A stretch of DNA of 64,000 bases from Shuttleworthella satelles DSM 14600 (GTDB taxonomy: Bacteria; Bacillota; Clostridia; Lachnospirales; Lachnospiraceae): the NCBI RefSeq assembly GCF_000160115.1, contig NZ_GG665866.1:682001-746000 (forward strand). Direction: 5' to 3'. Of the stretch, positions 1 through 64,000 are shown in pieces. The notes below the pieces were generated by a model that made no database searches, was not told where the DNA came from, and was given only the letters and a program-made list of their open reading frames with translations. A program made the translations under genes and the position numbers. How positions within the stretch are numbered: position 1 is the stretch's first letter; each line of letters starts with the position of its first letter.

Positions 1-165
1 AGCGTTACGTATTTCCTTCTCCATCGCGTTATACTGCTCAAGACTAAGAACAACAACATTGCGGTCGGCCTTTCTTGTGACAATAATGGTCTCTCCCTGA
101 TCCGTCACAAGGTCACAGTAGTCCTTTAACTTATTCCTCATGGTTGTATAATTAACAGCTAACAT
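1..165 (-). CDS. Phd/YefM-family antitoxin, C-terminus cut off by window edge
   Basis: The first 55 codons of a small protein begin MLAVNYTTMRNKLKDYC and continue with ETIIVTRK and NVVVLSLEQYNAM. This is the usual N-terminal fold of YefM/Phd antitoxins, which bind their own promoter through this part and neutralise a RelE/YoeB-type RNase through the missing C-terminal part. The ATG is preceded by a good GGAGG ribosome site at about 171-176, which fixes the start. Two TGTAC half-sites lie in the promoter just upstream, as expected for an autoregulated toxin-antitoxin operon. The toxin gene, if present, lies beyond the left edge, so pairing with YoeB is an inference. Confidence 0.8.
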   Translation of the reverse strand, partial: MLAVNYTTMRNKLKDYCDLVTDQGETIIVTRKADRNVVVLSLEQYNAMEKEIRNA

Positions 166-179
166 GGCGCACCTCCTTA

Positions 180-218
180 TGTACTTATTACTGTACAATA
201 TCCTGTTCTTGTTTTCAA
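180..218 (-). promoter_or_regulatory. Promoter and candidate YefM operator
   Basis: On the minus strand TTGAAA (213-218) and TACAGT (190-195) are separated by 17 bp. TGTACA at 192-197 and TGTACT at 180-185 lie 12 bp apart and overlap the -10 box. E. coli YefM is known to bind repeats with a TGTACA core, so this fits an autorepression site; binding itself is inferred. Confidence 0.6.
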
Positions 219-307
219 TCGTCGAATGTATGGCCATAGACAAGTGAGCCTTCCAGAAGCGGACCATAATCATTCACCAGATCTTTATCGGGGAAGTCAA
301 AATTCCC

Positions 308-351
308 CAAAAAGGAAAACGACATAATCAGAAGCGCCTGATTATGCCGTC
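308..351 (-). terminator. Rho-independent terminator of ileS
   Basis: Read on the minus strand, CATAATCAG pairs with CTGATTATG around a GCGCTT loop, flanked by ACG/CGT pairs, and is followed by a T-rich run. It lies about 30 bp past the ileS stop. Confidence 0.75.
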
Positions 352-378
352 ATACTCTTTAGAAAAAATCTCTTGTTG

Positions 379-3300
379 TCAACCAAGCCTGGCGACCGAC
401 AGGGTCACCTTCTCTCCGTTGATATCCCACTCCTTGGAGTAGCCGTCCACAGAGCCCTCGGCGATGGAGTCCGCCATGGTCTCCGCAGTGATCTCCTCAC
501 CATGTGCCGCGCAGATCGCGCCGATCTTCTCGTTGCCGCGGTAGGCAATGGCGATGTGATCCATGACCTCGAAGCCCGCCTCCTTGCGCATGGTCTGCAG
601 CTTGGAGATGATCTCACGGACCATTCCCTCTTCCCGCAGAGCGTCGGTCAGGTTGGTATTCAGGACAACGGTCACATTGTTGTCCCCGTCCGTCACATAG
701 CCTTCCTTCTGGGTCATGGTAATCAAAAGGTCATCCTCAGTCAGCTCGATAGAGGCGTCAACCTCAGGCAGAGTGATCTTGCCCTTCTCCTGAAGCTGGG
801 CGTAGGCGGCATTTCCGTCCAGGCCGGACAGGGCCTTCTGAATCCGGCCCAGGAACCTGCCGTACTTGGGGCCGACGGTTCTTAACTGCGGCTTGAAGAT
901 ATAGGTCGTAAAGGCGGTGACATCTGTCACAAACTCAGCCTTCTTCACATTCAGCTCATCCTCAATGATGGCCGCATAGAAGTCATTCAGATGATTCTCC
1001 GCCTTGATGTACATCTGGGCCAGTGGCTGGCGATTCTTGATGTTGGAGGCATTGCGGCAGGCGCGGCCGAAGACAACGATCTTCAGCAGCTCCTTCATGT
1101 CGGATTCCAGCTTCTCATCAATCAGGCTCTCATCGCAGGCAGGGAAGTCACACAAATGAACGGACTCGGGCGCATCCGCATCCAGGCTGCAGACCAGGTT
1201 GCGGTAGATCTCATCGGTCATGAAGGGAATCATGGGAGCGGCGAGCTTAACGAAGGTCACCAGACAGGTATAGAGAGTCAGATAGGCATTGATCTTGTCC
1301 TGCTCTAACCCCTTCGCCCAGTAACGCTGGCGGCTCCTCCTGACATACCAGTTAGACAGGTCGTCAATGAAATCCTGCAGGGCTCTTCCGGCCTCGGGGA
1401 TCCGGTAGGCTCCCAGATTCTCGTCGACTGCCTTAACCGTGGAGTTCAGGCGGCTGAGTGCCCAGCGATCCATGACGGACAGCTGATCCGTCTGCAAGCG
1501 GTACTTCGTGGGATCAAAGGCGTCAATGTTGGCGTAGAGTACATAGAAGGCATAGGTGTTCCAGAGGGTGTTGAGGAACTTGCGCTGTCCCTCCTCCACC
1601 GCCTTGCCATGGAACTTATTGGGCAGCCAGGGGTTGGAGTTGGTGTAGAAGTACCAGCGAATGGCGTCCGCCCCGTAGGTGGACAGGGCCTCCATGGGGT
1701 CGACGGCATTTCCCTTGGACTTGGACATCTTCTGTCCCTTGCCGTCCAGGACATGGCCCAATACAATGACGTTCTTATAGGGGGCCCTGCCGAAGAGAAT
1801 GGTGGACTCCGCCATCAGGGAGTAGAACCAGCCGCGGGTCTGATCAACCGCCTCCGAGATGAAGTCCGCGGGGAACTGCTGCTCGAACTTGTCCTGATTC
1901 TCGAAGGGATAGTGATGCTGGGCATATGGCATGGCGCCGGAGTCGAACCAGACATCTACAACCTCGGGGACACGGTGCATGGGTTTCCCGCAGTGAGGGC
2001 AGGGGAAGGTCACCCAGTCGATATAGGGCCGATGCAGCTCAATGTCCGCCATGGCGGCATCTCCTGTCCTCTCGACCAGCTCGGCGCGAGACCCGATGCA
2101 TTCCTGGTGACCGCAATCATCGCACTCCCAGATATTGAGGGGAGTTCCCCAATAGCGGTTGCGGGAAATGCCCCAATCCTGAATATTCTCCAGCCAGTTG
2201 CCGAATCTCCCCTCACCGATTGACGGTGGAATCCAGTTGACCGACTTGTTGTTCTTGACCAGGTCGTCCTTGACAGCGGTCATCTTGATAAACCAGGACT
2301 CTCTCGCGAAGTAGAGCAGGGGGGTATCGCATCTCCAGCAGTGGGGATAGTCATGCTCAAAGCTGGGCGCGTCAAAGAGGAGGCCTCTCTCCTCCAGATC
2401 GGTCAAAACCGCCGGATCAGCGGACTTGGCCCCATTTGCCATTTCCTCCTCTGTGGGCTTGCAGCGCATCCCGGCAAAGGGGGTCTCAGCCTTCATACAG
2501 CCCTTCTCGTCCACCATCTGAACGAAGGGGAGATCATATTTGCGGCCGACACGGGCATCGTCCTCACCAAAGGCGGGAGCCTCGTGGACGATACCGGTAC
2601 CATCGGACATGGTGACATAGTCATCGACCTCAATGAAGAAGGCCTTCTTGTGTGACTTTTCAACCGCCTTCGCCGCGCAGTCATAGAGGGGCTCATACTC
2701 ACGGTACTCAAGATCCGCGCCCTGCATGGTCTCAATGATCTGATAGGCGGGCTGATCATCTTTGGCCAGGGGCCCAAGGACCTTATCCAGGAGTGCCTTG
2801 GCCATATAGTAGGTGAACCCGTCAACGCATTTAACCTTGGCATAGATCTCAAGGGGATTCACGCAGAGGGCAATGTTGGAGGGCAGGGTCCAGGGCGTCG
2901 TAGTCCAGGCCAGGAAATACGCGTCTTCTCCCTTGGCCTTAAAGCGAACGACTGCCGACCGTTCCCTGACCGTCTTATAGCCCTGCGCCACCTCCTGCGA
3001 GGACAGGGGAGTCCCGCAGCGGGGGCAGTAGGGAACAACCTTAAATCCCTTGTAGAGCAGCTTCTTGTCCCAGATCTGCTTGAGTCCCCACCACTCGGAC
3101 TCGATGAAGTTGTTGTCATAGGTAATGTAAGGGTGATCCATGTCAGCCCAGAAACCAACGGCACCGGAGAAATCCTCCCACATGCCCTTGTACTCCCAGA
3201 CTGACTCCTTGCACTGCTCGACAAAGGGCTGGATGCCGTACTCCTCGATCTGGTCTTTGCCGTCCAGTCCAAGCTTCTTCTCAACACCGATCTCAACGGG

Positions 3301-3576
3301 AAGTCCGTGGGTGTCCCAGCCGGCCTTGCGAGGAACGAAATTGCCCTTCATGGTCTGGTACCTGGGGATCATGTCCTTGATCACACGGGTTAAGACATGG
3401 CCGATATGGGGCTTCCCGTTCGCCGTCGGAGGACCGTCATAAAAGGTAAAGGTTGACTGCTTTTTGGAGGGATCCATCGACTTCTCGAAGATATGATGAT
3501 CCTCCCAGAATTTCCTGGTCTCTCTCTCCCTCTGAACGAAGTTGAGGTCATTTGTCACTTTCCTGTAAGTAGACAT
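379..3576 (-). CDS. ileS: Isoleucyl-tRNA synthetase, long (type 2) form
   Basis: This is a class I synthetase that charges tRNA-Ile in the cytoplasm. The HIGH signature is seen in GKPHIGH (residues 57-60) and the KMSKS loop at 616-620; a CPHCG-type cysteine pair lies in the editing/insert region. At 1065 residues it is longer than the 930-940 residue bacterial type and matches the eukaryote-like type 2 enzymes, which are known to be poorly inhibited by mupirocin; resistance here is an inference from type only. The ATG has an AAAGGA ribosome site. Expression is controlled by the T-box leader upstream, and the gene ends at a terminator, so it is monocistronic. Confidence 0.97.
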   Translation of the reverse strand: MSTYRKVTNDLNFVQRERETRKFWEDHHIFEKSMDPSKKQSTFTFYDGPPTANGKPHIGHVLTRVIKDMIPRYQTMKGNFVPRKAGWDTHGLPVEIGVEKKLGLDGKDQIEEYGIQPFVEQCKESVWEYKGMWEDFSGAVGFWADMDHPYITYDNNFIESEWWGLKQIWDKKLLYKGFKVVPYCPRCGTPLSSQEVAQGYKTVRERSAVVRFKAKGEDAYFLAWTTTPWTLPSNIALCVNPLEIYAKVKCVDGFTYYMAKALLDKVLGPLAKDDQPAYQIIETMQGADLEYREYEPLYDCAAKAVEKSHKKAFFIEVDDYVTMSDGTGIVHEAPAFGEDDARVGRKYDLPFVQMVDEKGCMKAETPFAGMRCKPTEEEMANGAKSADPAVLTDLEERGLLFDAPSFEHDYPHCWRCDTPLLYFARESWFIKMTAVKDDLVKNNKSVNWIPPSIGEGRFGNWLENIQDWGISRNRYWGTPLNIWECDDCGHQECIGSRAELVERTGDAAMADIELHRPYIDWVTFPCPHCGKPMHRVPEVVDVWFDSGAMPYAQHHYPFENQDKFEQQFPADFISEAVDQTRGWFYSLMAESTILFGRAPYKNVIVLGHVLDGKGQKMSKSKGNAVDPMEALSTYGADAIRWYFYTNSNPWLPNKFHGKAVEEGQRKFLNTLWNTYAFYVLYANIDAFDPTKYRLQTDQLSVMDRWALSRLNSTVKAVDENLGAYRIPEAGRALQDFIDDLSNWYVRRSRQRYWAKGLEQDKINAYLTLYTCLVTFVKLAAPMIPFMTDEIYRNLVCSLDADAPESVHLCDFPACDESLIDEKLESDMKELLKIVVFGRACRNASNIKNRQPLAQMYIKAENHLNDFYAAIIEDELNVKKAEFVTDVTAFTTYIFKPQLRTVGPKYGRFLGRIQKALSGLDGNAAYAQLQEKGKITLPEVDASIELTEDDLLITMTQKEGYVTDGDNNVTVVLNTNLTDALREEGMVREIISKLQTMRKEAGFEVMDHIAIAYRGNEKIGAICAAHGEEITAETMADSIAEGSVDGYSKEWDINGEKVTLSVARLG

Positions 3577-3597
3577 GCTCTATCCTTTCTCTGGTAT

Positions 3598-3628
3598 AAA
3601 AAAATCCCTCGCCCGCACAGGACAAGAG
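3598..3628 (-). terminator. Regulated terminator of the ileS T-box
   Basis: CTCTTGTCC pairs with GGGCGAGGG over nine positions (with G-U pairs) around a TGTGC loop and is followed by A and seven T on the minus strand. The 5' arm overlaps the T-box segment, as required for the tRNA-controlled switch. Confidence 0.8.
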
Positions 3629-4085
3629 ACTCTTGCTAACCACCCATACGAAGTACTTGATTCCTCCCGCTCGATTTCAGCTCGCTCCGTCAAACCACAC
3701 CTTTTCGTCGGTCGACCTCGCGTCTGTACGATACCGGGATTCCCGCATACACGCTCTCCATAACGGGGAGATACCGTCCTTCCTACACAGGCACACGACA
3801 AATTCCCTTCTCCTGATCCGCTTCTCCCCATTAAAAATCAAGGGAAGAGAAGATCCTCTCAAATCAGAAAATGTCCGCGCCCTTCAGTCGGCTGCCAGGA
3901 AGTGATTTTCATGGAGCTGCTAAGGTCCGATCTCTCACCAACATCGGCTCGCTCATCCGTCGCCTGCTCGACTACTCTCTTCCTCATCGCTTTGAAATAT
4001 AAAAGACGCTCCTATTATAGAGAGGGAAGCCCTCTGCGTCAATCACTTCCCCTCAGCGCTGCTCTGCGTTCTGCAGATCTCCGTT
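3598..4085 (-). promoter_or_regulatory. T-box riboswitch leader of ileS (Ile specifier ATC)
   Basis: The 640 bp gap upstream of ileS holds a T-box leader, which senses uncharged tRNA-Ile. Visible parts on the minus strand are the stem I elements GATGAGGAAGAGAGTAG and GGTGAGAGATCGG, a specifier-loop context GAAAATCAC with ATC at 3904-3906, and the T-box/antiterminator segment GGGTGGTTAGCAAGAG ending near 3628. The last departs from the common GGGTGGTACCGCGAG form: TGGT, which pairs with the tRNA 3' end, is kept, while ACCGCG is not. The terminator below completes it. The 5' limit is approximate and I see no convincing promoter for it. Confidence 0.8.
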
Positions 4086-4218
4086 ATTGATGTCTGGTGT
4101 GACTGGTGCAATTTACGATTTTGATATTTCAACAAAAATTGCTCTATGATCCGATTCACCTAGCTTTAATACATCTACTTTTTTTACACGACAAGTATCT
4201 TTCGGTATTAGAACATGA

Positions 4219-4740
4219 TCAATTGAGGTTCCCCTCCAGCGCCGTTTGCACATTCACATTCGGCCTGCTCGCCTCCTGCCCCTGCTCGAAAAGGATATTC
4301 TGCCCGGGTTGATTCGTCAGCATTTTCAAAAAGTTCGGATTGCCCGCAATTCTGACATAGGAGCCGATCAGAAGGGTCAGGGAGGCAAGCGCCATGGCAA
4401 TTCCCATAATTGCCTGCCAGCGACCCGCCTTGCTCGAATAGCGAACCAGCTGAATCACCCCAAAGGCGATCGCCGCCATAGCCACTAAGACATTGAGTCC
4501 CGTCGCAAAAAAAGCCAATGCGAAGACTCCCATCCAAAGAGCCCTCATTCCATTGGTTCGGTCAATAATCCTCCCATAGGAATCCCTCGGTCTGGGGTCA
4601 TAGGGAACCTGATAGCGCTTCATACCCTGCTGCTGACCGTCCCGCGGACGATCACCCCAATCCTCTGGCCCCTGCTGCCAGGGATGATTTGTCTCCTTCT
4701 GGTCCGATTCATAAGAATCAAATTGCCGGTTCTGATCCAT
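4219..4740 (-). CDS. Small membrane protein with acidic, Gln-rich N-terminus
   Basis: A 173-residue protein. Residues 1-60 are hydrophilic and rich in Q, D and P; residues about 65-125 form two or three hydrophobic segments (ALWMGVFALAFFATGLNVLV and a later AIMGIAMALASLTLLIGSYV); the tail is polar. This layout resembles the DUF4190-type small membrane proteins common in Firmicutes, but I do not recognise the family with certainty and give no function. It stands between the glycosyltransferase gene and the ileS leader on the same strand. Confidence 0.7.
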   Translation of the reverse strand: MDQNRQFDSYESDQKETNHPWQQGPEDWGDRPRDGQQQGMKRYQVPYDPRPRDSYGRIIDRTNGMRALWMGVFALAFFATGLNVLVAMAAIAFGVIQLVRYSSKAGRWQAIMGIAMALASLTLLIGSYVRIAGNPNFLKMLTNQPGQNILFEQGQEASRPNVNVQTALEGNLN

Positions 4741-4774
4741 CTCAGACCTCCTCTTCTTCCTGAAAATCTCCCCA

Positions 4775-5791
4775 TCAATTGAACTTCATAATCTTTCTGG
4801 TCAACTGATAGGCCTTGACCGAGAGTCTGCGGCCGGTGGGGCCGGGCAGGTTCATGGCACTTCCCATAATGCCGTAGCGCACCTTCATATAGGTGCGGCG
4901 GTCCTTCTGCTTCATGTAGCGCCAGAGGGCCCTGACCTTCTCCAGATTCTCCTTGTCATGGGAGAGGTAGGCCATAGATGTGGTGACCACTGTAATCATC
5001 TCCAGATAGCCCAGCATATACTTGCGCAGGTGCTTCTCCGTCACCTTCCAGGGATCCACGGAGTCGATCATGAGATAGTTGACCCGCAGCTGCTGGTCAA
5101 TGCGCTTAATCATGGTCTGTTCGGCAACGGACTGTCCCTCCCTGCCGATAAAGTAGCGATAGAAATTCACATTCAGGTAGTAGAGGGTCTTCACGTGCGG
5201 CAGGGGAACATAGACAAAGAGATTGTCCACATAGAAGGTATGCTTAGGCAGCTCCAGACCGCAGTCGCGAAGCATCTGGGTCCGATAGGTCACAGAGTGC
5301 ATCAGAATGGTAAAGCCCTTGATGTTGTGCTTCATCTCACTCCAGCCGATCACCTTGTTCTGGGGAAAGAGCAGGCTGTAGACCATGCGGCGTCTGGTGT
5401 TCTCATGGACCTTCTCATAGACGTAGTTGGTCAGCAGCATATCCACCGGAGTCCCCTGGCGAACTAGGCGCTTTAAGGTACTCAACACCTGCACATAGGC
5501 CTCGGGATCGACCCAGTCGTCGGAGTCAACCACCTTATAGTAGATGCCCTGCGCGTTTCTGAGTCCCGCGTTGACCGCCTCCCCGTGGCCGCCGTTGGGC
5601 TGATGAATGGCCCGACAAATTCCGGGGTACCGGGCCGCGTAGTCGTCCGCGATCTCTCCGGTCCGATCCGTCGATCCGTCGTCCACAATCAAAATCTCCA
5701 CGTCCTCTCCGCCGGGCAGGAGGGAGTTGATGCACTTCTCCATGTAGTCCTGCGAATTATAAGAGGGAATGGCAAATGTAATAATCTTCAT
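4775..5791 (-). CDS. Glycosyltransferase family 2
   Basis: The 338-residue protein starts with the GT-A fold typical of family 2: VDDGSTDRT near residue 37 binds the nucleotide and DSDDW near residue 91 holds the metal-binding aspartates. No transmembrane anchor is obvious; the C-terminal 100 residues are basic and may contact the membrane. Family members move a sugar from UDP- or GDP-sugars to lipids, teichoic acids or polysaccharides; substrate cannot be told. The upstream 286 bp has possible -10 boxes (TACAAT) but nothing decisive. Confidence 0.88.
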   Translation of the reverse strand: MKIITFAIPSYNSQDYMEKCINSLLPGGEDVEILIVDDGSTDRTGEIADDYAARYPGICRAIHQPNGGHGEAVNAGLRNAQGIYYKVVDSDDWVDPEAYVQVLSTLKRLVRQGTPVDMLLTNYVYEKVHENTRRRMVYSLLFPQNKVIGWSEMKHNIKGFTILMHSVTYRTQMLRDCGLELPKHTFYVDNLFVYVPLPHVKTLYYLNVNFYRYFIGREGQSVAEQTMIKRIDQQLRVNYLMIDSVDPWKVTEKHLRKYMLGYLEMITVVTTSMAYLSHDKENLEKVRALWRYMKQKDRRTYMKVRYGIMGSAMNLPGPTGRRLSVKAYQLTRKIMKFN

Positions 5792-6077
5792 ACGATCTCC
5801 ATCTCGCGAATCGACTTCGCATACAGAAATTCCTGTCTTTGGTTCCGGGAAAACCCCTGCCGCGTCCTTCCTCTCCCGGATACCTCCATTGTAACGCTTC
5901 CGGTCGATATGAAGCGGGTTTTCAACTGCCCTTTTCGTCTGCCGATGATCCTATTGTAGCAGTCCGTCAGAACCCTGACCCTTAATCTTTCCTGATATTT
6001 TCTCTTCGCGGTCGTTGGTCTTTGTCGTCTTAGGCTGCGAATTTTACGGTCCTTGCCGATATGCCTTTTACAGCGAC

Positions 6078-7202
6078 TCAAAGTCCCATTACTCTATCTT
6101 CTCTTTTTGGCCCCCGCTCCAATTGAATGGCTTTCGCATAGGCCGCAAACGCGGACGGAATGGCATATTTCCTGGAAATCTCCCCTATGTCCACGGGCCA
6201 GGATATCTTGTCAGCGGGCACATTTTCAACCATCTCTTTTGCCAGCTCGGCATCCGACACCCGGATCTCATAACCGATCATACGCCACTCGACGTGGCTG
6301 AAGATGTGCCTGGCCTCCTCTAGTCTCCTGATCCGCAGGGGCTCATAGCCCATCTGCTCGGCATAGGCCAAGGCGGCCTCCTCGCTCAAATGCTCTCTGA
6401 CATTGGGAAACTCATAGAGTCCCGCCAGGAGCCCCCTGTCCGGTCTTCGGTCGATGACCACCCTTGACCCGTTTCGAACAATGAAAACCGTCCTCTCCTC
6501 AATGCGCCTGGGCTTCCCCTTTGACCGCACCGGCAGATGATCCCAGCTTCCATGTCTGTTCGCCAGGCAATACTTTTTCCAGGGACACTGCCCGCAGAGG
6601 GGATCCCCATTCGGCAAGCAGGCGGTAGCTCCGATCTCCATCATCGCCTGATTAAAGATCCCTGATCCGGACGCGGGCATCACACCCTCTAAAGCAGCCT
6701 GGGCCCGTTTTTTGGCCAGATCACTCTTGATGTCGATATCATCCTCCGAGACCCTGGCCAGAATGCGGAGCACATTCCCGTCCACCGCTGGTGCAGGTAG
6801 GTCAAAGGCAATGGAAGAAATCGCCCCCGCCGTGTAGGGGCCGATTCCGGGCAGAGAGAGAATGGCGTCATAATCGGAGGGCATCTGTCCCCCGAACTTC
6901 TCCATAATGACCTCGGCCGCCTTTTGCATATTGCGGACTCTGGAATAATAGCCGAGGCCCTCCCAGAGCTTATTGAGCTGGTCCTGCGGACAGGCCGCCA
7001 GATCCGCGATGGAGGGAAGAGCTGCAAGGAAGCCCTGATAATATGGCTTGACCGCCTCCACCCGGGTCTGCTGCAGCATGATCTCTGAGACCCAGATATG
7101 ATAGGGATCTCTGTCACGCCGCCAGGGCAGATCTCTCTTATTTACTTGAAACCAGTCCATGGCCGGGGTGACCAGGGGCGACAGATCAAACTGATCCAGC
7201 AT
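6078..7202 (-). CDS. mutY: Adenine DNA glycosylase MutY
   Basis: MutY removes adenine mispaired with 8-oxoguanine. Visible hallmarks are the catalytic glutamate in SEIMLQQTRV (E40), the helix-hairpin-helix LPGIGPYTAGA (117-126), the catalytic aspartate in VDGNVLRI (D141), the iron-sulphur ligands C195, C203, C206 and C212, and a C-terminal NUDIX-like domain with FSHVEWRM (301-308) that reads 8-oxoG. Length 374 is normal. The ATG follows GGGAGGAAATA. It appears to be monocistronic. Confidence 0.95.
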   Translation of the reverse strand: MLDQFDLSPLVTPAMDWFQVNKRDLPWRRDRDPYHIWVSEIMLQQTRVEAVKPYYQGFLAALPSIADLAACPQDQLNKLWEGLGYYSRVRNMQKAAEVIMEKFGGQMPSDYDAILSLPGIGPYTAGAISSIAFDLPAPAVDGNVLRILARVSEDDIDIKSDLAKKRAQAALEGVMPASGSGIFNQAMMEIGATACLPNGDPLCGQCPWKKYCLANRHGSWDHLPVRSKGKPRRIEERTVFIVRNGSRVVIDRRPDRGLLAGLYEFPNVREHLSEEAALAYAEQMGYEPLRIRRLEEARHIFSHVEWRMIGYEIRVSDAELAKEMVENVPADKISWPVDIGEISRKYAIPSAFAAYAKAIQLERGPKREDRVMGL

Positions 7203-7475
7203 TATTTCCTCCCAAATTTATCTTTCATGCATTTATTTCAAAATAAATTGCCCTGCGCATTGGAATCTTGCTGAGCTATACCATAATATAGCCTTGCCTC
7301 TTTTAAAACACAAACTGCCCTGTATGGTCCACCTATGATCCCTCAAACAGTCTCAAAGACTTGTTATATCGTCACAATAACCTATCACATGATCACAATA
7401 AAGGGTTATAAGACAAAATATAAGTGAAATATACCGATAATCTATCCTGCAATCACAAGGATCTCTCGGACATAA
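7203..7475. other. Intergenic, AT-rich, no gene seen
   Basis: Lies between the mutY start and the terminator of the EIIC-like gene. It is more AT-rich than its surroundings and contains a TCACAATAA word twice and a related TCACAAGGA, about 25-60 bp apart. It presumably carries the mutY promoter; I see no open frame with a ribosome site. Confidence 0.5.
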
Positions 7476-7508
7476 CAAAAAAGGTGACTCTCCCAAAAAG
7501 AAGTCACC
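7476..7508 (-). terminator. Terminator of the EIIC-like gene
   Basis: On the minus strand GGTGACT pairs with AGTCACC around a 12-base loop, followed by a run of six T. It lies about 70 bp past the stop codon. Confidence 0.75.
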
Positions 7509-7575
7509 TCATTCTGCCACAGCCTTTGTTCCGGCTGATCTAGTCTCTTTAAGCTTCCTTTCTGTAAGCAAGCTT

Positions 7576-8664
7576 CTACAGCTTCTGATCCCCGAGCTTA
7601 ACCCAGCCAGCCTTCTTGACAGCCATATGAATCAGCAGGGTCAAAACCGCTGGTAAGACCAGAGAAATAAGGACCAGACCAATCCAGTCTCCGGCAGAGA
7701 TCCCCGCCTTAAGTCCCTTATCAATATCACTGATCCAACCGGAATAGACTCCCAGAGGGCCTACCAGGCCGCAGGTTCCCATCCCGCTGGAAATAGCCGG
7801 TCCGTCCATCTTCAGCTGAAAGATGCAGGTGGCAATCGGGCCCGTGATTGCGGAGGCGAGGGTCGGAGCGATCCAGATCCGGGGATTTTTGACAATGTTG
7901 CCCATCTGGAGCATAGAGGTGCCGATTCCCTGAGATACAAGGCCGCCGACCCCGTTTTCCCTGTAGGAGGCAACCGCAAAACCGACCATCTGCGCGCAGC
8001 AGCCCGCCAGGGCCGCCCCTCCTGCCAGTCCGGTCAAACCGAGTGCGGCGCAGATAGCCGCCGAGGAGATGGGCAGAGTGAGCGCAATCCCGACGACAAC
8101 CGAGACGATAATTCCCATGAAAAAGGGCTGAAGCTCTGTGGCCCACACAATAATGCTTCCCAGCTGCATCGCCGCGGAACCCAGGAGTGGGGCAATGGCC
8201 CAGGATAAGGCCACACCGATTCCGATGGTAACTGCCGGCGTGACCAGAATATCAACCTTGGTCTCCTTGGACACGGCCTTGCCGCATTCTGCAGCAATAA
8301 TTGCGACAAACAGGACGGCGAGAGGGCCGCCCGCACCGCCCAGGGCATTGGAGGCGAAGCCGACGGTGATCAGCGAAAAGAGAACCAGGGGCGGGGCGGA
8401 CAGAGCATAGCCGATGGCGCACGCCATGGCAGGACCGCTCATGGCCATGGCCATGCCGCCCACGGTATAGTCGATTCCCGCGATGGTGGCGATGGTTCTG
8501 GAGAGAGCGGCGATATGAAACTGCGTCCCCAGAGTATTAATAATAGTTCCGACCAGAAGCGAACAGAACAGGCCCTGGGCCATTGCCCCAAGGGCATCGA
8601 TCCCGTAGCGCTTCCCGGAAATAACAATATTCTTTCTCTTGAGAAAGGATTGAAAAGTGGACAT
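7576..8664 (-). CDS. Orphan PTS EIIC-like membrane transporter (PTS_EIIC_2 type)
   Basis: A 362-residue polytopic membrane protein with about nine hydrophobic segments and Gly/Ala-rich turns such as GGAGGPLAVL and SSGMGTCGLVGPLGVYSGW, which recall the PF13303 family of EIIC-like proteins. No IIA or IIB domain and no PTS genes are nearby, so phosphotransfer is doubtful and facilitated or secondary transport is possible. The chosen ATG (MSTFQSFLKRKN) has an AAGGAGG site; a longer reading frame upstream overlaps the promoter and lacks one. It lies directly downstream of niaR and has its own promoter with a palindrome at the transcription start, so nicotinate-linked transport is an attractive but unproven role. 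Confidence 0.78.
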   Translation of the reverse strand: MSTFQSFLKRKNIVISGKRYGIDALGAMAQGLFCSLLVGTIINTLGTQFHIAALSRTIATIAGIDYTVGGMAMAMSGPAMACAIGYALSAPPLVLFSLITVGFASNALGGAGGPLAVLFVAIIAAECGKAVSKETKVDILVTPAVTIGIGVALSWAIAPLLGSAAMQLGSIIVWATELQPFFMGIIVSVVVGIALTLPISSAAICAALGLTGLAGGAALAGCCAQMVGFAVASYRENGVGGLVSQGIGTSMLQMGNIVKNPRIWIAPTLASAITGPIATCIFQLKMDGPAISSGMGTCGLVGPLGVYSGWISDIDKGLKAGISAGDWIGLVLISLVLPAVLTLLIHMAVKKAGWVKLGDQKL

Positions 8665-8685
8665 GAGAGCCTCCTTGCGCATATA

Positions 8686-8733
8686 TGTCATGACACCTGC
8701 ATATACACTATGGAAAGCCCTCTGAAAAGTCAA
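8686..8733 (-). promoter_or_regulatory. Promoter of the EIIC-like gene with a palindromic operator
   Basis: TTGACT (8728-8733) and TAGTGT (8705-8710) are 17 bp apart. A perfect palindrome TGTCATGACA lies at 8686-8695, about where transcription should start, the usual place for a repressor. Its TGTC/GACA halves resemble the short palindromes described for NiaR in Gram-positive bacteria; the match is from memory and needs a motif scan. Confidence 0.55.
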
Positions 8734-8755
8734 TCTTTTTTTACACCCTGCCCTT

Positions 8756-8830
8756 CCAGCCGCATGGTATTTTTTGTTTCCGGCCGCATGATTGCCACTT
8801 AATATCTCTTTTGACTCCGGCTGCATGGTA
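8756..8830. repeat. Three-copy direct repeat upstream of the EIIC-like promoter
   Basis: CCAGCCGCATGGTA (8756-8769), CCGGCCGCATG (8780-8790) and CCGGCTGCATGGTA (8817-8830) share an 11-14 bp core. They lie 25-100 bp upstream of the -35 box. They could be activator sites or remnants of a mobile repeat. Confidence 0.55.
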
Positions 8831-8894
8831 AAAATACCGTGGCAAAAGCTTATTCCCTTCTTCCGCAGGCAATATTACAACTCACCTCCCTGCC

Positions 8895-9404
8895 TTATGA
8901 CAGAAGAATACCAAGCTCCCGAAGCTTCTCCCGGATCCGGTCGAATGACTCCGGTTTTTTACAGCTGATTGTGTGAAGGTGAATCCCGTCGGTGAGCATA
9001 GACAGGGGAGCGGCCTTACTGTCCCTGACCCGGTTGACGAAATCCTCGGCCTCCATCCGGTTTGAAATCTGCAGATTGCCAACCAGTTCTCCATAGAGGG
9101 GATGCTCGACAATCACGTCCACGAGACTGCCGCCGCAGTCAACGATCGCGTTCAACTCCTCCTGGATTTGTGAGGCGTCGTGCTTGCAGGCAATCTGACA
9201 GACCGGCAGTCCGGTTTCTTTCGGGAGAATATATCCCCTGGGCGTCGCCGTGATCTTATGTCCCTCCGCCCGAAGAATGGCAATATCTCCGACAATAATC
9301 TGCCTGCTGACTCCGAATTCCCCCGCGAGCGCCGAAGCGCTGATGGGTCTGTCCGCCGACTGCAGTTCCTCCAACAGCCCGCTCTTGCGTTTCTTCCTGT
9401 CCAC
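8895..9404 (-). CDS. niaR: NiaR-type nicotinate-responsive repressor
   Basis: A 169-residue regulator: an N-terminal HTH_11 domain (about 8-60, with SASALAGEFGVSRQIIVGDI) followed by a 3H domain named after three conserved histidines, seen in ACKHDA, VEHPLYGE and GIHLHTI. In Bacillus and Thermotoga, proteins of this architecture repress NAD synthesis and niacin uptake genes when nicotinate is plentiful. I place the start at the GTG that follows GGAGGAAGATCA; an in-frame ATG eight codons upstream has no ribosome site. The EIIC-like gene follows on the same strand after 230 bp and is its likely target. Confidence 0.85.
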   Translation of the reverse strand: MDRKKRKSGLLEELQSADRPISASALAGEFGVSRQIIVGDIAILRAEGHKITATPRGYILPKETGLPVCQIACKHDASQIQEELNAIVDCGGSLVDVIVEHPLYGELVGNLQISNRMEAEDFVNRVRDSKAAPLSMLTDGIHLHTISCKKPESFDRIREKLRELGILLS

Positions 9405-9598
9405 TGATCTTCCTCCCGCAAATTTCATCCATCCGCCCGCCTGCCCTCGATTTCTCCGGCAGAATCCAATCCACCGTCCGCCTCACATGAAGTTTACCAC
9501 AGATAGCCGATTCCAATTGAATTCCATCTGTTAAAGAATTACCATGATCTTAAGAGATGCCAAGGGGCATCGCCATTGTCTTGATAAGGAGAGTGAAT

Positions 9599-10417
9599 AT
9601 GACAGAATTCAAGCACCTGACCCTGGATGTCGCTGAGGAAATCGCAACCTTGAAGATCAGCAATCCCAAGTCTCTCAACGCCTTAAACACCGAGACCCTT
9701 GAGGAGTTGAACGTCGCCCTGACCGAGATTGAGGCCAGAGACGACATCAAGGTTCTGATCCTGACCGGCGGACCCTGCTTTAACAAGAAGCTGGGCGGCG
9801 ACGACCCCTATCGGTCCTTTGTTGCCGGCGCCGATATCTCCGAGATGGCGGGATTCACCGCCCCCCAGGCCAGAGCCTTCGGCATCCGCGCCTCCAAGCC
9901 CTTCTTCAAGCTCATGGAGATGCGCCAGGTGACCATCGCCGCAGTCAACGGATTCGCTTTCGGCGGCGGCAATGAGATCGCCATGGCCTGCGATATCCGC
10001 GTTTCCTCTGACAATGCCCTCTTCGGCCAGCCCGAGACCGGCCTGGGAATCATCCCCGGCTTTGGCGGCACCCAGCGCCTTGCCCGTCTGGTCGGCATGG
10101 GACGCGCCAAGGAGCTGATCTTCACCTGCGATAATATCGACGCCCAGGAGGCCTACCGCATCGGCCTGGTCAACAAGGTTGTCCCCAAAGAAGACCTCTA
10201 TCCCACCTGTCAGGCAATGGCCAAGAAGATCATCTCCAAGGGCTCTTACGCCAATTCCATCGCCAAGGCTGCCATCAACAACGGCTATGACATGGACATC
10301 AGAAACGCTGTCGAAATGGAGGCCAACCTCTTTGGCGTGGTCAATGACACCCATGACAAGAGAGAGGGTATGGGCGCCTTCTTAGAGAAGAGAGCCGCTG
10401 ATCTGACGGATTTCTGA
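9599..10417 (+). CDS. Enoyl-CoA hydratase/crotonase family protein
   Basis: A 272-residue crotonase. The oxyanion-hole segment SFVAGADISEM (73-83) and the two catalytic glutamates in GGGNEIAMACD (E126) and FGQPETGLGI (E146) match 3-hydroxybutyryl-CoA dehydratase, which makes crotonyl-CoA in the butyrate pathway. The ATG follows AAGGAG. Unusual points: a 14-16 residue Gly/Asp-rich insertion (about 58-73) just before the oxyanion-hole loop, and no neighbouring bcd, etf, hbd or thl genes. It is monocistronic, with a strong terminator. Exact substrate is uncertain. Confidence 0.88.
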   Translation: MTEFKHLTLDVAEEIATLKISNPKSLNALNTETLEELNVALTEIEARDDIKVLILTGGPCFNKKLGGDDPYRSFVAGADISEMAGFTAPQARAFGIRASKPFFKLMEMRQVTIAAVNGFAFGGGNEIAMACDIRVSSDNALFGQPETGLGIIPGFGGTQRLARLVGMGRAKELIFTCDNIDAQEAYRIGLVNKVVPKEDLYPTCQAMAKKIISKGSYANSIAKAAINNGYDMDIRNAVEMEANLFGVVNDTHDKREGMGAFLEKRAADLTDF

Positions 10418-10460
10418 CCCTTAAAGAGACCAGACAAGGCTCTAGTGATTTTCGGATAAA

Positions 10461-10504
10461 GGGGCTGTGAGGAAACGTTCCGTTTCCTCACAGCCCCTTT
10501 TTTA
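10461..10504 (+). terminator. Strong terminator after the crotonase gene
   Basis: GGGGCTGTGAGGAAAC pairs perfectly with GTTTCCTCACAGCCCC around a five-base loop, followed by seven T. A preceding A run could let it work also for nagA transcripts arriving on the other strand. Confidence 0.92.
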
Positions 10505-10527
10505 TGACTGGCCTCTTAATTTTTCTG

Positions 10528-11799
10528 TCAGCAGCGAACTCCGTCCTTATAGACGGCTTTCAGACGCAGGTCCCGGTCCATAAGCAGTAAGTCCGCCCGC
10601 ATCCCCGGGCCAATGGAGCCGATCTGATCTGCGAGCCCCATTTCCCTGGCCGGATTAAAGGTCGCGGCCCGAACTGCCGTCTCTAAGGGCAGGCCCATTT
10701 CTCCAACGGCTGTGCGCATGCAGTCCGCCAGGTTGCTGACAGATCCGGCCAGGGCCCCGTCTGAGGCCAGGCGGGCATACTTTCCCTCCTTGACAACCTC
10801 AAGACCTCCCAGCGTATAAGTCCCGTCCGGCATACCGGTTGCCCGCATGGAATCAGAGATCAGAATCATCCGCTCCTCTCCCATCATGCGAAAGGTCGCT
10901 CTGACGACAGAGGGGTGAATGTGCACCCCGTCGCTTATCAGCTCCGCGCCGACCCAGGGGGAATCACAGACCGCCCCCACGACGCCGGGAGCCCGATGAC
11001 TGTAAGCCGGCATGGCGTTATAGAGGTGAACGGCGTGACTCGCCCCCAGGTCAAACGCCCGCTTGGCCGTGTCATAGTCCGCGTTGGTATGAGCCAGGGA
11101 AACCGCGACACGGTTCTTGACCTCTCTGATGAAATCCAGCTGATCCCGGTTCTCCTCCGGCGCGATTCCGACGAACCTGACCAGTCCCTCAGAAGCAGAC
11201 AAAAAGCCCTCCAGGACCTCCATGGAGAAGGGGATGATCTTACTTCCATCCTGGGCCCCCTTCTTGGCCCTGCTGATGAATGGTCCCTCCATGTTGACCC
11301 CCACATAGGAGGCCTGGGGCCGATGTCTCTCCTCGGCGCAAGTGGGATTCTCTGCGCTCTCTCCTCGGCGGCTGAAGGGATCAGACTCTTTTTTCTGTTT
11401 TTTGGCATATGCCGCAATGTTTGCCAGAATGTGATTCAGATCGCTGACCGGCAAGGTCATGGTCGCCGGGCAGAGGGAAGTCACTCCGACCGAGAGTTCA
11501 TACTCTGCAATCGCGGCCAGGGCCTCCTCCGAGGCGTCGCAGACGTCCGCCCCGACCGCTCCGTGGAAGTGCAGGTCAATCAGCCCCGGAATCAGGTAGG
11601 CTCCCTCTCCGTCAATGATCTCATAATTTGCATGATTTCTGTCTTTTTTTATTTCGTGTGCAGGTTTTGATTCATTTATCCCGCTCCCACCCTGTCTTTC
11701 CGCCAATGTGACAGAGCGGATGGTCCCTCCTTCCACCCTGACACTGCCCGGATGAAAGAGAAAATCCCTCCCATAGACCAACACGTTTCTGATTTCCAT
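10528..11799 (-). CDS. nagA: N-acetylglucosamine-6-phosphate deacetylase
   Basis: NagA removes acetate from GlcNAc-6-phosphate in the cytoplasm. Metal and catalytic residues are visible: H77 and H79 in DLHFHGAVG, E171 in NMEGPF, H237 in SLAHTNADYDTA, H258 in AVHLYNAM, and catalytic D315 in LISDSM. At 423 residues it is some 40 longer than usual because of charged insertions at about 38-58 and 131-163. It is the last gene of the sialic acid operon, 118 bp after the ROK kinase gene. Confidence 0.95.
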   Translation of the reverse strand: MEIRNVLVYGRDFLFHPGSVRVEGGTIRSVTLAERQGGSGINESKPAHEIKKDRNHANYEIIDGEGAYLIPGLIDLHFHGAVGADVCDASEEALAAIAEYELSVGVTSLCPATMTLPVSDLNHILANIAAYAKKQKKESDPFSRRGESAENPTCAEERHRPQASYVGVNMEGPFISRAKKGAQDGSKIIPFSMEVLEGFLSASEGLVRFVGIAPEENRDQLDFIREVKNRVAVSLAHTNADYDTAKRAFDLGASHAVHLYNAMPAYSHRAPGVVGAVCDSPWVGAELISDGVHIHPSVVRATFRMMGEERMILISDSMRATGMPDGTYTLGGLEVVKEGKYARLASDGALAGSVSNLADCMRTAVGEMGLPLETAVRAATFNPAREMGLADQIGSIGPGMRADLLLMDRDLRLKAVYKDGVRC

Positions 11800-11917
11800 C
11801 GGCGCCTCTTTTCCTGTCCGCCCTTCTTATTGCACAAGGACTAAAATATCCCTCTTCGAGGATTCCTCTGCCATAAACAGTGAAAGGCACTCTCCGCAAA
11901 TGCTCCATTAAAACCAA

Positions 11918-12910
11918 TCAACCCGGATCTCCCCCGCGCCGATTCTCCCGCATGGATCTGAAGTGGTAATATGCCCCCAGCATCCCGGCCCGGTTTCCCA
12001 TGGCCGCCATGGCAAGCCTGGTCTTTTTCGCAATCTCCGGCTCAAGATAATGGTCTAAGGCCCCCCGCAGCCTGGGGTAGAGATAGTCCTCCTGCTTCAT
12101 AATTCCGCCGCCCAGAACCAGGCACTCCGGGTTGAGGATATAGGCCAGATTGGCCATGCCCCTTCCCAGAAGATCCACCATCCGGTCGATCTCCCTGATA
12201 CAGATCTGATCCCCCTCTTCCGCGGCGGTAAAGATTCGAAGACCATCCCAGTCCTCCGCCTTCTCTCCCCTGGCCTCAGCAACTCTTTGGCACAGAGCCG
12301 AAGTCGAGGCCATCTCCTCAAAGCGGCCCGGTCCGCCAAGATCCATATAGCCCACTGCGCAGGCCGCATTGCCGAAGCCACGGTAAATGCCTCCGCAGTC
12401 CTCATTCCTCAGATAGAGGGCTCCGCCGATCCCGGTTCCGACAGTCAGAGTCAGGACACTTCGACAGCCCCGGCCGGATCCGGCCAAAGCCTCCGCCAGG
12501 CAGGCGCAATTGACATCATTTTCCACCTCGACCGGCAGATGATAGGCCTGGCCCAGGATCTGCTTCCAGCAGGTCCCCCGGTAGTCTGGAATCGTCGGCC
12601 CCGAGTGAAAAACGCTGCCGCTGATCGGATCCACCATTCCGGCCGTAGAGATACAGATCCCGGCACAGACTCTTTTCGTTTCACCCCGATCAGGTATACT
12701 TGTTTTATCCCGATCGGGTGTGGTCTTATAAATCTGTCCTGTCTCCTTCAGGTAAGCGTCCAGGATCTCCCGGACATTTGTCACAAGCTGGGGTCCGCCT
12801 CGATCAGCCTGACTCGGCCTCTCATGAGCTTCCAGAATTTCTCCTTCCTCAGAGACCAGCCCATATTTGATCGCTGTTCCGCCGATATCAATACAGATAT
12901 ATTTCCCCAT
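11918..12910 (-). CDS. nanK: ROK-family sugar kinase, probable N-acetylmannosamine kinase
   Basis: The protein has the ROK nucleotide site IDIGGTAIKYG (7-17), the catalytic aspartate in EVENDVNCA (D132) and the ROK core TLTVGTGIGGALY. Its position between nanA and nagA, with nanE in the same operon, points to phosphorylation of N-acetylmannosamine. The usual ROK zinc site (GH...CxCGxxGCxE) is degenerate: at 179-201 only scattered residues such as A-C-A-V-G and FEEMAS remain. A 17-residue polar insertion lies at about 62-78. The start MGKYICID follows GGAGGATT closely; an ATG four codons upstream has no ribosome site. Confidence 0.85.
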   Translation of the reverse strand: MGKYICIDIGGTAIKYGLVSEEGEILEAHERPSQADRGGPQLVTNVREILDAYLKETGQIYKTTPDRDKTSIPDRGETKRVCAGICISTAGMVDPISGSVFHSGPTIPDYRGTCWKQILGQAYHLPVEVENDVNCACLAEALAGSGRGCRSVLTLTVGTGIGGALYLRNEDCGGIYRGFGNAACAVGYMDLGGPGRFEEMASTSALCQRVAEARGEKAEDWDGLRIFTAAEEGDQICIREIDRMVDLLGRGMANLAYILNPECLVLGGGIMKQEDYLYPRLRGALDHYLEPEIAKKTRLAMAAMGNRAGMLGAYYHFRSMRENRRGGDPG

Positions 12911-12997
12911 AATCCTCCGCATGCAAGCTGCATATTTTTCAAAAATGAGGCGCCTTCCTCAGTCGAGAGCATGTTTAAACCATGCGCGTAAGACTCC

Positions 12998-13918
12998 TTA
13001 CAGACCGTACCTGGCTACCGCCTCCTCGATTCTGGCCGCCGTCTTTTTGGCCAGCTCCCTGTCCTCCCCGGTCAGTGGGGCAAGAGGTCTTCTGACGGAT
13101 CCCAGATCAATCCCCTCCTTAATCCGAAGGACTTCCTTGATCATGGCGTACATATTGCCTCGGCCGGCGCAGAGCTCTTCAATGATCCCGTTGACCACAT
13201 TCTGAATTTCCACGGCCAAAGAGAGATTGCCGGTTCGCAGGCAGTCGTTCATGGCGATGAAGAGCTCCGGCATAGCTCCGTAAGTGCCCCCGATTCCGGC
13301 ATCCGCCCCAATAACGCGGCCGGCGATAAACTGCTCGTCAGGCCCGTTGAAGACCACATGATCTCCCTTTCCGCAGGTCTTAAAGATCTGTATATCATAG
13401 GGGGCCATCGACGAGTTCTTCACCCCGATCACCCTGGGATTTTCAAGCATTTTCAGATAAAGATCCCTGGACAGGGCCACGCCGGCCAGCTGGGGAATAT
13501 TATAGATGATGAAATCCGTGTGGGGCGCGGCGGAGCTGATATCGTTCCAGTAGTCCGCGATGGCCTCCTCCGGCAGATGGAAGTAGATGGGCGGAATCGA
13601 CGCGATGGCGTCTACGCCCAGACTCTCGGCATGACGGGCGAGCTCCATGGAGTCCGCGGTGTTATTGCAGGCCACATGATTGATAATCGTAAGCCTGCCG
13701 TCCGCCTGGTCTACAACCGTCTCTATGATCCGCTTGCGTTCCTCTACCGTCAGGTAAATGCACTCTCCGGACGAACCGTTGACATAGAGTCCATTGACCC
13801 CCCTGTCGATGTAGTAGTCCACCATCTGACGGACGGCGGACCTGTTGATTTTGCCCTCCCCGTCATAGCAGGCGTAAAAGGCAGGAATCACTCCTGTGTA
13901 CTTATCCAGCTTAGCCAT
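12998..13918 (-). CDS. nanA: N-acetylneuraminate lyase
   Basis: A 306-residue DapA/NanA-fold aldolase that splits sialic acid into N-acetylmannosamine and pyruvate. Visible signatures are GSSGECIYLT, which binds the pyruvate carboxylate, the catalytic tyrosine in YNIPQLAGVAL and the Schiff-base lysine in VIGVKNSSM. The YNIP form is typical of sialate lyases rather than dihydrodipicolinate synthase, and the operon confirms this. The ATG of MAKLDKYTG has an AAGGGAC site; an upstream extension runs through a terminator-like hairpin and is unlikely. Confidence 0.94.
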   Translation of the reverse strand: MAKLDKYTGVIPAFYACYDGEGKINRSAVRQMVDYYIDRGVNGLYVNGSSGECIYLTVEERKRIIETVVDQADGRLTIINHVACNNTADSMELARHAESLGVDAIASIPPIYFHLPEEAIADYWNDISSAAPHTDFIIYNIPQLAGVALSRDLYLKMLENPRVIGVKNSSMAPYDIQIFKTCGKGDHVVFNGPDEQFIAGRVIGADAGIGGTYGAMPELFIAMNDCLRTGNLSLAVEIQNVVNGIIEELCAGRGNMYAMIKEVLRIKEGIDLGSVRRPLAPLTGEDRELAKKTAARIEEAVARYGL

Positions 13919-13939
13919 TTGTCCCTTCTTTCCTCGGAA

Positions 13940-13967
13940 GAAAAAGCCGGGCAAAGCCCGACTTTTG
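13940..13967 (-). terminator. Intra-operon hairpin between permease and nanA
   Basis: GTCGGGC pairs with GCCCGGC around a TTT loop and is followed by TTTTTC on the minus strand. It is shaped like an intrinsic terminator but stands inside the operon, so it may reduce expression of nanA, nanK and nagA or protect the upstream mRNA end. Confidence 0.65.
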
Positions 13968-13985
13968 CCTCTTAACGCTCTTATC

Positions 13986-14909
13986 TTATCCCTTCACGGC
14001 TCCCATTGCGATCCCCTGGGTGAAATATTTCTGGAAGGCCAAAAAGATCATCAGAATCGGAGCTGCCGCCAGTGTCGCGCCCGCCATAATCAGGCCGAAG
14101 TCGGTCGAGTTCTCCGCCTGCAGCTTGGCGATCCCCAGAGAGATGGTCAAATGCTTAGTGGAGCTGAGCATGATCAGTTGCATAAAGTAGTCATTCCAGT
14201 TATTGATGAAGGTGAAAATGGCCAGGGCCCCAATTCCCGGCTTGACCATGGGAACGACTATGGAATTGAAGGTCTTGAGCTCACTGGCGCCGTCAATTCT
14301 GGCCGCCTCGATCAATTCCCCGGGAATCCCCTCGGAGAACTGCTTCATGAGAAAGACCCCAAAGGGCCAGCCCACTGTCGGAAAAATCACAGCCCAGATG
14401 CTGTCATAGAGATTCAAAGTGGACATTTCCCTAATCAGGGGAATCAGAATCACCTGCTTGGGCAGGGCCATGGCGCAGACAATCAAGGAGAAGAGCAGAA
14501 CTCGTCCGAAAAAGCGCTTCTTGGCCAGGACATAGCCGGCCATGGTCGCCGTAATGCAGGTCAGCACCATTGCCATGACAGACATGAAGACCGTGTTTAA
14601 CATCCAGCGAATGGAAGCGGGAACCACCGGACCGGAGGATAAGATCAAAGGGCCGCCGTCCTCGGTGAAATTGCTGCCGAAGGGGAGGGCAATCTCCCAG
14701 AGGGGGGCTTTCTGGCTCCCCATCAGGGTTCTGAAATTATCTAAAACCCACTTGCCGGGCCACCACTCGGGGGAGGGGGCGTTGATGGAGGCGGCGGTCT
14801 TAAATGCCCCGGTCACAATCCAGTAGAGAGGGAAGGTAAAGAGAATGGCCAGAATGACCAGCAGGATGACCCCGATCAGGTAATAGGGTGTGATTTTCTT
14901 CTTGATCAT
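13986..14909 (-). CDS. ABC sugar permease (MalG/LacG type)
   Basis: A 307-residue inner-membrane subunit of a CUT1 carbohydrate ABC importer. The EAA loop that docks the ATPase is seen in ELIEAARIDGASELKTF near 215-230, and about six hydrophobic segments are visible. It starts 8 bp after the partner permease stop, so the two are co-translated. Operon context points to sialic acid or an N-acetylated amino sugar as substrate. Confidence 0.92.
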   Translation of the reverse strand: MIKKKITPYYLIGVILLVILAILFTFPLYWIVTGAFKTAASINAPSPEWWPGKWVLDNFRTLMGSQKAPLWEIALPFGSNFTEDGGPLILSSGPVVPASIRWMLNTVFMSVMAMVLTCITATMAGYVLAKKRFFGRVLLFSLIVCAMALPKQVILIPLIREMSTLNLYDSIWAVIFPTVGWPFGVFLMKQFSEGIPGELIEAARIDGASELKTFNSIVVPMVKPGIGALAIFTFINNWNDYFMQLIMLSSTKHLTISLGIAKLQAENSTDFGLIMAGATLAAAPILMIFLAFQKYFTQGIAMGAVKG

Positions 14910-14917
14910 ATGACACC

Positions 14918-15841
14918 TTACCTTTCTCTGGTGACCCTGAACTGTACTGCCGACAGAACCGCAATGATAATGGCCAGGACAACGCCCATGGCATTGGCAT
15001 AGCCATAGTCATAGAGCTTGAAGGCCGTGTAGTAGATGTAATACATGACCGTGTCCGTGCTGTGATTTGGCCCGCCAGAAGTCAGAAGCTGGATCAGGGC
15101 GAAGCACTGAAAGCTGTTGATCATGGTAATAACCAGAATATAGAGGGTCGTCGGCATAATGGCCGGCCACTTGATCTTCCAGAAGAGCTGAAAATTCGTG
15201 GCTCCATCCACCTTGGCGGCCTCGACGACCGAATCGTCCACATTGCCCAGGGCAGATACATATAGGACGATCGGCTGGCCGACGGAGGTTGTCAGAAGGA
15301 TGAGAATGATGCAGGCCAGCGCGAAGCGCTCATCTCCCAGCCAGTTGATATTCTCGTGGATAATCCCCGTGCTCTTCCCCAGGTAATTGAAGATGCCGTA
15401 GTAGTTGTTGAACATCCACTTCCAGACCACGGTGACCGCTACGGAGCCGGTGACGACCGGCAGGTAGAAGATGACGCGGAAGGAGGACAGCACCGGCCCC
15501 CTCATCTTATAGATCAGCGACGATACCCAGAGGGAGAAGACGCAGACGACGGGCACAGATACCACAACAATGATGAAGGTATTTGCCAGAGCCTTCCGGA
15601 AAATGGGATCCGCAAAGAGATTTTGATAATTCTTCAGCCCGACAAAGACATCCTGCGTATCTGCCCCCATGGTGGAATCAAAGAAACTGGTAAAGACGCA
15701 CAAGACCATGGGAAGGACAACGAAGCCGAGAAAAAATACCAGGCTTGGCAGTAAAAACAGATAGGCCGACCTGGTCTCCCGGATCACAAGTGCCCGCTCC
15801 CTCAGCGCAGCATTTGTTGTTCTACTCAAACTTTCCCTCAC
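14918..15841 (-). CDS. ABC sugar permease (MalF/LacF type)
   Basis: A 307-residue partner permease with the EAA-type loop VVEAAKVDGATNFQLFWKI and six hydrophobic segments. The given start is a GTG without a clear ribosome site; a TTG four codons further in follows GAGGGAAAG, so the true N-terminus is uncertain by a few residues. No ATP-binding subunit is encoded in the operon, as is usual for CUT1 importers of Firmicutes that share one MsmX-type ATPase. Confidence 0.92.
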   Translation of the reverse strand: MRESLSRTTNAALRERALVIRETRSAYLFLLPSLVFFLGFVVLPMVLCVFTSFFDSTMGADTQDVFVGLKNYQNLFADPIFRKALANTFIIVVVSVPVVCVFSLWVSSLIYKMRGPVLSSFRVIFYLPVVTGSVAVTVVWKWMFNNYYGIFNYLGKSTGIIHENINWLGDERFALACIILILLTTSVGQPIVLYVSALGNVDDSVVEAAKVDGATNFQLFWKIKWPAIMPTTLYILVITMINSFQCFALIQLLTSGGPNHSTDTVMYYIYYTAFKLYDYGYANAMGVVLAIIIAVLSAVQFRVTRER

Positions 15842-15883
15842 TCTCTAAGAATCAGACACGCGTTTTGTTGGCATCTGACTTTC

Positions 15884-15921
15884 AAAAAAGAGGCGCCCGG
15901 CCCTGTCCGGGCGGGCACCTC
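15884..15921 (-). terminator. Attenuating hairpin after the binding-protein gene
   Basis: GAGGTGCCCG pairs with CGGGCGCCTC around a GC-rich inner stem and is followed by six T on the minus strand. Such a hairpin after a binding-protein gene commonly makes the binding protein more abundant than the permeases. Confidence 0.8.
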
Positions 15922-15961
15922 TCATCCATCTTCCTGTAAATAATCCTGAAATTCCCTCTTA

Positions 15962-17296
15962 TTATTTCTTGGCAGCCGCCGCGTTGGCATTGGTATCGAA
16001 GGTCTTGACCTCATTGGCGATATCTCCGCCGGCGCCGACTCTCTGCAGCATGTTCCACCACTCGGTGCGGGCAGTCGCCCAGCCCGGAACCACCTGATAG
16101 TAGTCGCCCATAGAAGGCATGAACTTTTCGGTGAACATCTTCATCACCTTCTCATTTGCCTGTCCCGTGTAGACATCCCCAAGGTCCTTATGTGCGGGGA
16201 AGAAACCGGACTCGAGAACGGACTTCTTGGTCTGGGTCTGGTCATTGGCCATGAAATCAATGAACTTCTTGGCCGCCTCAATCTTTGACTGAGAGCCGTT
16301 GTTGAATATTCCAAAGCCCCAGATGCCGCCGCAGAGCTCCGCCTTGCCGTCACTGGAGGGGAACTGCATGGGGATGATCTCATCTCCATTATTGGTCTTG
16401 CCCGCCTCGCCGTTCTTGGAATCATTCTGCTGCGATGCGTTCCAGCAATTGGAAATCGCCAGCGTTCCGTTCCTGAAGAGCGTGATCTCATCTCCGCCGG
16501 CGATGGAGGGATCGAACTTAACCCCCTTGGTATCCTTCAATGCCTGCAAAGCCTTGATGTTAGCCTCTGAGTTCACCGTATACTGGGTGTGCTCCGTATT
16601 GGTAAAACGGCCTTTGTAGAGGTTGTTCACCAGCGCGCGGGTCCCCTGGTCGCCGCCCTGGCCGGAGCAGTAGACCGCTGTGACGTCGGCTCCCTGACCG
16701 GATTCTGCCAGGGCCTTGACTGCCTTTAAGTAGTTCTCGGTCGTCCAGGTGTGATTCTCCAGATCCAGATACTGAAGCGCGTTGGCCTTCTCGAATTTGG
16801 CCTTATTGATCGCCATGCAATGGGCAACCATGCAGAGCGGATACTCATAGTATTTCCCGTCGGAGCTCTTGCAGGCAGCCGTGATATTGGGATAGAAATC
16901 CTTGGCCGCGTCCTTGGCGAACATATCGGCCAGATCAACCATCAATCCCTTAGCCCCCCAGTTGGCAACCAGTCGCTCCGGTCCTTCCATGATCAGATCG
17001 GGGGCCTTCTTGCCCTCAATCGCGGTGTTGACCTGATCGTCGCCGGTCTTGTAGTCCAGATACTGAACCGTCACCTTGATATCCGGATACTTCTCGTTGA
17101 AGCTGGCAATCAGCTTGTCAACCGTCTCCGACTTGCCCCAGTTGCCGATGGGATAGGTCCACAGGGTAATGGACTCTTTGCCATCGGTCTTGCCGCTGTC
17201 TGTCGAAGCGCTCTTCTTGCCCTGGCCGCAGCCGGCGAGAGCGCCGACAAGCATTGTCGCTGCCAAACCTGTTGCTAGAACTCTCTTAAATCTCAT
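15962..17296 (-). CDS. Extracellular sugar-binding lipoprotein of the ABC importer
   Basis: A 444-residue cluster 1-type solute-binding protein. The N-terminus is a lipoprotein signal: two basic residues, a hydrophobic run and the lipobox LAGC at about 20-23, so the mature protein should be lipid-anchored at C23 outside the membrane. ITLWTYPIGNWG and FNEKYPDIKVTVQY are typical family segments. The ribosome site AGGAGGGG is strong. Its place between nanE and the two permeases indicates that it captures sialic acid or a related amino sugar. Confidence 0.93.
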   Translation of the reverse strand: MRFKRVLATGLAATMLVGALAGCGQGKKSASTDSGKTDGKESITLWTYPIGNWGKSETVDKLIASFNEKYPDIKVTVQYLDYKTGDDQVNTAIEGKKAPDLIMEGPERLVANWGAKGLMVDLADMFAKDAAKDFYPNITAACKSSDGKYYEYPLCMVAHCMAINKAKFEKANALQYLDLENHTWTTENYLKAVKALAESGQGADVTAVYCSGQGGDQGTRALVNNLYKGRFTNTEHTQYTVNSEANIKALQALKDTKGVKFDPSIAGGDEITLFRNGTLAISNCWNASQQNDSKNGEAGKTNNGDEIIPMQFPSSDGKAELCGGIWGFGIFNNGSQSKIEAAKKFIDFMANDQTQTKKSVLESGFFPAHKDLGDVYTGQANEKVMKMFTEKFMPSMGDYYQVVPGWATARTEWWNMLQRVGAGGDIANEVKTFDTNANAAAAKK

Positions 17297-17353
17297 ATAA
17301 AACCCCTCCTAAAATGTACGATCCCGGAGATTTTCTCTCCTTACTGTGGATCC

Positions 17354-18040
17354 CTACTCCAGCGCCCGGGCGAATGCCCTGGTGATCAGCTGCGGTCTTG
17401 TAATAATGGAGCCTACCACAACGGCAAATGCTCCCAGATCAATCACTCTTCTCGCCTTCTCCGGCGTGTTGATATTTCCCTCGGCAATCACCCGATGCCT
17501 GGCTTTGTCGATGATCGCCCTCAGGATATCGAAATCATTGGCCTCTATCTTATCTCCCCGGCTCTGGGGCGTATAGCCCACCATGGTTGTCCCGATAAAG
17601 TCAAATCCGAGCGCGTCGGCATGCATGGCTTCCTCAACAGTGGAGCAGTCCGCCATCCACAGCTGACCCGGATAGTCCCGTTTTAGCTCAGTAAAGAAGT
17701 CATCCAGGCTCCTGCCGTCCGGTCGCAGAGCGCCGGTCGCGTCCAGAGCAATAATATCAGGCTTCACTTCCATTAATTCCTCCACCTCTTTCATGGTAGG
17801 AGTAATGTAGACCTGGCAATCCGGATAATCCCGCTTGACAATGCCGATCACAGGCAGATCGACCGTAGACTGAATCTCTCTGATATCCTCCGCCGTATTG
17901 GCCCGGATCCCGGCCGCACCGCCTTCCTGCGCCGCGGCTGCCATGCGTCCCATAATGAAAGAGGAATGAAGCGGTTCATTCTCCAGAGCCTGACATGAGA
18001 CAATGAGCTTACCCTTGAGTGCTTCCACTCGATTTCTCAT
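17354..18040 (-). CDS. nanE: N-acetylmannosamine-6-phosphate 2-epimerase
   Basis: The 228-residue protein is a TIM-barrel that converts ManNAc-6-phosphate to GlcNAc-6-phosphate. Family segments seen are the N-terminal LIVSCQALENEPLH, a middle IIALDATGAL, the strand DCSTVEEAMHADALGFDFIGTT with its catalytic carboxylate, and AEGNINTPEKA near the C-terminus. It has its own strong promoter with the RpiR-like motif. The following binding-protein gene starts 57 bp later. Confidence 0.95.
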   Translation of the reverse strand: MRNRVEALKGKLIVSCQALENEPLHSSFIMGRMAAAAQEGGAAGIRANTAEDIREIQSTVDLPVIGIVKRDYPDCQVYITPTMKEVEELMEVKPDIIALDATGALRPDGRSLDDFFTELKRDYPGQLWMADCSTVEEAMHADALGFDFIGTTMVGYTPQSRGDKIEANDFDILRAIIDKARHRVIAEGNINTPEKARRVIDLGAFAVVVGSIITRPQLITRAFARALE

Positions 18041-18069
18041 CTGCTTCCCCTTTCCCTTCTGATAGAGAG

Positions 18070-18109
18070 ATCATATCACGATATAAATGTATTTTCAATA
18101 TATATTTTC
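18070..18109 (-). promoter_or_regulatory. nanE promoter with candidate RpiR operator
   Basis: TTGAAA (18093-18098) and TATGAT (18070-18075) are 17 bp apart on the minus strand. The plus-strand sequence AAATGTATTTTCAA (18085-18098) over the -35 box is repeated with one change (AAATTTATTTTCAA) over the rpiR -35 box, and in both a TATTTTC follows 3-4 bp later. Confidence 0.75.
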
Positions 18110-18171
18110 TTTTTGAAAATTTTTTCTTTCATTTTTGTTTATAAAAGACCTCCGGCAGGCCGCAGGAAAAA

Positions 18172-18918
18172 TCACAATCTGCCTTCCATCCGGCAGAGAC
18201 GCAGGGCAGCCCGATCCGCAATCAGGACAACATCCCTGTGCAGCTGGAGAATCGAGGCCGGCAGCTGGGGTGTCACCGGGCCGAAGAATGCGTCCCTGAC
18301 CGCTCGGGCCTTATCCTCTCCGCTGACAATCACCAGAATCTTTTTGGCCCGCAAAATGCTTCCGACCCCCATCGTAATTGCCCGCCTGGGCACATCCTCT
18401 CTGCGGGCAAAGAGGCGGGCATTGGCATTGATCGTGCTCTCCGTCAGCTCAACCACGTGCGTCCCGTTCTCAAAGGCATCCCCCGGCTCATTGAAACCGA
18501 TATGCCCATTGTGGCCCAGCCCGAGAAGCTGCAGGTCAACCCCTCCCAGGTCCTGAACCAGGCGATCGTAGTCCCTGCACTCTCTGTCTATATCCTCCGC
18601 CATCCCGTTGGGCACGTGCGTATGATTGACGTCGATATTGACCTTGTCAAAGAGGTGCTCGTTCATGAAGAAACGGTAGCTGGCGGGGGAGCTGCCGTCC
18701 AGCCCCAGATATTCGTCCAGATTTACCGTCTTTACTTCCGAGAAATCAATATCTCCCTTTCGATGCCACTCCACCAGCTGCCGATAGGTCCCGATCGGGG
18801 ATGATCCCGTGGCCAGACCCAAAACCGCGTCCGGCTTTAAGATCACCTGCGCCGAAATCAGATTGGCCGCCTGCCGGCTCATCTGTCCTTCATCTTCTGC
18901 CTGATAGATTCTTACCAT
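18172..18918 (-). CDS. nagB: Glucosamine-6-phosphate deaminase
   Basis: NagB converts glucosamine-6-phosphate to fructose-6-phosphate and ammonia, the last step of the pathway. The 248-residue protein carries LGLATGSSPIGTY for phosphate binding, the catalytic aspartate in VNLDEYLGL and the signature GLGHNGHIGFNEPG. The ATG of MVRIYQAEDE has a GGGGGAGC site; the reading frame extends 15 codons upstream without one. It follows rpiR by about 90 bp and is separated from nanE by the nanE promoter. Confidence 0.95.
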   Translation of the reverse strand: MVRIYQAEDEGQMSRQAANLISAQVILKPDAVLGLATGSSPIGTYRQLVEWHRKGDIDFSEVKTVNLDEYLGLDGSSPASYRFFMNEHLFDKVNIDVNHTHVPNGMAEDIDRECRDYDRLVQDLGGVDLQLLGLGHNGHIGFNEPGDAFENGTHVVELTESTINANARLFARREDVPRRAITMGVGSILRAKKILVIVSGEDKARAVRDAFFGPVTPQLPASILQLHRDVVLIADRAALRLCRMEGRL

Positions 18919-19007
18919 AGCTCCCCCTCTTCTTAAAACTCTCATCTTGTCCTGTTTCATCATCTCCGAACACGCGCGGGTATTCCCCCCTCTCTCGCCC
19001 GGCCGGT

Positions 19008-19850
19008 CTAATAGAGCTTATTTACCACAGCATTTGCTGTCTTTTGACGATTTTCCCTGGCCTTCTTACCGTTCGCCTTAAAATAACACTGATAGAGAAT
19101 GTCAATGATATGCAGCTGGCTTAATTTGGCCCCCATGGATCCCCCTTCCAGAGGCCCTTCCTTGGAGCCGCAGATCAAGACGCAGTCTGAGAACTCGGTC
19201 AGAGGGGACTTGAGGAAGCGGGTGATGGAAATAACCTTGGCCCCCGCCTCTTTTGCGATCTGTGCCACCTCGACAGTATCCTTGGTCGATCCGGAATAGG
19301 ACACCACAAAGAGCAAGTCCTCTTCTGTCATCATAGAGGCCGCCATGGCCTGCAGGTGGGTATCCCCTGCGCACATCACCTTGGGCGTGACATGCAGGAA
19401 CTTGTTGTTGGCCTCAATGGCCGCCGTCTTACTGTCGCCTACCCCGAAGAACATGATCTGTCTGGCCTCGGTCAACATTCTGACCGCCTGATCCACCTTC
19501 TCCTTATCTAGAAGCTGGTTGGTCTCGTTAATGGCCTCCAGATGGCTCTTCAATACCTGCTGGAAGATCGGCTCCTTGCCATCCTCTTCTTCGCTTTCCT
19601 CCTCGCCCTTCTCATGTCCCATATTGATCGAGAGCCACATCTTAAACTCCTGGTAGCCCTTTGCCCCGATGGTACGGCAGAAGCGGTGCACCGAGGCGTC
19701 CGCCACATGGCACTCCTCCGCCAGCTCCGTAATCGACATGAAAAGAACCTTCTGGGCGTTTTTCTGCACATAGTCGGCAATCTTCTTCTCGGTTCTGGTC
19801 AATTGGTTATAAGAGAGCTGCATAGACAGCAACACATTCGGAATTGCCAT
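19008..19850 (-). CDS. RpiR-family regulator of the sialic acid operon
   Basis: A 280-residue regulator: N-terminal HTH_6 domain (about 1-77, with ITELAEECHVADASVHRFCRTIG) and a SIS sugar-isomerase domain (about 120-255, with MFFGVGDSKTAA and VVSYSGSTKDTVEVA) that binds a phosphosugar. Family members such as NanR sense sialic acid catabolites, for example ManNAc-6-P or GlcN-6-P. An acidic EEESEEEDGK linker joins the domains. First gene of the operon, probably autoregulated through the shared motif in its promoter; whether it represses or activates is not visible. Confidence 0.92.
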   Translation of the reverse strand: MAIPNVLLSMQLSYNQLTRTEKKIADYVQKNAQKVLFMSITELAEECHVADASVHRFCRTIGAKGYQEFKMWLSINMGHEKGEEESEEEDGKEPIFQQVLKSHLEAINETNQLLDKEKVDQAVRMLTEARQIMFFGVGDSKTAAIEANNKFLHVTPKVMCAGDTHLQAMAASMMTEEDLLFVVSYSGSTKDTVEVAQIAKEAGAKVISITRFLKSPLTEFSDCVLICGSKEGPLEGGSMGAKLSQLHIIDILYQCYFKANGKKARENRQKTANAVVNKLY

Positions 19851-19937
19851 AAAATCCTCCTAATCGCTTGTCCTATTGCCTTTTTTCTGTTCTTTATTTC
19901 AACTTCCTGTTTTTGTTTGAACTTCCTGTCCCAACTG

Positions 19938-19976
19938 ATTATAGGTTGGCCGAAATTTATTTTCAACATTATTTTC
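19938..19976 (-). promoter_or_regulatory. rpiR promoter with candidate RpiR operator
   Basis: TTGAAA (19961-19966) and a perfect TATAAT (19938-19943) are 17 bp apart. AAATTTATTTTCAA (19953-19966) covers the -35 box and matches the nanE copy in 13 of 14 positions. Confidence 0.78.
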
Positions 19977-20246
19977 ATGTCTTCACATAAACTGTCTATA
20001 ATTTTCAGTCATCTCTGATCATGGGCTTTTCGCAGCTCGCCTGCAGCGCTGTATCCCGGATCCTGATGGCAATGAATTAGTAACTGAAAACAAGCTTGGC
20101 GCTCAGGGGTTTATTTGTTATGCCATAAAAGATGCTGACATACCATGGAACACCTAAATCCGCCCAAACACAGTATTATGGGCGGGCTCCCAAAGGATCC
20201 CGCCCCAATATTTGACATAGAGCCATTCTTTTGACGATAAAAGACA
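19977..20246. other. Intergenic between rpiR and the glycogen operon
   Basis: No gene seen. It contains a GC-rich hairpin at 20180-20206 (GGGCGGG pairing with CCCGCCC around TCCCAAAGGA) without a T-run on either strand, so it may be an mRNA-stabilising or REP-like element rather than a terminator. Confidence 0.5.
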
Positions 20247-20300
20247 GAAAAAACCAGCCCTTTGATCCGCAGCTGTATCTGCCGATCAAAGAGCCGGTCT
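20247..20300 (-). terminator. Terminator of the glg operon
   Basis: On the minus strand GGCTCTTTGATC pairs with GATCAAAGGGCT with inner GCAG/CTGC pairs, followed by GG and six T. It lies about 155 bp past the glgA stop, beyond the three direct repeats. Confidence 0.85.
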
Positions 20301-20336
20301 TCTCTGTCAAAGTCTCTCCCCAGATTCGATTTCTGC

Positions 20337-20449
20337 CTCTTTCGCCAAGTGAATCAACGCAATTGTATTCCTGCCCTTTCGCCAAGTAACTCAACTCAAT
20401 TGAATTCCAGTCTCTTTCTCCGAGCGAATCAACGCAATTGAATCCCTGT
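20337..20449. repeat. Three tandem 37-38 bp direct repeats
   Basis: Units begin at 20337, 20375 and 20412. Each has the shape (C/T)CTTTC(G/T)CC(A/G)AG(T/C)..(C/A).TCAAC(G/T)CAATTG(T/A)AT(T/C)CC. They lie directly after the glgA stop, before the operon terminator, so they would be transcribed in the 3' untranslated region. Confidence 0.8.
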
Positions 20450-20455
20450 CATCTC

Positions 20456-21892
20456 CTATGCGGGGATCAGCTGACGGTAGAGATCAAGGTAGGCCTGACT
20501 GGCGGTATCCCATGAGAAATCCCTGGTCATGGCATTCTGCTGAAGATCCCTCCATCCTTCTCTGTCATTGTGATAGACATCAAGGGCCCTCTCAATGGTC
20601 TTGACCATCCAGTAGCCGGAGAATTCCCGGAAGGAGAAGCCTGTGCCCTCATGGGTCACGACATTGTACGGCGTAACCGTATCCTTAAGCCCGCCGACCT
20701 CACTGACGATCGGAAGTGTCCCGTAACGCATGGACATCATCTGCGACAGGCCGCAGGGCTCAAAGGCAGACGGCATGAGGAAGAGGTCACAGCCCGCGTA
20801 GATCTGTTGGGCAAGTTCCAGGTTGAAGGTGATATGGGCCGATACCTTATCCCTAAAGGTCTGGCCGAACCACCAGAAATCATGCTCGTAGGCAGGGTAT
20901 CCGGTCCCCAGGACAACCATCTGCAGGTCATGTCGCAGGAGGTTGTTCAATTCACTGACCACCAGACCGAATCCCTTCTGGTCTGTCAATCTGGATACAA
21001 TCCCGATCAAGGGCACATCCGAGCGGACCGGAAGACCCACACGCCTCTGGAGTTCCTCCTTGTCAAGGGCTTTGCCGGACAGGTCCTTCGCCGAGAAATG
21101 ATGGGGGATGAGCGGGTCCGTCTCCGGGTTAAAGAGATCGGTGTCTATCCCGTTGACAAGGCCGGATAGCTTGCCGGACTCCATCCGCATGATCTGGTCA
21201 AGCCCCTTGCCGAATTCCGGCCTCTGGATCTCCTGCGCGTAGGAGGGGGACACCGTCGTCACCCGGTCGGCATAGAGAACGCCTGCCTTCATCCAGTTCA
21301 GGCAGTTGTTCCAGCGGAGGATTCCGTCTGCATAGCGGCGATAGCCCACGCCGAAGAGCTCCCCTAACATACTGCTGTCAAACTGGCCCTGGAATTCGAT
21401 GTTATGAATGGTAAAGACCGTCCGGATTCCCTGATAGGCCTGAATCCAGTGATACTTCTCCTTGAGCAGGAAGGGGATCATGGCCGTGTGATAGTCGTGG
21501 ACATGAAGCACATCCGGAATGAAATCGATCCGCTCCATGAGCTCGATGGCCGCCAGCTGGAAGAAGGCAAAGCGCTCGCCGTCATCTCCCTCTCCGTAGA
21601 CCCTGCCCCGGAAGAAATACTGCTGATTGTCCAGGAAATAGAAGGTGACCCCATCCCGGATCAGCTTTCTGATCCCGACATACTGATGGCGCCAGCCCAC
21701 ATCGGTATAGTAGTATCCCTCATAGGAGACCTGATCGCCGAACCCGGCATCCACCAGGTCATAATAGGGAAGAACGACAATGACCTCATTCCCCTTTTTC
21801 GCCAGAGCCTTGGGAAGGGCTCCAATCACATCCCCCAGGCCACCCGTCTTGGCAAAAGGTGCCCCTTCCGCCGCTGCAAACATAATTTTCAT
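20456..21892 (-). CDS. glgA: Glycogen synthase (ADP-glucose type)
   Basis: A 478-residue GT5 enzyme that adds glucose from ADP-glucose to glycogen. The N-terminal [16 protein letters not shown] (15-30) is the ADP-glucose signature; the C-terminal domain has [18 protein letters not shown] with the catalytic glutamate, and GGLKDTV. Its ATG overlaps the glgD stop by 4 bp, so the two are translationally coupled. Last gene of glgBCDA. Confidence 0.96.
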
Positions 21893-23025
21893 TGAATAAT
21901 ATCTCCTGTGATCTCCTGTCCCTTGCCGATGACCAATAGGTTATCAGCGCTGCCGCGAAGCGTCACTCCCTCGGGGATCTGCACATTCTTATCGATAATC
22001 GCGTACTCTACCGTGGCCATCTTATGAATTTGCACCTTCGGGGAGACTACGGACCATCTGACGCTCGCGCTCTCGTCGACCAGGCAGTTGCGTCCCACGA
22101 CAGAGTGCTCGACCGCTCCTCTGATGATGGATCCAGAGGCAAACTGTGAATTCTTGATCCGTGAGTCCGCGTCGAAATAGGTCGCTTCCTCATTCTTGAC
22201 CTTAGTGTAGATCTTCTGGTTCCCGTAGAAAAGAGCGTAGAACTTCTGCGGGTCAAGCATGTCCATATTGGCCTGGTAGTAGGCCTGAACCGAGTTGATA
22301 TTGGCCAGATATCCCGAGTGCTCGAAGGCCAGTGCCCCCGCTTCTGCCAAAAGATCCCGAAGGACAAAGCAGATCTTTCTCATCTGTTCTTTCTTCGCTT
22401 CCTCCTCCAGCTTCTCGATCAGCCAGGGGGTATCAACCACGTAGATATCCGCATTCATGGGGGCAATCTCCGGGGCATCGGAAAGGCTGATCTTGCCCGC
22501 TACCGTATCCGTATCGTCAATTTGCAGGATCTCGTTCATCTCGGAGATCTGCGTCTTGGGCAGCCTCTTATAGACCACAGTCACCTTGCCGCCACTGGCA
22601 TTGTGGACATGGATGACCTGCTCCAGATTGATATTGCAGAGAATATCAAAGGGCATATAGATGGTCTGGTCAGACCCCGATGTCTTCAGGTAAGTCAGGA
22701 GCTGACTGTAGTATTCCCTATCTGCCATCCGGCAGTCCTCCTGGTCCTCAAGAAAGGAAGGAAAATAATGGCTCAACAGGGTGTTCAGACCCCAGACCCG
22801 TCCGGACCTGACATGGTCGAAGACCGAGCGGACATTCTTCCCGCTGAAAATCGCATAGACGCTGCGAATCCCGGAATTGGCGATGCTTGACAGCTGAAAG
22901 TCGATCAGTCGGTACTTCCCGTCAAAGGGAAGCGTCGCCAGGGGTCTTTCCTTCGTCAGACCTCCCATATCCAGACAACCTGCTCCCACATTTCCTAAAA
23001 TCGCTGTATATTTATCAATCTTCAT
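21889..23025 (-). CDS. glgD: ADP-glucose pyrophosphorylase regulatory-type subunit
   Basis: A 378-residue paralogue of GlgC that lacks the catalytic GGxGTRL loop: the matching stretch is [36 protein letters not shown] and the C-terminal left-handed beta-helix repeats are kept. In Firmicutes GlgD pairs with GlgC and raises its activity. Its start overlaps the glgC stop by 11 bp, supporting one complex. Confidence 0.94.
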
Positions 23026-24154
23026 CTGGCGCCCCCACTACTTCGTTATACCCGACAACTGCCACTTCCTCGCTGCCATCGATCACAACATTCTCACCAA
23101 TGGTAGCGCCCTCGCCGACAATGGCCCGCGTCACATGGGCCCCGGCCTTAACGGTAGCTCCGCTCATGACGAAGCTGTCCTTGATCACCGCCCCTTCTTC
23201 CACCTTGACATTGGTTGACAGGATGGAATGTTCGATCTCGCCGGAGACGAAGCAGCCGTCGACGACAAGGGAATCGTTGACCGTCGCCTCGTCACTGATG
23301 AAGTTGGGCGGGGCAATGACATTCTTCGAGTAGATCTTCCAGGACCGGTCGCGGCTGTTCAAGGCATTGTCCACCTCAATGTACTCCATATTGGCCTCCC
23401 AGAGAGACTCGATGGTTCCGACGTCTTTCCAGTAGCCGTGGAAATGATAGGTGTATACCGGTTCGCCGTGTTCCAGATAGGCGGGAATAACATTTTTGCC
23501 GAAATCAGACATGTCCACTTCATTTTTCTCGGCATTGACAAGCATGGTCTTTAATTTCTGCCAGTCAAAAATGTAGATTCCCATGGAAGCGTGCCTTGAC
23601 TTGGGATGCTTGGGCTTCTCCTCAAATTCGACAATCCGGTCATTAGCATCCGTGTTCATGATTCCAAAGCGGCTGGCCTCTTCCAGAGGCACATCGATGA
23701 CCGCCACAGTCAGACTGGCATGCTTATCCTTGTGCTGTCTGAGCATGTCGTCATAGTCCATCTTGTAAATATGGTCGCCCGAGAGAATGAGGACATATTT
23801 GGGGTTGATGCTGTCGATGTAATCCATATTCTGGTATATGGCATGGCTGGTCCCCAGGAACCAGCGATTCCCCTCCTTGGCGGAATAGGGCTGGAGGATG
23901 GTTGCACCGGTATCAATTCCGTCCAGGCCCCAGGAAGATCCGTTTCCGATATGGCTGTTTAAGATCAGGGGCTGATACTGGGTGATCACACCGACATTCT
24001 TAATTCCGGAATTGGCGCAATTGGACAGGGCAAAGTCAATGATCCGATAGCGTCCCCCAAACTGTACCGCCGGTTTGGCGATGTTCTGCGTCAGTTTCCC
24101 CAGACGCGTCCCCTGCCCGCCGGCAAGAATTAAAGCCAACATTTCATTTTTCAT
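23015..24154 (-). CDS. glgC: Glucose-1-phosphate adenylyltransferase, catalytic subunit
   Basis: The 379-residue enzyme makes ADP-glucose from ATP and glucose-1-phosphate, the committed step of glycogen synthesis. It shows [19 protein letters not shown] (12-30), [19 protein letters not shown], and [10 protein letters not shown] with the metal aspartate, then the beta-helix allosteric domain. Spacing to glgB is 55 bp. Confidence 0.96.
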
Positions 24155-24209
24155 GTAGATCCACCCCTTTTCTGATCACGGATACCATGATTGCTCTGTA
24201 CTGATGTCT

Positions 24210-26105
24210 TTATTCTCTGTGAGTCTTCGGCTGCTTCACGCGGCGTTTCACCCTCCATACACTGGCGCCGAGCGCCGGCAGGGTGAAGCTGAGCGTGTTT
24301 GTATAGTCCTTCCAGCTCCCCTCCTGCGTCATAGTGTCAGGATTGTGCTCCTTCCACACACCGCCGAATTCCTCAAGCTCTGTATTGATGACCTCCTGAT
24401 AGAGCCCGGCGACAGGAACCCCGATGGTGAAATTCTTTCGCTCCACCGGCGTCATATTGAAGACGCAGACCAAAAAATCTCCCTTATCCCCCTTGCGGAT
24501 AAATGAGAGGACGCTCTCCGCCCGATTGTCCGCGTCGATCACCTCCAAACCATCGTAGGAATCATCGATCTGCCAGAGGGCCTTGTGCTCTTTGTAGAAG
24601 GCATTGAGACGACTGGTGAAATACTGCATCTGCCGGTTCATGCGGTCGTCCAGATTGCCCCATTCCAGTTGATAATCGTATTTCCATTCCAGGAACTGAC
24701 CGAATTCAGAACCCATAAAGAGGAGCTTCTTCCCTGGATGGCAGATCTGGTAGGCGTACAGGTTTCGCAGTCCTGCGAATTGATTGTAGCGGTCTCCCCA
24801 CATCTTATGCATCATGCTCTTCTTGCCATGAACCACCTCATCATGGGAAAACGGGAGGACGAAGTGTTCATTGAAGACATACATGAAGCTGAATGTCACC
24901 AGGTTGAAGTCGTACTGGCGGTAAATGGGATCCTCCTCATAGAACCTGAGAATATCGTTCATCCATCCCATGTCCCACTTGAAGTCAAAGCCCAGACCTC
25001 CCTCTTCAAAGGGCCTTGTAATCGGCGTAGCTGCCGTGGACTCCTCGGCGATCATCATAACATCCGGATGATAGAACTTAACGACCCCATTGAGCCGCCG
25101 CAGGAAGTTGTATCCCTCAATGTTGCGGTTGCCCCCCTCCTGATTCGGTGTCCAGGGTCCCTCGTCGTAGTCCAGGTAGAGCATATTAGAGACCGCGTCC
25201 ACGCGAAGCCCGTCGATATGATATTCCTCCAGCCAGAATAGAGCACTTGAGAGCAAAAAGGACTGCACCTGATTCTTGCCCAGATCGAAATTCAAAGCGC
25301 CCCAGCGATAATTGTGGGCCCGGTGGTGATCCTGGTACTCAAAGGTCGGCGTCCCGTCGAAATAAGCCAGGGCGTCATCATTCTGCGTAAAATGTCCTGG
25401 CACCCAGTCCACGAGCACCCCGATATTATGCTGGTGACAGGCCTCGACAAAATCCTGAAAATCCTCCGGACTTCCATAGGTATGCTCCAGAGCAAAATAA
25501 CCCATGAGCTGATATCCCCAGCTCATTCCCAGTGGGTGTGCCATGAGGGGCAAGAACTCCACGTGAGTGTAGTGCATCTTCTCCAGATAGGGGATCAGTT
25601 CCTCCTTCAACTCCCGAAACGTGTAGGGAGTCCCGTCTTCTCTAAGCTTCCAGGAAGACGCGTGTACCTCATAGATATTGACCGGACGCTTCTGAAATCC
25701 AAACCGCTTGCGCCGTCCCATCCAGGGACCATCCTTCCATTTCCTCTCTCTCTTCAGACGGACAATCGCGCCTGTCCCCGGCCTGGCTTCCAAATAGCTC
25801 GCAAAGGGATCCATCTTCTCAACGACCTGTCCTCCCTTTCTCTTCACCAGGTACTTATAGATCTGCCCCTCCCTGGGAAGATCGGAAGAAACCTCCCAGA
25901 CCCCGATATGGTTCCTGACCATATCGATCGGATTCTGGAACCAGCCGGTAAAGTCTCCGATCAGCTGAACCTGCTCGGCGTGCGGAGCCCAGACGCGAAA
26001 AACGAACGCCCCCTCCCGGCTTTCATCCTGATGAAGCCCCAGGTAGTCCTGCAGGTGAAAATTCTCACCCAGCCCGAATGTGTACATTTCCTCTTCCAAA
26101 CGCAT
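24210..26105 (-). CDS. glgB: 1,4-alpha-glucan branching enzyme
   Basis: A 631-residue GH13 enzyme that makes alpha-1,6 branches. After an N-terminal CBM48 domain (about 28-115, [20 protein letters not shown]), the barrel shows DWVPGHF, the nucleophile region [16 protein letters not shown], the acid IAEESTA and [12 protein letters not shown]. The ATG follows AGGTGATCGT. First gene of glgBCDA, under the promoter at 26151-26179. Confidence 0.96.
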
Positions 26106-26150
26106 ACGATCACCTCACTTCTCGAATACGACCATGTAATCGTTAAATCT

Positions 26151-26179
26151 ATTATATCACTTACTTGTGTTTATCTGAA
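26151..26179 (-). promoter_or_regulatory. Promoter of the glg operon
   Basis: A perfect TATAAT (26151-26156) with a weak TTCAGA -35 box (26174-26179) at 17 bp, about 45 bp upstream of the glgB start. Confidence 0.6.
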
Positions 26180-26203
26180 AATTATTAATTTGCATTTACA
26201 TTA

Positions 26204-26232
26204 TTGAATTAACTTTCAGAAAGTGTCATAAT
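26204..26232 (+). promoter_or_regulatory. Promoter of the alpha/beta hydrolase gene
   Basis: TTGAAT (26204-26209) and CATAAT (26227-26232) are 17 bp apart on the plus strand, diverging from the glg promoter; the leader to the ATG is about 110 bases. Confidence 0.6.
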
Positions 26233-26349
26233 AGTTAAATCAGCATTTTTTTAAGAACAATTTCCTGCCCCTCGCGTCGGCGAGGAAATCTAAAATAGCA
26301 GATGTTTGATAAGCCGGGAATGTGGAAATAATAGAGGAGATGCAGATAG

Positions 26350-27108
26350 ATGACATTTCATGAATACGGGACACAGAATGAGAAGGTAATCGTGCTCATC
26401 CATCCCTCCGCGGTCATGTGGGACTATTTTTCTTATCTGATCCCCCTTCTCGAAAGGGACTTTCATCTGCTGATCCCTGCTCTGCCCGGATATGATGAGT
26501 CAAACCCGGATATGGACTACACGAGCGTGGAGGAGATCGCGTCGCAGATCGCCGGTTTTCTGTCCGCAAGAAACATAGATCACATCGATCTCTTATACGG
26601 ATGTTCCATGGGGGGAAGCATTGTCATCCGCATGTTGGCGGATCGTCTCATCGCGATAGATAACGCGGTCATTGACGGGGGAATTACCCCCTATCAGCTC
26701 CCGCGGATCATTACCCGTCTCATTGCGGCCAGAGATTTTCTGATGGTGTCCATGGGAAAAATCGGCGGTCTGAAATTGCTGGAAAAGGTTTTCTCCACGG
26801 ATGAATACAGCGCGGAGGATTTGAAATACATCGAGAAGACGCTTGGCTTTATGAGCTACCGGACGATCTGGCGGACCTTCGAGTCCTGCAACAATTACCG
26901 GATACCGGATCCTGTGCCGGAAATCCCCGGGCATATGGAATACTGGTATGGGGACAAGGAACAAAAAGACCGCAAATGGGACATCCGATATATCAGGAAA
27001 AACTTCCCCCAGGCCAGGTTGGTTCGGATGAAGAATTGCGGACACGCCAGCATGGCCTCCCTTCATCCGGAGAAAATGACGGCCCTGTTCCGGAAATTGC
27101 TCCAATAA
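26350..27108 (+). CDS. Alpha/beta hydrolase
   Basis: The 252-residue protein has the alpha/beta hydrolase fold: an oxyanion-hole region VLIHPSAVMWDYF, the nucleophile elbow GCSMGG (S86) and a late NCGHAS with the catalytic histidine. Relatives include esterases and lipases acting on small acyl substrates; substrate unknown. No signal peptide, so cytoplasmic. It is transcribed alone, against all its neighbours, and ends at a bidirectional terminator. Confidence 0.85.
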   Translation: MTFHEYGTQNEKVIVLIHPSAVMWDYFSYLIPLLERDFHLLIPALPGYDESNPDMDYTSVEEIASQIAGFLSARNIDHIDLLYGCSMGGSIVIRMLADRLIAIDNAVIDGGITPYQLPRIITRLIAARDFLMVSMGKIGGLKLLEKVFSTDEYSAEDLKYIEKTLGFMSYRTIWRTFESCNNYRIPDPVPEIPGHMEYWYGDKEQKDRKWDIRYIRKNFPQARLVRMKNCGHASMASLHPEKMTALFRKLLQ

Positions 27109-27158
27109 GATACCCTTTTGGCATTTTCTGATAAGATACTCTTTGGCATTCTCTGATC
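27109..27158. repeat. Two tandem 24 bp imperfect repeats after the hydrolase gene
   Basis: GATACCCTTTTGGCATTTTC and GATACTCTTTGGCATTCTC stand 26 bp apart, each followed by TGATAA or TGATCG. They lie in the short gap between the stop codon and the terminator. Confidence 0.6.
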
Positions 27159-27165
27159 GCGCAGG

Positions 27166-27213
27166 AAAGGGTCTGTGAAGAAATGAAAGCTCATTTCCTC
27201 ACAGACCCTTTTC
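27166..27213. terminator. Bidirectional terminator between hydrolase and pulA
   Basis: GGGTCTGTGAAGAAATGA pairs with TCATTTCCTCACAGACCC (one mismatch) around AAGC, with A and T runs at the two ends, so it can end both convergent transcripts. Confidence 0.88.
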
Positions 27214-27225
27214 AATTGAAGTAAA

Positions 27226-29421
27226 TCAGGAAATCTCAAGCGTCTTTTTACGGTTGTCAAAGCAATAGCGCTTTTTACTGGCGCCCAGGCTCTCCAGGGC
27301 CACAAGTCCGGATCCCCCCTGACTGCTCTTGATCCGCATCTGATTTCCAATCTCCTCGTAGCTCTTGCAGGAGAACTCCGGCGCTGTCTTCTTCAGGCGG
27401 ATCAGATCCCTGACCGCCGCGATCAGGTCCGCCTTGCGCGTAATCCGGTTCCAGTCAATGGCATTAACCGCGTCCGGAGCATTATAACTGTTCCTGGCCC
27501 TGGCGTAATCGCTGTCCGTGTACTCCCCGTTCTGACCCGTCGCCACAAGCTTGGTCCGCTGAAACTCCTGCCCCAGCTGCATGAAACAGAGGCCCTGCAT
27601 GAGCAGATTCAGGGCATTGGCCAGGTAGACCCGCTTTTCCAGCTCCTCCTCGGACTCCCCCGGGTGCAGGAGGGTCAAAAGATCGTTCAGATTGTAATTG
27701 TCATGTGCCTCGATGTAGTTCAAGACCTGGTTGGGAGCGACATAGGATACGAAGGCCAGGCTGCCGAGCAGGGCCTTGCCGATCCTGCCTTCCTCTGCCT
27801 GCCCCGAGACAAAGCCCCTCTTGATCTGGTCATAGACCTCAGCCCCCTTGACCGCGTCTCGCTCATCGTCATTAAAGAAGGCGATCCGGGGCATGAAGTG
27901 GGCATTGCCCTTGGTGGCCTTGTACTGGCCCGGCAAGCCGCGGCCCATATCCCAGCCCTCTCCATAGATGAGAATCCGTGGATCGATCCGATCCATGGCG
28001 GACCGTATGGCATTCATGGTATCGACATCGTGAAGTCCCATCAGGTCAAAGCGGAAGCCGTCAACCCCAAATTCCCCGGCCCAATAGCTGAGGGAATCGA
28101 TCATGTACTTCCGGTACATCTCCTTCTCACTGGCCGTCTCATTGCCGCATCCCGACCCGTCCTGGAAGGAGCCGTCATAGTTCATGCGGTAGTAGTAATT
28201 CGGCACCGAAAGCTGGAAGGGAGATCGGAAGGAAGAATAGGTGTGGTTGTAGACCACGTCCATGATGACCCCGATCCCGGCCTCGTGATAGGCCTGTATC
28301 ATCCGCTTCATCTCCAGAATCGGCGCCAGGGGATCCTTCTGATCCGCGGCGAACTGCCTGTCCGGCACATTGTAGTTCTCCGGGTCGTACCCCCAGTTAT
28401 AATTGAGATTTCCGTCCGCGTCGTAGGTCTTGTGGTGGTCAAAAACAGGCTGCAGCTGAACATAGGAATAGCCCATCTGCCTGATATAGTCGAAGGCAGT
28501 CACGTCTCCACAGGCGTTTCGCGTACCCGGCTGACAGGCTCCCAGGAAAGTCCCTCTTAACCCGGCCTCCAGTCCAGAGCTGGCGGACTTGGTGAAATCC
28601 CTCAGATGAAGCTCCACAATCACCGCGGAACAGGGGTTGTTCACCCGCCAGACGGCATTTGCCCCATGCTCCACCTTGAAATTCTCCGGAACCAGGTCCT
28701 GGGGCGCCGCAATCAGGCTCCTCTGATTGTCCAGGGTCAGGGCAATACTGTATGGGTCTCTCGTCTCCTGGTAGAAATCGTCCTCGTGGTAGACCCGGTA
28801 GACATAGGATGCCCCCCTTAAATCCTCCTCGATCGTCAGAGACCAGACTCCTCGCGTATTCTTCCTGTGATCAGCGAAATGAACCCTCTTCCCACGCTTC
28901 ATGTCATAGACACGGGCCCGCTCTTCTCCGGCGGCATATAAGACCAGTTCAACCCGGTGCGCCAGCGGAGACCAGAGGCGAAAACAGGTCTCAGACGGAT
29001 TGTAACGGTATCCCAGCCAGCCCTGAAAGCCCCAGCGGCGATCAAAATCCTGAATGTGAACCGCCATATCAAAGGCCGTCTGATCCGGATTCTTCAGATG
29101 AGGACTGGTCAGGGCCGCCTGCTTGGAGTAATACACCTGTCCGTCTCCTTCCACCAGCCAGATCTCGTTGGGAGCATCCCCGACAAAGCGCCTGACCTTA
29201 TAGTCATTCGTCTGTTTCGACCAGTCGTCCGTCTTGACCAGCAGATTCACCAGGGTCATAAAGCGGCTGGCGGGAAAGCTGATCTGTCCATAGAGACCGA
29301 AGTCGTCTCTACCGGAGAAAGAAGCGTCCTGCCCCCAGTATCCGTCCAGCCATTTCCACATGCTATAATGACGCCCATCTCCATCCTTGCTGTGGAAATG
29401 AACCATCAGTTGGTTATCCAT
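27226..29421 (-). CDS. pulA: Pullulanase type I / glycogen debranching enzyme
   Basis: A 731-residue GH13_14 enzyme hydrolysing alpha-1,6 bonds. Order: a CBM41-like start (about 4-100, VHFHSKDGDGRHYSMWKW), CBM48 (about 140-240, FRLWSPLAHRVELVLYAAG), then the barrel with the pullulanase signature YNWGYDPENYN, nucleophile FRFDLMGLHD, acid YGEGWD and YIEAHDNYN. There is no signal peptide or sorting signal, so it acts in the cytoplasm, probably on the cell's own glycogen or imported maltodextrins. It lies close to, but outside, the glg operon. The start codon has only a moderate ribosome site. Confidence 0.94.
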   Translation of the reverse strand: MDNQLMVHFHSKDGDGRHYSMWKWLDGYWGQDASFSGRDDFGLYGQISFPASRFMTLVNLLVKTDDWSKQTNDYKVRRFVGDAPNEIWLVEGDGQVYYSKQAALTSPHLKNPDQTAFDMAVHIQDFDRRWGFQGWLGYRYNPSETCFRLWSPLAHRVELVLYAAGEERARVYDMKRGKRVHFADHRKNTRGVWSLTIEEDLRGASYVYRVYHEDDFYQETRDPYSIALTLDNQRSLIAAPQDLVPENFKVEHGANAVWRVNNPCSAVIVELHLRDFTKSASSGLEAGLRGTFLGACQPGTRNACGDVTAFDYIRQMGYSYVQLQPVFDHHKTYDADGNLNYNWGYDPENYNVPDRQFAADQKDPLAPILEMKRMIQAYHEAGIGVIMDVVYNHTYSSFRSPFQLSVPNYYYRMNYDGSFQDGSGCGNETASEKEMYRKYMIDSLSYWAGEFGVDGFRFDLMGLHDVDTMNAIRSAMDRIDPRILIYGEGWDMGRGLPGQYKATKGNAHFMPRIAFFNDDERDAVKGAEVYDQIKRGFVSGQAEEGRIGKALLGSLAFVSYVAPNQVLNYIEAHDNYNLNDLLTLLHPGESEEELEKRVYLANALNLLMQGLCFMQLGQEFQRTKLVATGQNGEYTDSDYARARNSYNAPDAVNAIDWNRITRKADLIAAVRDLIRLKKTAPEFSCKSYEEIGNQMRIKSSQGGSGLVALESLGASKKRYCFDNRKKTLEIS

Positions 29422-29478
29422 TCTCTCTCTCTTTCAAACATTTTCTCAGTAACACTCCGCCCGGCAGAGATCCTTTCC

Positions 29479-30288
29479 TCAGCCCTTCATCTCTTCTGAC
29501 TTCTTCACCGCAGCCAGAATGCCGTCCATGACGAGGCCGCGAAAACCGCCCTCTTCCAGGGCCTTGAGTCCGGCTATCGTCGTCCCGCCCGGAGAGGTCA
29601 CCTGGTCCTTGAGCTGTCCCGGCACAAAGCCGGTCTCCAAGACCATTTTGGCGGATCCCAGAACTGCCTGCGCCGCGAAGGTGTAGGCCTGAGATCTGGG
29701 CAGGCCTGACGCGACCCCTGCATCGGCCATAGCCTCAATCAGCATATAGATATAGGCCGGGGAAGATCCGCTCAGGCCGGTCACCGCGTCCATCAGGTTC
29801 TCCGGAACCACCTCCGCCCTTCCCAGGGCCTCAAAGAGCCTGACGGCAAAGGCCATATTTTCTTTTGACAGTTCCCCATTTGGGGTCAGCGCCGACATGG
29901 CCTCCCCGACCATGGCCGGCGTATTGGGCATGACGCGAACCAGGCTGACCGGGCGTCCAAAAGCGCCCTCTAAGGTCTTCAGGCTCTTCCCGGCGACAAT
30001 GCTGATGATCAGCGTGTCTTCTGCAAGCGCGTCACGGATCTGTAAAATGACCTCATCTAAGACCTTGGGCTTGACCGCCAGGACTAAAACCCGGCCGAAG
30101 GCCGCCGCCTGACAATTGTCCGCTGTTGTCTTCACGCCGAAGTCTGCCGCCATCCGGTCTCGGCTGGACTGGCTGGGGGCGGAGACCATGATCTGATTCC
30201 CCAGAAAGAGCCCCTGACTGATAATGCCTCGAATGATGGCGGAGGCCATATTGCCCGCCCCGATAAAAGCGATCCTTTTGTCTTCCAT
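29479..30288 (-). CDS. proC: Pyrroline-5-carboxylate reductase
   Basis: The 269-residue enzyme makes proline from pyrroline-5-carboxylate with NAD(P)H. The N-terminal Rossmann loop is IAFIGAGNMASAIIRG (8-23); VRVMPNTPAMVGEAM and the C-terminal signature QVTSPGGTTIAGLKALEEGG are seen. The ATG follows GGAGAGAAGT. proB lies 3 kb away on the same strand; proA is not in the window. Confidence 0.96.
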   Translation of the reverse strand: MEDKRIAFIGAGNMASAIIRGIISQGLFLGNQIMVSAPSQSSRDRMAADFGVKTTADNCQAAAFGRVLVLAVKPKVLDEVILQIRDALAEDTLIISIVAGKSLKTLEGAFGRPVSLVRVMPNTPAMVGEAMSALTPNGELSKENMAFAVRLFEALGRAEVVPENLMDAVTGLSGSSPAYIYMLIEAMADAGVASGLPRSQAYTFAAQAVLGSAKMVLETGFVPGQLKDQVTSPGGTTIAGLKALEEGGFRGLVMDGILAAVKKSEEMKG

Positions 30289-30297
30289 ACTTCTCTC

Positions 30298-30403
30298 CGA
30301 TTCCTCATCCCGCCTACGCCGCCGATTCTATCCCGCAAAGCTTATGATCTCTTAACTCCGGCATCAGATTCTCATCCCGCCTGTGTCACTGATTCTATCT
30401 CCG
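30298..30403. repeat. Pair of imperfect direct repeats between rarA and proC
   Basis: Two 37-38 bp copies start near 30298 and 30366; both contain TCATCCCGCCT followed 7-8 bp later by GATTCTATC and CCGC. The spacing is 68 bp. Confidence 0.55.
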
Positions 30404-30472
30404 CGTCTTGAGTGGAATAAGCCCTATTCTATCATGAAGTCGCTTGGCTCGCAGTTCTTCCTGCTCTTTCCC

Positions 30473-31816
30473 TCACACTTCCTCCGTCTCTTCCTCCGCT
30501 TCTCTGCGGATCCGCTCCATCCAGTCTTTCATCTGCTTCTCATAGCCCTGGTCTGACAGCTCATAGAATCGCTCTCCCACCAGGGAGTCCGGCAGATACT
30601 GCTGTCTGACATAGTGGTTGGGCCAGTCATGGGCGTATTTGTAGCCGATCCCATGCCCGAGCCTGGTGCTCCCCCCGTAATGGGCATCCCGCAGATGGCC
30701 CGGCACGGTCTCAGTCATTGTGGTCTTGACCGTCTTCATCGCCTTCATGATTCCGTTTACCGCGGAATTCGATTTGGGAGCGCAGGCCACATAGGCTGCT
30801 GCCTGGGCCAGGATAATCTGGCTCTCCGGCATGCCGATCCTCTCCACCTCCTGTGCCGCGCTGCTGGCGACCACCATGGCCATGGGATCCGCATTCCCCA
30901 CATCCTCCGAGGCGCAGATACAGATCCGCCTCGCGATGAATTTGACGTCCTCTCCCGCATAGAGCATGCGGGCAAGATAATAGATCGCCGCATCGGGGTC
31001 GCTGCCCCGCATGGACTTGATGAAGGCAGAGATGGTGTCGTAGTGGCCGTCTCCCTTCTTGTCGTACTTGACCACCCGCCTCTGGATGCACTCGCTGGCC
31101 ACCTCCAGACTGATGTGAATCTTGCCGTCCTCGGATCGGGGAGTCGTCAGGATCCCGAGTTCTATGGCCGTGAGAGCATTTCTGGCATCTCCATTGGCCA
31201 TATCCGCCAGAAAATCCAGCGCGTCCTCCGCAATTACGGCTCCATAGCTGCCCATCCCCTTTTCCCTGTCGCTGATCGCCCGAAGCAGGAGCTTGCGAAT
31301 GTTCTCCTGAGAGAGAGGTTTGAGCTCAAAGATCACCGACCGGGAGAGCAGGGCTCCATTGACTTCAAAATAGGGATTCTCGGTCGTAGCCCCGATCAGG
31401 ATAACAGTCCCGTCCTCCACATAGGGAAGGAGATAGTCCTGCTGCCCCTTGTTGAAGCGATGAATCTCATCAATAAAGAGGATGGTCTTTTTGCCATACA
31501 TACCAAGGGTATCTTTGGCTGCCTCGACAGCCTCCTGCATATCCTTCTTACCCGCTGTCGTGGCATTGATCTGCCGGAAATCAGCGGAGGTCGTATTGGC
31601 GATCACCCTGGCCAGAGTCGTCTTGCCTGTCCCCGGCGGGCCATAGAAGATAACTGACGACAGCTTATCCGCCTTGATGGCCCGGTAGAGAAGCTTGTCC
31701 TCTCCTATGATATGCTCCTGGCCAACGACCTCTTCCAGACAGGTCGGGCGCAGGCGGGAAGCCAGAGGAGACTCATGCTCCTGATTTTTATTTCTGGCAT
31801 AGTCAAATAAATCCAT
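30473..31816 (-). CDS. rarA: Replication-associated recombination protein A (AAA ATPase)
   Basis: The 447-residue protein acts at stalled replication forks. Walker A GPPGTGKTTLARV (about 59-71), Walker B FIDEIHRFN, sensor ATTENPYFEVN and the C-terminal MgsA tetramerisation domain with YGGSTRLGHGIGYKYAHDWPNHYV are all present. The ATG follows AAAGGATCAC. It sits 33 bp after the MATE gene. Confidence 0.95.
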   Translation of the reverse strand: MDLFDYARNKNQEHESPLASRLRPTCLEEVVGQEHIIGEDKLLYRAIKADKLSSVIFYGPPGTGKTTLARVIANTTSADFRQINATTAGKKDMQEAVEAAKDTLGMYGKKTILFIDEIHRFNKGQQDYLLPYVEDGTVILIGATTENPYFEVNGALLSRSVIFELKPLSQENIRKLLLRAISDREKGMGSYGAVIAEDALDFLADMANGDARNALTAIELGILTTPRSEDGKIHISLEVASECIQRRVVKYDKKGDGHYDTISAFIKSMRGSDPDAAIYYLARMLYAGEDVKFIARRICICASEDVGNADPMAMVVASSAAQEVERIGMPESQIILAQAAAYVACAPKSNSAVNGIMKAMKTVKTTMTETVPGHLRDAHYGGSTRLGHGIGYKYAHDWPNHYVRQQYLPDSLVGERFYELSDQGYEKQMKDWMERIRREAEEETEEV

Positions 31817-31849
31817 GTGATCCTTTCAAATCCGCTTCCTCGCGGGCTT

Positions 31850-33247
31850 TCATTCCTTCTTTGGCGCAGGGGGGCTTGCATCCATCCTGGCCCTGCCCCT
31901 CCTGATCCTCTGCTCGATCCTGCCAATCACATAAAAATGATAGGCAAAGGCCGTAAAGAGACCGGCCGTAAGCCAGGCGGATGCGTCGCAGGCAGCCGCG
32001 AGCAGGTAAGAGCCCAGCCGCATGGAGACAGCCGCCGGAATGACTCTGGCCACCAGCTCCACTACCCCTCCCATCATCGGCAGAAAACCGTAACCGCAGC
32101 CCTGCATAATGTTGCGGAAGATGAAGATCATGCCCAGGGGAATGTAACAGGACATGGAAAAGTAGATATAGGGTCTGGCAAATTCCATCAATTTCCCGGT
32201 ATCTGTCCCCGCCGGGAAAAACAGGCGCATGAGCGGATGAAGAAGGAGCAGGATCAGGATGGAGATCAGGGCCGCATAGGCGACGTCGATCTGCATGGCC
32301 GCTTTGACCCCGGACCGGATGCGGTCGGGACGAGCCGCCCCATAATTCTGTCCTCCGTAGGCAGCCATGGACTGTCCGAGCGCCGCGAAGCCCTGGGTCA
32401 GCAGGGTGGACATCTTACTGGCCGCCGTAAAGGCCGCCACGGCTGTCGGGCCGAAGGTATTGACCGCCGTCTGCAGGACCATGGTCCCCGACGCGGTGAT
32501 GCCAAACTGCAGGGCCATGGGAACCCCGACTCGAATCTGGCGTATGGCCATGCCCCGGTCAAGTCTCCAGAAATCCCGATAAGGTCGCAGATCTGGCATT
32601 TTTCGCCCGATATATACAGCGGCGACAAGGGCTGCGATCACCTGGGAGATAACCGTGGCATAGGCCGCCCCCTCCGTTCCCATACCGAAACCCGGAATAA
32701 AAAGCAAATCGAGCGCAATATTACAGACGGCACCGACCATGAGAAAGACCAGGGGGAGCCTGGAATTACCGACCGCAGTCAGCAAAGAAGAGCCCAGCGT
32801 ATAGAGAACGATGCTGAAGAGGCCTGCGCAGATGACAATGATATAGCGGTAGGCGTCATCATAGATCTCCGCCGGTGTGTTCATTATCAGCAGGATTCTA
32901 TGCATAAAGAGGGTGGAGAAGAAGGTCAGGATCAGAATGACCCCAAAGCTCAGCATGAGGGCATTGGAAGCCGACCGCCTGGTCCCCTTCGGGTCCATGG
33001 CCCCGAAATGCTGGGCTGTCAGGACGGTAAAGCCGGTTGTCAGCCCGGTAGCAAGCCCCTGGACCAGAAAGATGATCGTCCCGGTTGACCCGACTGCCGC
33101 CAGAGCATTTTCCCCCAGGAACCGGCCCACGATGACCGTGTCCACCAGGTTGTACAGCTGCATGAACATATTGCCCAGAAAAAGCGGCAGTGTAAAGCGG
33201 AGAATGACTGCCAGGGGTCTTCCCTCTGTCAAATGTACACTCTTCAT
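31850..33247 (-). CDS. MATE-family multidrug/sodium antiporter
   Basis: A 465-residue protein with twelve hydrophobic segments. The N-terminal PLFLGNMFMQLYNLVDTVIV and VGSTGTIIFLVQGLATGLTTG, and a second related half, are typical of the NorM/DinF superfamily, which exports cationic drugs or metabolites using sodium or proton gradients. I start at the ATG of MKSVHLTEGRPL, preceded by AAAGGACTGTG; an upstream TTG has no ribosome site. Substrate unknown. Confidence 0.92.
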   Translation of the reverse strand: MKSVHLTEGRPLAVILRFTLPLFLGNMFMQLYNLVDTVIVGRFLGENALAAVGSTGTIIFLVQGLATGLTTGFTVLTAQHFGAMDPKGTRRSASNALMLSFGVILILTFFSTLFMHRILLIMNTPAEIYDDAYRYIIVICAGLFSIVLYTLGSSLLTAVGNSRLPLVFLMVGAVCNIALDLLFIPGFGMGTEGAAYATVISQVIAALVAAVYIGRKMPDLRPYRDFWRLDRGMAIRQIRVGVPMALQFGITASGTMVLQTAVNTFGPTAVAAFTAASKMSTLLTQGFAALGQSMAAYGGQNYGAARPDRIRSGVKAAMQIDVAYAALISILILLLLHPLMRLFFPAGTDTGKLMEFARPYIYFSMSCYIPLGMIFIFRNIMQGCGYGFLPMMGGVVELVARVIPAAVSMRLGSYLLAAACDASAWLTAGLFTAFAYHFYVIGRIEQRIRRGRARMDASPPAPKKE

Positions 33248-33314
33248 CACAGTCCTTTCTTCGGCCCGGGCCCACTCCAAAGGCTCCCTCCGGCTGATAT
33301 CTCATTTGATCCGA

Positions 33315-34115
33315 TTACTTTCCCCGGGCTACGAAGAGGGTCCCCACCTTCTTCTCATCCATGATGTCATAGAGGGACTCCGGATGCGCCCCATTGGTCA
33401 CTATGGTATCTATTCCATTGGCCGTAGCCAGTTCCGCCGCCTTGAGCTTGGTCTGCATACCTCCGGTTCCCCGTCGGCTTCCGGCGCCGCCGGCCAGGTC
33501 GTAGGTCTCTTTTGTGATCTCCTCGATGCGGGAGATCAGCCTGGCATTCCTGAAGAGGCGGGGATCCGCGTCATAAAATCCCTCAATATCTGACAGGATC
33601 ACCAAAAGGTCTGCCTGGCAGAGGACGGAGACGACGGCAGACAGCATATCATTGTCTCCGAAGAGCTTCTCCTCCGACTCGATCTCCGTGTAGGAGACGG
33701 AGTCATTCTCATTGACAATGGGAATGATCCCCTGCTCCAAAAGGGCAAAGAAGGTGTTGGCCAGGTTCTCCCGCTTGACCTCCTGTTCGATGTCCTCCGC
33801 ATTTAAGAGGATCTGAGCGACTGTCTTGTCGTACTCCCCAAAGAATTTATCATAGAGAAACATATTCTCGCACTGACCCACAGCGGCAGCCGCCTGTTTC
33901 ATCCGCATCTGGCTCGGCTTCTCGGGCAGGTGCATCTTGTTGGCTCCCACGGCGATAGCCCCGGAGGAAACCAGGAGGACTTCATGCCCCATATTCTGAA
34001 TGTCGGACAATACTCTCGCCAGATGATCCAGGGTCCGCAGATTGCTCTTTCCCATCTCATTGGTTAGAGTTGAGGTCCCCACCTTGACAACGATTCGCTT
34101 TCTCTTAATTCCCAT
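33315..34115 (-). CDS. proB: Glutamate 5-kinase without PUA domain
   Basis: The 266-residue protein phosphorylates glutamate in the first step of proline synthesis. Seen are the N-terminal KRIVVKVGTSTLT, the loop VSSGAIAVG, NENDSVSY and GTGGMQTKLKAAELA. It consists of the amino-acid-kinase domain only; the C-terminal PUA domain of the E. coli enzyme (about 100 residues) is absent, a form common in clostridia. The proline feedback response may differ. The ATG follows GAGGAGC. Confidence 0.95.
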   Translation of the reverse strand: MGIKRKRIVVKVGTSTLTNEMGKSNLRTLDHLARVLSDIQNMGHEVLLVSSGAIAVGANKMHLPEKPSQMRMKQAAAAVGQCENMFLYDKFFGEYDKTVAQILLNAEDIEQEVKRENLANTFFALLEQGIIPIVNENDSVSYTEIESEEKLFGDNDMLSAVVSVLCQADLLVILSDIEGFYDADPRLFRNARLISRIEEITKETYDLAGGAGSRRGTGGMQTKLKAAELATANGIDTIVTNGAHPESLYDIMDEKKVGTLFVARGK

Positions 34116-34301
34116 GTCTGCTCCTCTTTGACTATTCTGATATCACTCAGGAGAGTTTGTCCATTATAGAATATTTTTGGCCCCTGTAACAGGGATCCGA
34201 TCAAACTCTCTCAAATGATACATAAGGTCAAATCTTATGAAATCCAATCCCTCTCGCAGGGCACCGCCCTGCCTGACCGCGGACCGGCCTTTCTGTTTGA
34301 C

Positions 34302-35024
34302 TCAAGAAGCCAAAAGGCGGCTGATCCCATACAGGACAAGCAGGTGTCCCGGGTAAAAGACATAGAAAAACCACTTGTGAAAAGGCCTCCTGCTCCCGGC
34401 CTGGCCATTGTAGGCAAAGCGGAGCAAAAAGAGGGGGAGGAGGATGCCCGACAGATACATTTCACAGCGGATCGGCGCCCCGCCGACAATCTCAAAGAAC
34501 CCCAGGAGAAAAGTATAGATGATGGTCATCTCAAAATAGGCTCTCCACATGCGGGATTTATCCTGATAATTGCGGACCAGCAAAAGGGGCATGATCACCC
34601 CGTATCCCGGCCAGTCCCCCCAAATACTCAAAAGCATGCAGGCGCAGACCACCAGTCGGCGGACCTGGGGGTTCTGGTCCTTTTTCTGGTCAAAATAGCA
34701 GGCCAGAAGACCCAGAAAGAGGGTATATATGATGCCGAAATTGGTCCCCAGAGGACTGCGAACATTGAAATAGAGGCAAAAGGGAATCCAGGAGATCAGA
34801 GCGAAAATCCCCATACGGGTCAGGTATTTCTTCAGATTCCGCGTGTGGATAAATCCCTCCGCTATAAAAAAGGCCATCGCCGGCCCTGTCAACCGCCCGA
34901 TGAAATGCATGGCCTGCCCCTGCCAGCTGCAGGATGGAACAAAGCGCCAGGCGATGTGATCAATGACCATGGCCAGGATCACCAGGTATTTAATTTGATT
35001 TCGATTGAGAGAAAGCGTTTTCAT
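34302..35024 (-). CDS. TraX-like membrane protein
   Basis: A 240-residue protein with about seven to eight hydrophobic segments. NRNQIKYLVILAMVIDHIAW, RLTGPAMAFFIAEGF and the tail with FYPGHLLVLYGISRLL match the TraX family, named after the F-plasmid pilin acetylase; chromosomal members in Firmicutes have no agreed role but are suspected acyltransferases. I start at MKTLSLNRNQ; frames extending further upstream cross a transcription terminator. Its ribosome site is weak and I see no clear promoter in the short gap. Confidence 0.85.
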   Translation of the reverse strand: MKTLSLNRNQIKYLVILAMVIDHIAWRFVPSCSWQGQAMHFIGRLTGPAMAFFIAEGFIHTRNLKKYLTRMGIFALISWIPFCLYFNVRSPLGTNFGIIYTLFLGLLACYFDQKKDQNPQVRRLVVCACMLLSIWGDWPGYGVIMPLLLVRNYQDKSRMWRAYFEMTIIYTFLLGFFEIVGGAPIRCEMYLSGILLPLFLLRFAYNGQAGSRRPFHKWFFYVFYPGHLLVLYGISRLLAS

Positions 35025-35066
35025 AGAGCTATTGTCCCACAGGCCCCCCACCGAGGGCAAGCCAAT

Positions 35067-35130
35067 ATAAAAAATCGGCTTCCCTGGCATCATGCACACA
35101 AACCTGATGCATGATGCCGGAAAACCGGCT
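35067..35130 (-). terminator. Long-stem terminator downstream of clpB
   Basis: On the minus strand GGCATCATGCA pairs with TGCATGATGCC, extended outward by CGGTTTTCC against GGGAAGCCG, then ATTTTTTAT. Placed between clpB and the traX-like gene. Confidence 0.85.
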
Positions 35131-35197
35131 TTGCTTTCTCATTTTCCTTTATATATCGCAATAGAATACTCACAAAACTTGTATTCTGTCGTTCATA

Positions 35198-35232
35198 ACT
35201 ATGGAATACCCGCGGCGCGGACATTCCATAGT
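35198..35232. other. Perfect hairpin just after clpB
   Basis: ACTATGGAAT pairs with ATTCCATAGT and the GC-rich inside also pairs with G-U steps, giving a stem of about 16 bp without a T-run. A smaller inverted repeat (AGAATAC/GTATTCT) lies at 35163-35187. Both precede the true terminator and may protect the clpB mRNA end. Confidence 0.65.
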
Positions 35233-35253
35233 AGAACGGCGTCCTGATCAGGC

Positions 35254-37839
35254 TCACTCCTTCTCTGCGGAGAGCTGATCATCCTTCACTGAAATTTTGA
35301 TACTGTCTCCCATATCAATCTGTCCCTGCAGAATAATACGGGCAACCAGGGTCTCAACGGTCTTCTGAATATAGCGCTTTAAGGGACGGGCGCCATAGGC
35401 CGGCTCATAACCATGGTCGATGATAAAGTCCCTGGCCTGGTCTGTCAGCACAACCTTGATCTGACGGTCATCCATACGGGCATTGAGCTCTGCGAGCTGC
35501 AGGTCCACAATCCTGCCGATATTGGACTTGGTCAGGGGCTTGAACATGATGATCTCATCCAGACGATTGATGAACTCCGGCCGGAAGTGCGTCTTGACCT
35601 GGTTCATAACCATCTCCTCCGCCTTGGGGCCGATCTCTCCGTGCTCGTCAATACCGTCCAGCAGATAGTCACTGCCCAGGTTGGAGGTCATAATGATGAT
35701 GGTGTTCTTGAAGTCTACCGTTCGGCCCTGGGAATCCGTGATACGCCCATCATCCAAAACCTGCAGGAGAATGTTAAAGACATCCGGATGCGCCTTCTCC
35801 ACCTCATCGAAGAGGACAACGGAATAGGGCTTGCGGCGAACCGCCTCGGTCAGCTGGCCGCCCTCGTCATAGCCGACATATCCGGGAGGCGCTCCGATCA
35901 GGCGGGATACGGAATACTTCTCCATGTACTCGCTCATATCGAGACGGACAATATTCTTCTCATCGTCAAAGAGACTGGCGGCCAGGGTCTTGGCCAGCTC
36001 TGTCTTACCGACGCCGGTGGGTCCTAAGAAGAGGAAGGATCCGATGGGTCTGGACGGGTCCTTGATCCCCGCCCTGCTGCGGATGATGGCCTCAGTGACC
36101 AGCTGAACCGCCTGATCCTGACCCACTACCCTCTTGTGAAGCTCTTCGTCCAGATGCAGGGTCTTATTGCGCTCGCTCTCTCCCAGCTTGGCCACCGGAA
36201 TCCCGGTCCAGCGGGAGACAATGCGGGCGATCTCATCCTCCGTCACAGCCTCATGGACCATGCCCATATCCTTGCCTTCTATGTTGGCTTCTTCCGCTTT
36301 TAAGGATTCCTGCAGCTTGGGCAGCTTGCCGTACTGCAGCTCCGCCGCCTTGGACAGGTCGTAGGATGTCTTGGCCCGTTCGATTTCCTTCTTAGTCTCC
36401 TCGATCTCCTCACGGAGGGCAGAGACCTTGTCCAGGGCATTCTTCTCATTCTCCCACTGTGCCTTGCGGCTGTTGAGCTCCTCTTTTAAGTCTGCCAGCT
36501 CGCGGGTCAGCTTCTCCAGGCGCTCCTTAGAGAGGGAATCGGTCTCCTTCTTCAGAGCCTCCTCCTCAATCTGCATCTGCATCACCTTGCGGTTGATCTC
36601 GTCCAGATCCTCCGGCATAGAGTCCATTTCCGTGCGAATGGAAGCGCAGGCCTCATCGACCAGGTCAATTGCCTTATCCGGGAGAAAACGGTCTGTAATA
36701 TAGCGGTTAGAGAGGGTCGCGGCAGAGACCAGGGCCGCGTCCTGAATCTTCACATGATGGAAGACCTCATAGCGGTCCTTGAGTCCGCGCAGGATCGATA
36801 TGGTATCCTCCACCGTCGGCTCATCCACCATAACCGGCTGAAACCGCCTTGCCAGGGCCTGATCCTTCTCAATATACTCCCGATACTCATCTAATGTGGT
36901 CGCCCCGATGCAGTGAAGTTCTCCTCTGGCCAGCATGGGCTTTAACATATTGCCGGCGTCCAGCGCTCCGTCTGTCTTTCCGGCGCCCACAATGGTGTGG
37001 AGTTCGTCAATGAACATAAGGATCTGTCCCTCTGACTTCTTGACGGAGTCGAGGACAGCCTTGAGACGTTCCTCGAACTCGCCCCGGTACTTGGCTCCGG
37101 CCACCAGAGCCCCCATATCCAGGGCGAAGATCTTCTTGTCTTTCAAGGTATCCGGCACATCTCCCCTGGCGATACGCTGGGCCAAGCCCTCGACCACGGC
37201 GGTTTTGCCGACGCCGGGATCGCCGATTAAGACGGGGTTATTCTTGGACTTGCGGGAGAGAATCCGAATCACGTTGCGGATCTCCTCATCCCTTCCGATG
37301 ATGGGGTCCGCCTTCTGCTCCTTGGCTCTGGCCACCATCTCATGACCGTACTTGTCCAGGGCCTCATAGGTGTCCTCCGGATTGTCACTGGTGACCCGGA
37401 CATTGCCTCTCACCTGAGAGAGGGCCGTCAAAAAGCGCTCCCTGGTCAGCCCGTACTCGCTCATCAGAGCCTTCATGCCCCTGCTGGCGAAGCGCATCAT
37501 CGACAGGAAAAGGTGCTCCACGGAGACGTACTCATCTCCCATGGCCTTCGCCTCATCCTCCGCGTGATTCAAGGCGTCGTTGAGCGCCTGTGAGAAATAG
37601 CGCTGGCCGGCCCCTGAGACCTTGGGCAGAGCATTGAGCTTGGACAGGGCATTTTCTGTAAAATGCTGCCCATTGATCTCCATCTTCTCCAGAAGCTTGG
37701 GGATCAGTCCGTCCTCCTGCTGCAGGAGAGCGACCAGAAGGTGCTCGTCGTCAATGGTCTGATTGCCGTAATCAGCCGCCAGCTTCTCTGTATTCTGTAC
37801 TGCCTCGATGGACTTCTGTGTGAATTTTTGAATGTTCAT
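35254..37839 (-). CDS. clpB: ATP-dependent disaggregase ClpB
   Basis: An 861-residue Hsp100 chaperone that pulls proteins from aggregates with DnaK. N-terminal repeat domain (1-150), first AAA module with [15 protein letters not shown], a long coiled-coil middle domain (about 400-525, rich in E/K/L) that distinguishes ClpB from ClpA/C, and a second AAA module with [16 protein letters not shown] use the ATG of [10 protein letters not shown], which follows AAGGAGGTGGACCT. The promoter carries a CIRCE operator, so heat-shock control by HrcA is expected. Confidence 0.97.
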
Positions 37840-37969
37840 AGGTCCACCTCCTTTTTCTCTTAGATTCGTGATAATGGAATGTCCGCAAGGCACGGATCCC
37901 ATTGTCTGCTTTCCCGAAAAAATCTTCTGTGAGTTCTCACATCCTCTTTTCTTTTCGTTTCACAGGTAT

Positions 37970-38011
37970 GTTATAACACCAAAATTAGCACTCGTCAAGT
38001 GCGAGTGCTAA
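37970..38011 (-). promoter_or_regulatory. CIRCE operator and clpB promoter
   Basis: TTAGCACTC, nine bases, GAGTGCTAA (37985-38011) is a perfect CIRCE element, the HrcA site. On the minus strand the -35 TTGACG (37993-37998) lies inside it and the -10 TATAAC (37970-37975) follows at 17 bp, so bound HrcA would block RNA polymerase directly. Confidence 0.95.
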
Positions 38012-38029
38012 CAATTTTTATCTTTCTTT

Positions 38030-38264
38030 TTCTTCCCCCATTTTTCGTTTTTTGTTTTCTTTTTCCCCTTGCAGCCGCCCCTTTCCCTGAGATTTTTTCT
38101 TCCTTCTCTCTTGATTCCCTTAATTCCCCCTCTAATCCGTTCTGACTCTCTTTGATTCTCCTCAATTCTTCTTAATCCGTCTTAGTTCCTAATCCGTCTT
38201 AGTTCCCCTAATCCGTCCTGATTCTCCCTAATTCTTCTTAATTCTCAATCCGTCTTAATCCCCA
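38030..38264. repeat. Pyrimidine-rich low-complexity tract with degenerate 10-20 bp units
   Basis: The plus strand is almost all C and T for the first 100 bp, then carries repeated words such as TAATCCGTCTTAGTTCC, TAATCCGTC and TAATTCTTCTTAA. It separates the metallohydrolase stop from the clpB promoter and holds no gene. Confidence 0.8.
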
Positions 38265-39179
38265 TTAATCCAGATACTCCATCTTCTTCTCTACCTGGAT
38301 CTGGGGGTCTACCAGGCTCTCAAAGCGATCGGCGCAGGAGGCGTCTCCGATCACACTCCCATAGTGACTCGGGATGACAATATCGGGTGCGATGGCATTG
38401 GCCAATTCCGCCGCCTGCTCAGGGTCACAGGTATATTTACCCCCGCATGGAATCAGGGCGATATCGCAGACCACGGACTTGGCCTCAGCCGTCGCGTCCG
38501 TGTCCCCGGCGATATAGACCTTCTTCTTCCCGTCATCGATCAGATACCCCAGCCAGCCCTTTTCTCTCGGGTGAAAATCTCTTCCGATCGTATATGCCAA
38601 AATGCCGGCGATCCCTATCCCCTCCCAGTCCATCTCCTGGCCCGGCCTCAGATAACGGGTCTTCCCCCGCAGATCCGCCCTTTCCACTGAGATCATCTCT
38701 TCCATGCTCTCCGGAAAGACATAGCGCGTTTCCTCTGTCGCCAGCTTGTCGATATCCTCCGGGGAGTAGTGATCATAGTGCTCATGGGTGATCAGAATCA
38801 GATCCGCGTCGTGAGAAGCCTCCCTGATCTGATAGGGATCCAGATAGACTACTTTGCCGCAGACTTCCATCCGAACAGCCGCGTGTGTGATCAGACGGAT
38901 GTTGGAGCTGTCCGTGAGGTCACCGGTGAATCCCATCTCTTCAAGGAGTTCGACCGCCTTTTCCCTGGCCTCCTCGGCCACGAAAATACTGACAGGGTGG
39001 AAATCCCCTGCCCCCATGTAAATCCCCATCAGCTGATTGGCTCCGTCCTCGTGCTTGTAGGCGCATATTCCCTGGCTCTTTAAGGCGGCAATAACCCGGT
39101 CCGCCTCAAATTCGTTCGTGAGAGTCAAAAGGCAGACTCCGATTCCATCCTCTTTGTGCTCACGCCCAAAAATACTCAT
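38265..39179 (-). CDS. Metallo-beta-lactamase-fold hydrolase with N-terminal DUF2007-like domain
   Basis: A 304-residue two-domain protein. Residues about 13-85 (CLLTLTNEFEADRVIAALKS ... VSIFVAEEAREKAVELL) look like the DUF2007 'putative signal transducing' domain; residues about 93-304 are an MBL fold with HEHYDH, AGDTDATAE and PSHYGS, close to the UlaG-like/YtkL branch of metal-dependent hydrolases. The MBL half has the metal ligands and should be active, substrate unknown. The fusion is uncommon in my knowledge and suggests that the first domain binds a regulator or substrate. Confidence 0.82.
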   Translation of the reverse strand: MSIFGREHKEDGIGVCLLTLTNEFEADRVIAALKSQGICAYKHEDGANQLMGIYMGAGDFHPVSIFVAEEAREKAVELLEEMGFTGDLTDSSNIRLITHAAVRMEVCGKVVYLDPYQIREASHDADLILITHEHYDHYSPEDIDKLATEETRYVFPESMEEMISVERADLRGKTRYLRPGQEMDWEGIGIAGILAYTIGRDFHPREKGWLGYLIDDGKKKVYIAGDTDATAEAKSVVCDIALIPCGGKYTCDPEQAAELANAIAPDIVIPSHYGSVIGDASCADRFESLVDPQIQVEKKMEYLD

Positions 39180-39300
39180 ATCCTTTCCTTCCCCTCATCG
39201 TTTTCATGACCACAGGGCATCAGCAACGCTTACAGCCTGCGGCCCATGTCAACTGCATGTCAACAAAATGCCTGCTCAGCAAGGCCCCCTTCGAACCGGT

Positions 39301-40140
39301 TTAATGCAACAGCGCAAAATAGAGAATCACCGCGAATCCCAGCACAATACGGTACATGCCGAAGGGCTTAAAATCGTGCTTGCGGATGTAGTCCATCAGG
39401 AAGCGGATGATCACAAGGGATACAAAGAAGGCGACAAGCATTCCCGTCAAAAGAATGGCCGCTTCCATGCCGCTGAAGTAAGCTCCCCCGACCAAATACT
39501 TGACAATCTTCAGAAGGCTGGCCCCCAGCATCACCGGAATCGCCAGAATAAAGGTGAATTCCGCGGCGATCTTGCGGGAGACGCCAATGGAGAGGGCGCC
39601 GACGATGGTTGCTCCGGATCTGGATGTTCCCGGGAAGACAGCTGCCAGAAGCTGAAAGATCCCGATGATCAGGGCATCCTTCATGGTCAGCTCTTCCAGG
39701 CTTGTCACAAGAGGCTGTCTGTCGGCATTTCTCTTCTCCACCAAAAGGAAGACAAGGCCGACTAAAATCAGCATGATTGCAACCACCCACCAGTTGTAGA
39801 GATGCTCATCTAACCAGTCGTCCAGGACAAGCCCCACGACAGCCGCCGGAATACAGGCCGCTATGACCTTGATCCAGAGGGCAATGGTCTTGCGGCTGAC
39901 ATAGTGCCTTCCCGTTTTTTTCGACCTTCGAACCGGCCAGATCGTCTTCCAATAGAGGAGGATGACCGCAAGAATAGCGCCGAACTGAATAACAACCAGA
40001 AACATCTTCCAGAATTCATTCGAGACATCCAGCTTGACGAATTCATTCAGCAGAATCATGTGACCTGTGGAGGATACCGGGAGCCACTCTGTTACTCCCT
40101 CCACAATGCCAAAGAGAATGGCCTTGAGAATCTGAAACAT
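39301..40140 (-). CDS. uppP: Undecaprenyl-diphosphatase (UppP/BacA)
   Basis: The 279-residue membrane enzyme recycles the lipid carrier of cell-wall synthesis and gives bacitracin tolerance. Signature loops EGVTEWLPVSSTGHM (about 14-28) and PGTSRSGATIVGAL are intact, with eight hydrophobic segments. The ATG has an AGGAGGAG site. Confidence 0.96.
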   Translation of the reverse strand: MFQILKAILFGIVEGVTEWLPVSSTGHMILLNEFVKLDVSNEFWKMFLVVIQFGAILAVILLYWKTIWPVRRSKKTGRHYVSRKTIALWIKVIAACIPAAVVGLVLDDWLDEHLYNWWVVAIMLILVGLVFLLVEKRNADRQPLVTSLEELTMKDALIIGIFQLLAAVFPGTSRSGATIVGALSIGVSRKIAAEFTFILAIPVMLGASLLKIVKYLVGGAYFSGMEAAILLTGMLVAFFVSLVIIRFLMDYIRKHDFKPFGMYRIVLGFAVILYFALLH

Positions 40141-40266
40141 ACACTCCTCCTCTTCCTGATAGCTTGCTTAACTTTCCTGTCTCCCTATGTAAACCTGTTT
40201 CCTATATAAATTCGTTGCGTTCAATAGCTGCCTGTATTTTCGCTCCATCCCGTTCGGGACCATTCT

Positions 40267-41523
40267 TCACGGGGCAGTGCTGTCCGCTTCCAAAGGTTCC
40301 CCGGTCGAATCAAGCACCTTTGTCGTGGAATCTTCCGGAGGAATGGCCCTGGCATGCTCCTGGCCCTCTCCCCGGCCGGATTCCGCGTCTCTTCTCTCGC
40401 GAAAATGCCTCAGCCGAACCAGGATCGACTCCCGATAGACAAAATCGGAAATCGCCGCAAAGGGAATTGCCAAAAGAATTCCGATCACGCCGAAGGCCTT
40501 GCCTCCCACGATAATGCAGATCAAAATCCAAATGCCCGCCACTCCTAAGGTGTTGCCAAAGAGACGGGGCTTAATCACGTATCCGTCGATGGTCTGCAGG
40601 ATAATCGTAAAGATCAGGAACCAGAGGGCATGCCAGGGATTGATCAGAAGCAGGATCAGAGATCCGATGGCCCCGCCCAGAATCGGCCCGAAGGTCGGAG
40701 CCAGATTCGTCACGCCGACGACAAGAGATAGAAGCACGGCATAGGGCATCTGCATGATCATCATAAAGATGAAGTTGGCAAACGCGACGATCAGGCCGTC
40801 TAAGATCGTACCTCCAATATAGCGGATCAGGATCCGATCCGACCTCTTGGCAAAATCTCTCAGCTCCCGGTAACGCTGCCGACTCAGAAGCAGGCCCATC
40901 AGCTGGCGCAGGCCTCCCATCCACCGCTCCATGTCCATCAGAAAATAGATGGCCATGATAATACCGATCACCCAGTCGAAGACGCCGACGCCGATATTGG
41001 TGACAAAATGCAGAAGCTGACTGGGCTGACTGGGAAGAAGATTGGTCAGGCCGTCCAGACCTTCCTTGATCATGTCTGACAGATTACTGACATCACGCCC
41101 GTTTTGCCTTAAGGCATCCACAGCCAGAGCAATCAGCTTCTGCAGACTTGCGATGTAATCCCCCGCGTTCTGAAGGAAGCGCACCACAGACCCGATCAAT
41201 TGCGGAATCAGGGCAATCATTAAAAGCACGATCAGAAGCAATACCACAAGTATGGTTGCCGTCACCGAGAAGACATGCCGGGTCTTGGGCCTGAAATGCT
41301 TCATCCGCGAGAAGACCTTCCGCTCAAATACGTTGACCAGCGGATGCAGTACGTAGGCAATCACAAGTCCCAGAAGGACGGGACGGGTGACCGCGGCGAC
41401 GGTACTGATCGCCCCCGCAAGCACATTGAGATGAGACAGGGCCAGGTAAATGAGGATTGCTGTCCCTAATCCCAGGGCAATCTGCACCCAGGTCTGTTTG
41501 TAAAAGTTTTTACTGATTTTCAT
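40267..41523 (-). CDS. AI-2E family transporter
   Basis: A 418-residue protein with two N-terminal hydrophobic segments, a periplasmic-type helical stretch (about 125-180) and a C-terminal bundle, the PF01594 layout; GVTNLAPTFGPILGGAIGSL is the typical conserved segment. Family members export AI-2, sodium/protons or other ions; the name does not prove a signalling role. The last 45 residues are charged and low-complexity. It starts 17 bp after the PIN-like gene, so they are probably co-transcribed. Confidence 0.88.
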   Translation of the reverse strand: MKISKNFYKQTWVQIALGLGTAILIYLALSHLNVLAGAISTVAAVTRPVLLGLVIAYVLHPLVNVFERKVFSRMKHFRPKTRHVFSVTATILVVLLLIVLLMIALIPQLIGSVVRFLQNAGDYIASLQKLIALAVDALRQNGRDVSNLSDMIKEGLDGLTNLLPSQPSQLLHFVTNIGVGVFDWVIGIIMAIYFLMDMERWMGGLRQLMGLLLSRQRYRELRDFAKRSDRILIRYIGGTILDGLIVAFANFIFMMIMQMPYAVLLSLVVGVTNLAPTFGPILGGAIGSLILLLINPWHALWFLIFTIILQTIDGYVIKPRLFGNTLGVAGIWILICIIVGGKAFGVIGILLAIPFAAISDFVYRESILVRLRHFRERRDAESGRGEGQEHARAIPPEDSTTKVLDSTGEPLEADSTAP

Positions 41524-41539
41524 CCTTCAACCACTCGAT

Positions 41540-42754
41540 TCATGACTTCAGCATAGACTGGATCACCCTGAGATTCCCCTTAAAAAGCTTATAGTATGCT
41601 GTACCCTGCTCATCATCAAAACGCTTGACAAATTCCCTGTGAAGGTCCGCAAGATGGTCTGCGTCCGCCTGACGCAGGAGCTTGCAGATCTCGGGGCGGT
41701 CCGTCTGCGGCAGCTCATTCACCCGCAGAAAGATTTCCACATAGTTTCGCAGCCTGCCGTTTGCATTGGCCAGATATGCCCTGTCCGCTTCCGTCTTCCA
41801 ATCCGCCTGATTCTGGAGCTGCTCAAAGACCCGATTGCCCGGATTTTCTCCCAGGAGATGATTGAGACTCTGGCGAAAATCCGCCTCTTTTGAAATCGGA
41901 ATGGATTTGCTCAGCCCCCTGACTGCCTGAAGCTCTCTTGCACCCGGCAGTGAGCTCCCGGCCTCTTTTTCTCCTTTTGACGAGGCCAGCTGCTGAGGTC
42001 TGTCCTTGGTCCCGGCCCCGGCAGGGGCCTGACCTCTTCCTGCCTTTGATCCCGCCCGTGCGGGGGTCCGGCTTGTCCCTGTCCTTGATTTCGTCCGCCC
42101 CGAATCCTGACCTGGCCCGGTCTTTGATCCCGTCCGCGCAAAGCTCTGATCTGAACCGGATCTCTCCTTTCCCTGCACACTTTTTCTGGTTTGCGCAGAA
42201 GTTTGATCCGACCCGGCCCTCGATCTGGTCCGACCAGGGGCCTGACCTGACGGCTCCGCAGATCGTGTCTCACTTCTCTTTTCCGCCGCAGGCCCTTGCG
42301 TCCTGACTGCCTGATCCTGACCGGTCACCTTCTTAAAGATCTTTAAAACGACGCTCTCCTTCGCGACCGGCTGAGGACTCGCCTTTTTCTCCATCTTCGT
42401 CTGTATCGGCTGGCGCTTGATCTGGATCCCTCTCTCCTGCCAAAAACAGGAGACCGGATCATAGCCCTTGTCATTGGAAATAATCACATAGTGACAATCC
42501 CTCTTAGAAGCGATCATGTAGCCCAGATAAGAGACCAGTTGAAAATCAAGGGCATTGGTTCCCTTATGACATCCGATCGCCTCAAACTCACATCCCTTGG
42601 CCGCAAAATCCGCCATGCGCTCCCAGGACAATTTGGGACTGTTGTCTGTATAGAAGGCCACAACCTTATCTCTGGGTTGGATCTCCGCGATCGCGTCCAC
42701 CCAGATTTCATTCACATTTTCTGTATCGACCAGGTATACGGTCTGTGTTTTCAT
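41540..42754 (-). CDS. PIN/NYN-like domain protein with long repetitive linker
   Basis: A 404-residue protein in three parts. Residues 1-115 resemble a PIN/NYN nuclease fold with acidic positions in YLVDTENVNE (D10, E12), NALDFQLVSYLG (D70) and IISNDKGYDPV (D95, D99). Residues about 145-260 are a basic, low-complexity linker of R, S, G, T and Q with loosely repeated units such as RTRSRAGSDQ and RTGSKTGPGQ. Residues 290-404 form a helical C-terminal domain I do not recognise. The first domain suggests RNA cleavage or binding, while the linker suggests nucleic-acid contact. ATG chosen after a TTG at 42757; the ribosome site is weak. Confidence 0.75.
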   Translation of the reverse strand: MKTQTVYLVDTENVNEIWVDAIAEIQPRDKVVAFYTDNSPKLSWERMADFAAKGCEFEAIGCHKGTNALDFQLVSYLGYMIASKRDCHYVIISNDKGYDPVSCFWQERGIQIKRQPIQTKMEKKASPQPVAKESVVLKIFKKVTGQDQAVRTQGPAAEKRSETRSAEPSGQAPGRTRSRAGSDQTSAQTRKSVQGKERSGSDQSFARTGSKTGPGQDSGRTKSRTGTSRTPARAGSKAGRGQAPAGAGTKDRPQQLASSKGEKEAGSSLPGARELQAVRGLSKSIPISKEADFRQSLNHLLGENPGNRVFEQLQNQADWKTEADRAYLANANGRLRNYVEIFLRVNELPQTDRPEICKLLRQADADHLADLHREFVKRFDDEQGTAYYKLFKGNLRVIQSMLKS

Positions 42755-42939
42755 CAATATTCAAGTACCTTTCCGGAATTATTCTCACTGTTAAAACGCG
42801 TCCGAACACATAAATCGGCTTTATTTTAACACAAATACTTCCCATAAAAATACGCAAAGGCCAACCGCCATCTCTCTCGCCCCGCACTTCCATAAAAATC
42901 CCGAAATACAGCTGCGGTCTGCGGCAGTCAGCCTGATAA

Positions 42940-44907
42940 TTATTTCTTATCGCGAGCGCGGCGGATCAGGACGCCCCATATCAATCCCCCGGCCAGAAGC
43001 GCCCCGAAAGCGCCTCCAAGAATCAGATATTGACCGGTCGGCAGCGTCTTTTTCAACCCTGCCTTTCCCTGTAATCCCCGGCCCAAAAACGCATCCTCTT
43101 TCTTCAAATCCGATTGTCCGGCGGCTGACATCAGACCATCTGTATTGGCCTCTTCCTTTCCTGCCAGATCATCCGCCCGCTGCCCCTTTTCTTCTCCCTC
43201 TTTTCCCTTCCCGCGTGTCAGATCCGTCAGTCTCTCCAGGATATTCTTTTTCCCCACATGAATGCCGCGATAGACCCTCTCACTTCGATTGCCCGCCGCG
43301 TCTTCTGCCTCCAATCGGATTTCCTCATAGCTTCCTCTCGCAAGGTCTAAGAAATAGCGATTTCCCTCAATCCGCAGGGGGACCTCATTCTTATCTAGGA
43401 AACAGCGAACCTTTCTGACCTCCTGATTATCCCGGATCACAAGCTCCACTGTGTATTGATCCAAATCCACGCGGAGTCCGTCCTCCAGGGACAAGGCATA
43501 AATTACCGGTTTCGTCCGATCCAGGCGAAAGCGCAAGCCCTCCTTTTCTCCGAATCGGCCCTGGTTACCCGAAACGTCTCTGGTCATCACCTCTATTTCA
43601 TAGAGCCCGTCCGTCTCAAACAGATTCCTGGGAATCCGGTAAATATGCCTCCAGAATCCGTTCTCGTCCTGATCCGAATCCAGCCGGTAGTCCTCCGGCC
43701 GCAGGAGACGGCTGATCCCATCCTGCCGCAGAAGCAGTCTGGGAAATCCTGTCTCCATCGCGTCAAGATTATCCTCGCGGAGCAAAAAATCCGGGAGATG
43801 GCGAAGAGTCTGATCAAAGAGCTCTCTTGCGTCCCCCTCCAGCTCAAAGGCGGATCCCCGCTGATTGACCAGAAAGCTGCGGGTCAAATGACTCCGGTTT
43901 CCCGCCGCATCTCTTGCACTGACTTCGATGGAATATCTTCCATCTTCTGAAAAAATATGCTCCGGAAAGAGGAGTTCTCCCTCTGACGTCTGTTGAACCT
44001 CCCGGCTCAGATCGCTTCTTTTCTCCCTGGTCTGGCGCACCAGGCGCAGCCGCGTGGCCCTGGGGTCAGGATGTGCGTCCTCCACCCGAATTCTTCCGCT
44101 GACTTTTCCCCGATGGCTTCCCTCGGACAGGCCTTCCAGCTGGAAGGTCGGTTTGGTCTGATCAATGATAAAGGTCTCTGAGACCAGCCGGCTCTCATGC
44201 CCTGCCAGATCTCTTCCCGTCAGCTCCAGCCGGTGGCGTCCATCCCCGCTCACCCGGATTTTCCCTCTGCTTTCCTCTCCCTCTCCTTTCCACTCGACAG
44301 GTAATGGTTTTTTATCTAAAGTCACTTCCAGGTGTTCCCGGTCAAGATTAGCGTCCCTTGCAAGAAGATGAAATTCAACCGGTCCGGCATAGATTGCCTT
44401 TTTCTCTCCCCGGAGACTGACCGCAAGCTCCGGCTCACGGAAGTCCAGTTCATACTCCTCTTTTTTGAGAATCTTCTGTCCCGTAATCAACTCAATCTCT
44501 GCTGCCAGACGAACACGATCTTCTTCCCCGGCACCCTCGATCTCAATCTCACTGTCTCCCTTATAAACAGATCCCTCTTCGCTCTCCTCCCTGTCAAACC
44601 GCGCAAGCTCCCCCTTCTTGATCTCAAGTCCCTCTCCCGATTCCTGTCCCTCTTTCTGTCTTCCCGTCAGAGACTGAAGACTCCAGGAAATCCTTCGGAT
44701 GGGGATCTGCTCGCTCTTAACCTCGAGCTTCACATGAAATTTTTCTGCATAGATTTTTCTGCCGTCCGCAAGCTGCACTGCTTCCACCTCAGGACTCATC
44801 CGCAGATCTACCATGCGGTTTAAGGCCCCCTCCTCAATCGGAAAGGGAATCATTGGCCTTCCCATTGAAAGCACTGTCACAAGCCCCAGTATCAACATCT
44901 TTCTCAT
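42940..44907 (-). CDS. Membrane-anchored surface protein with repeated Ig-like domains
   Basis: A 655-residue protein with a short hydrophobic N-terminus (signal peptide or anchor) and a C-terminal transmembrane helix near 622-648 (YLILGGAFGALLAGGLIWGV) followed by RRARDKK. Between them are about four beta-sandwich repeats ending in motifs such as RDLAGHESRL, RDAAGNRSHL, RDVSGNQGRF and EDAAGNRSER, the pattern of bacterial Ig-like domains, each followed by a DQTKPTF-like linker. A K/E/G-rich stalk precedes the anchor. The ATG overlaps the kinase stop (ATGA), so it is made together with the kinase and could be its extracellular partner or substrate. Confidence 0.8.
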   Translation of the reverse strand: MRKMLILGLVTVLSMGRPMIPFPIEEGALNRMVDLRMSPEVEAVQLADGRKIYAEKFHVKLEVKSEQIPIRRISWSLQSLTGRQKEGQESGEGLEIKKGELARFDREESEEGSVYKGDSEIEIEGAGEEDRVRLAAEIELITGQKILKKEEYELDFREPELAVSLRGEKKAIYAGPVEFHLLARDANLDREHLEVTLDKKPLPVEWKGEGEESRGKIRVSGDGRHRLELTGRDLAGHESRLVSETFIIDQTKPTFQLEGLSEGSHRGKVSGRIRVEDAHPDPRATRLRLVRQTREKRSDLSREVQQTSEGELLFPEHIFSEDGRYSIEVSARDAAGNRSHLTRSFLVNQRGSAFELEGDARELFDQTLRHLPDFLLREDNLDAMETGFPRLLLRQDGISRLLRPEDYRLDSDQDENGFWRHIYRIPRNLFETDGLYEIEVMTRDVSGNQGRFGEKEGLRFRLDRTKPVIYALSLEDGLRVDLDQYTVELVIRDNQEVRKVRCFLDKNEVPLRIEGNRYFLDLARGSYEEIRLEAEDAAGNRSERVYRGIHVGKKNILERLTDLTRGKGKEGEEKGQRADDLAGKEEANTDGLMSAAGQSDLKKEDAFLGRGLQGKAGLKKTLPTGQYLILGGAFGALLAGGLIWGVLIRRARDKK

Positions 44908-46604
44908 ATCTTTCCCCCTCTTTCTCTCTCAAGCAAGTCCAGCACCTGTCTGCTGTCCTCAAGCACCTTTGTCACAAATGGATTCCCTGACCTCATGGCT
45001 CGAATGTTCTCGGCCAGGCGGCCCAATACCTGCTCATATTCCTCTTCTGACACCCCGTCCTCCAGGAAATGCCCTCTCTGACGGTAGAGGCTCTCTAAGA
45101 CCTCCTGCCTCCCCCGGGCTCGAATCAGGTCATTCTCCGCCTTATCCAGGCTGTTCTCGTATTCCTTCAGCCGAAGAAAATGCGCCCGATACAAGCCCTT
45201 CTCCCTCCCCTCACGGGTCCACTTCGCGATCTCACGATGGAAATGGATCAGAGCCAGGTGTTCTTCCAGATCCTTCTTCACCTCCCCCCTGCTCTCCCGA
45301 AGATCAGGCAAGGACGCACCCTGCCGTTCTGCTCTGTTTTCATATTTCCCCTCTCCCTGCGCAGGTTGATCCCTGCTCTCGCGCAGGGCCTCTTCTCCCT
45401 GCACATGCTGATCTCCGCTCCTGCGCAAGGCCTCCTCTCCCCTCTCAAGCCACTCTCCGGCTGCCTGCATCCGGGCCTCCTGCCCGATTTGGTCCCCAGA
45501 TGCATCTATCCCGTAGTAATACCAGTAGAGCTTCCCCAACTGCAGACAGATCGCGGCGTAAGTCAGAGGCTCTTCTCTGGCGAGTCTCTTTGAAGGTTCG
45601 CTTGCCAGAAGCTCCAGTAAGTCCTTTTCCTCTTCCTGGCTGAAAACCAGGTCTTCCTTATCCTGGCGAAGCATTGTCTCCAGCCTTGCTCCCATACTTT
45701 TCGTCTGATTTTGACTTGTTTTGTCGCCTCTCCACAGAGCAGACAGAACTGTAAAAACACACAGAAACGTCAACAGCAGGATTCCCGCGGGCAAAAGAAA
45801 AGTCCTCCTCTTAACGCGTCCTTGGCCCGAAGGCAGATTTCCTGTCGCGGATAATTTTGTCAGCGCGGCTTCCAGTTCTCCTGCCGTCTGAAAGCGATCC
45901 TCCGGTCTCTTCTTGCAGCAGCTCTCAATCACTTGCCTCAGCCCATCTCTTCGACTGCCCTTATCATCGGGCAGATAGTCAAACATCTCCTTCAGGCAGA
46001 CACCCAGGGCATAGAGATCACTGCGCTCATCAAAGCTGCCTTCAAATTGTTCCGGCGCCGCGTAGGCCGGACTTCCCAGAGAAGACTCTTGATCCGGCAG
46101 ACCTGAAAGAGATGTCAGCGTTCCAAAATCAATCAGCTTTAACCTGCCATTCGGACAGATCATCACATTGGCTGGCTTTAAATCCCGATAAATCAGGGGA
46201 GGCTTCCTCCCGTGCAAATAGATTAAAATACGCGTCAGCTCTATTCCCCAGTCAAGCAGCTGATCCGCCGACAGTCCCCCGGGCCGGATCTGATCCATAT
46301 AAGATCTCAGTGACTGTCCCTCCACAAGCTCCATTACAAGGCAGACGGTATCCGCCCCCTCCAACAGATCTACAAGATGCGGCAGACAAGGGTGATCCAA
46401 GTCCCGCAGAGCCATCAGTTCTCCGTAGCCTGACTGCAAACGGTTCTTGGGAATGCACTTGATCGCCCTTTGGATTCCTATATTCTCCTGGATTGCCAGA
46501 TAAACCCGGGAGCCTGCGCCACGACCAAGCTCCCTCATGATGCGATATTTCGATGCGAGAAGGGCACCCTCTGCCAGAAAGGCGGGAGAAATCGATGTGT
46601 TCAT
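44904..46604 (-). CDS. Membrane Ser/Thr protein kinase
   Basis: A 566-residue protein. Kinase domain 19-250: Gly loop GRGAGS (27-32), lysine in AIKCIPK (K49), catalytic loop YRDLKPANVM (139-148), DFG at 159-161, APEQ. The HRD histidine is Tyr. A transmembrane helix lies at about 268-290. The C-terminal 275 residues, probably outside the cell, contain no PASTA repeats, but helical charged stretches and two copies of a 17-residue unit (EEALR.S.DQ..QG). It differs from the PASTA kinases of cell-wall control. The ATG has no clear ribosome site. Coupled to the Ig-like gene downstream. Confidence 0.87.
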   Translation of the reverse strand: MNTSISPAFLAEGALLASKYRIMRELGRGAGSRVYLAIQENIGIQRAIKCIPKNRLQSGYGELMALRDLDHPCLPHLVDLLEGADTVCLVMELVEGQSLRSYMDQIRPGGLSADQLLDWGIELTRILIYLHGRKPPLIYRDLKPANVMICPNGRLKLIDFGTLTSLSGLPDQESSLGSPAYAAPEQFEGSFDERSDLYALGVCLKEMFDYLPDDKGSRRDGLRQVIESCCKKRPEDRFQTAGELEAALTKLSATGNLPSGQGRVKRRTFLLPAGILLLTFLCVFTVLSALWRGDKTSQNQTKSMGARLETMLRQDKEDLVFSQEEEKDLLELLASEPSKRLAREEPLTYAAICLQLGKLYWYYYGIDASGDQIGQEARMQAAGEWLERGEEALRRSGDQHVQGEEALRESRDQPAQGEGKYENRAERQGASLPDLRESRGEVKKDLEEHLALIHFHREIAKWTREGREKGLYRAHFLRLKEYENSLDKAENDLIRARGRQEVLESLYRQRGHFLEDGVSEEEYEQVLGRLAENIRAMRSGNPFVTKVLEDSRQVLDLLERERGGKI

Positions 46605-46887
46605 AGATAATATCGTTACGAAATGAAAAAATTGAAAAACAGATGTGCCTTACATACGAATTGCGTAAAGAGACAGTTATGTGCAGCAAGAAAAAAATAA
46701 GAAGATACAGTACTTTTTCTCTGTACTTTTATCAAAGTATAGTCTTCCCCCTTTCCTTCTTCCATTGGCAGAAGTCACAGGATTTACGACAAATCTTCTA
46801 CACGCCCGTCTATATACAAGTTTTCCTGCAAACGCAATCCCACAGAATCCATGCATCCGAATGCATATTTCGTAAGAATACCATAAA
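46605..46887. other. Intergenic, AT-rich
   Basis: No gene seen. It should contain the kinase promoter: a TATTAT box lies at the end near the start codon but with no good -35 box. A short repeat AGTACTTTTTCTCTGTACTTTT is present near 46708-46730. Base composition drops clearly below that of the surroundings and stays low to about 48 kb. Confidence 0.45.
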
Positions 46888-46916
46888 GGCCGCCCATTCA
46901 TATGAATGAAGCGGCC
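46888..46916 (-). terminator. Hairpin after the YcxB-like gene
   Basis: GGCCGC pairs with GCGGCC and an inner CATTCATATGAATG is self-complementary. On the minus strand only TTTATGG follows, so it is a weak terminator or a mRNA-end hairpin. It begins 5 bp past the stop codon. Confidence 0.6.
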
Positions 46917-46921
46917 AGGAA

Positions 46922-47467
46922 CTAACGCCATATTTCTTTCAGATCCAATGTTTCCTTTCTGATTATTTCCGGATAGCCAAACTGAGCCAGTACCTCCTCA
47001 ATGTCTTCTATATTTTCCCCAAAAGGCAGAAATATCGTTTTCTTTTTCGTTTTCTTTTCTCTGAAAATAAGAAAATTTCTGGTCCGATATATTTTTTTAA
47101 TTTCATCTTTGGTGAGGCTGTATCTATTTTCATGAATTGAGTCCTGTGAGATTTCAACGTGAATTTCTTCTGGGAGCATGCGCTGAACCGCTTTTTTCCA
47201 CAGCTTCTTTACTATGAAACGTACCAAAAAAAACCACGCATATCGGACAAACACGCAAATAAAAAGCACCTTAAAGATCAATGCAATCCGTAAACCCATA
47301 ATCGATTTCACTTTATCTAGATCTAGAAAAAAAGGCGCTCCTATCGTAATTATAAAACAGACCCAGATATAAGCCCTCTTTAAAAAGCTCCAATGCGCCC
47401 ATTGGTCAGGCAAAAGTTCAAAAAGGACTTTCTTGTCACAATCTGTTGGATGAAGTGTATACTGCAT
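46922..47467 (-). CDS. YcxB-like membrane protein
   Basis: A 181-residue protein: two hydrophobic helices (about 30-50 and 60-85, with KRAYIWVCFIITIGAPFFL) followed by a C-terminal domain with ISQDSIHENRYSLTKDEIKKI and FLIFREKKTKKKTIFLPF, the layout of YcxB-like proteins of Firmicutes, whose role is unknown. Codon use and base composition are more AT-rich than the neighbours. ATG preceded by GGAGA at 11 bp. Confidence 0.72.
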   Translation of the reverse strand: MQYTLHPTDCDKKVLFELLPDQWAHWSFLKRAYIWVCFIITIGAPFFLDLDKVKSIMGLRIALIFKVLFICVFVRYAWFFLVRFIVKKLWKKAVQRMLPEEIHVEISQDSIHENRYSLTKDEIKKIYRTRNFLIFREKKTKKKTIFLPFGENIEDIEEVLAQFGYPEIIRKETLDLKEIWR

Positions 47468-47601
47468 TTTGGGACTGATCTCCTATTGCTTAAATTTTCA
47501 GAGGTGTTTTCTGCCGGATCATGGAAGGACTTTCTGCATAACAGAGGGTACTATCACCGAAAGCGATACAGGTGTCAAAACACCACTGCCAAAAAATGCA
47601 A

Positions 47602-47829
47602 CTAATAGCAATGCAAATAGTTCTCTCTTGAGATCTTGATTGAAACCGCTATATTTCCACTTTTGACCGAAACCGCGATCCCTGCAATTTCATTCTCGCA
47701 GCTTTCTTCCATCTTTCCTGAGGAATCAAATTTTACATGAATAACCTTTTCTCCATTCGATGTATCTTCTGCTAAAACTTCTATTTCAGTAGACAACTCG
47801 ATTTTAGCTGACACATCCTCATATTCCAA
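47602..47829 (-). CDS. Small hypothetical protein
   Basis: A possible 75-residue protein starting at TTG after AAGGAAATACAGCTA. It is acidic, with alternating hydrophobic and polar residues (IELSTEIEVLAED, GIAVSVKSGNIAVSIKISR), which suggests beta strands. I do not recognise it. It may be a remnant; the alternative is non-coding sequence. It points away from fic and lies 119 bp before the fic operator. Confidence 0.4.
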   Translation of the reverse strand: MEYEDVSAKIELSTEIEVLAEDTSNGEKVIHVKFDSSGKMEESCENEIAGIAVSVKSGNIAVSIKISRENYLHCY

Positions 47830-47947
47830 TAGCTGTATTTCCTTAGATCATACCATCTTTAAAATCAAAAATATCCAGCGAACGTGATTTCAAATTTTCG
47901 ATAAGCACAAAATGTTATGTCCGATTTACCGAATGAGTACAATTTCC

Positions 47948-48015
47948 GTTATCGGCAAAATCTTGATATTATTCAACCGTTGAATTTTGATATTTTGCCG
48001 ATAACGTGCTATACT
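47948..48015 (+). promoter_or_regulatory. fic promoter embedded in a 58 bp nested dyad
   Basis: TTGATA (47987-47992) and TATACT (48010-48015) are 17 bp apart. GTTATCGGCAAAAT (47948-47961) and its exact complement (47992-48005) flank a second palindrome TTCAAC-C-GTTGAA (47972-47984). The right arm fills the -35/-10 spacer, so a protein bound to the dyad would block transcription. Confidence 0.8.
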
Positions 48016-48043
48016 ATCCCTGTGTAGAAGGTGAGGGTTCACT

Positions 48044-48940
48044 ATGAAGTATATTTCTGTCGCGGAAGCGGCAAAAAAGTGGGGCGTTTCCGAACGCAGC
48101 GTGCGCGGGTACTGTGCCGAAGGGAAAATCGACGGTGCATTTCTGACCGGCAAGACATGGAACATACCCGAAACCGCGGAGAAGCCCGACCGCATTAATA
48201 AGAAAACCAACACGCCAAAGACACTTCTTGAGGTGCTGAAAGCCGAGAAAGCGGCAAAGCTGCACGGCGGTATTTATCATAAAGTCCAGATCGATCTGAC
48301 CTATAACTCCAATCACATTGAGGGCAGTCGCCTCACCCACGATCAGACGCGCTATATCTTCGAGACGAACACCATCGGCGTATCGGATGGAACGCTCAAA
48401 GTTGACGATGTGGTCGAGACCGCCAACCATTTCAAGTGCATTGATATGGTTATCGACAGCGCAAATCATGTGCTGAGCGCGGCGTTCATCAAGCAGCTGC
48501 ACGCCGTTCTGAAAAACGGGACTTCCGATTCCCGTCTCGATTGCTTTGCCGTCGGGGACTACAAGAAACTGCCCAATGAGGTCGGCGGTATGGATACAAC
48601 TGCGCCTGAGAATGTCGGTGCTGAGATGAAGAAGCTGCTTGCCGAATATAACTCCATTGAAAATAAGACCTTTGATGATCTGTTGGATTTCCACTATCGC
48701 TTTGAGCGCATCCACCCGTTTCAGGACGGGAACGGCAGAGTCGGGCGTCTGCTCCTTTTCAAAGAATGTCTGCGGAACAATATCGTGCCGTTTATCATTG
48801 AAGACGACATCAAGATGTTCTACTACCGCGGCTTGAAGGAGTGGCAGAACGAGCGCGGCTACCTGCGTGATACCTGTCTATCTGCACAGGACAGGTTCAA
48901 GAAGTATTTGGACTATTTCCGAGTACCATATGACAAATAA
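48044..48940 (+). CDS. Fic-domain protein with N-terminal HTH and built-in inhibitory helix
   Basis: The 298-residue protein starts with a MerR-like winged HTH (1-45, YISVAEAAKKWGVSERSVRGY), then a Fic domain with the active-site motif HPFQDGNGRVGR (224-235) that transfers AMP or another nucleotide part to a target protein. The inhibitory motif S89-N-H-I-E-G94 precedes it, marking a class II Fic protein, which is kept off by its own helix. The HTH suggests that the protein binds DNA, most simply the dyad in its own promoter. No separate antitoxin gene is needed or seen. Confidence 0.93.
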   Translation: MKYISVAEAAKKWGVSERSVRGYCAEGKIDGAFLTGKTWNIPETAEKPDRINKKTNTPKTLLEVLKAEKAAKLHGGIYHKVQIDLTYNSNHIEGSRLTHDQTRYIFETNTIGVSDGTLKVDDVVETANHFKCIDMVIDSANHVLSAAFIKQLHAVLKNGTSDSRLDCFAVGDYKKLPNEVGGMDTTAPENVGAEMKKLLAEYNSIENKTFDDLLDFHYRFERIHPFQDGNGRVGRLLLFKECLRNNIVPFIIEDDIKMFYYRGLKEWQNERGYLRDTCLSAQDRFKKYLDYFRVPYDK

Positions 48941-49000
48941 GCGTCTTCAGCACAGAAATCTCCTTGATCTCCTGCAGTTCTCTCTGCAGAGCTCCCCTCT

Positions 49001-49453
49001 CTAATCCTCCTCCTGGAAAAAGGTTTTTCTATGAATACTCTGTACCGTTGTCCAGCTGACAATACTGCCAATGCTTAAAGCCAGAAGAAGCAGGACACAC
49101 TGCATTCCCTGTGTCCTTGCCAGGGGCATATTCCCGACCAGGATGGATGCGATCATATAGTGAAAAAGATCACCTGGAATCAGAGGAATCAGCGCAGGAT
49201 ATGTGAAAAAAGCCACCGGGACATGTTTTGCTTTGGCCAGGATAGACCCATAGAGAGAAGCTACAAAAGAAGCCAGCAAAACCGTAACAAAAGGATTCCC
49301 CGTCAAGGCGATCAGAACCAGATAGGCAAGTCTTGTCACAAGTCCTCCCATGCCGGCCAGGATCAGTTTTTCTCTCTCATGAATCTCAAAAGCGACGCCG
49401 AATCCAAAAGAGGCCAAAAAAGACAGTATTAAAATAATGATCGAATTTACCAT
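49001..49453 (-). CDS. Threonine/serine exporter, C-terminal half (ThrE_2 type)
   Basis: A 150-residue membrane protein with four to five hydrophobic segments; FFTYPALIPLIPGDLFHYMI is typical of the DUF3815/ThrE_2 family. In Corynebacterium ThrE the two halves are one polypeptide; here they are two genes overlapping by 7 bp. Confidence 0.87.
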   Translation of the reverse strand: MVNSIIILILSFLASFGFGVAFEIHEREKLILAGMGGLVTRLAYLVLIALTGNPFVTVLLASFVASLYGSILAKAKHVPVAFFTYPALIPLIPGDLFHYMIASILVGNMPLARTQGMQCVLLLLALSIGSIVSWTTVQSIHRKTFFQEED

Positions 49454-50208
49454 GCCTTGGCTCCTCCCATCAGAATCACTCCCAGAAATGTCCCTGCTGC
49501 CAGAGACGCGCTCTCCAGAAACACATTTAAAAGCTGCATGACGCCATTGAACTCATTGCCGCAGATTAGATTGCGAAAGGCATTGATCAGGGGAATTCCC
49601 GGAATCATCAAAAGGCTGACCGAAATCAGGGTCCACTGGGTATCAGACATCAATCCCAGTCTCACTAAAATGAAGGCCAGAACCGTCACAGCGAACATAC
49701 TGATCACATTGTTGATCATCTGCACCGTCCGAAGCCGGGCAAGTCCCTGATTGATCCAGAAGAGGGTAAAGGACACGATGGCTGTTCCGAGCACATCCGA
49801 AAGTCCCCCTCCTAGAATCAGGCAGATACTGCAGATGGCCAGGACCTGACACAGGGCTATGGTCATTTTCTTATACTGCCTTACCTGGCGGCTCTTTTGC
49901 AGGCGCCCCCAAAGTTCCTGGGGCGCAGGCGTCTGACTGCAGATTTCAGACGAAATCTCATTCAGCACCCTCAGCTTCTCCAGATGAATGCTGATCTCAG
50001 GAATATCCATCTGCTTCATATATGTCTTCCCCTGACGATCACTGAAACAGATGCTGACATGCTGATGGGTGATGGCCATGCTCATCCCCTTCAGATGGTA
50101 GGCTTCCGCCGTCTTTTCCAGGACAATTTCCACATGCTCAATGGTCGCCCCGCAGGCCACCATGTCCCTGGCCAGTCTGGTCAGGTAATTTAAGACATCT
50201 TCCATCAT
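49447..50208 (-). CDS. Threonine/serine exporter, N-terminal half (ThrE/DUF1212 type)
   Basis: A 253-residue protein: a cytoplasmic N-terminal domain (about 1-115, with LARDMVACGATIEHVE and MAITHQHVSICFSD) and five hydrophobic segments. It should form the exporter for threonine, serine or small peptides with the next gene. I choose the ATG that follows AAAGGA at 9 bp; an ATG six codons upstream directly abuts an AGGAGG and cannot use it. An extended -10 box (TGCTATAAT) lies upstream. Confidence 0.87.
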   Translation of the reverse strand: MMEDVLNYLTRLARDMVACGATIEHVEIVLEKTAEAYHLKGMSMAITHQHVSICFSDRQGKTYMKQMDIPEISIHLEKLRVLNEISSEICSQTPAPQELWGRLQKSRQVRQYKKMTIALCQVLAICSICLILGGGLSDVLGTAIVSFTLFWINQGLARLRTVQMINNVISMFAVTVLAFILVRLGLMSDTQWTLISVSLLMIPGIPLINAFRNLICGNEFNGVMQLLNVFLESASLAAGTFLGVILMGGAKAW

Positions 50209-50363
50209 AGGGCCAATTCCTTTCATCCTCCTGTCCCATTCGCTGTCTTTTCATGGAACGCATTATAGCATAGACACATGCTCTTTCTGCCGGAGTCTCC
50301 GCAAATCCGCCGGACCGCTGCCTCTCATTTCATCAGCCCTTTATCTGCTGGCCTGCCCGGGTT

Positions 50364-50393
50364 TTACACTTCCAAAAGCAGTCATGCTATAAT
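50364..50393 (+). promoter_or_regulatory. Promoter of the L,D-transpeptidase gene
   Basis: TTACAC (50364-50369) and a perfect TATAAT (50388-50393) are 18 bp apart, and TGC before the -10 makes it an extended -10 promoter. The leader of about 100 bases carries a GGGGGAG ribosome site. Confidence 0.65.
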
Positions 50394-50498
50394 TGATCTG
50401 ATGACATGGTCAAAGGGCGCCCGGCAGGGATATTCCACTCTCCCTCAGGGATATAACCTTATGACCTGCCTGTTCCAGTTCGGCCGGGGGGAGAACAC

Positions 50499-52040
50499 AT
50501 GAAGCAAGAGGCAAATGAAAAAACAGATCTGACCTTGGTCCCTGCCAGACCACGCGGCGGGCGGGAGGAAACAGAAGGCGCGCCCTCTCTTTCCGCCTCG
50601 CAGGATCTTCCTGTCTCCACAAAGAAATCTGTCAGCCGCGGAGCTATCGGTCTGGCAATCGCCCTCCTGCTCCTCCTGGTATACGGGAGCGGTCTCTTTT
50701 TCTTTTGGGGACATTTCCTCCCCCGCTCCAGCGTTGCTGAAATAGATGTCTCCCTGATGAATCTGTCAGCCCTGACTCGCGCCCTGGACAAGGCCGATGG
50801 TCAATACAGTCTTTTGATCAAGGATAAGAACAGTCATGACCTGACCATAGAGGGAAGCGCCATTGGTCTGGCCTATACCGATCAAGACCACGCCCTCCTC
50901 GCCAAAAAAGCCCTTCGGGCGCAGAATGCCTTTCTCTGGCCCCTGGGAATTTTCACCGGACATCATTACCCCCTCGCCGTCAGCTATGACGAGTCTATGC
51001 TGAAGGCCGCGCTCAATCCCATCTTAAGCCAGTCTCAAGAGCCAAGTGACGCCAAAATCATCTTCTCCGGCGACAGCTATACGGTCAGTCAGGGGGACTG
51101 GGGAATCAAAGCGGATCAGATTCTCTCCGATGTCAAAGGGGCGATCTCGGATCAAAAGAGCCAGTTGACCCTGCCGGACAGCGACTACACCGCCCCCAGC
51201 CGAAGGACAGATGATCCCGCCATCAAGGCGGCCTGCGCCAAAATCGATTCCTATGCCAGATCTACAGTCACCTATCAGGTTCAGGGCAAAGAAGCCTCCC
51301 TGTCCAAGGCAGACATTTTCTCCATGATCCAAATCGATGAAAATTTCAATGTCAGCCTCAGACCGGACGGCATCAGTCAGTTTGTAGACCGCCTGGCCCA
51401 TGAGCTCAACACCTATGGTTCCAAGCGCCCCTTCCACACCCAGAAGGGGGATGATATTGAGGTCTCCGGAGGCACCTACGGATGGGTCGTGTCCAAGAAG
51501 AAGGAAATCGAACAGTTGTCTCGGGAGATCGAGGCGGGGCAGGCGGTGACCCGGGAGCCCAACTGGGAGCAGACAGCGCTTGGCCCCATCGGAGATGATA
51601 TCGGCAAAACCTATGTGGAACTGGATTACAGCAACCAGCACATGTACTATGTCAAGGACGGGTCCCGCGTCTGGGAAAGCGACATCGTCTCCGGCAATAT
51701 GTCCAAGGGCAGCGGCTCTCCTGACGGTATCTTTCACATCATCTACCGCAAGTCCCCCGCTGTCCTAAAGGGAGAGGATTACGAGTCACCCGTCCAGTAC
51801 TTTACCGTCTGGGCCTCAGATGTCGGCTTCCACGATGCCTCCTGGAAGCATGTCTTCGGAGGAAAGGAATATCTGACCAAGGGATCGCACGGCTGTATCA
51901 ACCTGCCTCTTGAAGCCGCCAAGTGGGTCTATGAGAACATCCCGGATGGCACTCCTGTCGTCTCCTACTACCGTGAGCCGGTCGAACTGACCACTGACAA
52001 CAACCGCATCTCCAATGCCAGATCCTATGCCAAGAAGTAG
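50499..52040 (+). CDS. L,D-transpeptidase with peptidoglycan-binding domains
   Basis: A 513-residue type II membrane protein: cytoplasmic tail 1-46, one transmembrane helix about 47-71, two VanW-type/PG_binding_4 regions (about 110-340), then a YkuD catalytic domain with SHGCINLPLEAA; C466 is the nucleophile and H464 is in the same motif. It links stem peptides 3-to-3 without penicillin-binding proteins and is usually sensitive only to carbapenems. Monocistronic and convergent with the histidine kinase gene. Confidence 0.94.
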   Translation: MKQEANEKTDLTLVPARPRGGREETEGAPSLSASQDLPVSTKKSVSRGAIGLAIALLLLLVYGSGLFFFWGHFLPRSSVAEIDVSLMNLSALTRALDKADGQYSLLIKDKNSHDLTIEGSAIGLAYTDQDHALLAKKALRAQNAFLWPLGIFTGHHYPLAVSYDESMLKAALNPILSQSQEPSDAKIIFSGDSYTVSQGDWGIKADQILSDVKGAISDQKSQLTLPDSDYTAPSRRTDDPAIKAACAKIDSYARSTVTYQVQGKEASLSKADIFSMIQIDENFNVSLRPDGISQFVDRLAHELNTYGSKRPFHTQKGDDIEVSGGTYGWVVSKKKEIEQLSREIEAGQAVTREPNWEQTALGPIGDDIGKTYVELDYSNQHMYYVKDGSRVWESDIVSGNMSKGSGSPDGIFHIIYRKSPAVLKGEDYESPVQYFTVWASDVGFHDASWKHVFGGKEYLTKGSHGCINLPLEAAKWVYENIPDGTPVVSYYREPVELTTDNNRISNARSYAKK

Positions 52041-52066
52041 GGTTCTTTCGCCAGACCTCTTCCCAG

Positions 52067-53524
52067 TCAGACATTATCCGAGTCAGAGCAAATCCTCTGG
52101 GAGAACCGCACGCAGGCTCCGCCATCTTCTTCGTTTGACAGGTCCAGCTCTCCTCCCATTTGGCTGACAAGCTGTTTTACCGTATAGAGTCCAAGGCCCG
52201 AGTGCCCGTCCCCGCTGTGTCTACCCTCATCTCCCCTGTAAAACCGCTCTGTTGCGTGTTCTAAGTCCCTTCCGGCAAAACCAGATCCCGTATCGGACAG
52301 CTGATACCGTATGACTTCCCCATCTGCAAATGCGCGGATACGGATATATCCACCTGCGGGCGTGTAAGATAAACTGTTTGACAGGATATTATCGAAAATA
52401 CGATCCAGCTTATTTCGGTCGAGTGTATAAGACGCGTGCAGGCTTTTGTCATCGCACAATTGTATCTCAATCCTCTTTTCTTTTGCCTGCAGGCGGTATT
52501 CCCTTACTTTCTGTTCAAGGAAACTGTACAGGTTCATTCTGACATATTCTGCCTTACTCCCTGCCTGCTCCGACTCGGAGGCCTCCTTCATCTGCCGGGC
52601 CAGACGGGTACATTTCTTCGCGTTTCTCTCAATCACCGACAGGTACCGCCTGGACTGATCCGGATCCATATGTGGATGATCCAGCAGAGATTCCGTATAG
52701 GCCAAAATGATAGAGGCGGGCGTTTTTATGTCATGCGCCAGAGCATCAACCATCTCAATACGCTCCTGTTCCATCTTCCACTGCGCAGACAGAGACTTCC
52801 GCAATTCCTCCTGCATCTCCGAGAAAGCCTTGCAGAGTTGTCCCAACTCATTGTCAGCGTGGTAGTTGATTTGAAAGTCCAGGTCTCTTTTCTTGATCTT
52901 CTCTGCGGCCTCCTGCAGAAGCTGCAGGGGCTGGTTGATTCTTCTGATAAAGCGTCTGGAAAAGTACATGGTAAACAAGACAATATAGACAATCGGAGAA
53001 AAAAAAGCTCCGTTTAACAGTACTGACACCCATGAGCCCCTGGAATTGACCGGAAACATTTTCACCTGATAGACAAGAGCAACGGCACCCTGAATCTCCC
53101 CATCTCCCCCAAGCAGGGGAACAAGTGACAGATATTTATTTTTCTCCTGATAGATGCTGGTAATATTCAAATGACGAATTAGGTCTCCTCTGGATGAAAG
53201 AACCGGATTTGTCTCTGTCCCATACAGAAATTTTCCCTGCCCATCGACAACCTGATAGCGAATTCCCTGATCACCAATCACTCCGCTCAGATCCTCTTCC
53301 CTCTCCTTTGACAGCAGCTCCGTATTCATCTGCCGCACATACTGCTCAATCGCCGGGATCTGCCTCTCATGATAATTAGCCGGATAGATCCCCCTGTTTT
53401 CTTCCAGAAGATACAGGGCAAAAGCGACAGCCAGGGTGAGCAGGGTCGCCGCAATGGATGCTACAGCGATCCAGGTGACCGTCATTCGAAAGCTGACCAC
53501 AAGTGATTGTTTTCTCATTCTCAT
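52067..53524 (-). CDS. Sensor histidine kinase of the LanFEG-type system
   Basis: A 485-residue kinase with transmembrane helices at about 12-40 and 166-190, an extracellular domain of about 125 residues between them, a HAMP linker, the phosphorylation motif ALAHDIKTP (H264) and an ATP-binding domain with NKLDRIFDNILSNSLSYT and DTGSGFAGRD. The long loop suggests direct sensing of an outside ligand, unlike the intramembrane BceS type. I start at MRMRKQSLVV, 7 bp after the response regulator stop. Confidence 0.92.
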   Translation of the reverse strand: MRMRKQSLVVSFRMTVTWIAVASIAATLLTLAVAFALYLLEENRGIYPANYHERQIPAIEQYVRQMNTELLSKEREEDLSGVIGDQGIRYQVVDGQGKFLYGTETNPVLSSRGDLIRHLNITSIYQEKNKYLSLVPLLGGDGEIQGAVALVYQVKMFPVNSRGSWVSVLLNGAFFSPIVYIVLFTMYFSRRFIRRINQPLQLLQEAAEKIKKRDLDFQINYHADNELGQLCKAFSEMQEELRKSLSAQWKMEQERIEMVDALAHDIKTPASIILAYTESLLDHPHMDPDQSRRYLSVIERNAKKCTRLARQMKEASESEQAGSKAEYVRMNLYSFLEQKVREYRLQAKEKRIEIQLCDDKSLHASYTLDRNKLDRIFDNILSNSLSYTPAGGYIRIRAFADGEVIRYQLSDTGSGFAGRDLEHATERFYRGDEGRHSGDGHSGLGLYTVKQLVSQMGGELDLSNEEDGGACVRFSQRICSDSDNV

Positions 53525-53531
53525 CTCTCTT

Positions 53532-54224
53532 TCAAAGGCGCTCCCAGCGGTAGCCGATCCCCCAGACGGTGGAGATATATTCTTTCTCCGAAGACACTTG
53601 TGCAAATTTCTTTCTTATTTTCCGAATATGTTCTACGACCGTATAGGCATCTCCCTCGGCGTCACAACCCCATACCCTCTCATAGATATGTTCTCTGGAA
53701 AAGACCTGACCGGCCCGAAGAGCCAGAAGTTCTACAATTTCATATTCCCGCCTGGACAGGGGGATCTCCGTATCGCCGATTCGAACTCTGTGCTCCAGCA
53801 GATCAAGGCTTAAGTCAGCAAAATAGAGTCTGGTACGTTTTTTCTGATGATGATTCTCCTGAGATCTCTGTTCCCTCCGAAGATTTGCCTCAATCCGGGC
53901 CAGAAGTTCTCTGAGCCCGAATGGTTTGGATATGAAATCATCTCCTCCCAGTGTCAACGCATGGATTTTATCGCTTTCCGCCTGTTTTGCGCTCAAAAAA
54001 AGAATCGGACACAGGATCTGATCCCGGATCGCCCGACAGACTTCAAATCCATTCATATCCGGCATCATGATATCGAGAAGAATCAGATCCGGCTCCTGTC
54101 TGGCAAGCGCGATTCCCTCTTCTCCCCGATAGGCAGTCAGGACCCGGTGCCCTCGCGCCTCCAACTCGTTTTTCAGAAGCATAAGCAATTCGACTTCATC
54201 GTCAATCAGCAGAATTTTACTCAT
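53532..54224 (-). CDS. OmpR-family response regulator
   Basis: A 230-residue regulator: receiver domain with D8/D9 and phosphoacceptor D51 in LLDIMMPDMNGF, then a C-terminal winged helix with LSRREYEIVELLALRAGQVF and TVVEHIRKIRKKF. Encoded between the transporter and kinase genes in one run, it probably activates the transporter genes. Confidence 0.95.
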   Translation of the reverse strand: MSKILLIDDEVELLMLLKNELEARGHRVLTAYRGEEGIALARQEPDLILLDIMMPDMNGFEVCRAIRDQILCPILFLSAKQAESDKIHALTLGGDDFISKPFGLRELLARIEANLRREQRSQENHHQKKRTRLYFADLSLDLLEHRVRIGDTEIPLSRREYEIVELLALRAGQVFSREHIYERVWGCDAEGDAYTVVEHIRKIRKKFAQVSSEKEYISTVWGIGYRWERL

Positions 54225-54268
54225 CTTTCCTCAGCTCCTGCGCGAAAATATCCCACATTCAATATATC

Positions 54269-55057
54269 CTATTCCTGGGATTTTCTCCCCTCCCAGCTGT
54301 TAAACCAGATCATACCTCCTGCGCAAAAAATCACAAGACTGATCAAAAGCACAAGGTTCCCTGTCAAAAACTGCCGTGCGACAGCGCCCGAGGCGATCTC
54401 AACCGGAGGACGATCCATCCCCGCCGTAAATTTCAAATAGGCCCCCGGTAATCCGGCCATACGATAGGGCCACAGCCAGGGCATCAAAATCCAGACCCGG
54501 TCAGCGAGTACAGATGTTCCGAGAGCCATAGAGGAAATAAGACCTCCGATTCCTATCCCGATCGAAATCCCCGTCCCCCACACAAAGCTGGCCCACAGAT
54601 GGATTGCCAGCAGAGGAAGCGCGCCGAACAGACCCAAAATCAGGGCAAGGGCAAAAATAACCCAGCCCTTAACGGCATCCGGCGAGCCGATCTGCATCGT
54701 CAGTTGAAACACAAAAAAAGCCAGAATCGCGCTGACGAAATGAAAGAGAAGCAAAAACAGGTACTTACTGAAATAGAGCTTCTTTCTGTCAATGCTCCTT
54801 GTAAGATATCCTGTGAAATTACCGGCAAAGGCCTCCTCCTGCACAAGAGAAGCCGCAAGGATACCGGTCATGATCGGCACCATCAATCCCTCCCAGGAGA
54901 AGAAAAAGAGCTGAAAGATCTCTGTCTCGCTCAGCTGCCCCCGCAGTACAATATATCCGGCGACTGCCAGAGAAAAGAGAGGCGGAAGCAAAAAGGCAAG
55001 CCAGCGGATCCCTGTTCTTTTTGTTTTGAGCCATTCCGATAACAAAAGTGAAATCAT
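54269..55057 (-). CDS. ABC permease, LanG/MutG-like
   Basis: A 262-residue membrane protein with six hydrophobic segments, starting MISLLLSEWLKTKRTG. Proteins of this size that begin with a SEWLKxKR stretch, follow an ATPase and another permease, and precede a two-component system are immunity transporters of the LanFEG/CprABC kind. The ATG overlaps the stop of the upstream permease and has GGAGGG before it; an upstream extension of about 120 codons is an overlap artefact. Confidence 0.85.
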   Translation of the reverse strand: MISLLLSEWLKTKRTGIRWLAFLLPPLFSLAVAGYIVLRGQLSETEIFQLFFFSWEGLMVPIMTGILAASLVQEEAFAGNFTGYLTRSIDRKKLYFSKYLFLLLFHFVSAILAFFVFQLTMQIGSPDAVKGWVIFALALILGLFGALPLLAIHLWASFVWGTGISIGIGIGGLISSMALGTSVLADRVWILMPWLWPYRMAGLPGAYLKFTAGMDRPPVEIASGAVARQFLTGNLVLLISLVIFCAGGMIWFNSWEGRKSQE

Positions 55058-55818
55058 TGACAATCCCTCCGCTGAAAGCAAAATGCACTGATCCCGGCAA
55101 CCACGAAAGAAGCTCCAAGAGATAAAAGCAGACCCGGCAGGAGTACCGAGGAATCCTGCAGAACATCGGAGGCATCCATCATAACACCGTTCGGGTTTAA
55201 CTGTAAGATAGGGCACATCATACGTATACTCCAGGCCCAGGGGGACAGATACCAGAAGGGCTTTGCGGCCAGCGCAATTCCCGACACCATCCCTGCAAAT
55301 CCCATCCCCATACCGGCAAACATGCCCTTCCATGCTGCAATCCACAGCTGGAGCGGGATCAGTGCCAGGGATGTAAACCACGAGAAGAAAACAGCCAGCA
55401 GAATTTTGCTCCAGGGAATGGCCCACTTCCCCTCTGTCACTGTGATCAGACCGGAAAAGATCGTCGCGATAAGCAGAACCATTGATGTGACGAGCAAGAA
55501 GATCGACATGACAAGGACTTTGTCAATCCACAGGCGCCAGGGTGCACAGGCACGCACGCGCAGGCCGCGATAATTTCCGGCCCTCTTTTCCTGCAGGTCA
55601 ACCAGATAGGCAAGTAAGGCAATCCCAAAAGGCAAAAAGGCAACCGTCCAGAGATTAAAGACCATGGAGATCACATTCTCCCATTTTCTCACCACCCCGG
55701 CCGGCATAAGCCAAAGACTCGGCAGAGCCTGCAGGACAAAGAAAAGAGGGAGTAGCACAAGCAATTTCTCTGTCATTGTTCTCCTGTATTTCAGCAGTTC
55801 TGACGACAAGCCCCTCAT
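55054..55818 (-). CDS. ABC permease, LanE/MutE-like
   Basis: A 254-residue permease with six hydrophobic segments and an N-terminal GLSSELLKYRRTMTEKLL. It overlaps the ATPase gene (ATGA) and the second permease gene, so the three are translated as a unit. The family removes lantibiotics and other cationic peptides from the membrane. Confidence 0.87.
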   Translation of the reverse strand: MRGLSSELLKYRRTMTEKLLVLLPLFFVLQALPSLWLMPAGVVRKWENVISMVFNLWTVAFLPFGIALLAYLVDLQEKRAGNYRGLRVRACAPWRLWIDKVLVMSIFLLVTSMVLLIATIFSGLITVTEGKWAIPWSKILLAVFFSWFTSLALIPLQLWIAAWKGMFAGMGMGFAGMVSGIALAAKPFWYLSPWAWSIRMMCPILQLNPNGVMMDASDVLQDSSVLLPGLLLSLGASFVVAGISAFCFQRRDCQ

Positions 55819-56522
55819 AGCCGCCCTCCCTTTCTTATTCTGTCCATGAAGAAGGTCTCTAAATCTTCTTCATGATCCGGTTCTCCCTGGTAGACAAGCT
55901 GACCCCTGTCAATAATTCCAACTTCATCAACAAGCTGTTCCAGTTCAGACAGGATGTGGCTGGAAAGAATGACCGTCATTCCCTTCTTCGGGAAACCGGC
56001 GATCAATTCTCTGAGCTCTTGAATCCCGATCGGGTCCAATCCATTGGTCGGTTCATCCAATATCAGCAGCGATGGATCATTCAGCAGTGCCATTGCGATG
56101 CCCAGTCTCTCTTTCATCCCCATCGAAAATTGCGCAACACGTTTTGACCCCGTGTCCTTTAGGTCAACCGTATTCAATACTTCGTCGATCTTTTCCTTCG
56201 GAAGTCCCAGCAGCCTGGTATGCACCAGTAAATTCTCTCTTGCCGTCAAATTAGCGTAAAGAGCCGGTTCCTCAATCAGAGCGCCGATTTTGGCAAGATG
56301 TTCACGCCTCCAGTTCTCCCCGTCAAATAGAATCTGACCTTCGGTCGGACGCAGGAGTCCAAGAATCAGTTTCAGGCTTGTGGACTTTCCTGCTCCATTC
56401 GGTCCCAGGAGGCCATAGATACTGTTTCTCTTAATTTGCAGGGAAATCCCCCGCACCGCATATTGTCCTCCGAATTTCTTGGTCAGTTCTCTTGTCTCAA
56501 GAATATTGTCCCGCATCAACAT
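55815..56522 (-). CDS. ABC transporter ATPase, LanF/CprA/BcrA-like
   Basis: A 235-residue ATPase with Walker A GPNGAGKST (40-48), the unusual signature FSMGMKERLGIA that marks this lantibiotic/bacitracin self-protection subfamily, and Walker B LLILDEPTNGLDP. The ATG follows AAGGAAATATCT. First gene of a five-gene set (ATPase, two permeases, regulator, kinase) matching the nisin-responsive cpr locus of Clostridioides difficile in composition. No lantibiotic structural or modification gene is nearby, so it is defence, not production. Confidence 0.92.
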   Translation of the reverse strand: MLMRDNILETRELTKKFGGQYAVRGISLQIKRNSIYGLLGPNGAGKSTSLKLILGLLRPTEGQILFDGENWRREHLAKIGALIEEPALYANLTARENLLVHTRLLGLPKEKIDEVLNTVDLKDTGSKRVAQFSMGMKERLGIAMALLNDPSLLILDEPTNGLDPIGIQELRELIAGFPKKGMTVILSSHILSELEQLVDEVGIIDRGQLVYQGEPDHEEDLETFFMDRIRKGGRL

Positions 56523-56584
56523 AGATATTTCCTTCCAGAATCTTCTCGTATTACCATTGACAGCTACGATACATAAGACTTATC

Positions 56585-56605
56585 AAGAAATAATCATGAT
56601 TTCTT
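56585..56605. promoter_or_regulatory. Inverted repeat upstream of the LanF-like gene
   Basis: AAGAAAT and ATTTCTT flank AATCATG, about 65 bp upstream of the ATPase start. It may be the response regulator site; no convincing promoter boxes are aligned with it. Confidence 0.35.
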
Positions 56606-56679
56606 ATTTCCTGCAAAAAGGGGCTCATATCGACCGTTTCTTTTCTCTTTTTCAAGTTCCTTTCCAGATATCCGGCACT

Positions 56680-56712
56680 GAAAAAGAGACGGCTTTCGCC
56701 GCCTCTTTTTCA
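56680..56712. terminator. Bidirectional terminator between the LanF-like gene and murE
   Basis: AAAAAGAG and CTCTTTTT flank a CGGC-TTTC-GCCG stem. It ends the murE transcript on the minus strand, about 55 bp past the stop. Confidence 0.88.
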
Positions 56713-56767
56713 GATCTCGCCTTCATTTGACAAGACAGATGTCACTTCTTCCTCTTTCCTTCAACTC

Positions 56768-58303
56768 TCAATCTCCGGCAAGTCCTCCGTCATAGTCCGT
56801 CAGATACTTCCTGGCACAGTCGGCGTCAGAGGGACCCTTCTCATAGCCATTGGCCCTGCGGACCATAACCTCATGCCCCTTGCCCGCCAAAAGAAGCAGG
56901 GTCGGCTCCTTTGCCGCATGAATGGCCGTTCGGATAGCCTCCTTTCGATCGGGGATAATCTCATAGGGGGTGCCGAAGGGTTTGATATAGGAGGCAATCT
57001 CTTCGGCAATCCGGGTCGGATCCTCCCTGCCCGGATCGTCTTCCGTCAGATAGATATAGTCGGCATTGGCCGCCGCCACCTCTCCCAGGTCTCTTCTCCG
57101 GTTGATCGCCTTGCCTCCGGAAGCCCCGAATAGAGCCACAATCCGGCGGCCCGGGAATTCCTCTTTCGCTGCCGCGAAGAGCTTCTCGAAAGAGAGGCGG
57201 TTGTGAGCGTAATCGATAATGGTCACGATCTTGCCGTCGGCACTGGTATACTCCTCCATGCGTCCCGGCACCCGGGCCCTCTTCAGCCCCTCCTTCACGC
57301 AGTCGTATGGGATGCCATAATGCTCTGCCACAGCAATCGCCGCCAGGGCATTGGAGACATTGAAAAAACCAGGTATTCCTAGGATGTACTCTCTCTCCTG
57401 CCCGAGGACACGCGCCTTAAAATGGGTCTCCCTTCCCTGCTTCTTCATCCCATAACCGTAGACATCAGCCCTCTCGTCGGTCTCTGAAAAAGTGATCACT
57501 TTCCGCGCCTTCTGAGCCGCCGCAAGCATTTCCTCGGAGTGATCGACACCCAGGTGAACGACGGCTGTCCTGCACTGGCTGAAGATCCTGAGTTTGGAGG
57601 CAAAATAGTCCTCCCAAGTCGGATGCTCGATGGGGGAAATATGGTCATAGCCGATATTCAAAAATGCCGCCACATCGAACTGCACATCCAAAACCCGATC
57701 GTACTTGAGAGCCTGGGAGGATACCTCCATGGTCACATAGTCAAGACCCGCTTCCCTGGCGTTGGCAAAATGTTCCTCCAGTTCAATGGGCTCTGGGGTC
57801 GTCATGCGGGAGGGACGACTTTCCTTTCCGTCTTCCGTCAGGATCGTAGATATCAGCCCAGAGGGCCTGCCGCCCCGGCTCTTCTCATAAACGTCGAAAA
57901 TAGCCTTGAGGAAGAAGGCCGTCGTGGATTTGCCCTTGGTTCCCGTGATGCCGACCAGACGGAAGGCCTCCCAGGGTCTGTCATAGCAGAAGCTGGCGCT
58001 GTGGGCCATGGCAGCGCGAATATCGCTGACCCCAATCCATGGCAGGTCGACCCCTTCATAGGGCTTCTCGCTCAGATAGAAGGCGGCCCCTCTCTCTTTG
58101 GCCATCCGCAGAAAGTCCTCCCGAAATCCGGCTCCCTTGCAGATAAAGAGTGTGCCCGGAATGACTTTTCTGGAGTCACAGGAGACCAGGGTGATTTCCC
58201 TCTGCAGGCTCTCTCCCAGGCGTTCGCCAAGCGTTTCCACGGTCTGACTCAGCAGACCGTGGCCCGCAAGCATTTGCAAATAATCGGCTAACAAGTGTTT
58301 CAT
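56768..58303 (-). CDS. murE: UDP-MurNAc-tripeptide synthetase, probably L-lysine-adding
   Basis: A 511-residue Mur ligase that adds the third amino acid to the peptidoglycan precursor. ATP loop GITGTKGKSTT (118-128), TTPEPIELE, MEVSSQALKYDRV and YAHNRLSFEKL are all present. At the position that selects the amino acid it reads EDDPGREDP (D422-G425), not the DNPR of diaminopimelate enzymes; Lys-type enzymes are reported to have D(D/N)P(N/A). It stands 12 bp after the D-aspartate ligase-like gene. The GREDP arginine one place later leaves some doubt. Confidence 0.9.
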   Translation of the reverse strand: MKHLLADYLQMLAGHGLLSQTVETLGERLGESLQREITLVSCDSRKVIPGTLFICKGAGFREDFLRMAKERGAAFYLSEKPYEGVDLPWIGVSDIRAAMAHSASFCYDRPWEAFRLVGITGTKGKSTTAFFLKAIFDVYEKSRGGRPSGLISTILTEDGKESRPSRMTTPEPIELEEHFANAREAGLDYVTMEVSSQALKYDRVLDVQFDVAAFLNIGYDHISPIEHPTWEDYFASKLRIFSQCRTAVVHLGVDHSEEMLAAAQKARKVITFSETDERADVYGYGMKKQGRETHFKARVLGQEREYILGIPGFFNVSNALAAIAVAEHYGIPYDCVKEGLKRARVPGRMEEYTSADGKIVTIIDYAHNRLSFEKLFAAAKEEFPGRRIVALFGASGGKAINRRRDLGEVAAANADYIYLTEDDPGREDPTRIAEEIASYIKPFGTPYEIIPDRKEAIRTAIHAAKEPTLLLLAGKGHEVMVRRANGYEKGPSDADCARKYLTDYDGGLAGD

Positions 58304-58314
58304 GGCATCTCTTC

Positions 58315-59535
58315 TTACTTCTGCTTCTCATAGTAGCTGGCGAACTTCTTCACATGGCTGCGCAGATTATGCCATACCCACAGCTTATGATACCAGTTCT
58401 TCTCATCGGGTGAGATCAGGGAGTTGCTCACATGCCCCTCCTTCTCCATCCGCTTCATAAAAGCGTGGTATTTAGAAGGAACATAGTCATAGGAAACCTT
58501 TCGCGGAACCACTCTCCACAGGCTCTCCTTCTGACAGATCTCAAAACCGGTGTCAATCCCCTCGATCAGATCACTGACCCAGTACTTTGCCACATTATAG
58601 CCAGCTGCAGTCACATAGTAGTTGGAGCGTCCCTGACGGCAATTGATCTCGAAAACCTTATACTTGCCGTCCCTTTCATCGTACTTAATGTCGAAATTCG
58701 AGAAACCGGTGTAGTGGATCTCCTCCAGGAAATGTCGGATCTTCTCACAGAGCGTCCAGGACTGCCCATCCAGCTTCTCTGTGATGACAACAGCGTGGTT
58801 GCCTCTTCCGTGGGGTGTATGCTCTTCCAGAAGCGTGTGACCCAGGCACATCATCTTGACCCTGCCCTTCCTGTCGGAGTAACAGGTGAGTACCCGCATA
58901 TAGGAATCATCGCCGGGAATCATATCCTGGATCACCATGGTGTCCGGATAACCGGCTGCGTAGCAGCGGTCTAAGACATCCAAAAGAGCCTCGCGATCCT
59001 TTAGGACGAAAACCTTGTCATTGCCCTGAAAAGGATGCCGCCAATAGAGAGCGGAAGAAGAAGGTTTGCAGATATAGGGAGGCTTGAAGGGAAGCTCAAA
59101 ATCATGCCCCATCTCCTTGCGATAAATGAAAGTCCCGGGATGATCTATGTCATACTTGTCCGCCAGCTCGTAGAAGTGCTCCTTGCGGATCAACTCTCCC
59201 ATCAGCCTGCTGTCAATATAAGGAACAATAACATTGTCCGGGTACTTGTCCCGATTGTCCGTCACCAGAAAGACATAGTCATCGGAACAGCCGATGGGCA
59301 TCACCTTACCGTCCCCGTGCTCCGCGGCGAAATCGCAGATCAGCCTGACCAGAGTCTCGGCCTTCTCCGCGTTCGCGTTGACCCGATAATCGATCAGACT
59401 GGACCGATAGGCCGGACCGGAGGGAAACTTGCCATAACAGGTTACCCTGATCCGATACTGCTCCCAGAAAGCTCTGGCGACAGAGTAGACATTGATATCT
59501 CCTCCGAAGAGGAGGGGGTAGAGTTTTTCTTTCAT
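58315..59535 (-). CDS. ATP-grasp ligase, probable D-aspartate ligase
   Basis: A 406-residue ATP-grasp enzyme. N-terminal FGGDINVYSVARAFWEQY, the segments VIQDMIPGDDSYMRVL and MMCLGHTLLEEHTPHG, and the metal-binding end YTGFSNFDIKYD and FEINCRQGRSN closely recall Aslfm, the Enterococcus faecium enzyme that couples D-aspartate to the side-chain amine of lysine in peptidoglycan precursors. The racemase and murE in the same run support this. The ATG of MKEKLYPL follows AGGTGATTTGC. Other carboxylate-amine ligases remain possible. Confidence 0.82.
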   Translation of the reverse strand: MKEKLYPLLFGGDINVYSVARAFWEQYRIRVTCYGKFPSGPAYRSSLIDYRVNANAEKAETLVRLICDFAAEHGDGKVMPIGCSDDYVFLVTDNRDKYPDNVIVPYIDSRLMGELIRKEHFYELADKYDIDHPGTFIYRKEMGHDFELPFKPPYICKPSSSALYWRHPFQGNDKVFVLKDREALLDVLDRCYAAGYPDTMVIQDMIPGDDSYMRVLTCYSDRKGRVKMMCLGHTLLEEHTPHGRGNHAVVITEKLDGQSWTLCEKIRHFLEEIHYTGFSNFDIKYDERDGKYKVFEINCRQGRSNYYVTAAGYNVAKYWVSDLIEGIDTGFEICQKESLWRVVPRKVSYDYVPSKYHAFMKRMEKEGHVSNSLISPDEKNWYHKLWVWHNLRSHVKKFASYYEKQK

Positions 59536-59591
59536 GCAAATCACCTGTTTACGCCGGGCAGACATCCTGCGTCGGCATCCTGAATCCTTAT

Positions 59592-59632
59592 GGAAGTTCC
59601 ATTGACCCCACGGGTCCTACTCTACAACTTCC
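59592..59632 (-). other. Nested hairpin in the leader of the ATP-grasp gene
   Basis: GGAAGTT pairs with AACTTCC and, inside, GACCC pairs with GGGTC around GTG. It lies about 60 bp before the start codon and has no T-run, so it may be a structured leader or an operator. Confidence 0.4.
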
Positions 59633-59746
59633 AACTGAGAAGGGCCTCATAAATATGACTTTTTCAATGCAGTCATACGTTTAAAGCCCAAGCTGAAAAG
59701 TTTCCGTTTTTTTGATCTTCCGCCGGAAATAAAAGCCTGCATTCTC

Positions 59747-60460
59747 CTAAACCAAAAGCGGCTTCAGACCAAAGAACTTAATGCACTCCTCGGCCAGAAC
59801 CTCCATGGCATCAATATAGAAAGAAGACAGACCATGGTATTCCCGATAAACCGATAATTCCGTACAGCCCAGAATTGCCCCGTCGCATCCTGCCTCCCTG
59901 ACTGCTCTGTCAATAGCGGCAAAGGTATGCCGGTTCCCCTTTTCTCCCGCTTTGATCTCATCGTAGATCAGGGACATGACCTTCTTCTGTGTCTGCGAAT
60001 CAGGCTCATAGGCCACGATTCCCGCCGCCTCCAGGGCCTTGCGGTAAACGCCCGTCACTATGGTTCCGTCTGTCGCCAGAATGGCCACCTTCTTCTTCCC
60101 CGCGTCTGCCAGCCTCAGGACGGTCCGGCGGGGCATATGAATGATGGGCACGGTCAGCTGATCCTGCAGACGATCTGCAAAGTAGTGAGACGTATTGCAG
60201 GGAATGGCAATGGCCGAGCAGCCACAGGTCTCTAATATCTTACAGTCCTTAAGCAGGCGTTCCTCTACCGGTCCCTCATCTCCCGACAAAATCGCCTCCG
60301 TCCGATCCGGCATCTGGGTGTCAGAATAAATCAGAGTCGGAATATGGTCCTGGTCGCGAGCGGCCGGGGTCCGGTCCAAAATCCACTGATAGAAGATCTG
60401 TGTGGCCTGAGGCCCCATACCTCCCAAAATCCCAAGTTTCCCTGTGAAAGCATCTGTCAT
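59747..60460 (-). CDS. Aspartate/glutamate racemase
   Basis: A 237-residue cofactor-free racemase. The N-terminal LGILGGMGPQAT is the family start and the two catalytic cysteines are in PCNTSHYF and LGCTELS. The first-half DTQMPDRTEAIL is typical of aspartate racemases. Together with the ATP-grasp ligase it would supply D-aspartate for the wall. It lies upstream of the ligase gene, separated by 210 bp. Confidence 0.9.
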   Translation of the reverse strand: MTDAFTGKLGILGGMGPQATQIFYQWILDRTPAARDQDHIPTLIYSDTQMPDRTEAILSGDEGPVEERLLKDCKILETCGCSAIAIPCNTSHYFADRLQDQLTVPIIHMPRRTVLRLADAGKKKVAILATDGTIVTGVYRKALEAAGIVAYEPDSQTQKKVMSLIYDEIKAGEKGNRHTFAAIDRAVREAGCDGAILGCTELSVYREYHGLSSFYIDAMEVLAEECIKFFGLKPLLV

Positions 60461-60519
60461 TTCATCACCATTTTCAGGTCTTTCGACCTATGGAAAGTTA
60501 TAGCCTTATGACACTGCTG

Positions 60520-62313
60520 TCATCCGTTTTCGTTTTCGTTTCCGACCGGTCCGGTCAGCAGATCTTTCAGGTGTTCCACCTGAAGTTTTCTGCACATAGC
60601 GCAGAAATCAGCCAGAGGCAGATCATGAATCTGCTGCTTCTGCCCCCGAACCGTAACAGATACCGTCCCATTCTCCACTTCCTTGTCACCGATGACTAAG
60701 GTATAAGGGTCACGCAGGGTTCTGAAACGCTTGATCTTCTCGTTCATGTTCTTGTCCGCATAGTCGGCCTCTACACGGATCCCCATGGAACGCAGTTCCT
60801 CCTGGATCTTCTCGGCATAGGCGTTGTGACTGGTTCGGATAGGAACGATACCGACCTGATAGGGGGATACCCAGAAGGGGAAGCTGCCCTTGAAGTTCTC
60901 AATCAGGATTCCGATAAAGCGCTCCATGGAGCCGAAGATCGCTCTGTGAATCAGAACCGGCTGCTTCTCGCTTCCATCCTGAGCGGCGTACTTGAGTCCG
61001 AAGTTGAGGGGCAGCTGGAAGTCCAGCTGGATGGTCCCCATCTGCCACTCTCTTCCCAGAGCGTCCTTCATCTGCAGATCAATCTTGGGTCCATAGAAGG
61101 CACCGTCCCCCTCATTGACGTCATAATTACCCTCCCCATACATGTTGTCCAGGATCTCTCTGAGCTCCGCCTCTGCCTTATCCCAGGTCGCGATATCTCC
61201 CATGAAGTCATCCGGTCTGGTGGACAGTTCAGCGCGGAAGCTAAGACCGAAGGTGGAATAGATCTCATCCGCGATGGACATGATATCGGCAATCTCACTG
61301 GCGATCTGATCCTCCGTCACCAGGATATGGGCATCATCCTGACGGAACATCTGCACCCGGAAGAGACCGTTGAGCTCTCCGGACTTCTCCTTGCGGTGAA
61401 TGACATCCACCTGGGAAACCCTGAAGGGAAGATCACGGTAGGAGCGCAGACCGTTCTTATAGAACATGATGGCATTGGGGCAGTTCATGGGCTTGGCCGC
61501 GTAATAATCCGACTCATCCTCCTTCTCCCCCGGGATGATAAACATATTCTCCTTATAGTGCCCCCAGTGACCGGAGGTAGCCCAGAGCTTCTGATTGTTG
61601 ATGACCGGGGCCGCGATCTCCAGGTAGTTATGGCGCTCGTGTACGCTTCTCCAGTAATCGAGCAGGGCATTGAAGAGCTTCCAGCCCCTGGGCAGCCAAT
61701 AGGGCATTCCGGGAGCGGACTCATGGAACATGAAGAGTTCCAGTGCCGGTCCTAATTTCTTGTGGTCTCTCTCCTTGGCCTCGCGAAGCAGCCTCTGATG
61801 CTCCTTGAGCTCCTCCTTGGATGGGAATGCGTCCACATAGATTCTCTGCAGGGTATCATTCTTCTCGTCTCCCCTCCAGTAAGCGCCGGAGGTGGACCGG
61901 ATGGCAAAGGCCGCGGACATGAGCTCTTTGGCATTATCCACATGAGGTCCTCTGCACAGATCCGTGAAGTCGTCGCCGGTCTTATAGACGGTGATCACGG
62001 CGTCTTCGGGCAGGTCTTTAATGATCTCTGTCTTATATTTCTGATCCCGAAAAATCTCCAGAGCCTGATCGCGGGTGACCTCTTCGCGGATAAAGTCCTC
62101 CTTGCGCTTTAAGATCTCTTTCATCTTGGCCTCAATTTTAGGAAAATCATCCTCGGTGATGGATGCGGGCAGCTTGAAATCATAGTAGAAGCCCGTGTCG
62201 ATCTGAGGCCCGATGGCATACTGGGTCTCGGGGCCATAGAGCTCAATGACAGCCTTGGCCAGGATATGGGCCAGGGAATGACGATAGACCTGTAAGAATT
62301 CCTCTCTCTCCAT
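60520..62313 (-). CDS. thrS: Threonyl-tRNA synthetase lacking the TGS domain
   Basis: A class II synthetase of 597 residues. It begins directly at the editing domain with RHSLAH (H12, H16; H73/H77 in E. coli), so the about 60-residue N-terminal TGS domain is missing. Editing site DLCRGPH, zinc ligand cysteine in MNCPNA, motif 2 FRVQMFRQDDAHI, LIHRAIFGSMERF and the anticodon-binding domain are intact. The ATG follows AAAAGGAGATACGCA and only the T-box leader precedes it, so the short form is real. A threonine T-box controls it. Confidence 0.96.
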   Translation of the reverse strand: MEREEFLQVYRHSLAHILAKAVIELYGPETQYAIGPQIDTGFYYDFKLPASITEDDFPKIEAKMKEILKRKEDFIREEVTRDQALEIFRDQKYKTEIIKDLPEDAVITVYKTGDDFTDLCRGPHVDNAKELMSAAFAIRSTSGAYWRGDEKNDTLQRIYVDAFPSKEELKEHQRLLREAKERDHKKLGPALELFMFHESAPGMPYWLPRGWKLFNALLDYWRSVHERHNYLEIAAPVINNQKLWATSGHWGHYKENMFIIPGEKEDESDYYAAKPMNCPNAIMFYKNGLRSYRDLPFRVSQVDVIHRKEKSGELNGLFRVQMFRQDDAHILVTEDQIASEIADIMSIADEIYSTFGLSFRAELSTRPDDFMGDIATWDKAEAELREILDNMYGEGNYDVNEGDGAFYGPKIDLQMKDALGREWQMGTIQLDFQLPLNFGLKYAAQDGSEKQPVLIHRAIFGSMERFIGILIENFKGSFPFWVSPYQVGIVPIRTSHNAYAEKIQEELRSMGIRVEADYADKNMNEKIKRFRTLRDPYTLVIGDKEVENGTVSVTVRGQKQQIHDLPLADFCAMCRKLQVEHLKDLLTGPVGNENENG

Positions 62314-62451
62314 TGCGTATCTCCTTTTGCTGATCGCATCGGATGCATCATCCTGTCACTTAGGATCCAGGATCATCCTGTACACTCCTCTGTAAGCATT
62401 TCCCTGTCTGTGACAACAGGATGCGCGCTTCGCGATCCTTCCATTGTCATC

Positions 62452-62491
62452 AAAAACACCCCAGGTGCGCCTTGCATGCGCGCCCAGGGTG
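62452..62491 (-). terminator. Regulated terminator of the thrS T-box
   Basis: CACCC pairs with GGGTG and GGGCGC with GCGCAC-C inside, followed by five T on the minus strand. The 5' arm follows the T-box sequence directly. Confidence 0.85.
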
Positions 62492-62735
62492 CTTCTTGCA
62501 CGGTTCCACCTAAGCTTTCACTCATTCTCCCGTAACGGGGGATACCGTCAGACCTTACACACCCGCTGTCACACATTCCCTGTCAAGAGATGACACAAGC
62601 TTGGGGTCTGAAGCTGTGGAGTGGTCTTGGCAGATTCCGAAACCCGGATGTCTTCCAGCCTTGGGCATCCTCTCTGACGAGTCCCTCTGGAATCTGTTAC
62701 TGTCTCCGTCAACGCCTTTGTCAATAAGTTCCTAC
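62452..62735 (-). promoter_or_regulatory. T-box riboswitch leader of thrS
   Basis: The T-box sequence TTAGGTGGAACCGTGC (62498-62513) is close to consensus. Stem I arms CAGATTC/GAATCTG and the AGAGAGGATG region are visible, and the 3' side carries CCAAGACCACTCC with ACC, a threonine codon followed by A, in the specifier position (about 62627). It should sense uncharged tRNA-Thr and fills the whole gap between thrS and the leuA-type gene. Confidence 0.9.
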
Positions 62736-62764
62736 AGTTTAGCTTTTGCGCCTTTTCTTGTCAA
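62736..62764 (-). promoter_or_regulatory. thrS promoter overlapping the end of the upstream gene
   Basis: TTGACA (62759-62764) and TAAACT (62736-62741) are 17 bp apart. The -35 box is inside the coding end of the LeuA-AraC gene and the TAA of the -10 box is that gene's stop codon. Confidence 0.75.
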
Positions 62765-64000
62765 CCGGGAGTCCGTTCTCCTTATTGCGATAGGCCAGGG
62801 GAGTCATGGCAAAGAGACGCTTGAAGGTGCGGTTGAAATGCTCGACATTGGCATAGCCTGACTCATAGGCGATGCTCTCCACCGTGGCGACGCCGTTCTT
62901 GAGCAGGCCCTTCGCTCTCTTCATCCGCTCTGCCGTCACATGCTCACCGAAGGTCTTGCCGGATTTTTCCCTGATGTATTTGGAGACATAGGGCTCTGAC
63001 AGGTGGAAGGTCTTTGACATGGTCTCCAGGGTGACATTCCGATAGTTCTTGCGAATAAAGTCGAGCATATCTGTAAGCCTTGCATCCGCACTCTTATCCT
63101 GCGCGGCGATCTTCGGCAGCTGGTTGACCGCGACACAGAGGGCATGGATTGAGGCAGTCAGAATATCCTCATTGATTCCCGCTCCCCAGAAATCCCTCTC
63201 GCTCGTAGAAATTCCCACGTAGGCAATTGCCTTGGAGGCAGACCCTCTTGACAGGGTATGCTCTTCGTAGGCAACCAGTTCATAGCTGACGCCGAAGAAT
63301 TCCTTCACCGCGTTGGAGGCCGCGTCCAGGCGTCCGTTCCCGATGGCCTCCACTTTGCTCACATGGTCTCCTCTGCGAATCTCTACCTGGGCGACAACCG
63401 CCTCCCCCATACGCTTGAACTCCGCGTCCTCGACCGCGAAATAGGGCATGGGGTCCACAAACCTGGCCCGAAAGGCCTTATAGACCTCGTCCGGCGACAG
63501 TTCCTGATGGGTCTCGTCGGATACCTGCTTGATGGCATAGCCCACGGACTCCTTCATCTTGGCGGGAAGGGTCAAGGCAAAGTTGTGCTGGAGGATATAG
63601 CTCACGCCGCCCTTGCCGGACTGGGAGTTGATGCGAATGACATCCTTATCATAATTGCGGCCGACATCCTTGGGGTCAATGGGCAGATAGGGAACCGTCC
63701 ATGGCTCGCCCTGCGTCTCTCTCTCTCTGGCTGCCATCCCCTTGGCGATCGCGTCCTGATGAGAACCGGAGAACGCGGAGAAGACAAGGTCTCCAGCATA
63801 GGGCTGGCGGGCAGGAACACGCATCTGTGTCAGGCGCTCATAGGTCCCCCGAACCTTCGGCATATCCGAAAAATCCAGTCCCGGATCGACGCCGTAGGAA
63901 TAGAGATTCATCGCCAAGGTCACAAGATCCACATTGCCGGTCCTCTCTCCATTGCCGAAGAGTGTCCCCTCAACGCGCTCCACTCCCGCGAGGCAGCAGA
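62739..64000 (-). CDS. leuA: 2-isopropylmalate synthase C-terminal part fused to AraC-type HTH domain (N-terminus beyond window)
   Basis: The frame is open to the window edge (the visible part begins CCLAGVERVEGTLFGNGERT). Residues counted from the in-frame GTG at 63983: 1-170, end of the catalytic barrel and linker of 2-isopropylmalate synthase with LFGNGERTGNVDLVTLAMN, SGSHQDAIAKGM and SGKGGVSYIL; about 185-295, the leucine-binding LeuA_dimer domain with GNGRLDAASNAVKEF, AYEEHTLSRGSASKA and WGAGINEDILTASI; about 305-405, a complete AraC-type double HTH with LETMSKTFHLSEPYVSKYI, AERMKRAKGLL and SGYANVEHFNRTFKRLF, TPLAYR. No frame break is seen. The fusion is unusual. thrS follows but has its own promoter. 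Confidence 0.93.
   Translation of the reverse strand, partial: CCLAGVERVEGTLFGNGERTGNVDLVTLAMNLYSYGVDPGLDFSDMPKVRGTYERLTQMRVPARQPYAGDLVFSAFSGSHQDAIAKGMAARERETQGEPWTVPYLPIDPKDVGRNYDKDVIRINSQSGKGGVSYILQHNFALTLPAKMKESVGYAIKQVSDETHQELSPDEVYKAFRARFVDPMPYFAVEDAEFKRMGEAVVAQVEIRRGDHVSKVEAIGNGRLDAASNAVKEFFGVSYELVAYEEHTLSRGSASKAIAYVGISTSERDFWGAGINEDILTASIHALCVAVNQLPKIAAQDKSADARLTDMLDFIRKNYRNVTLETMSKTFHLSEPYVSKYIREKSGKTFGEHVTAERMKRAKGLLKNGVATVESIAYESGYANVEHFNRTFKRLFAMTPLAYRNKENGLPVDKKRRKS

Follow-up and report, generated by a model that had tools for sequence, protein, structure and literature searches.

A 2-isopropylmalate synthase fused to an AraC-type DNA-binding domain, a probable regulator of its own leuA promoter in Lachnospiraceae

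The window analyzed here is a stretch of 64,000 nucleotides from the genome of Shuttleworthella satelles DSM 14600 (contig NZ_GG665866.1). At its right edge, positions 62739-64000 (-) carry the 3' part of a leuA-araC fusion gene, as read from the open frame and the whole-genome sequence. This part holds codons 258-676 and the stop codon. The whole gene occupies G000:C5:744742-746769(-) plus the stop codon and consists of 676 codons with an ATG start and no internal stops; 769 of its bases, up to G000:C5:746769, lie outside the window. The first-pass annotation had described one frame joining the end of the synthase, its leucine-binding domain and a full AraC domain with two helix-turn-helix (HTH) units, and had suggested a domain search with the full protein. 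Both the whole-genome open reading frame and Pfam bear this out, since HMGL-like, IPMS_D2, LeuA_dimer and HTH_18 were found in one chain (protein P0001, 676 amino acids). The HMGL-like catalytic domain covers residues 32-307 (E 3.9e-68); only its end falls in the window (63849-64000, -), with the bulk beyond. It is followed by the post-catalytic IPMS_D2 domain at residues 327-394 (63588-63791, -; E 6.2e-33) and the allosteric, leucine-binding LeuA_dimer domain (PF08502) at residues 426-551 (63117-63494, -; E 1.7e-21, 76.9 bits against a cut-off of 24.9). A linker between the Pfam matches (residues 552-584; 63018-63116, -), the first part of which is variable in the alignment, leads to the AraC-type HTH_18 domain at residues 585-662 (62784-63017, -; E 6.6e-19, 68.4 bits against a cut-off of 33.6). 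The HTH_18 match spans model positions 2-79 of 80, thus the two-HTH domain is complete. The protein also reaches the 2-isopropylmalate synthase subfamily model NF002991 (777 bits, cut-off 455) and stays below the cut-off of the equivalog model TIGR00970 (647 against 697). The closest solved structure by sequence is LeuA of Mycobacterium tuberculosis (1SR9).

Between leuA-araC and thrS, a T-box leader was seen at 62482-62721 (-) with 63.9 bits (E 1.7e-13), which is below the Rfam cut-off of 93. Further along the window, at 55815-60460 (-), the translations read as an ABC transporter ATPase, a MurE-like ligase, an ATP-grasp protein and an aspartate/glutamate racemase.

The spread of the fusion, which the first-pass annotation had proposed to map, was determined in 299 sampled genomes of the window's family. 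A full-length fusion, counted when the match ran from query residue 1-5 through residue 662 or further, was present in at least 67 of them, that of S. satelles included, and in each of these 67 genomes the open reading frame is single and at least 662 codons long. Named carriers include Roseburia inulinivorans DSM 16841, R. porci, Eubacterium ramulus, E. uniforme ATCC 35992, Lachnobacterium bovis and Suipraeoptans intestinalis; carriers were also found in other phyla (see below). Sequencing or assembly error is excluded for the family because the frame is single in 67 genomes and in named isolates. Two genomes do have the AraC domain in an overlapping, out-of-frame open reading frame at the end of leuA (L151:2724-3080, -, in G061; L237:695-1045, -, in G077), the latter with an A-run at the overlap, and both retain the operator described below. 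These split frames could reflect a programmed frameshift, separate translation or a sequencing error. One fused protein (L143, in G239) has a decayed HTH and its gene lacks the operator. A T-box-like element was noted at this locus by a crude motif. These three cases are what could be cited for an artefact of assembly or frame, or for a decaying fusion devoid of function. Against them stand the single frame in at least 67 of the 299 genomes and in the named isolates, and the conserved HTH columns. For the family as a whole the artefact reading is refuted, and the chance that artefact or decay accounts for the fusion is negligible.

Loss of the HTH positions in all homologues had been named in advance as evidence against the fusion. 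Instead, the positions of both HTH units are strongly conserved in an alignment of 132 fused proteins (132 of 133, the contig-truncated L108 being left out). An AlphaFold2 model of the R. inulinivorans homologue, computed from a 28-row alignment (mean pLDDT 76.7, pTM 0.52), has seven helices at residues 561-661, with block pLDDT values of 77-89 over the HTH; residues of about 322-386 are poor and the relative placement of the domains is not interpretable in this model. In a Foldseek search, the best 50 matches were all LeuA or related enzymes, with no AraC proteins among them. The AraC assignment of the HTH rests on Pfam together with the modelled helices.

The synthase part was compared with M. 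tuberculosis LeuA at Arg80, Asp81, Glu218, His285, His287, Asn321, His379 and Tyr410, which we take to be its metal and catalytic residues. No substitution at any of them occurs in the alignment, neither in the 132 fused nor in the 43 unfused proteins, and the best reading is that the fused protein is catalytically intact. The fused protein is the sole protein with a LeuA_dimer domain (PF08502) in 27 of the 30 fused genomes examined for this, S. satelles included, and in six of nine named genomes. In the other named genomes, those of R. porci, E. ramulus and Ruminobacter amylophilus, a second LeuA_dimer protein without HTH was found; the open reading frame of R. amylophilus has 518 codons. A second LeuA without HTH, about 50% identical to the query, was likewise seen in addition to the fused one in G022, G373 and G509. 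A leuC homologue was present in 30 of 30 fused genomes tested. Because most genomes have no other PF08502 protein, we infer that in most of them the fusion must be the working synthase, provided that leucine is made by this route.

A common site is recognizable by eye in the upstream regions of the best-matching fused genes. This candidate operator is 40 bp long and consists of two half-sites of about 17 bp, GATTAAA.T.AATCA.T, arranged as a direct repeat with an offset of 23 bp. A 40-bp weight matrix was trained on the loci of the sampled family genomes and applied to the 900 bp upstream of each gene, where a score of 15 bits or higher counted as a match. Altogether 191 leuA loci were read; after removal of three unparsable loci and 12 duplicate proteins, 176 remained, 133 fused and 43 unfused. 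L132 and L143 were assigned to the fused set by length and L108 by context. Held-out loci were the named ones. In the pattern search for these, at least 568 of 590 stretches encode relatives of the HTH query, and the best 80 loci were taken. The operator was found at 60 of 67 training fused loci (one of 68 had fewer than 60 bases upstream and was left unscored) and at 62 of 65 held-out fused loci; the two sets share ancestry, as only identical proteins had been removed. Among unfused leuA loci it occurred in 2 of 43, and these two are the frame-split loci L151 and L237. Shuffled upstream regions gave mean scores of -13 to -15 bits. The site lies in gene orientation in 120 of 122 fused matches, with L006 and L197 reaching 15 bits on the opposite strand only. 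In the S. satelles genome the site lies beyond the window at G000:C5:746858-746894 (-). It scores 22 bits, weaker than most, and is the sole match of the site-specific pattern in that genome.

Seven training loci have no 15-bit site (L010, L015, L140, L142, L143, L144 and L147), and in six of them the HTH looks intact by reading. Two of the held-out misses, L211 and L225, have sites of 43 and 42 bits about 1.3 kb upstream, ahead of an intervening open reading frame. The third, L159, has only a 12-bit match on the opposite strand, while the -10 element and an inverted half-site remain by reading. A scan with a degenerate pattern gave a match in 50 of 67 fused genomes; as counted from the table, the match lies beside leuA in 41 of these. 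The pattern also matched 22 of 67 genomes listed as unfused, where it lies beside leuA only in G162. The G162 gene is broken off within the linker/HTH by the end of its contig and is therefore taken as a cut fusion. In 258 loci chosen independently of the pattern (1.62 Mb, some places counted twice), all matches of at least 15 bits precede leuC, ilvB or a leuA that is fused or frame-split. An explanation of the site by operon structure or synteny was dropped: clustering of neighbours at 102 loci gave no cluster of more than 11 members, and since the neighbouring genes are not conserved, the operator is more than synteny. Covariation between HTH residues and operator bases (101 non-redundant of 113 sites) was dropped as well. 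LeuA residues used as control scored nearly as high, with a best Z of 34 (41 for the HTH) and a median of 6.4 (8.3 for the HTH). The signal is thus uninformative and reflects mostly shared ancestry in two clades. We infer from the association of site and domain that the fused HTH binds the predicted operator.

Outside the family, a class-level sample contained the fusion in 3 of 245 genomes, two from family f13 and one from f72, and all three have the operator (36, 31 and 46 bits). A phylum sample of 249 genomes revealed no fusion outside the window's family at E <= 1e-250. Further carriers are the gammaproteobacterium R. amylophilus DSM 1361, two metagenome-assembled genomes (MAGs) from its group, and a MAG of Mailhella; for R. 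amylophilus and Mailhella the fusion is supported by Pfam. In Ruminobacter and the two related MAGs, fusion and operator are present together. Reading of the translations revealed a neighbouring open reading frame common to the three Ruminobacter-group loci, which disfavours contamination for this group. The loci of Ruminobacter and the Mailhella MAG that have the fusion with an operator are L201, L212, L190 and L197, and the sites are weaker there. Apparently, fusion and operator were transferred horizontally into Ruminobacter and a Mailhella MAG.

Alignment of 112 sites revealed an extended -10 element (TGTGnTAnnAT) at a fixed distance, with the hexamer 61 bases from the matrix start. No conserved -35 element was found in these sites, and the operator ends at the -35 slot. 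AraC activators of class II bind a site abutting the -35 slot, and the predicted operator/promoter arrangement is of this class II geometry. The Ruminobacter promoters show the whole arrangement by reading. In addition, a third, inverted half-site was detected in 36 of 100 promoters versus 2 of 100 shuffled ones, mostly 78-95 bases from the start; in direct orientation the numbers were 10 versus 2. This third half-site follows directly after the -10 element, where bound protein would block initiation, and by reading it is found in the Ruminobacter promoters too. It would fit an autoregulatory repressor that, with leucine bound, spans the distance between the upstream pair and the inverted downstream half-site and closes the promoter. 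However, a clear third half-site is missing in 64 of 100 promoters, and a conserved pair ending at the -35 slot of a promoter that has an extended -10 but lacks a -35 is the usual layout of a class II activator. Among the rivals to activation, repression of this kind ranks first, and we regard it as possible but clearly the less likely mode.

To follow the history of the fusion, a tree of the LeuA part was calculated by a quick method with midpoint root (165 rows after dropping proteins 95% alike). The fused label requires 8 changes on this tree versus a mean of 38 after shuffling. The deepest split, fused versus unfused, is weak (SH-aLRT 77, midpoint root). The smallest clade with all fused proteins includes seven unfused ones, namely L151, L237, L235, L239, L244, L248 and L257. 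The last five have no operator and no HTH motif in the 700 bases downstream, and Rfam detected a T-box before two of them, L239 and L257. A test of independent pairs for HTH versus operator went in the expected direction, with three supported pairs (six on the unfiltered tree) and a median p of 0.25; it is underpowered, as three supported pairs cannot reach significance. Conceivably another regulator occupies the operator, and the fused HTH is structural or has an unrelated DNA-binding role. The few fused genes without a site could be read in this way. Yet the site accompanies the HTH, is absent where nested lineages lack the HTH, and is present along with it in proteobacteria, which makes a separate regulator improbable.

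Control by T-box was also compared. An Rfam T-box (RF00230) was found upstream of leuA at 16 of 20 unfused versus 3 of 20 fused loci tested (samples of 43 and 133 loci, respectively). A cruder motif gave 35 of 43 unfused versus 21 of 122 fused loci. Between T-box and unfused leuA, a Clostridiales-1 RNA was observed at L233:2922-3085 (-) and L234:2458-2616 (-).

The first-pass annotation had proposed binding to leu/ilv promoters. The promoter of leuA itself turned out to be the main predicted target, and the wider claim did not hold. In 30 fused genomes the site was absent at 28 of 30 leuC and 28 of 30 ilvB loci and present in two of 30 each. A general leu/ilv regulon was therefore rejected. 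Since few leuC or ilvB loci carry the site, autoregulation would be the common case, with a leu/ilv regulon in exceptional genomes. Degenerate pattern matches in fused genomes yielded additional operators before leuCD in G206 (34 bits), leuCDB in G215 (22 bits), a leuD/leuC-like pair in G201 (24.5 bits) and ilvBH in G190 (31 bits). An operator-like site from the same matches precedes trpB in G281 (L094:2957, 21 bits) and may be a chance occurrence. The other loci fetched for pattern matches scored below 15 bits, the leuA of G162 excepted. A further operator of 16.5 bits precedes ilvB of G231.

We propose that the fusion is a bifunctional trigger enzyme, i.e. a leucine-inhibited synthase with an AraC domain that acts on its own operator as an activator when leucine is scarce, and we hold this to be very probable. 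The C-terminal AraC domain would sit on the pair of half-sites next to the -35 position of the leuA promoter, and under leucine scarcity the protein would activate leuA transcription. Binding of leucine to the LeuA_dimer domain would inhibit catalysis and rearrange the dimer, and activation would end. This autoregulatory loop would replace, or add to, the tRNA-sensing T-box of most unfused leuA genes of the family, and in some genomes the promoters of leuC(D)(B) or ilvBH would be added to the regulon. The proposal draws on the apparently intact enzyme and HTH, the predicted operator and its geometry, the co-occurrence and co-loss of site and domain, and their joint presence in other phyla; leucine would be the effector and activation the presumed direction. 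It had been suggested beforehand that a single protein makes the leucine precursor, is inhibited by leucine and switches genes. All three properties find support in the sequences, with the response of the switch to leucine being the more conjectural part.

The effector might instead be a substrate or product of the enzyme (2-ketoisovalerate, acetyl-CoA or 2-isopropylmalate), in which case the regulator would monitor flux at the active site. All catalytic residues are retained and their occupancy could be transmitted; yeast Leu3, for example, responds to 2-isopropylmalate. But the HTH is attached to the leucine domain directly, and leuA of the unfused relatives is mostly governed by T-boxes, which would sense the charging of tRNA. 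A non-leucine effector ranks next after repression among the rivals, and we consider it doubtful compared with leucine sensing by the fused activator.

Enzymes with DNA-binding domains are already known, among them Ada, BirA and PutA, and the LeuA-AraC protein is probably a further enzyme of the trigger type. Synthases of the M. tuberculosis/yeast type (NF002991; PDB 1SR9, 3FIG) share its catalytic, IPMS_D2 and LeuA_dimer domains and active-site residues; they stop at LeuA_dimer without a DNA-binding domain, whereas the fusion adds the HTH. Regulators of the AraC/XylS family (AraC, MarA, SoxS) resemble it in the two HTHs of HTH_18 and in a direct-repeat operator abutting the -35 slot. Their usual sensor is a non-enzymatic ligand domain, and in the fusion a whole LeuA enzyme takes its place. 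Escherichia coli Ada, which unites an enzyme and an AraC-type HTH in one protein and activates its own promoter, is similar in build, but it is a DNA-repair methyltransferase with a covalent signal and no biosynthetic end-product feedback. The trigger enzymes BirA, PutA and PepA are metabolic enzymes acting on transcription of their own pathway; unlike the fusion, they belong to other pathways and use other DNA-binding folds, with neither LeuA nor an AraC HTH. The T-box leader of leuA (RF00230) controls the same gene in sister lineages. It is an RNA element that reads tRNA charging, in contrast to the direct sensing by a protein proposed here. A count of companion domains of AraC/XylS regulators arrived at 106 (PMC5882156), and the main text of that paper contains neither "LeuA" nor "isopropylmalate". 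We found no description of a LeuA-AraC protein in the open-access literature searched, in agreement with the earlier remark that no described example was known.

If the proposal is true, a single polypeptide provides both kinds of feedback in the pathway: the same end product, acting through the same domain, would inhibit the enzyme and control the gene. A complete enzyme would thereby be added to the range of sensor domains read by AraC HTHs, and the protein would offer a ready-made leucine-responsive part for engineering. For the family, we slightly favor a picture in which this leuA autoregulator supplanted the T-box and moves between phyla together with its operator, as a self-regulating cassette of one gene; the inverted half-site downstream may let it work as an AraC-like loop switch for leucine. 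Gut bacteria would then provide a testable evolutionary swap on one gene, between an RNA sensor, the T-box, and a protein sensor.
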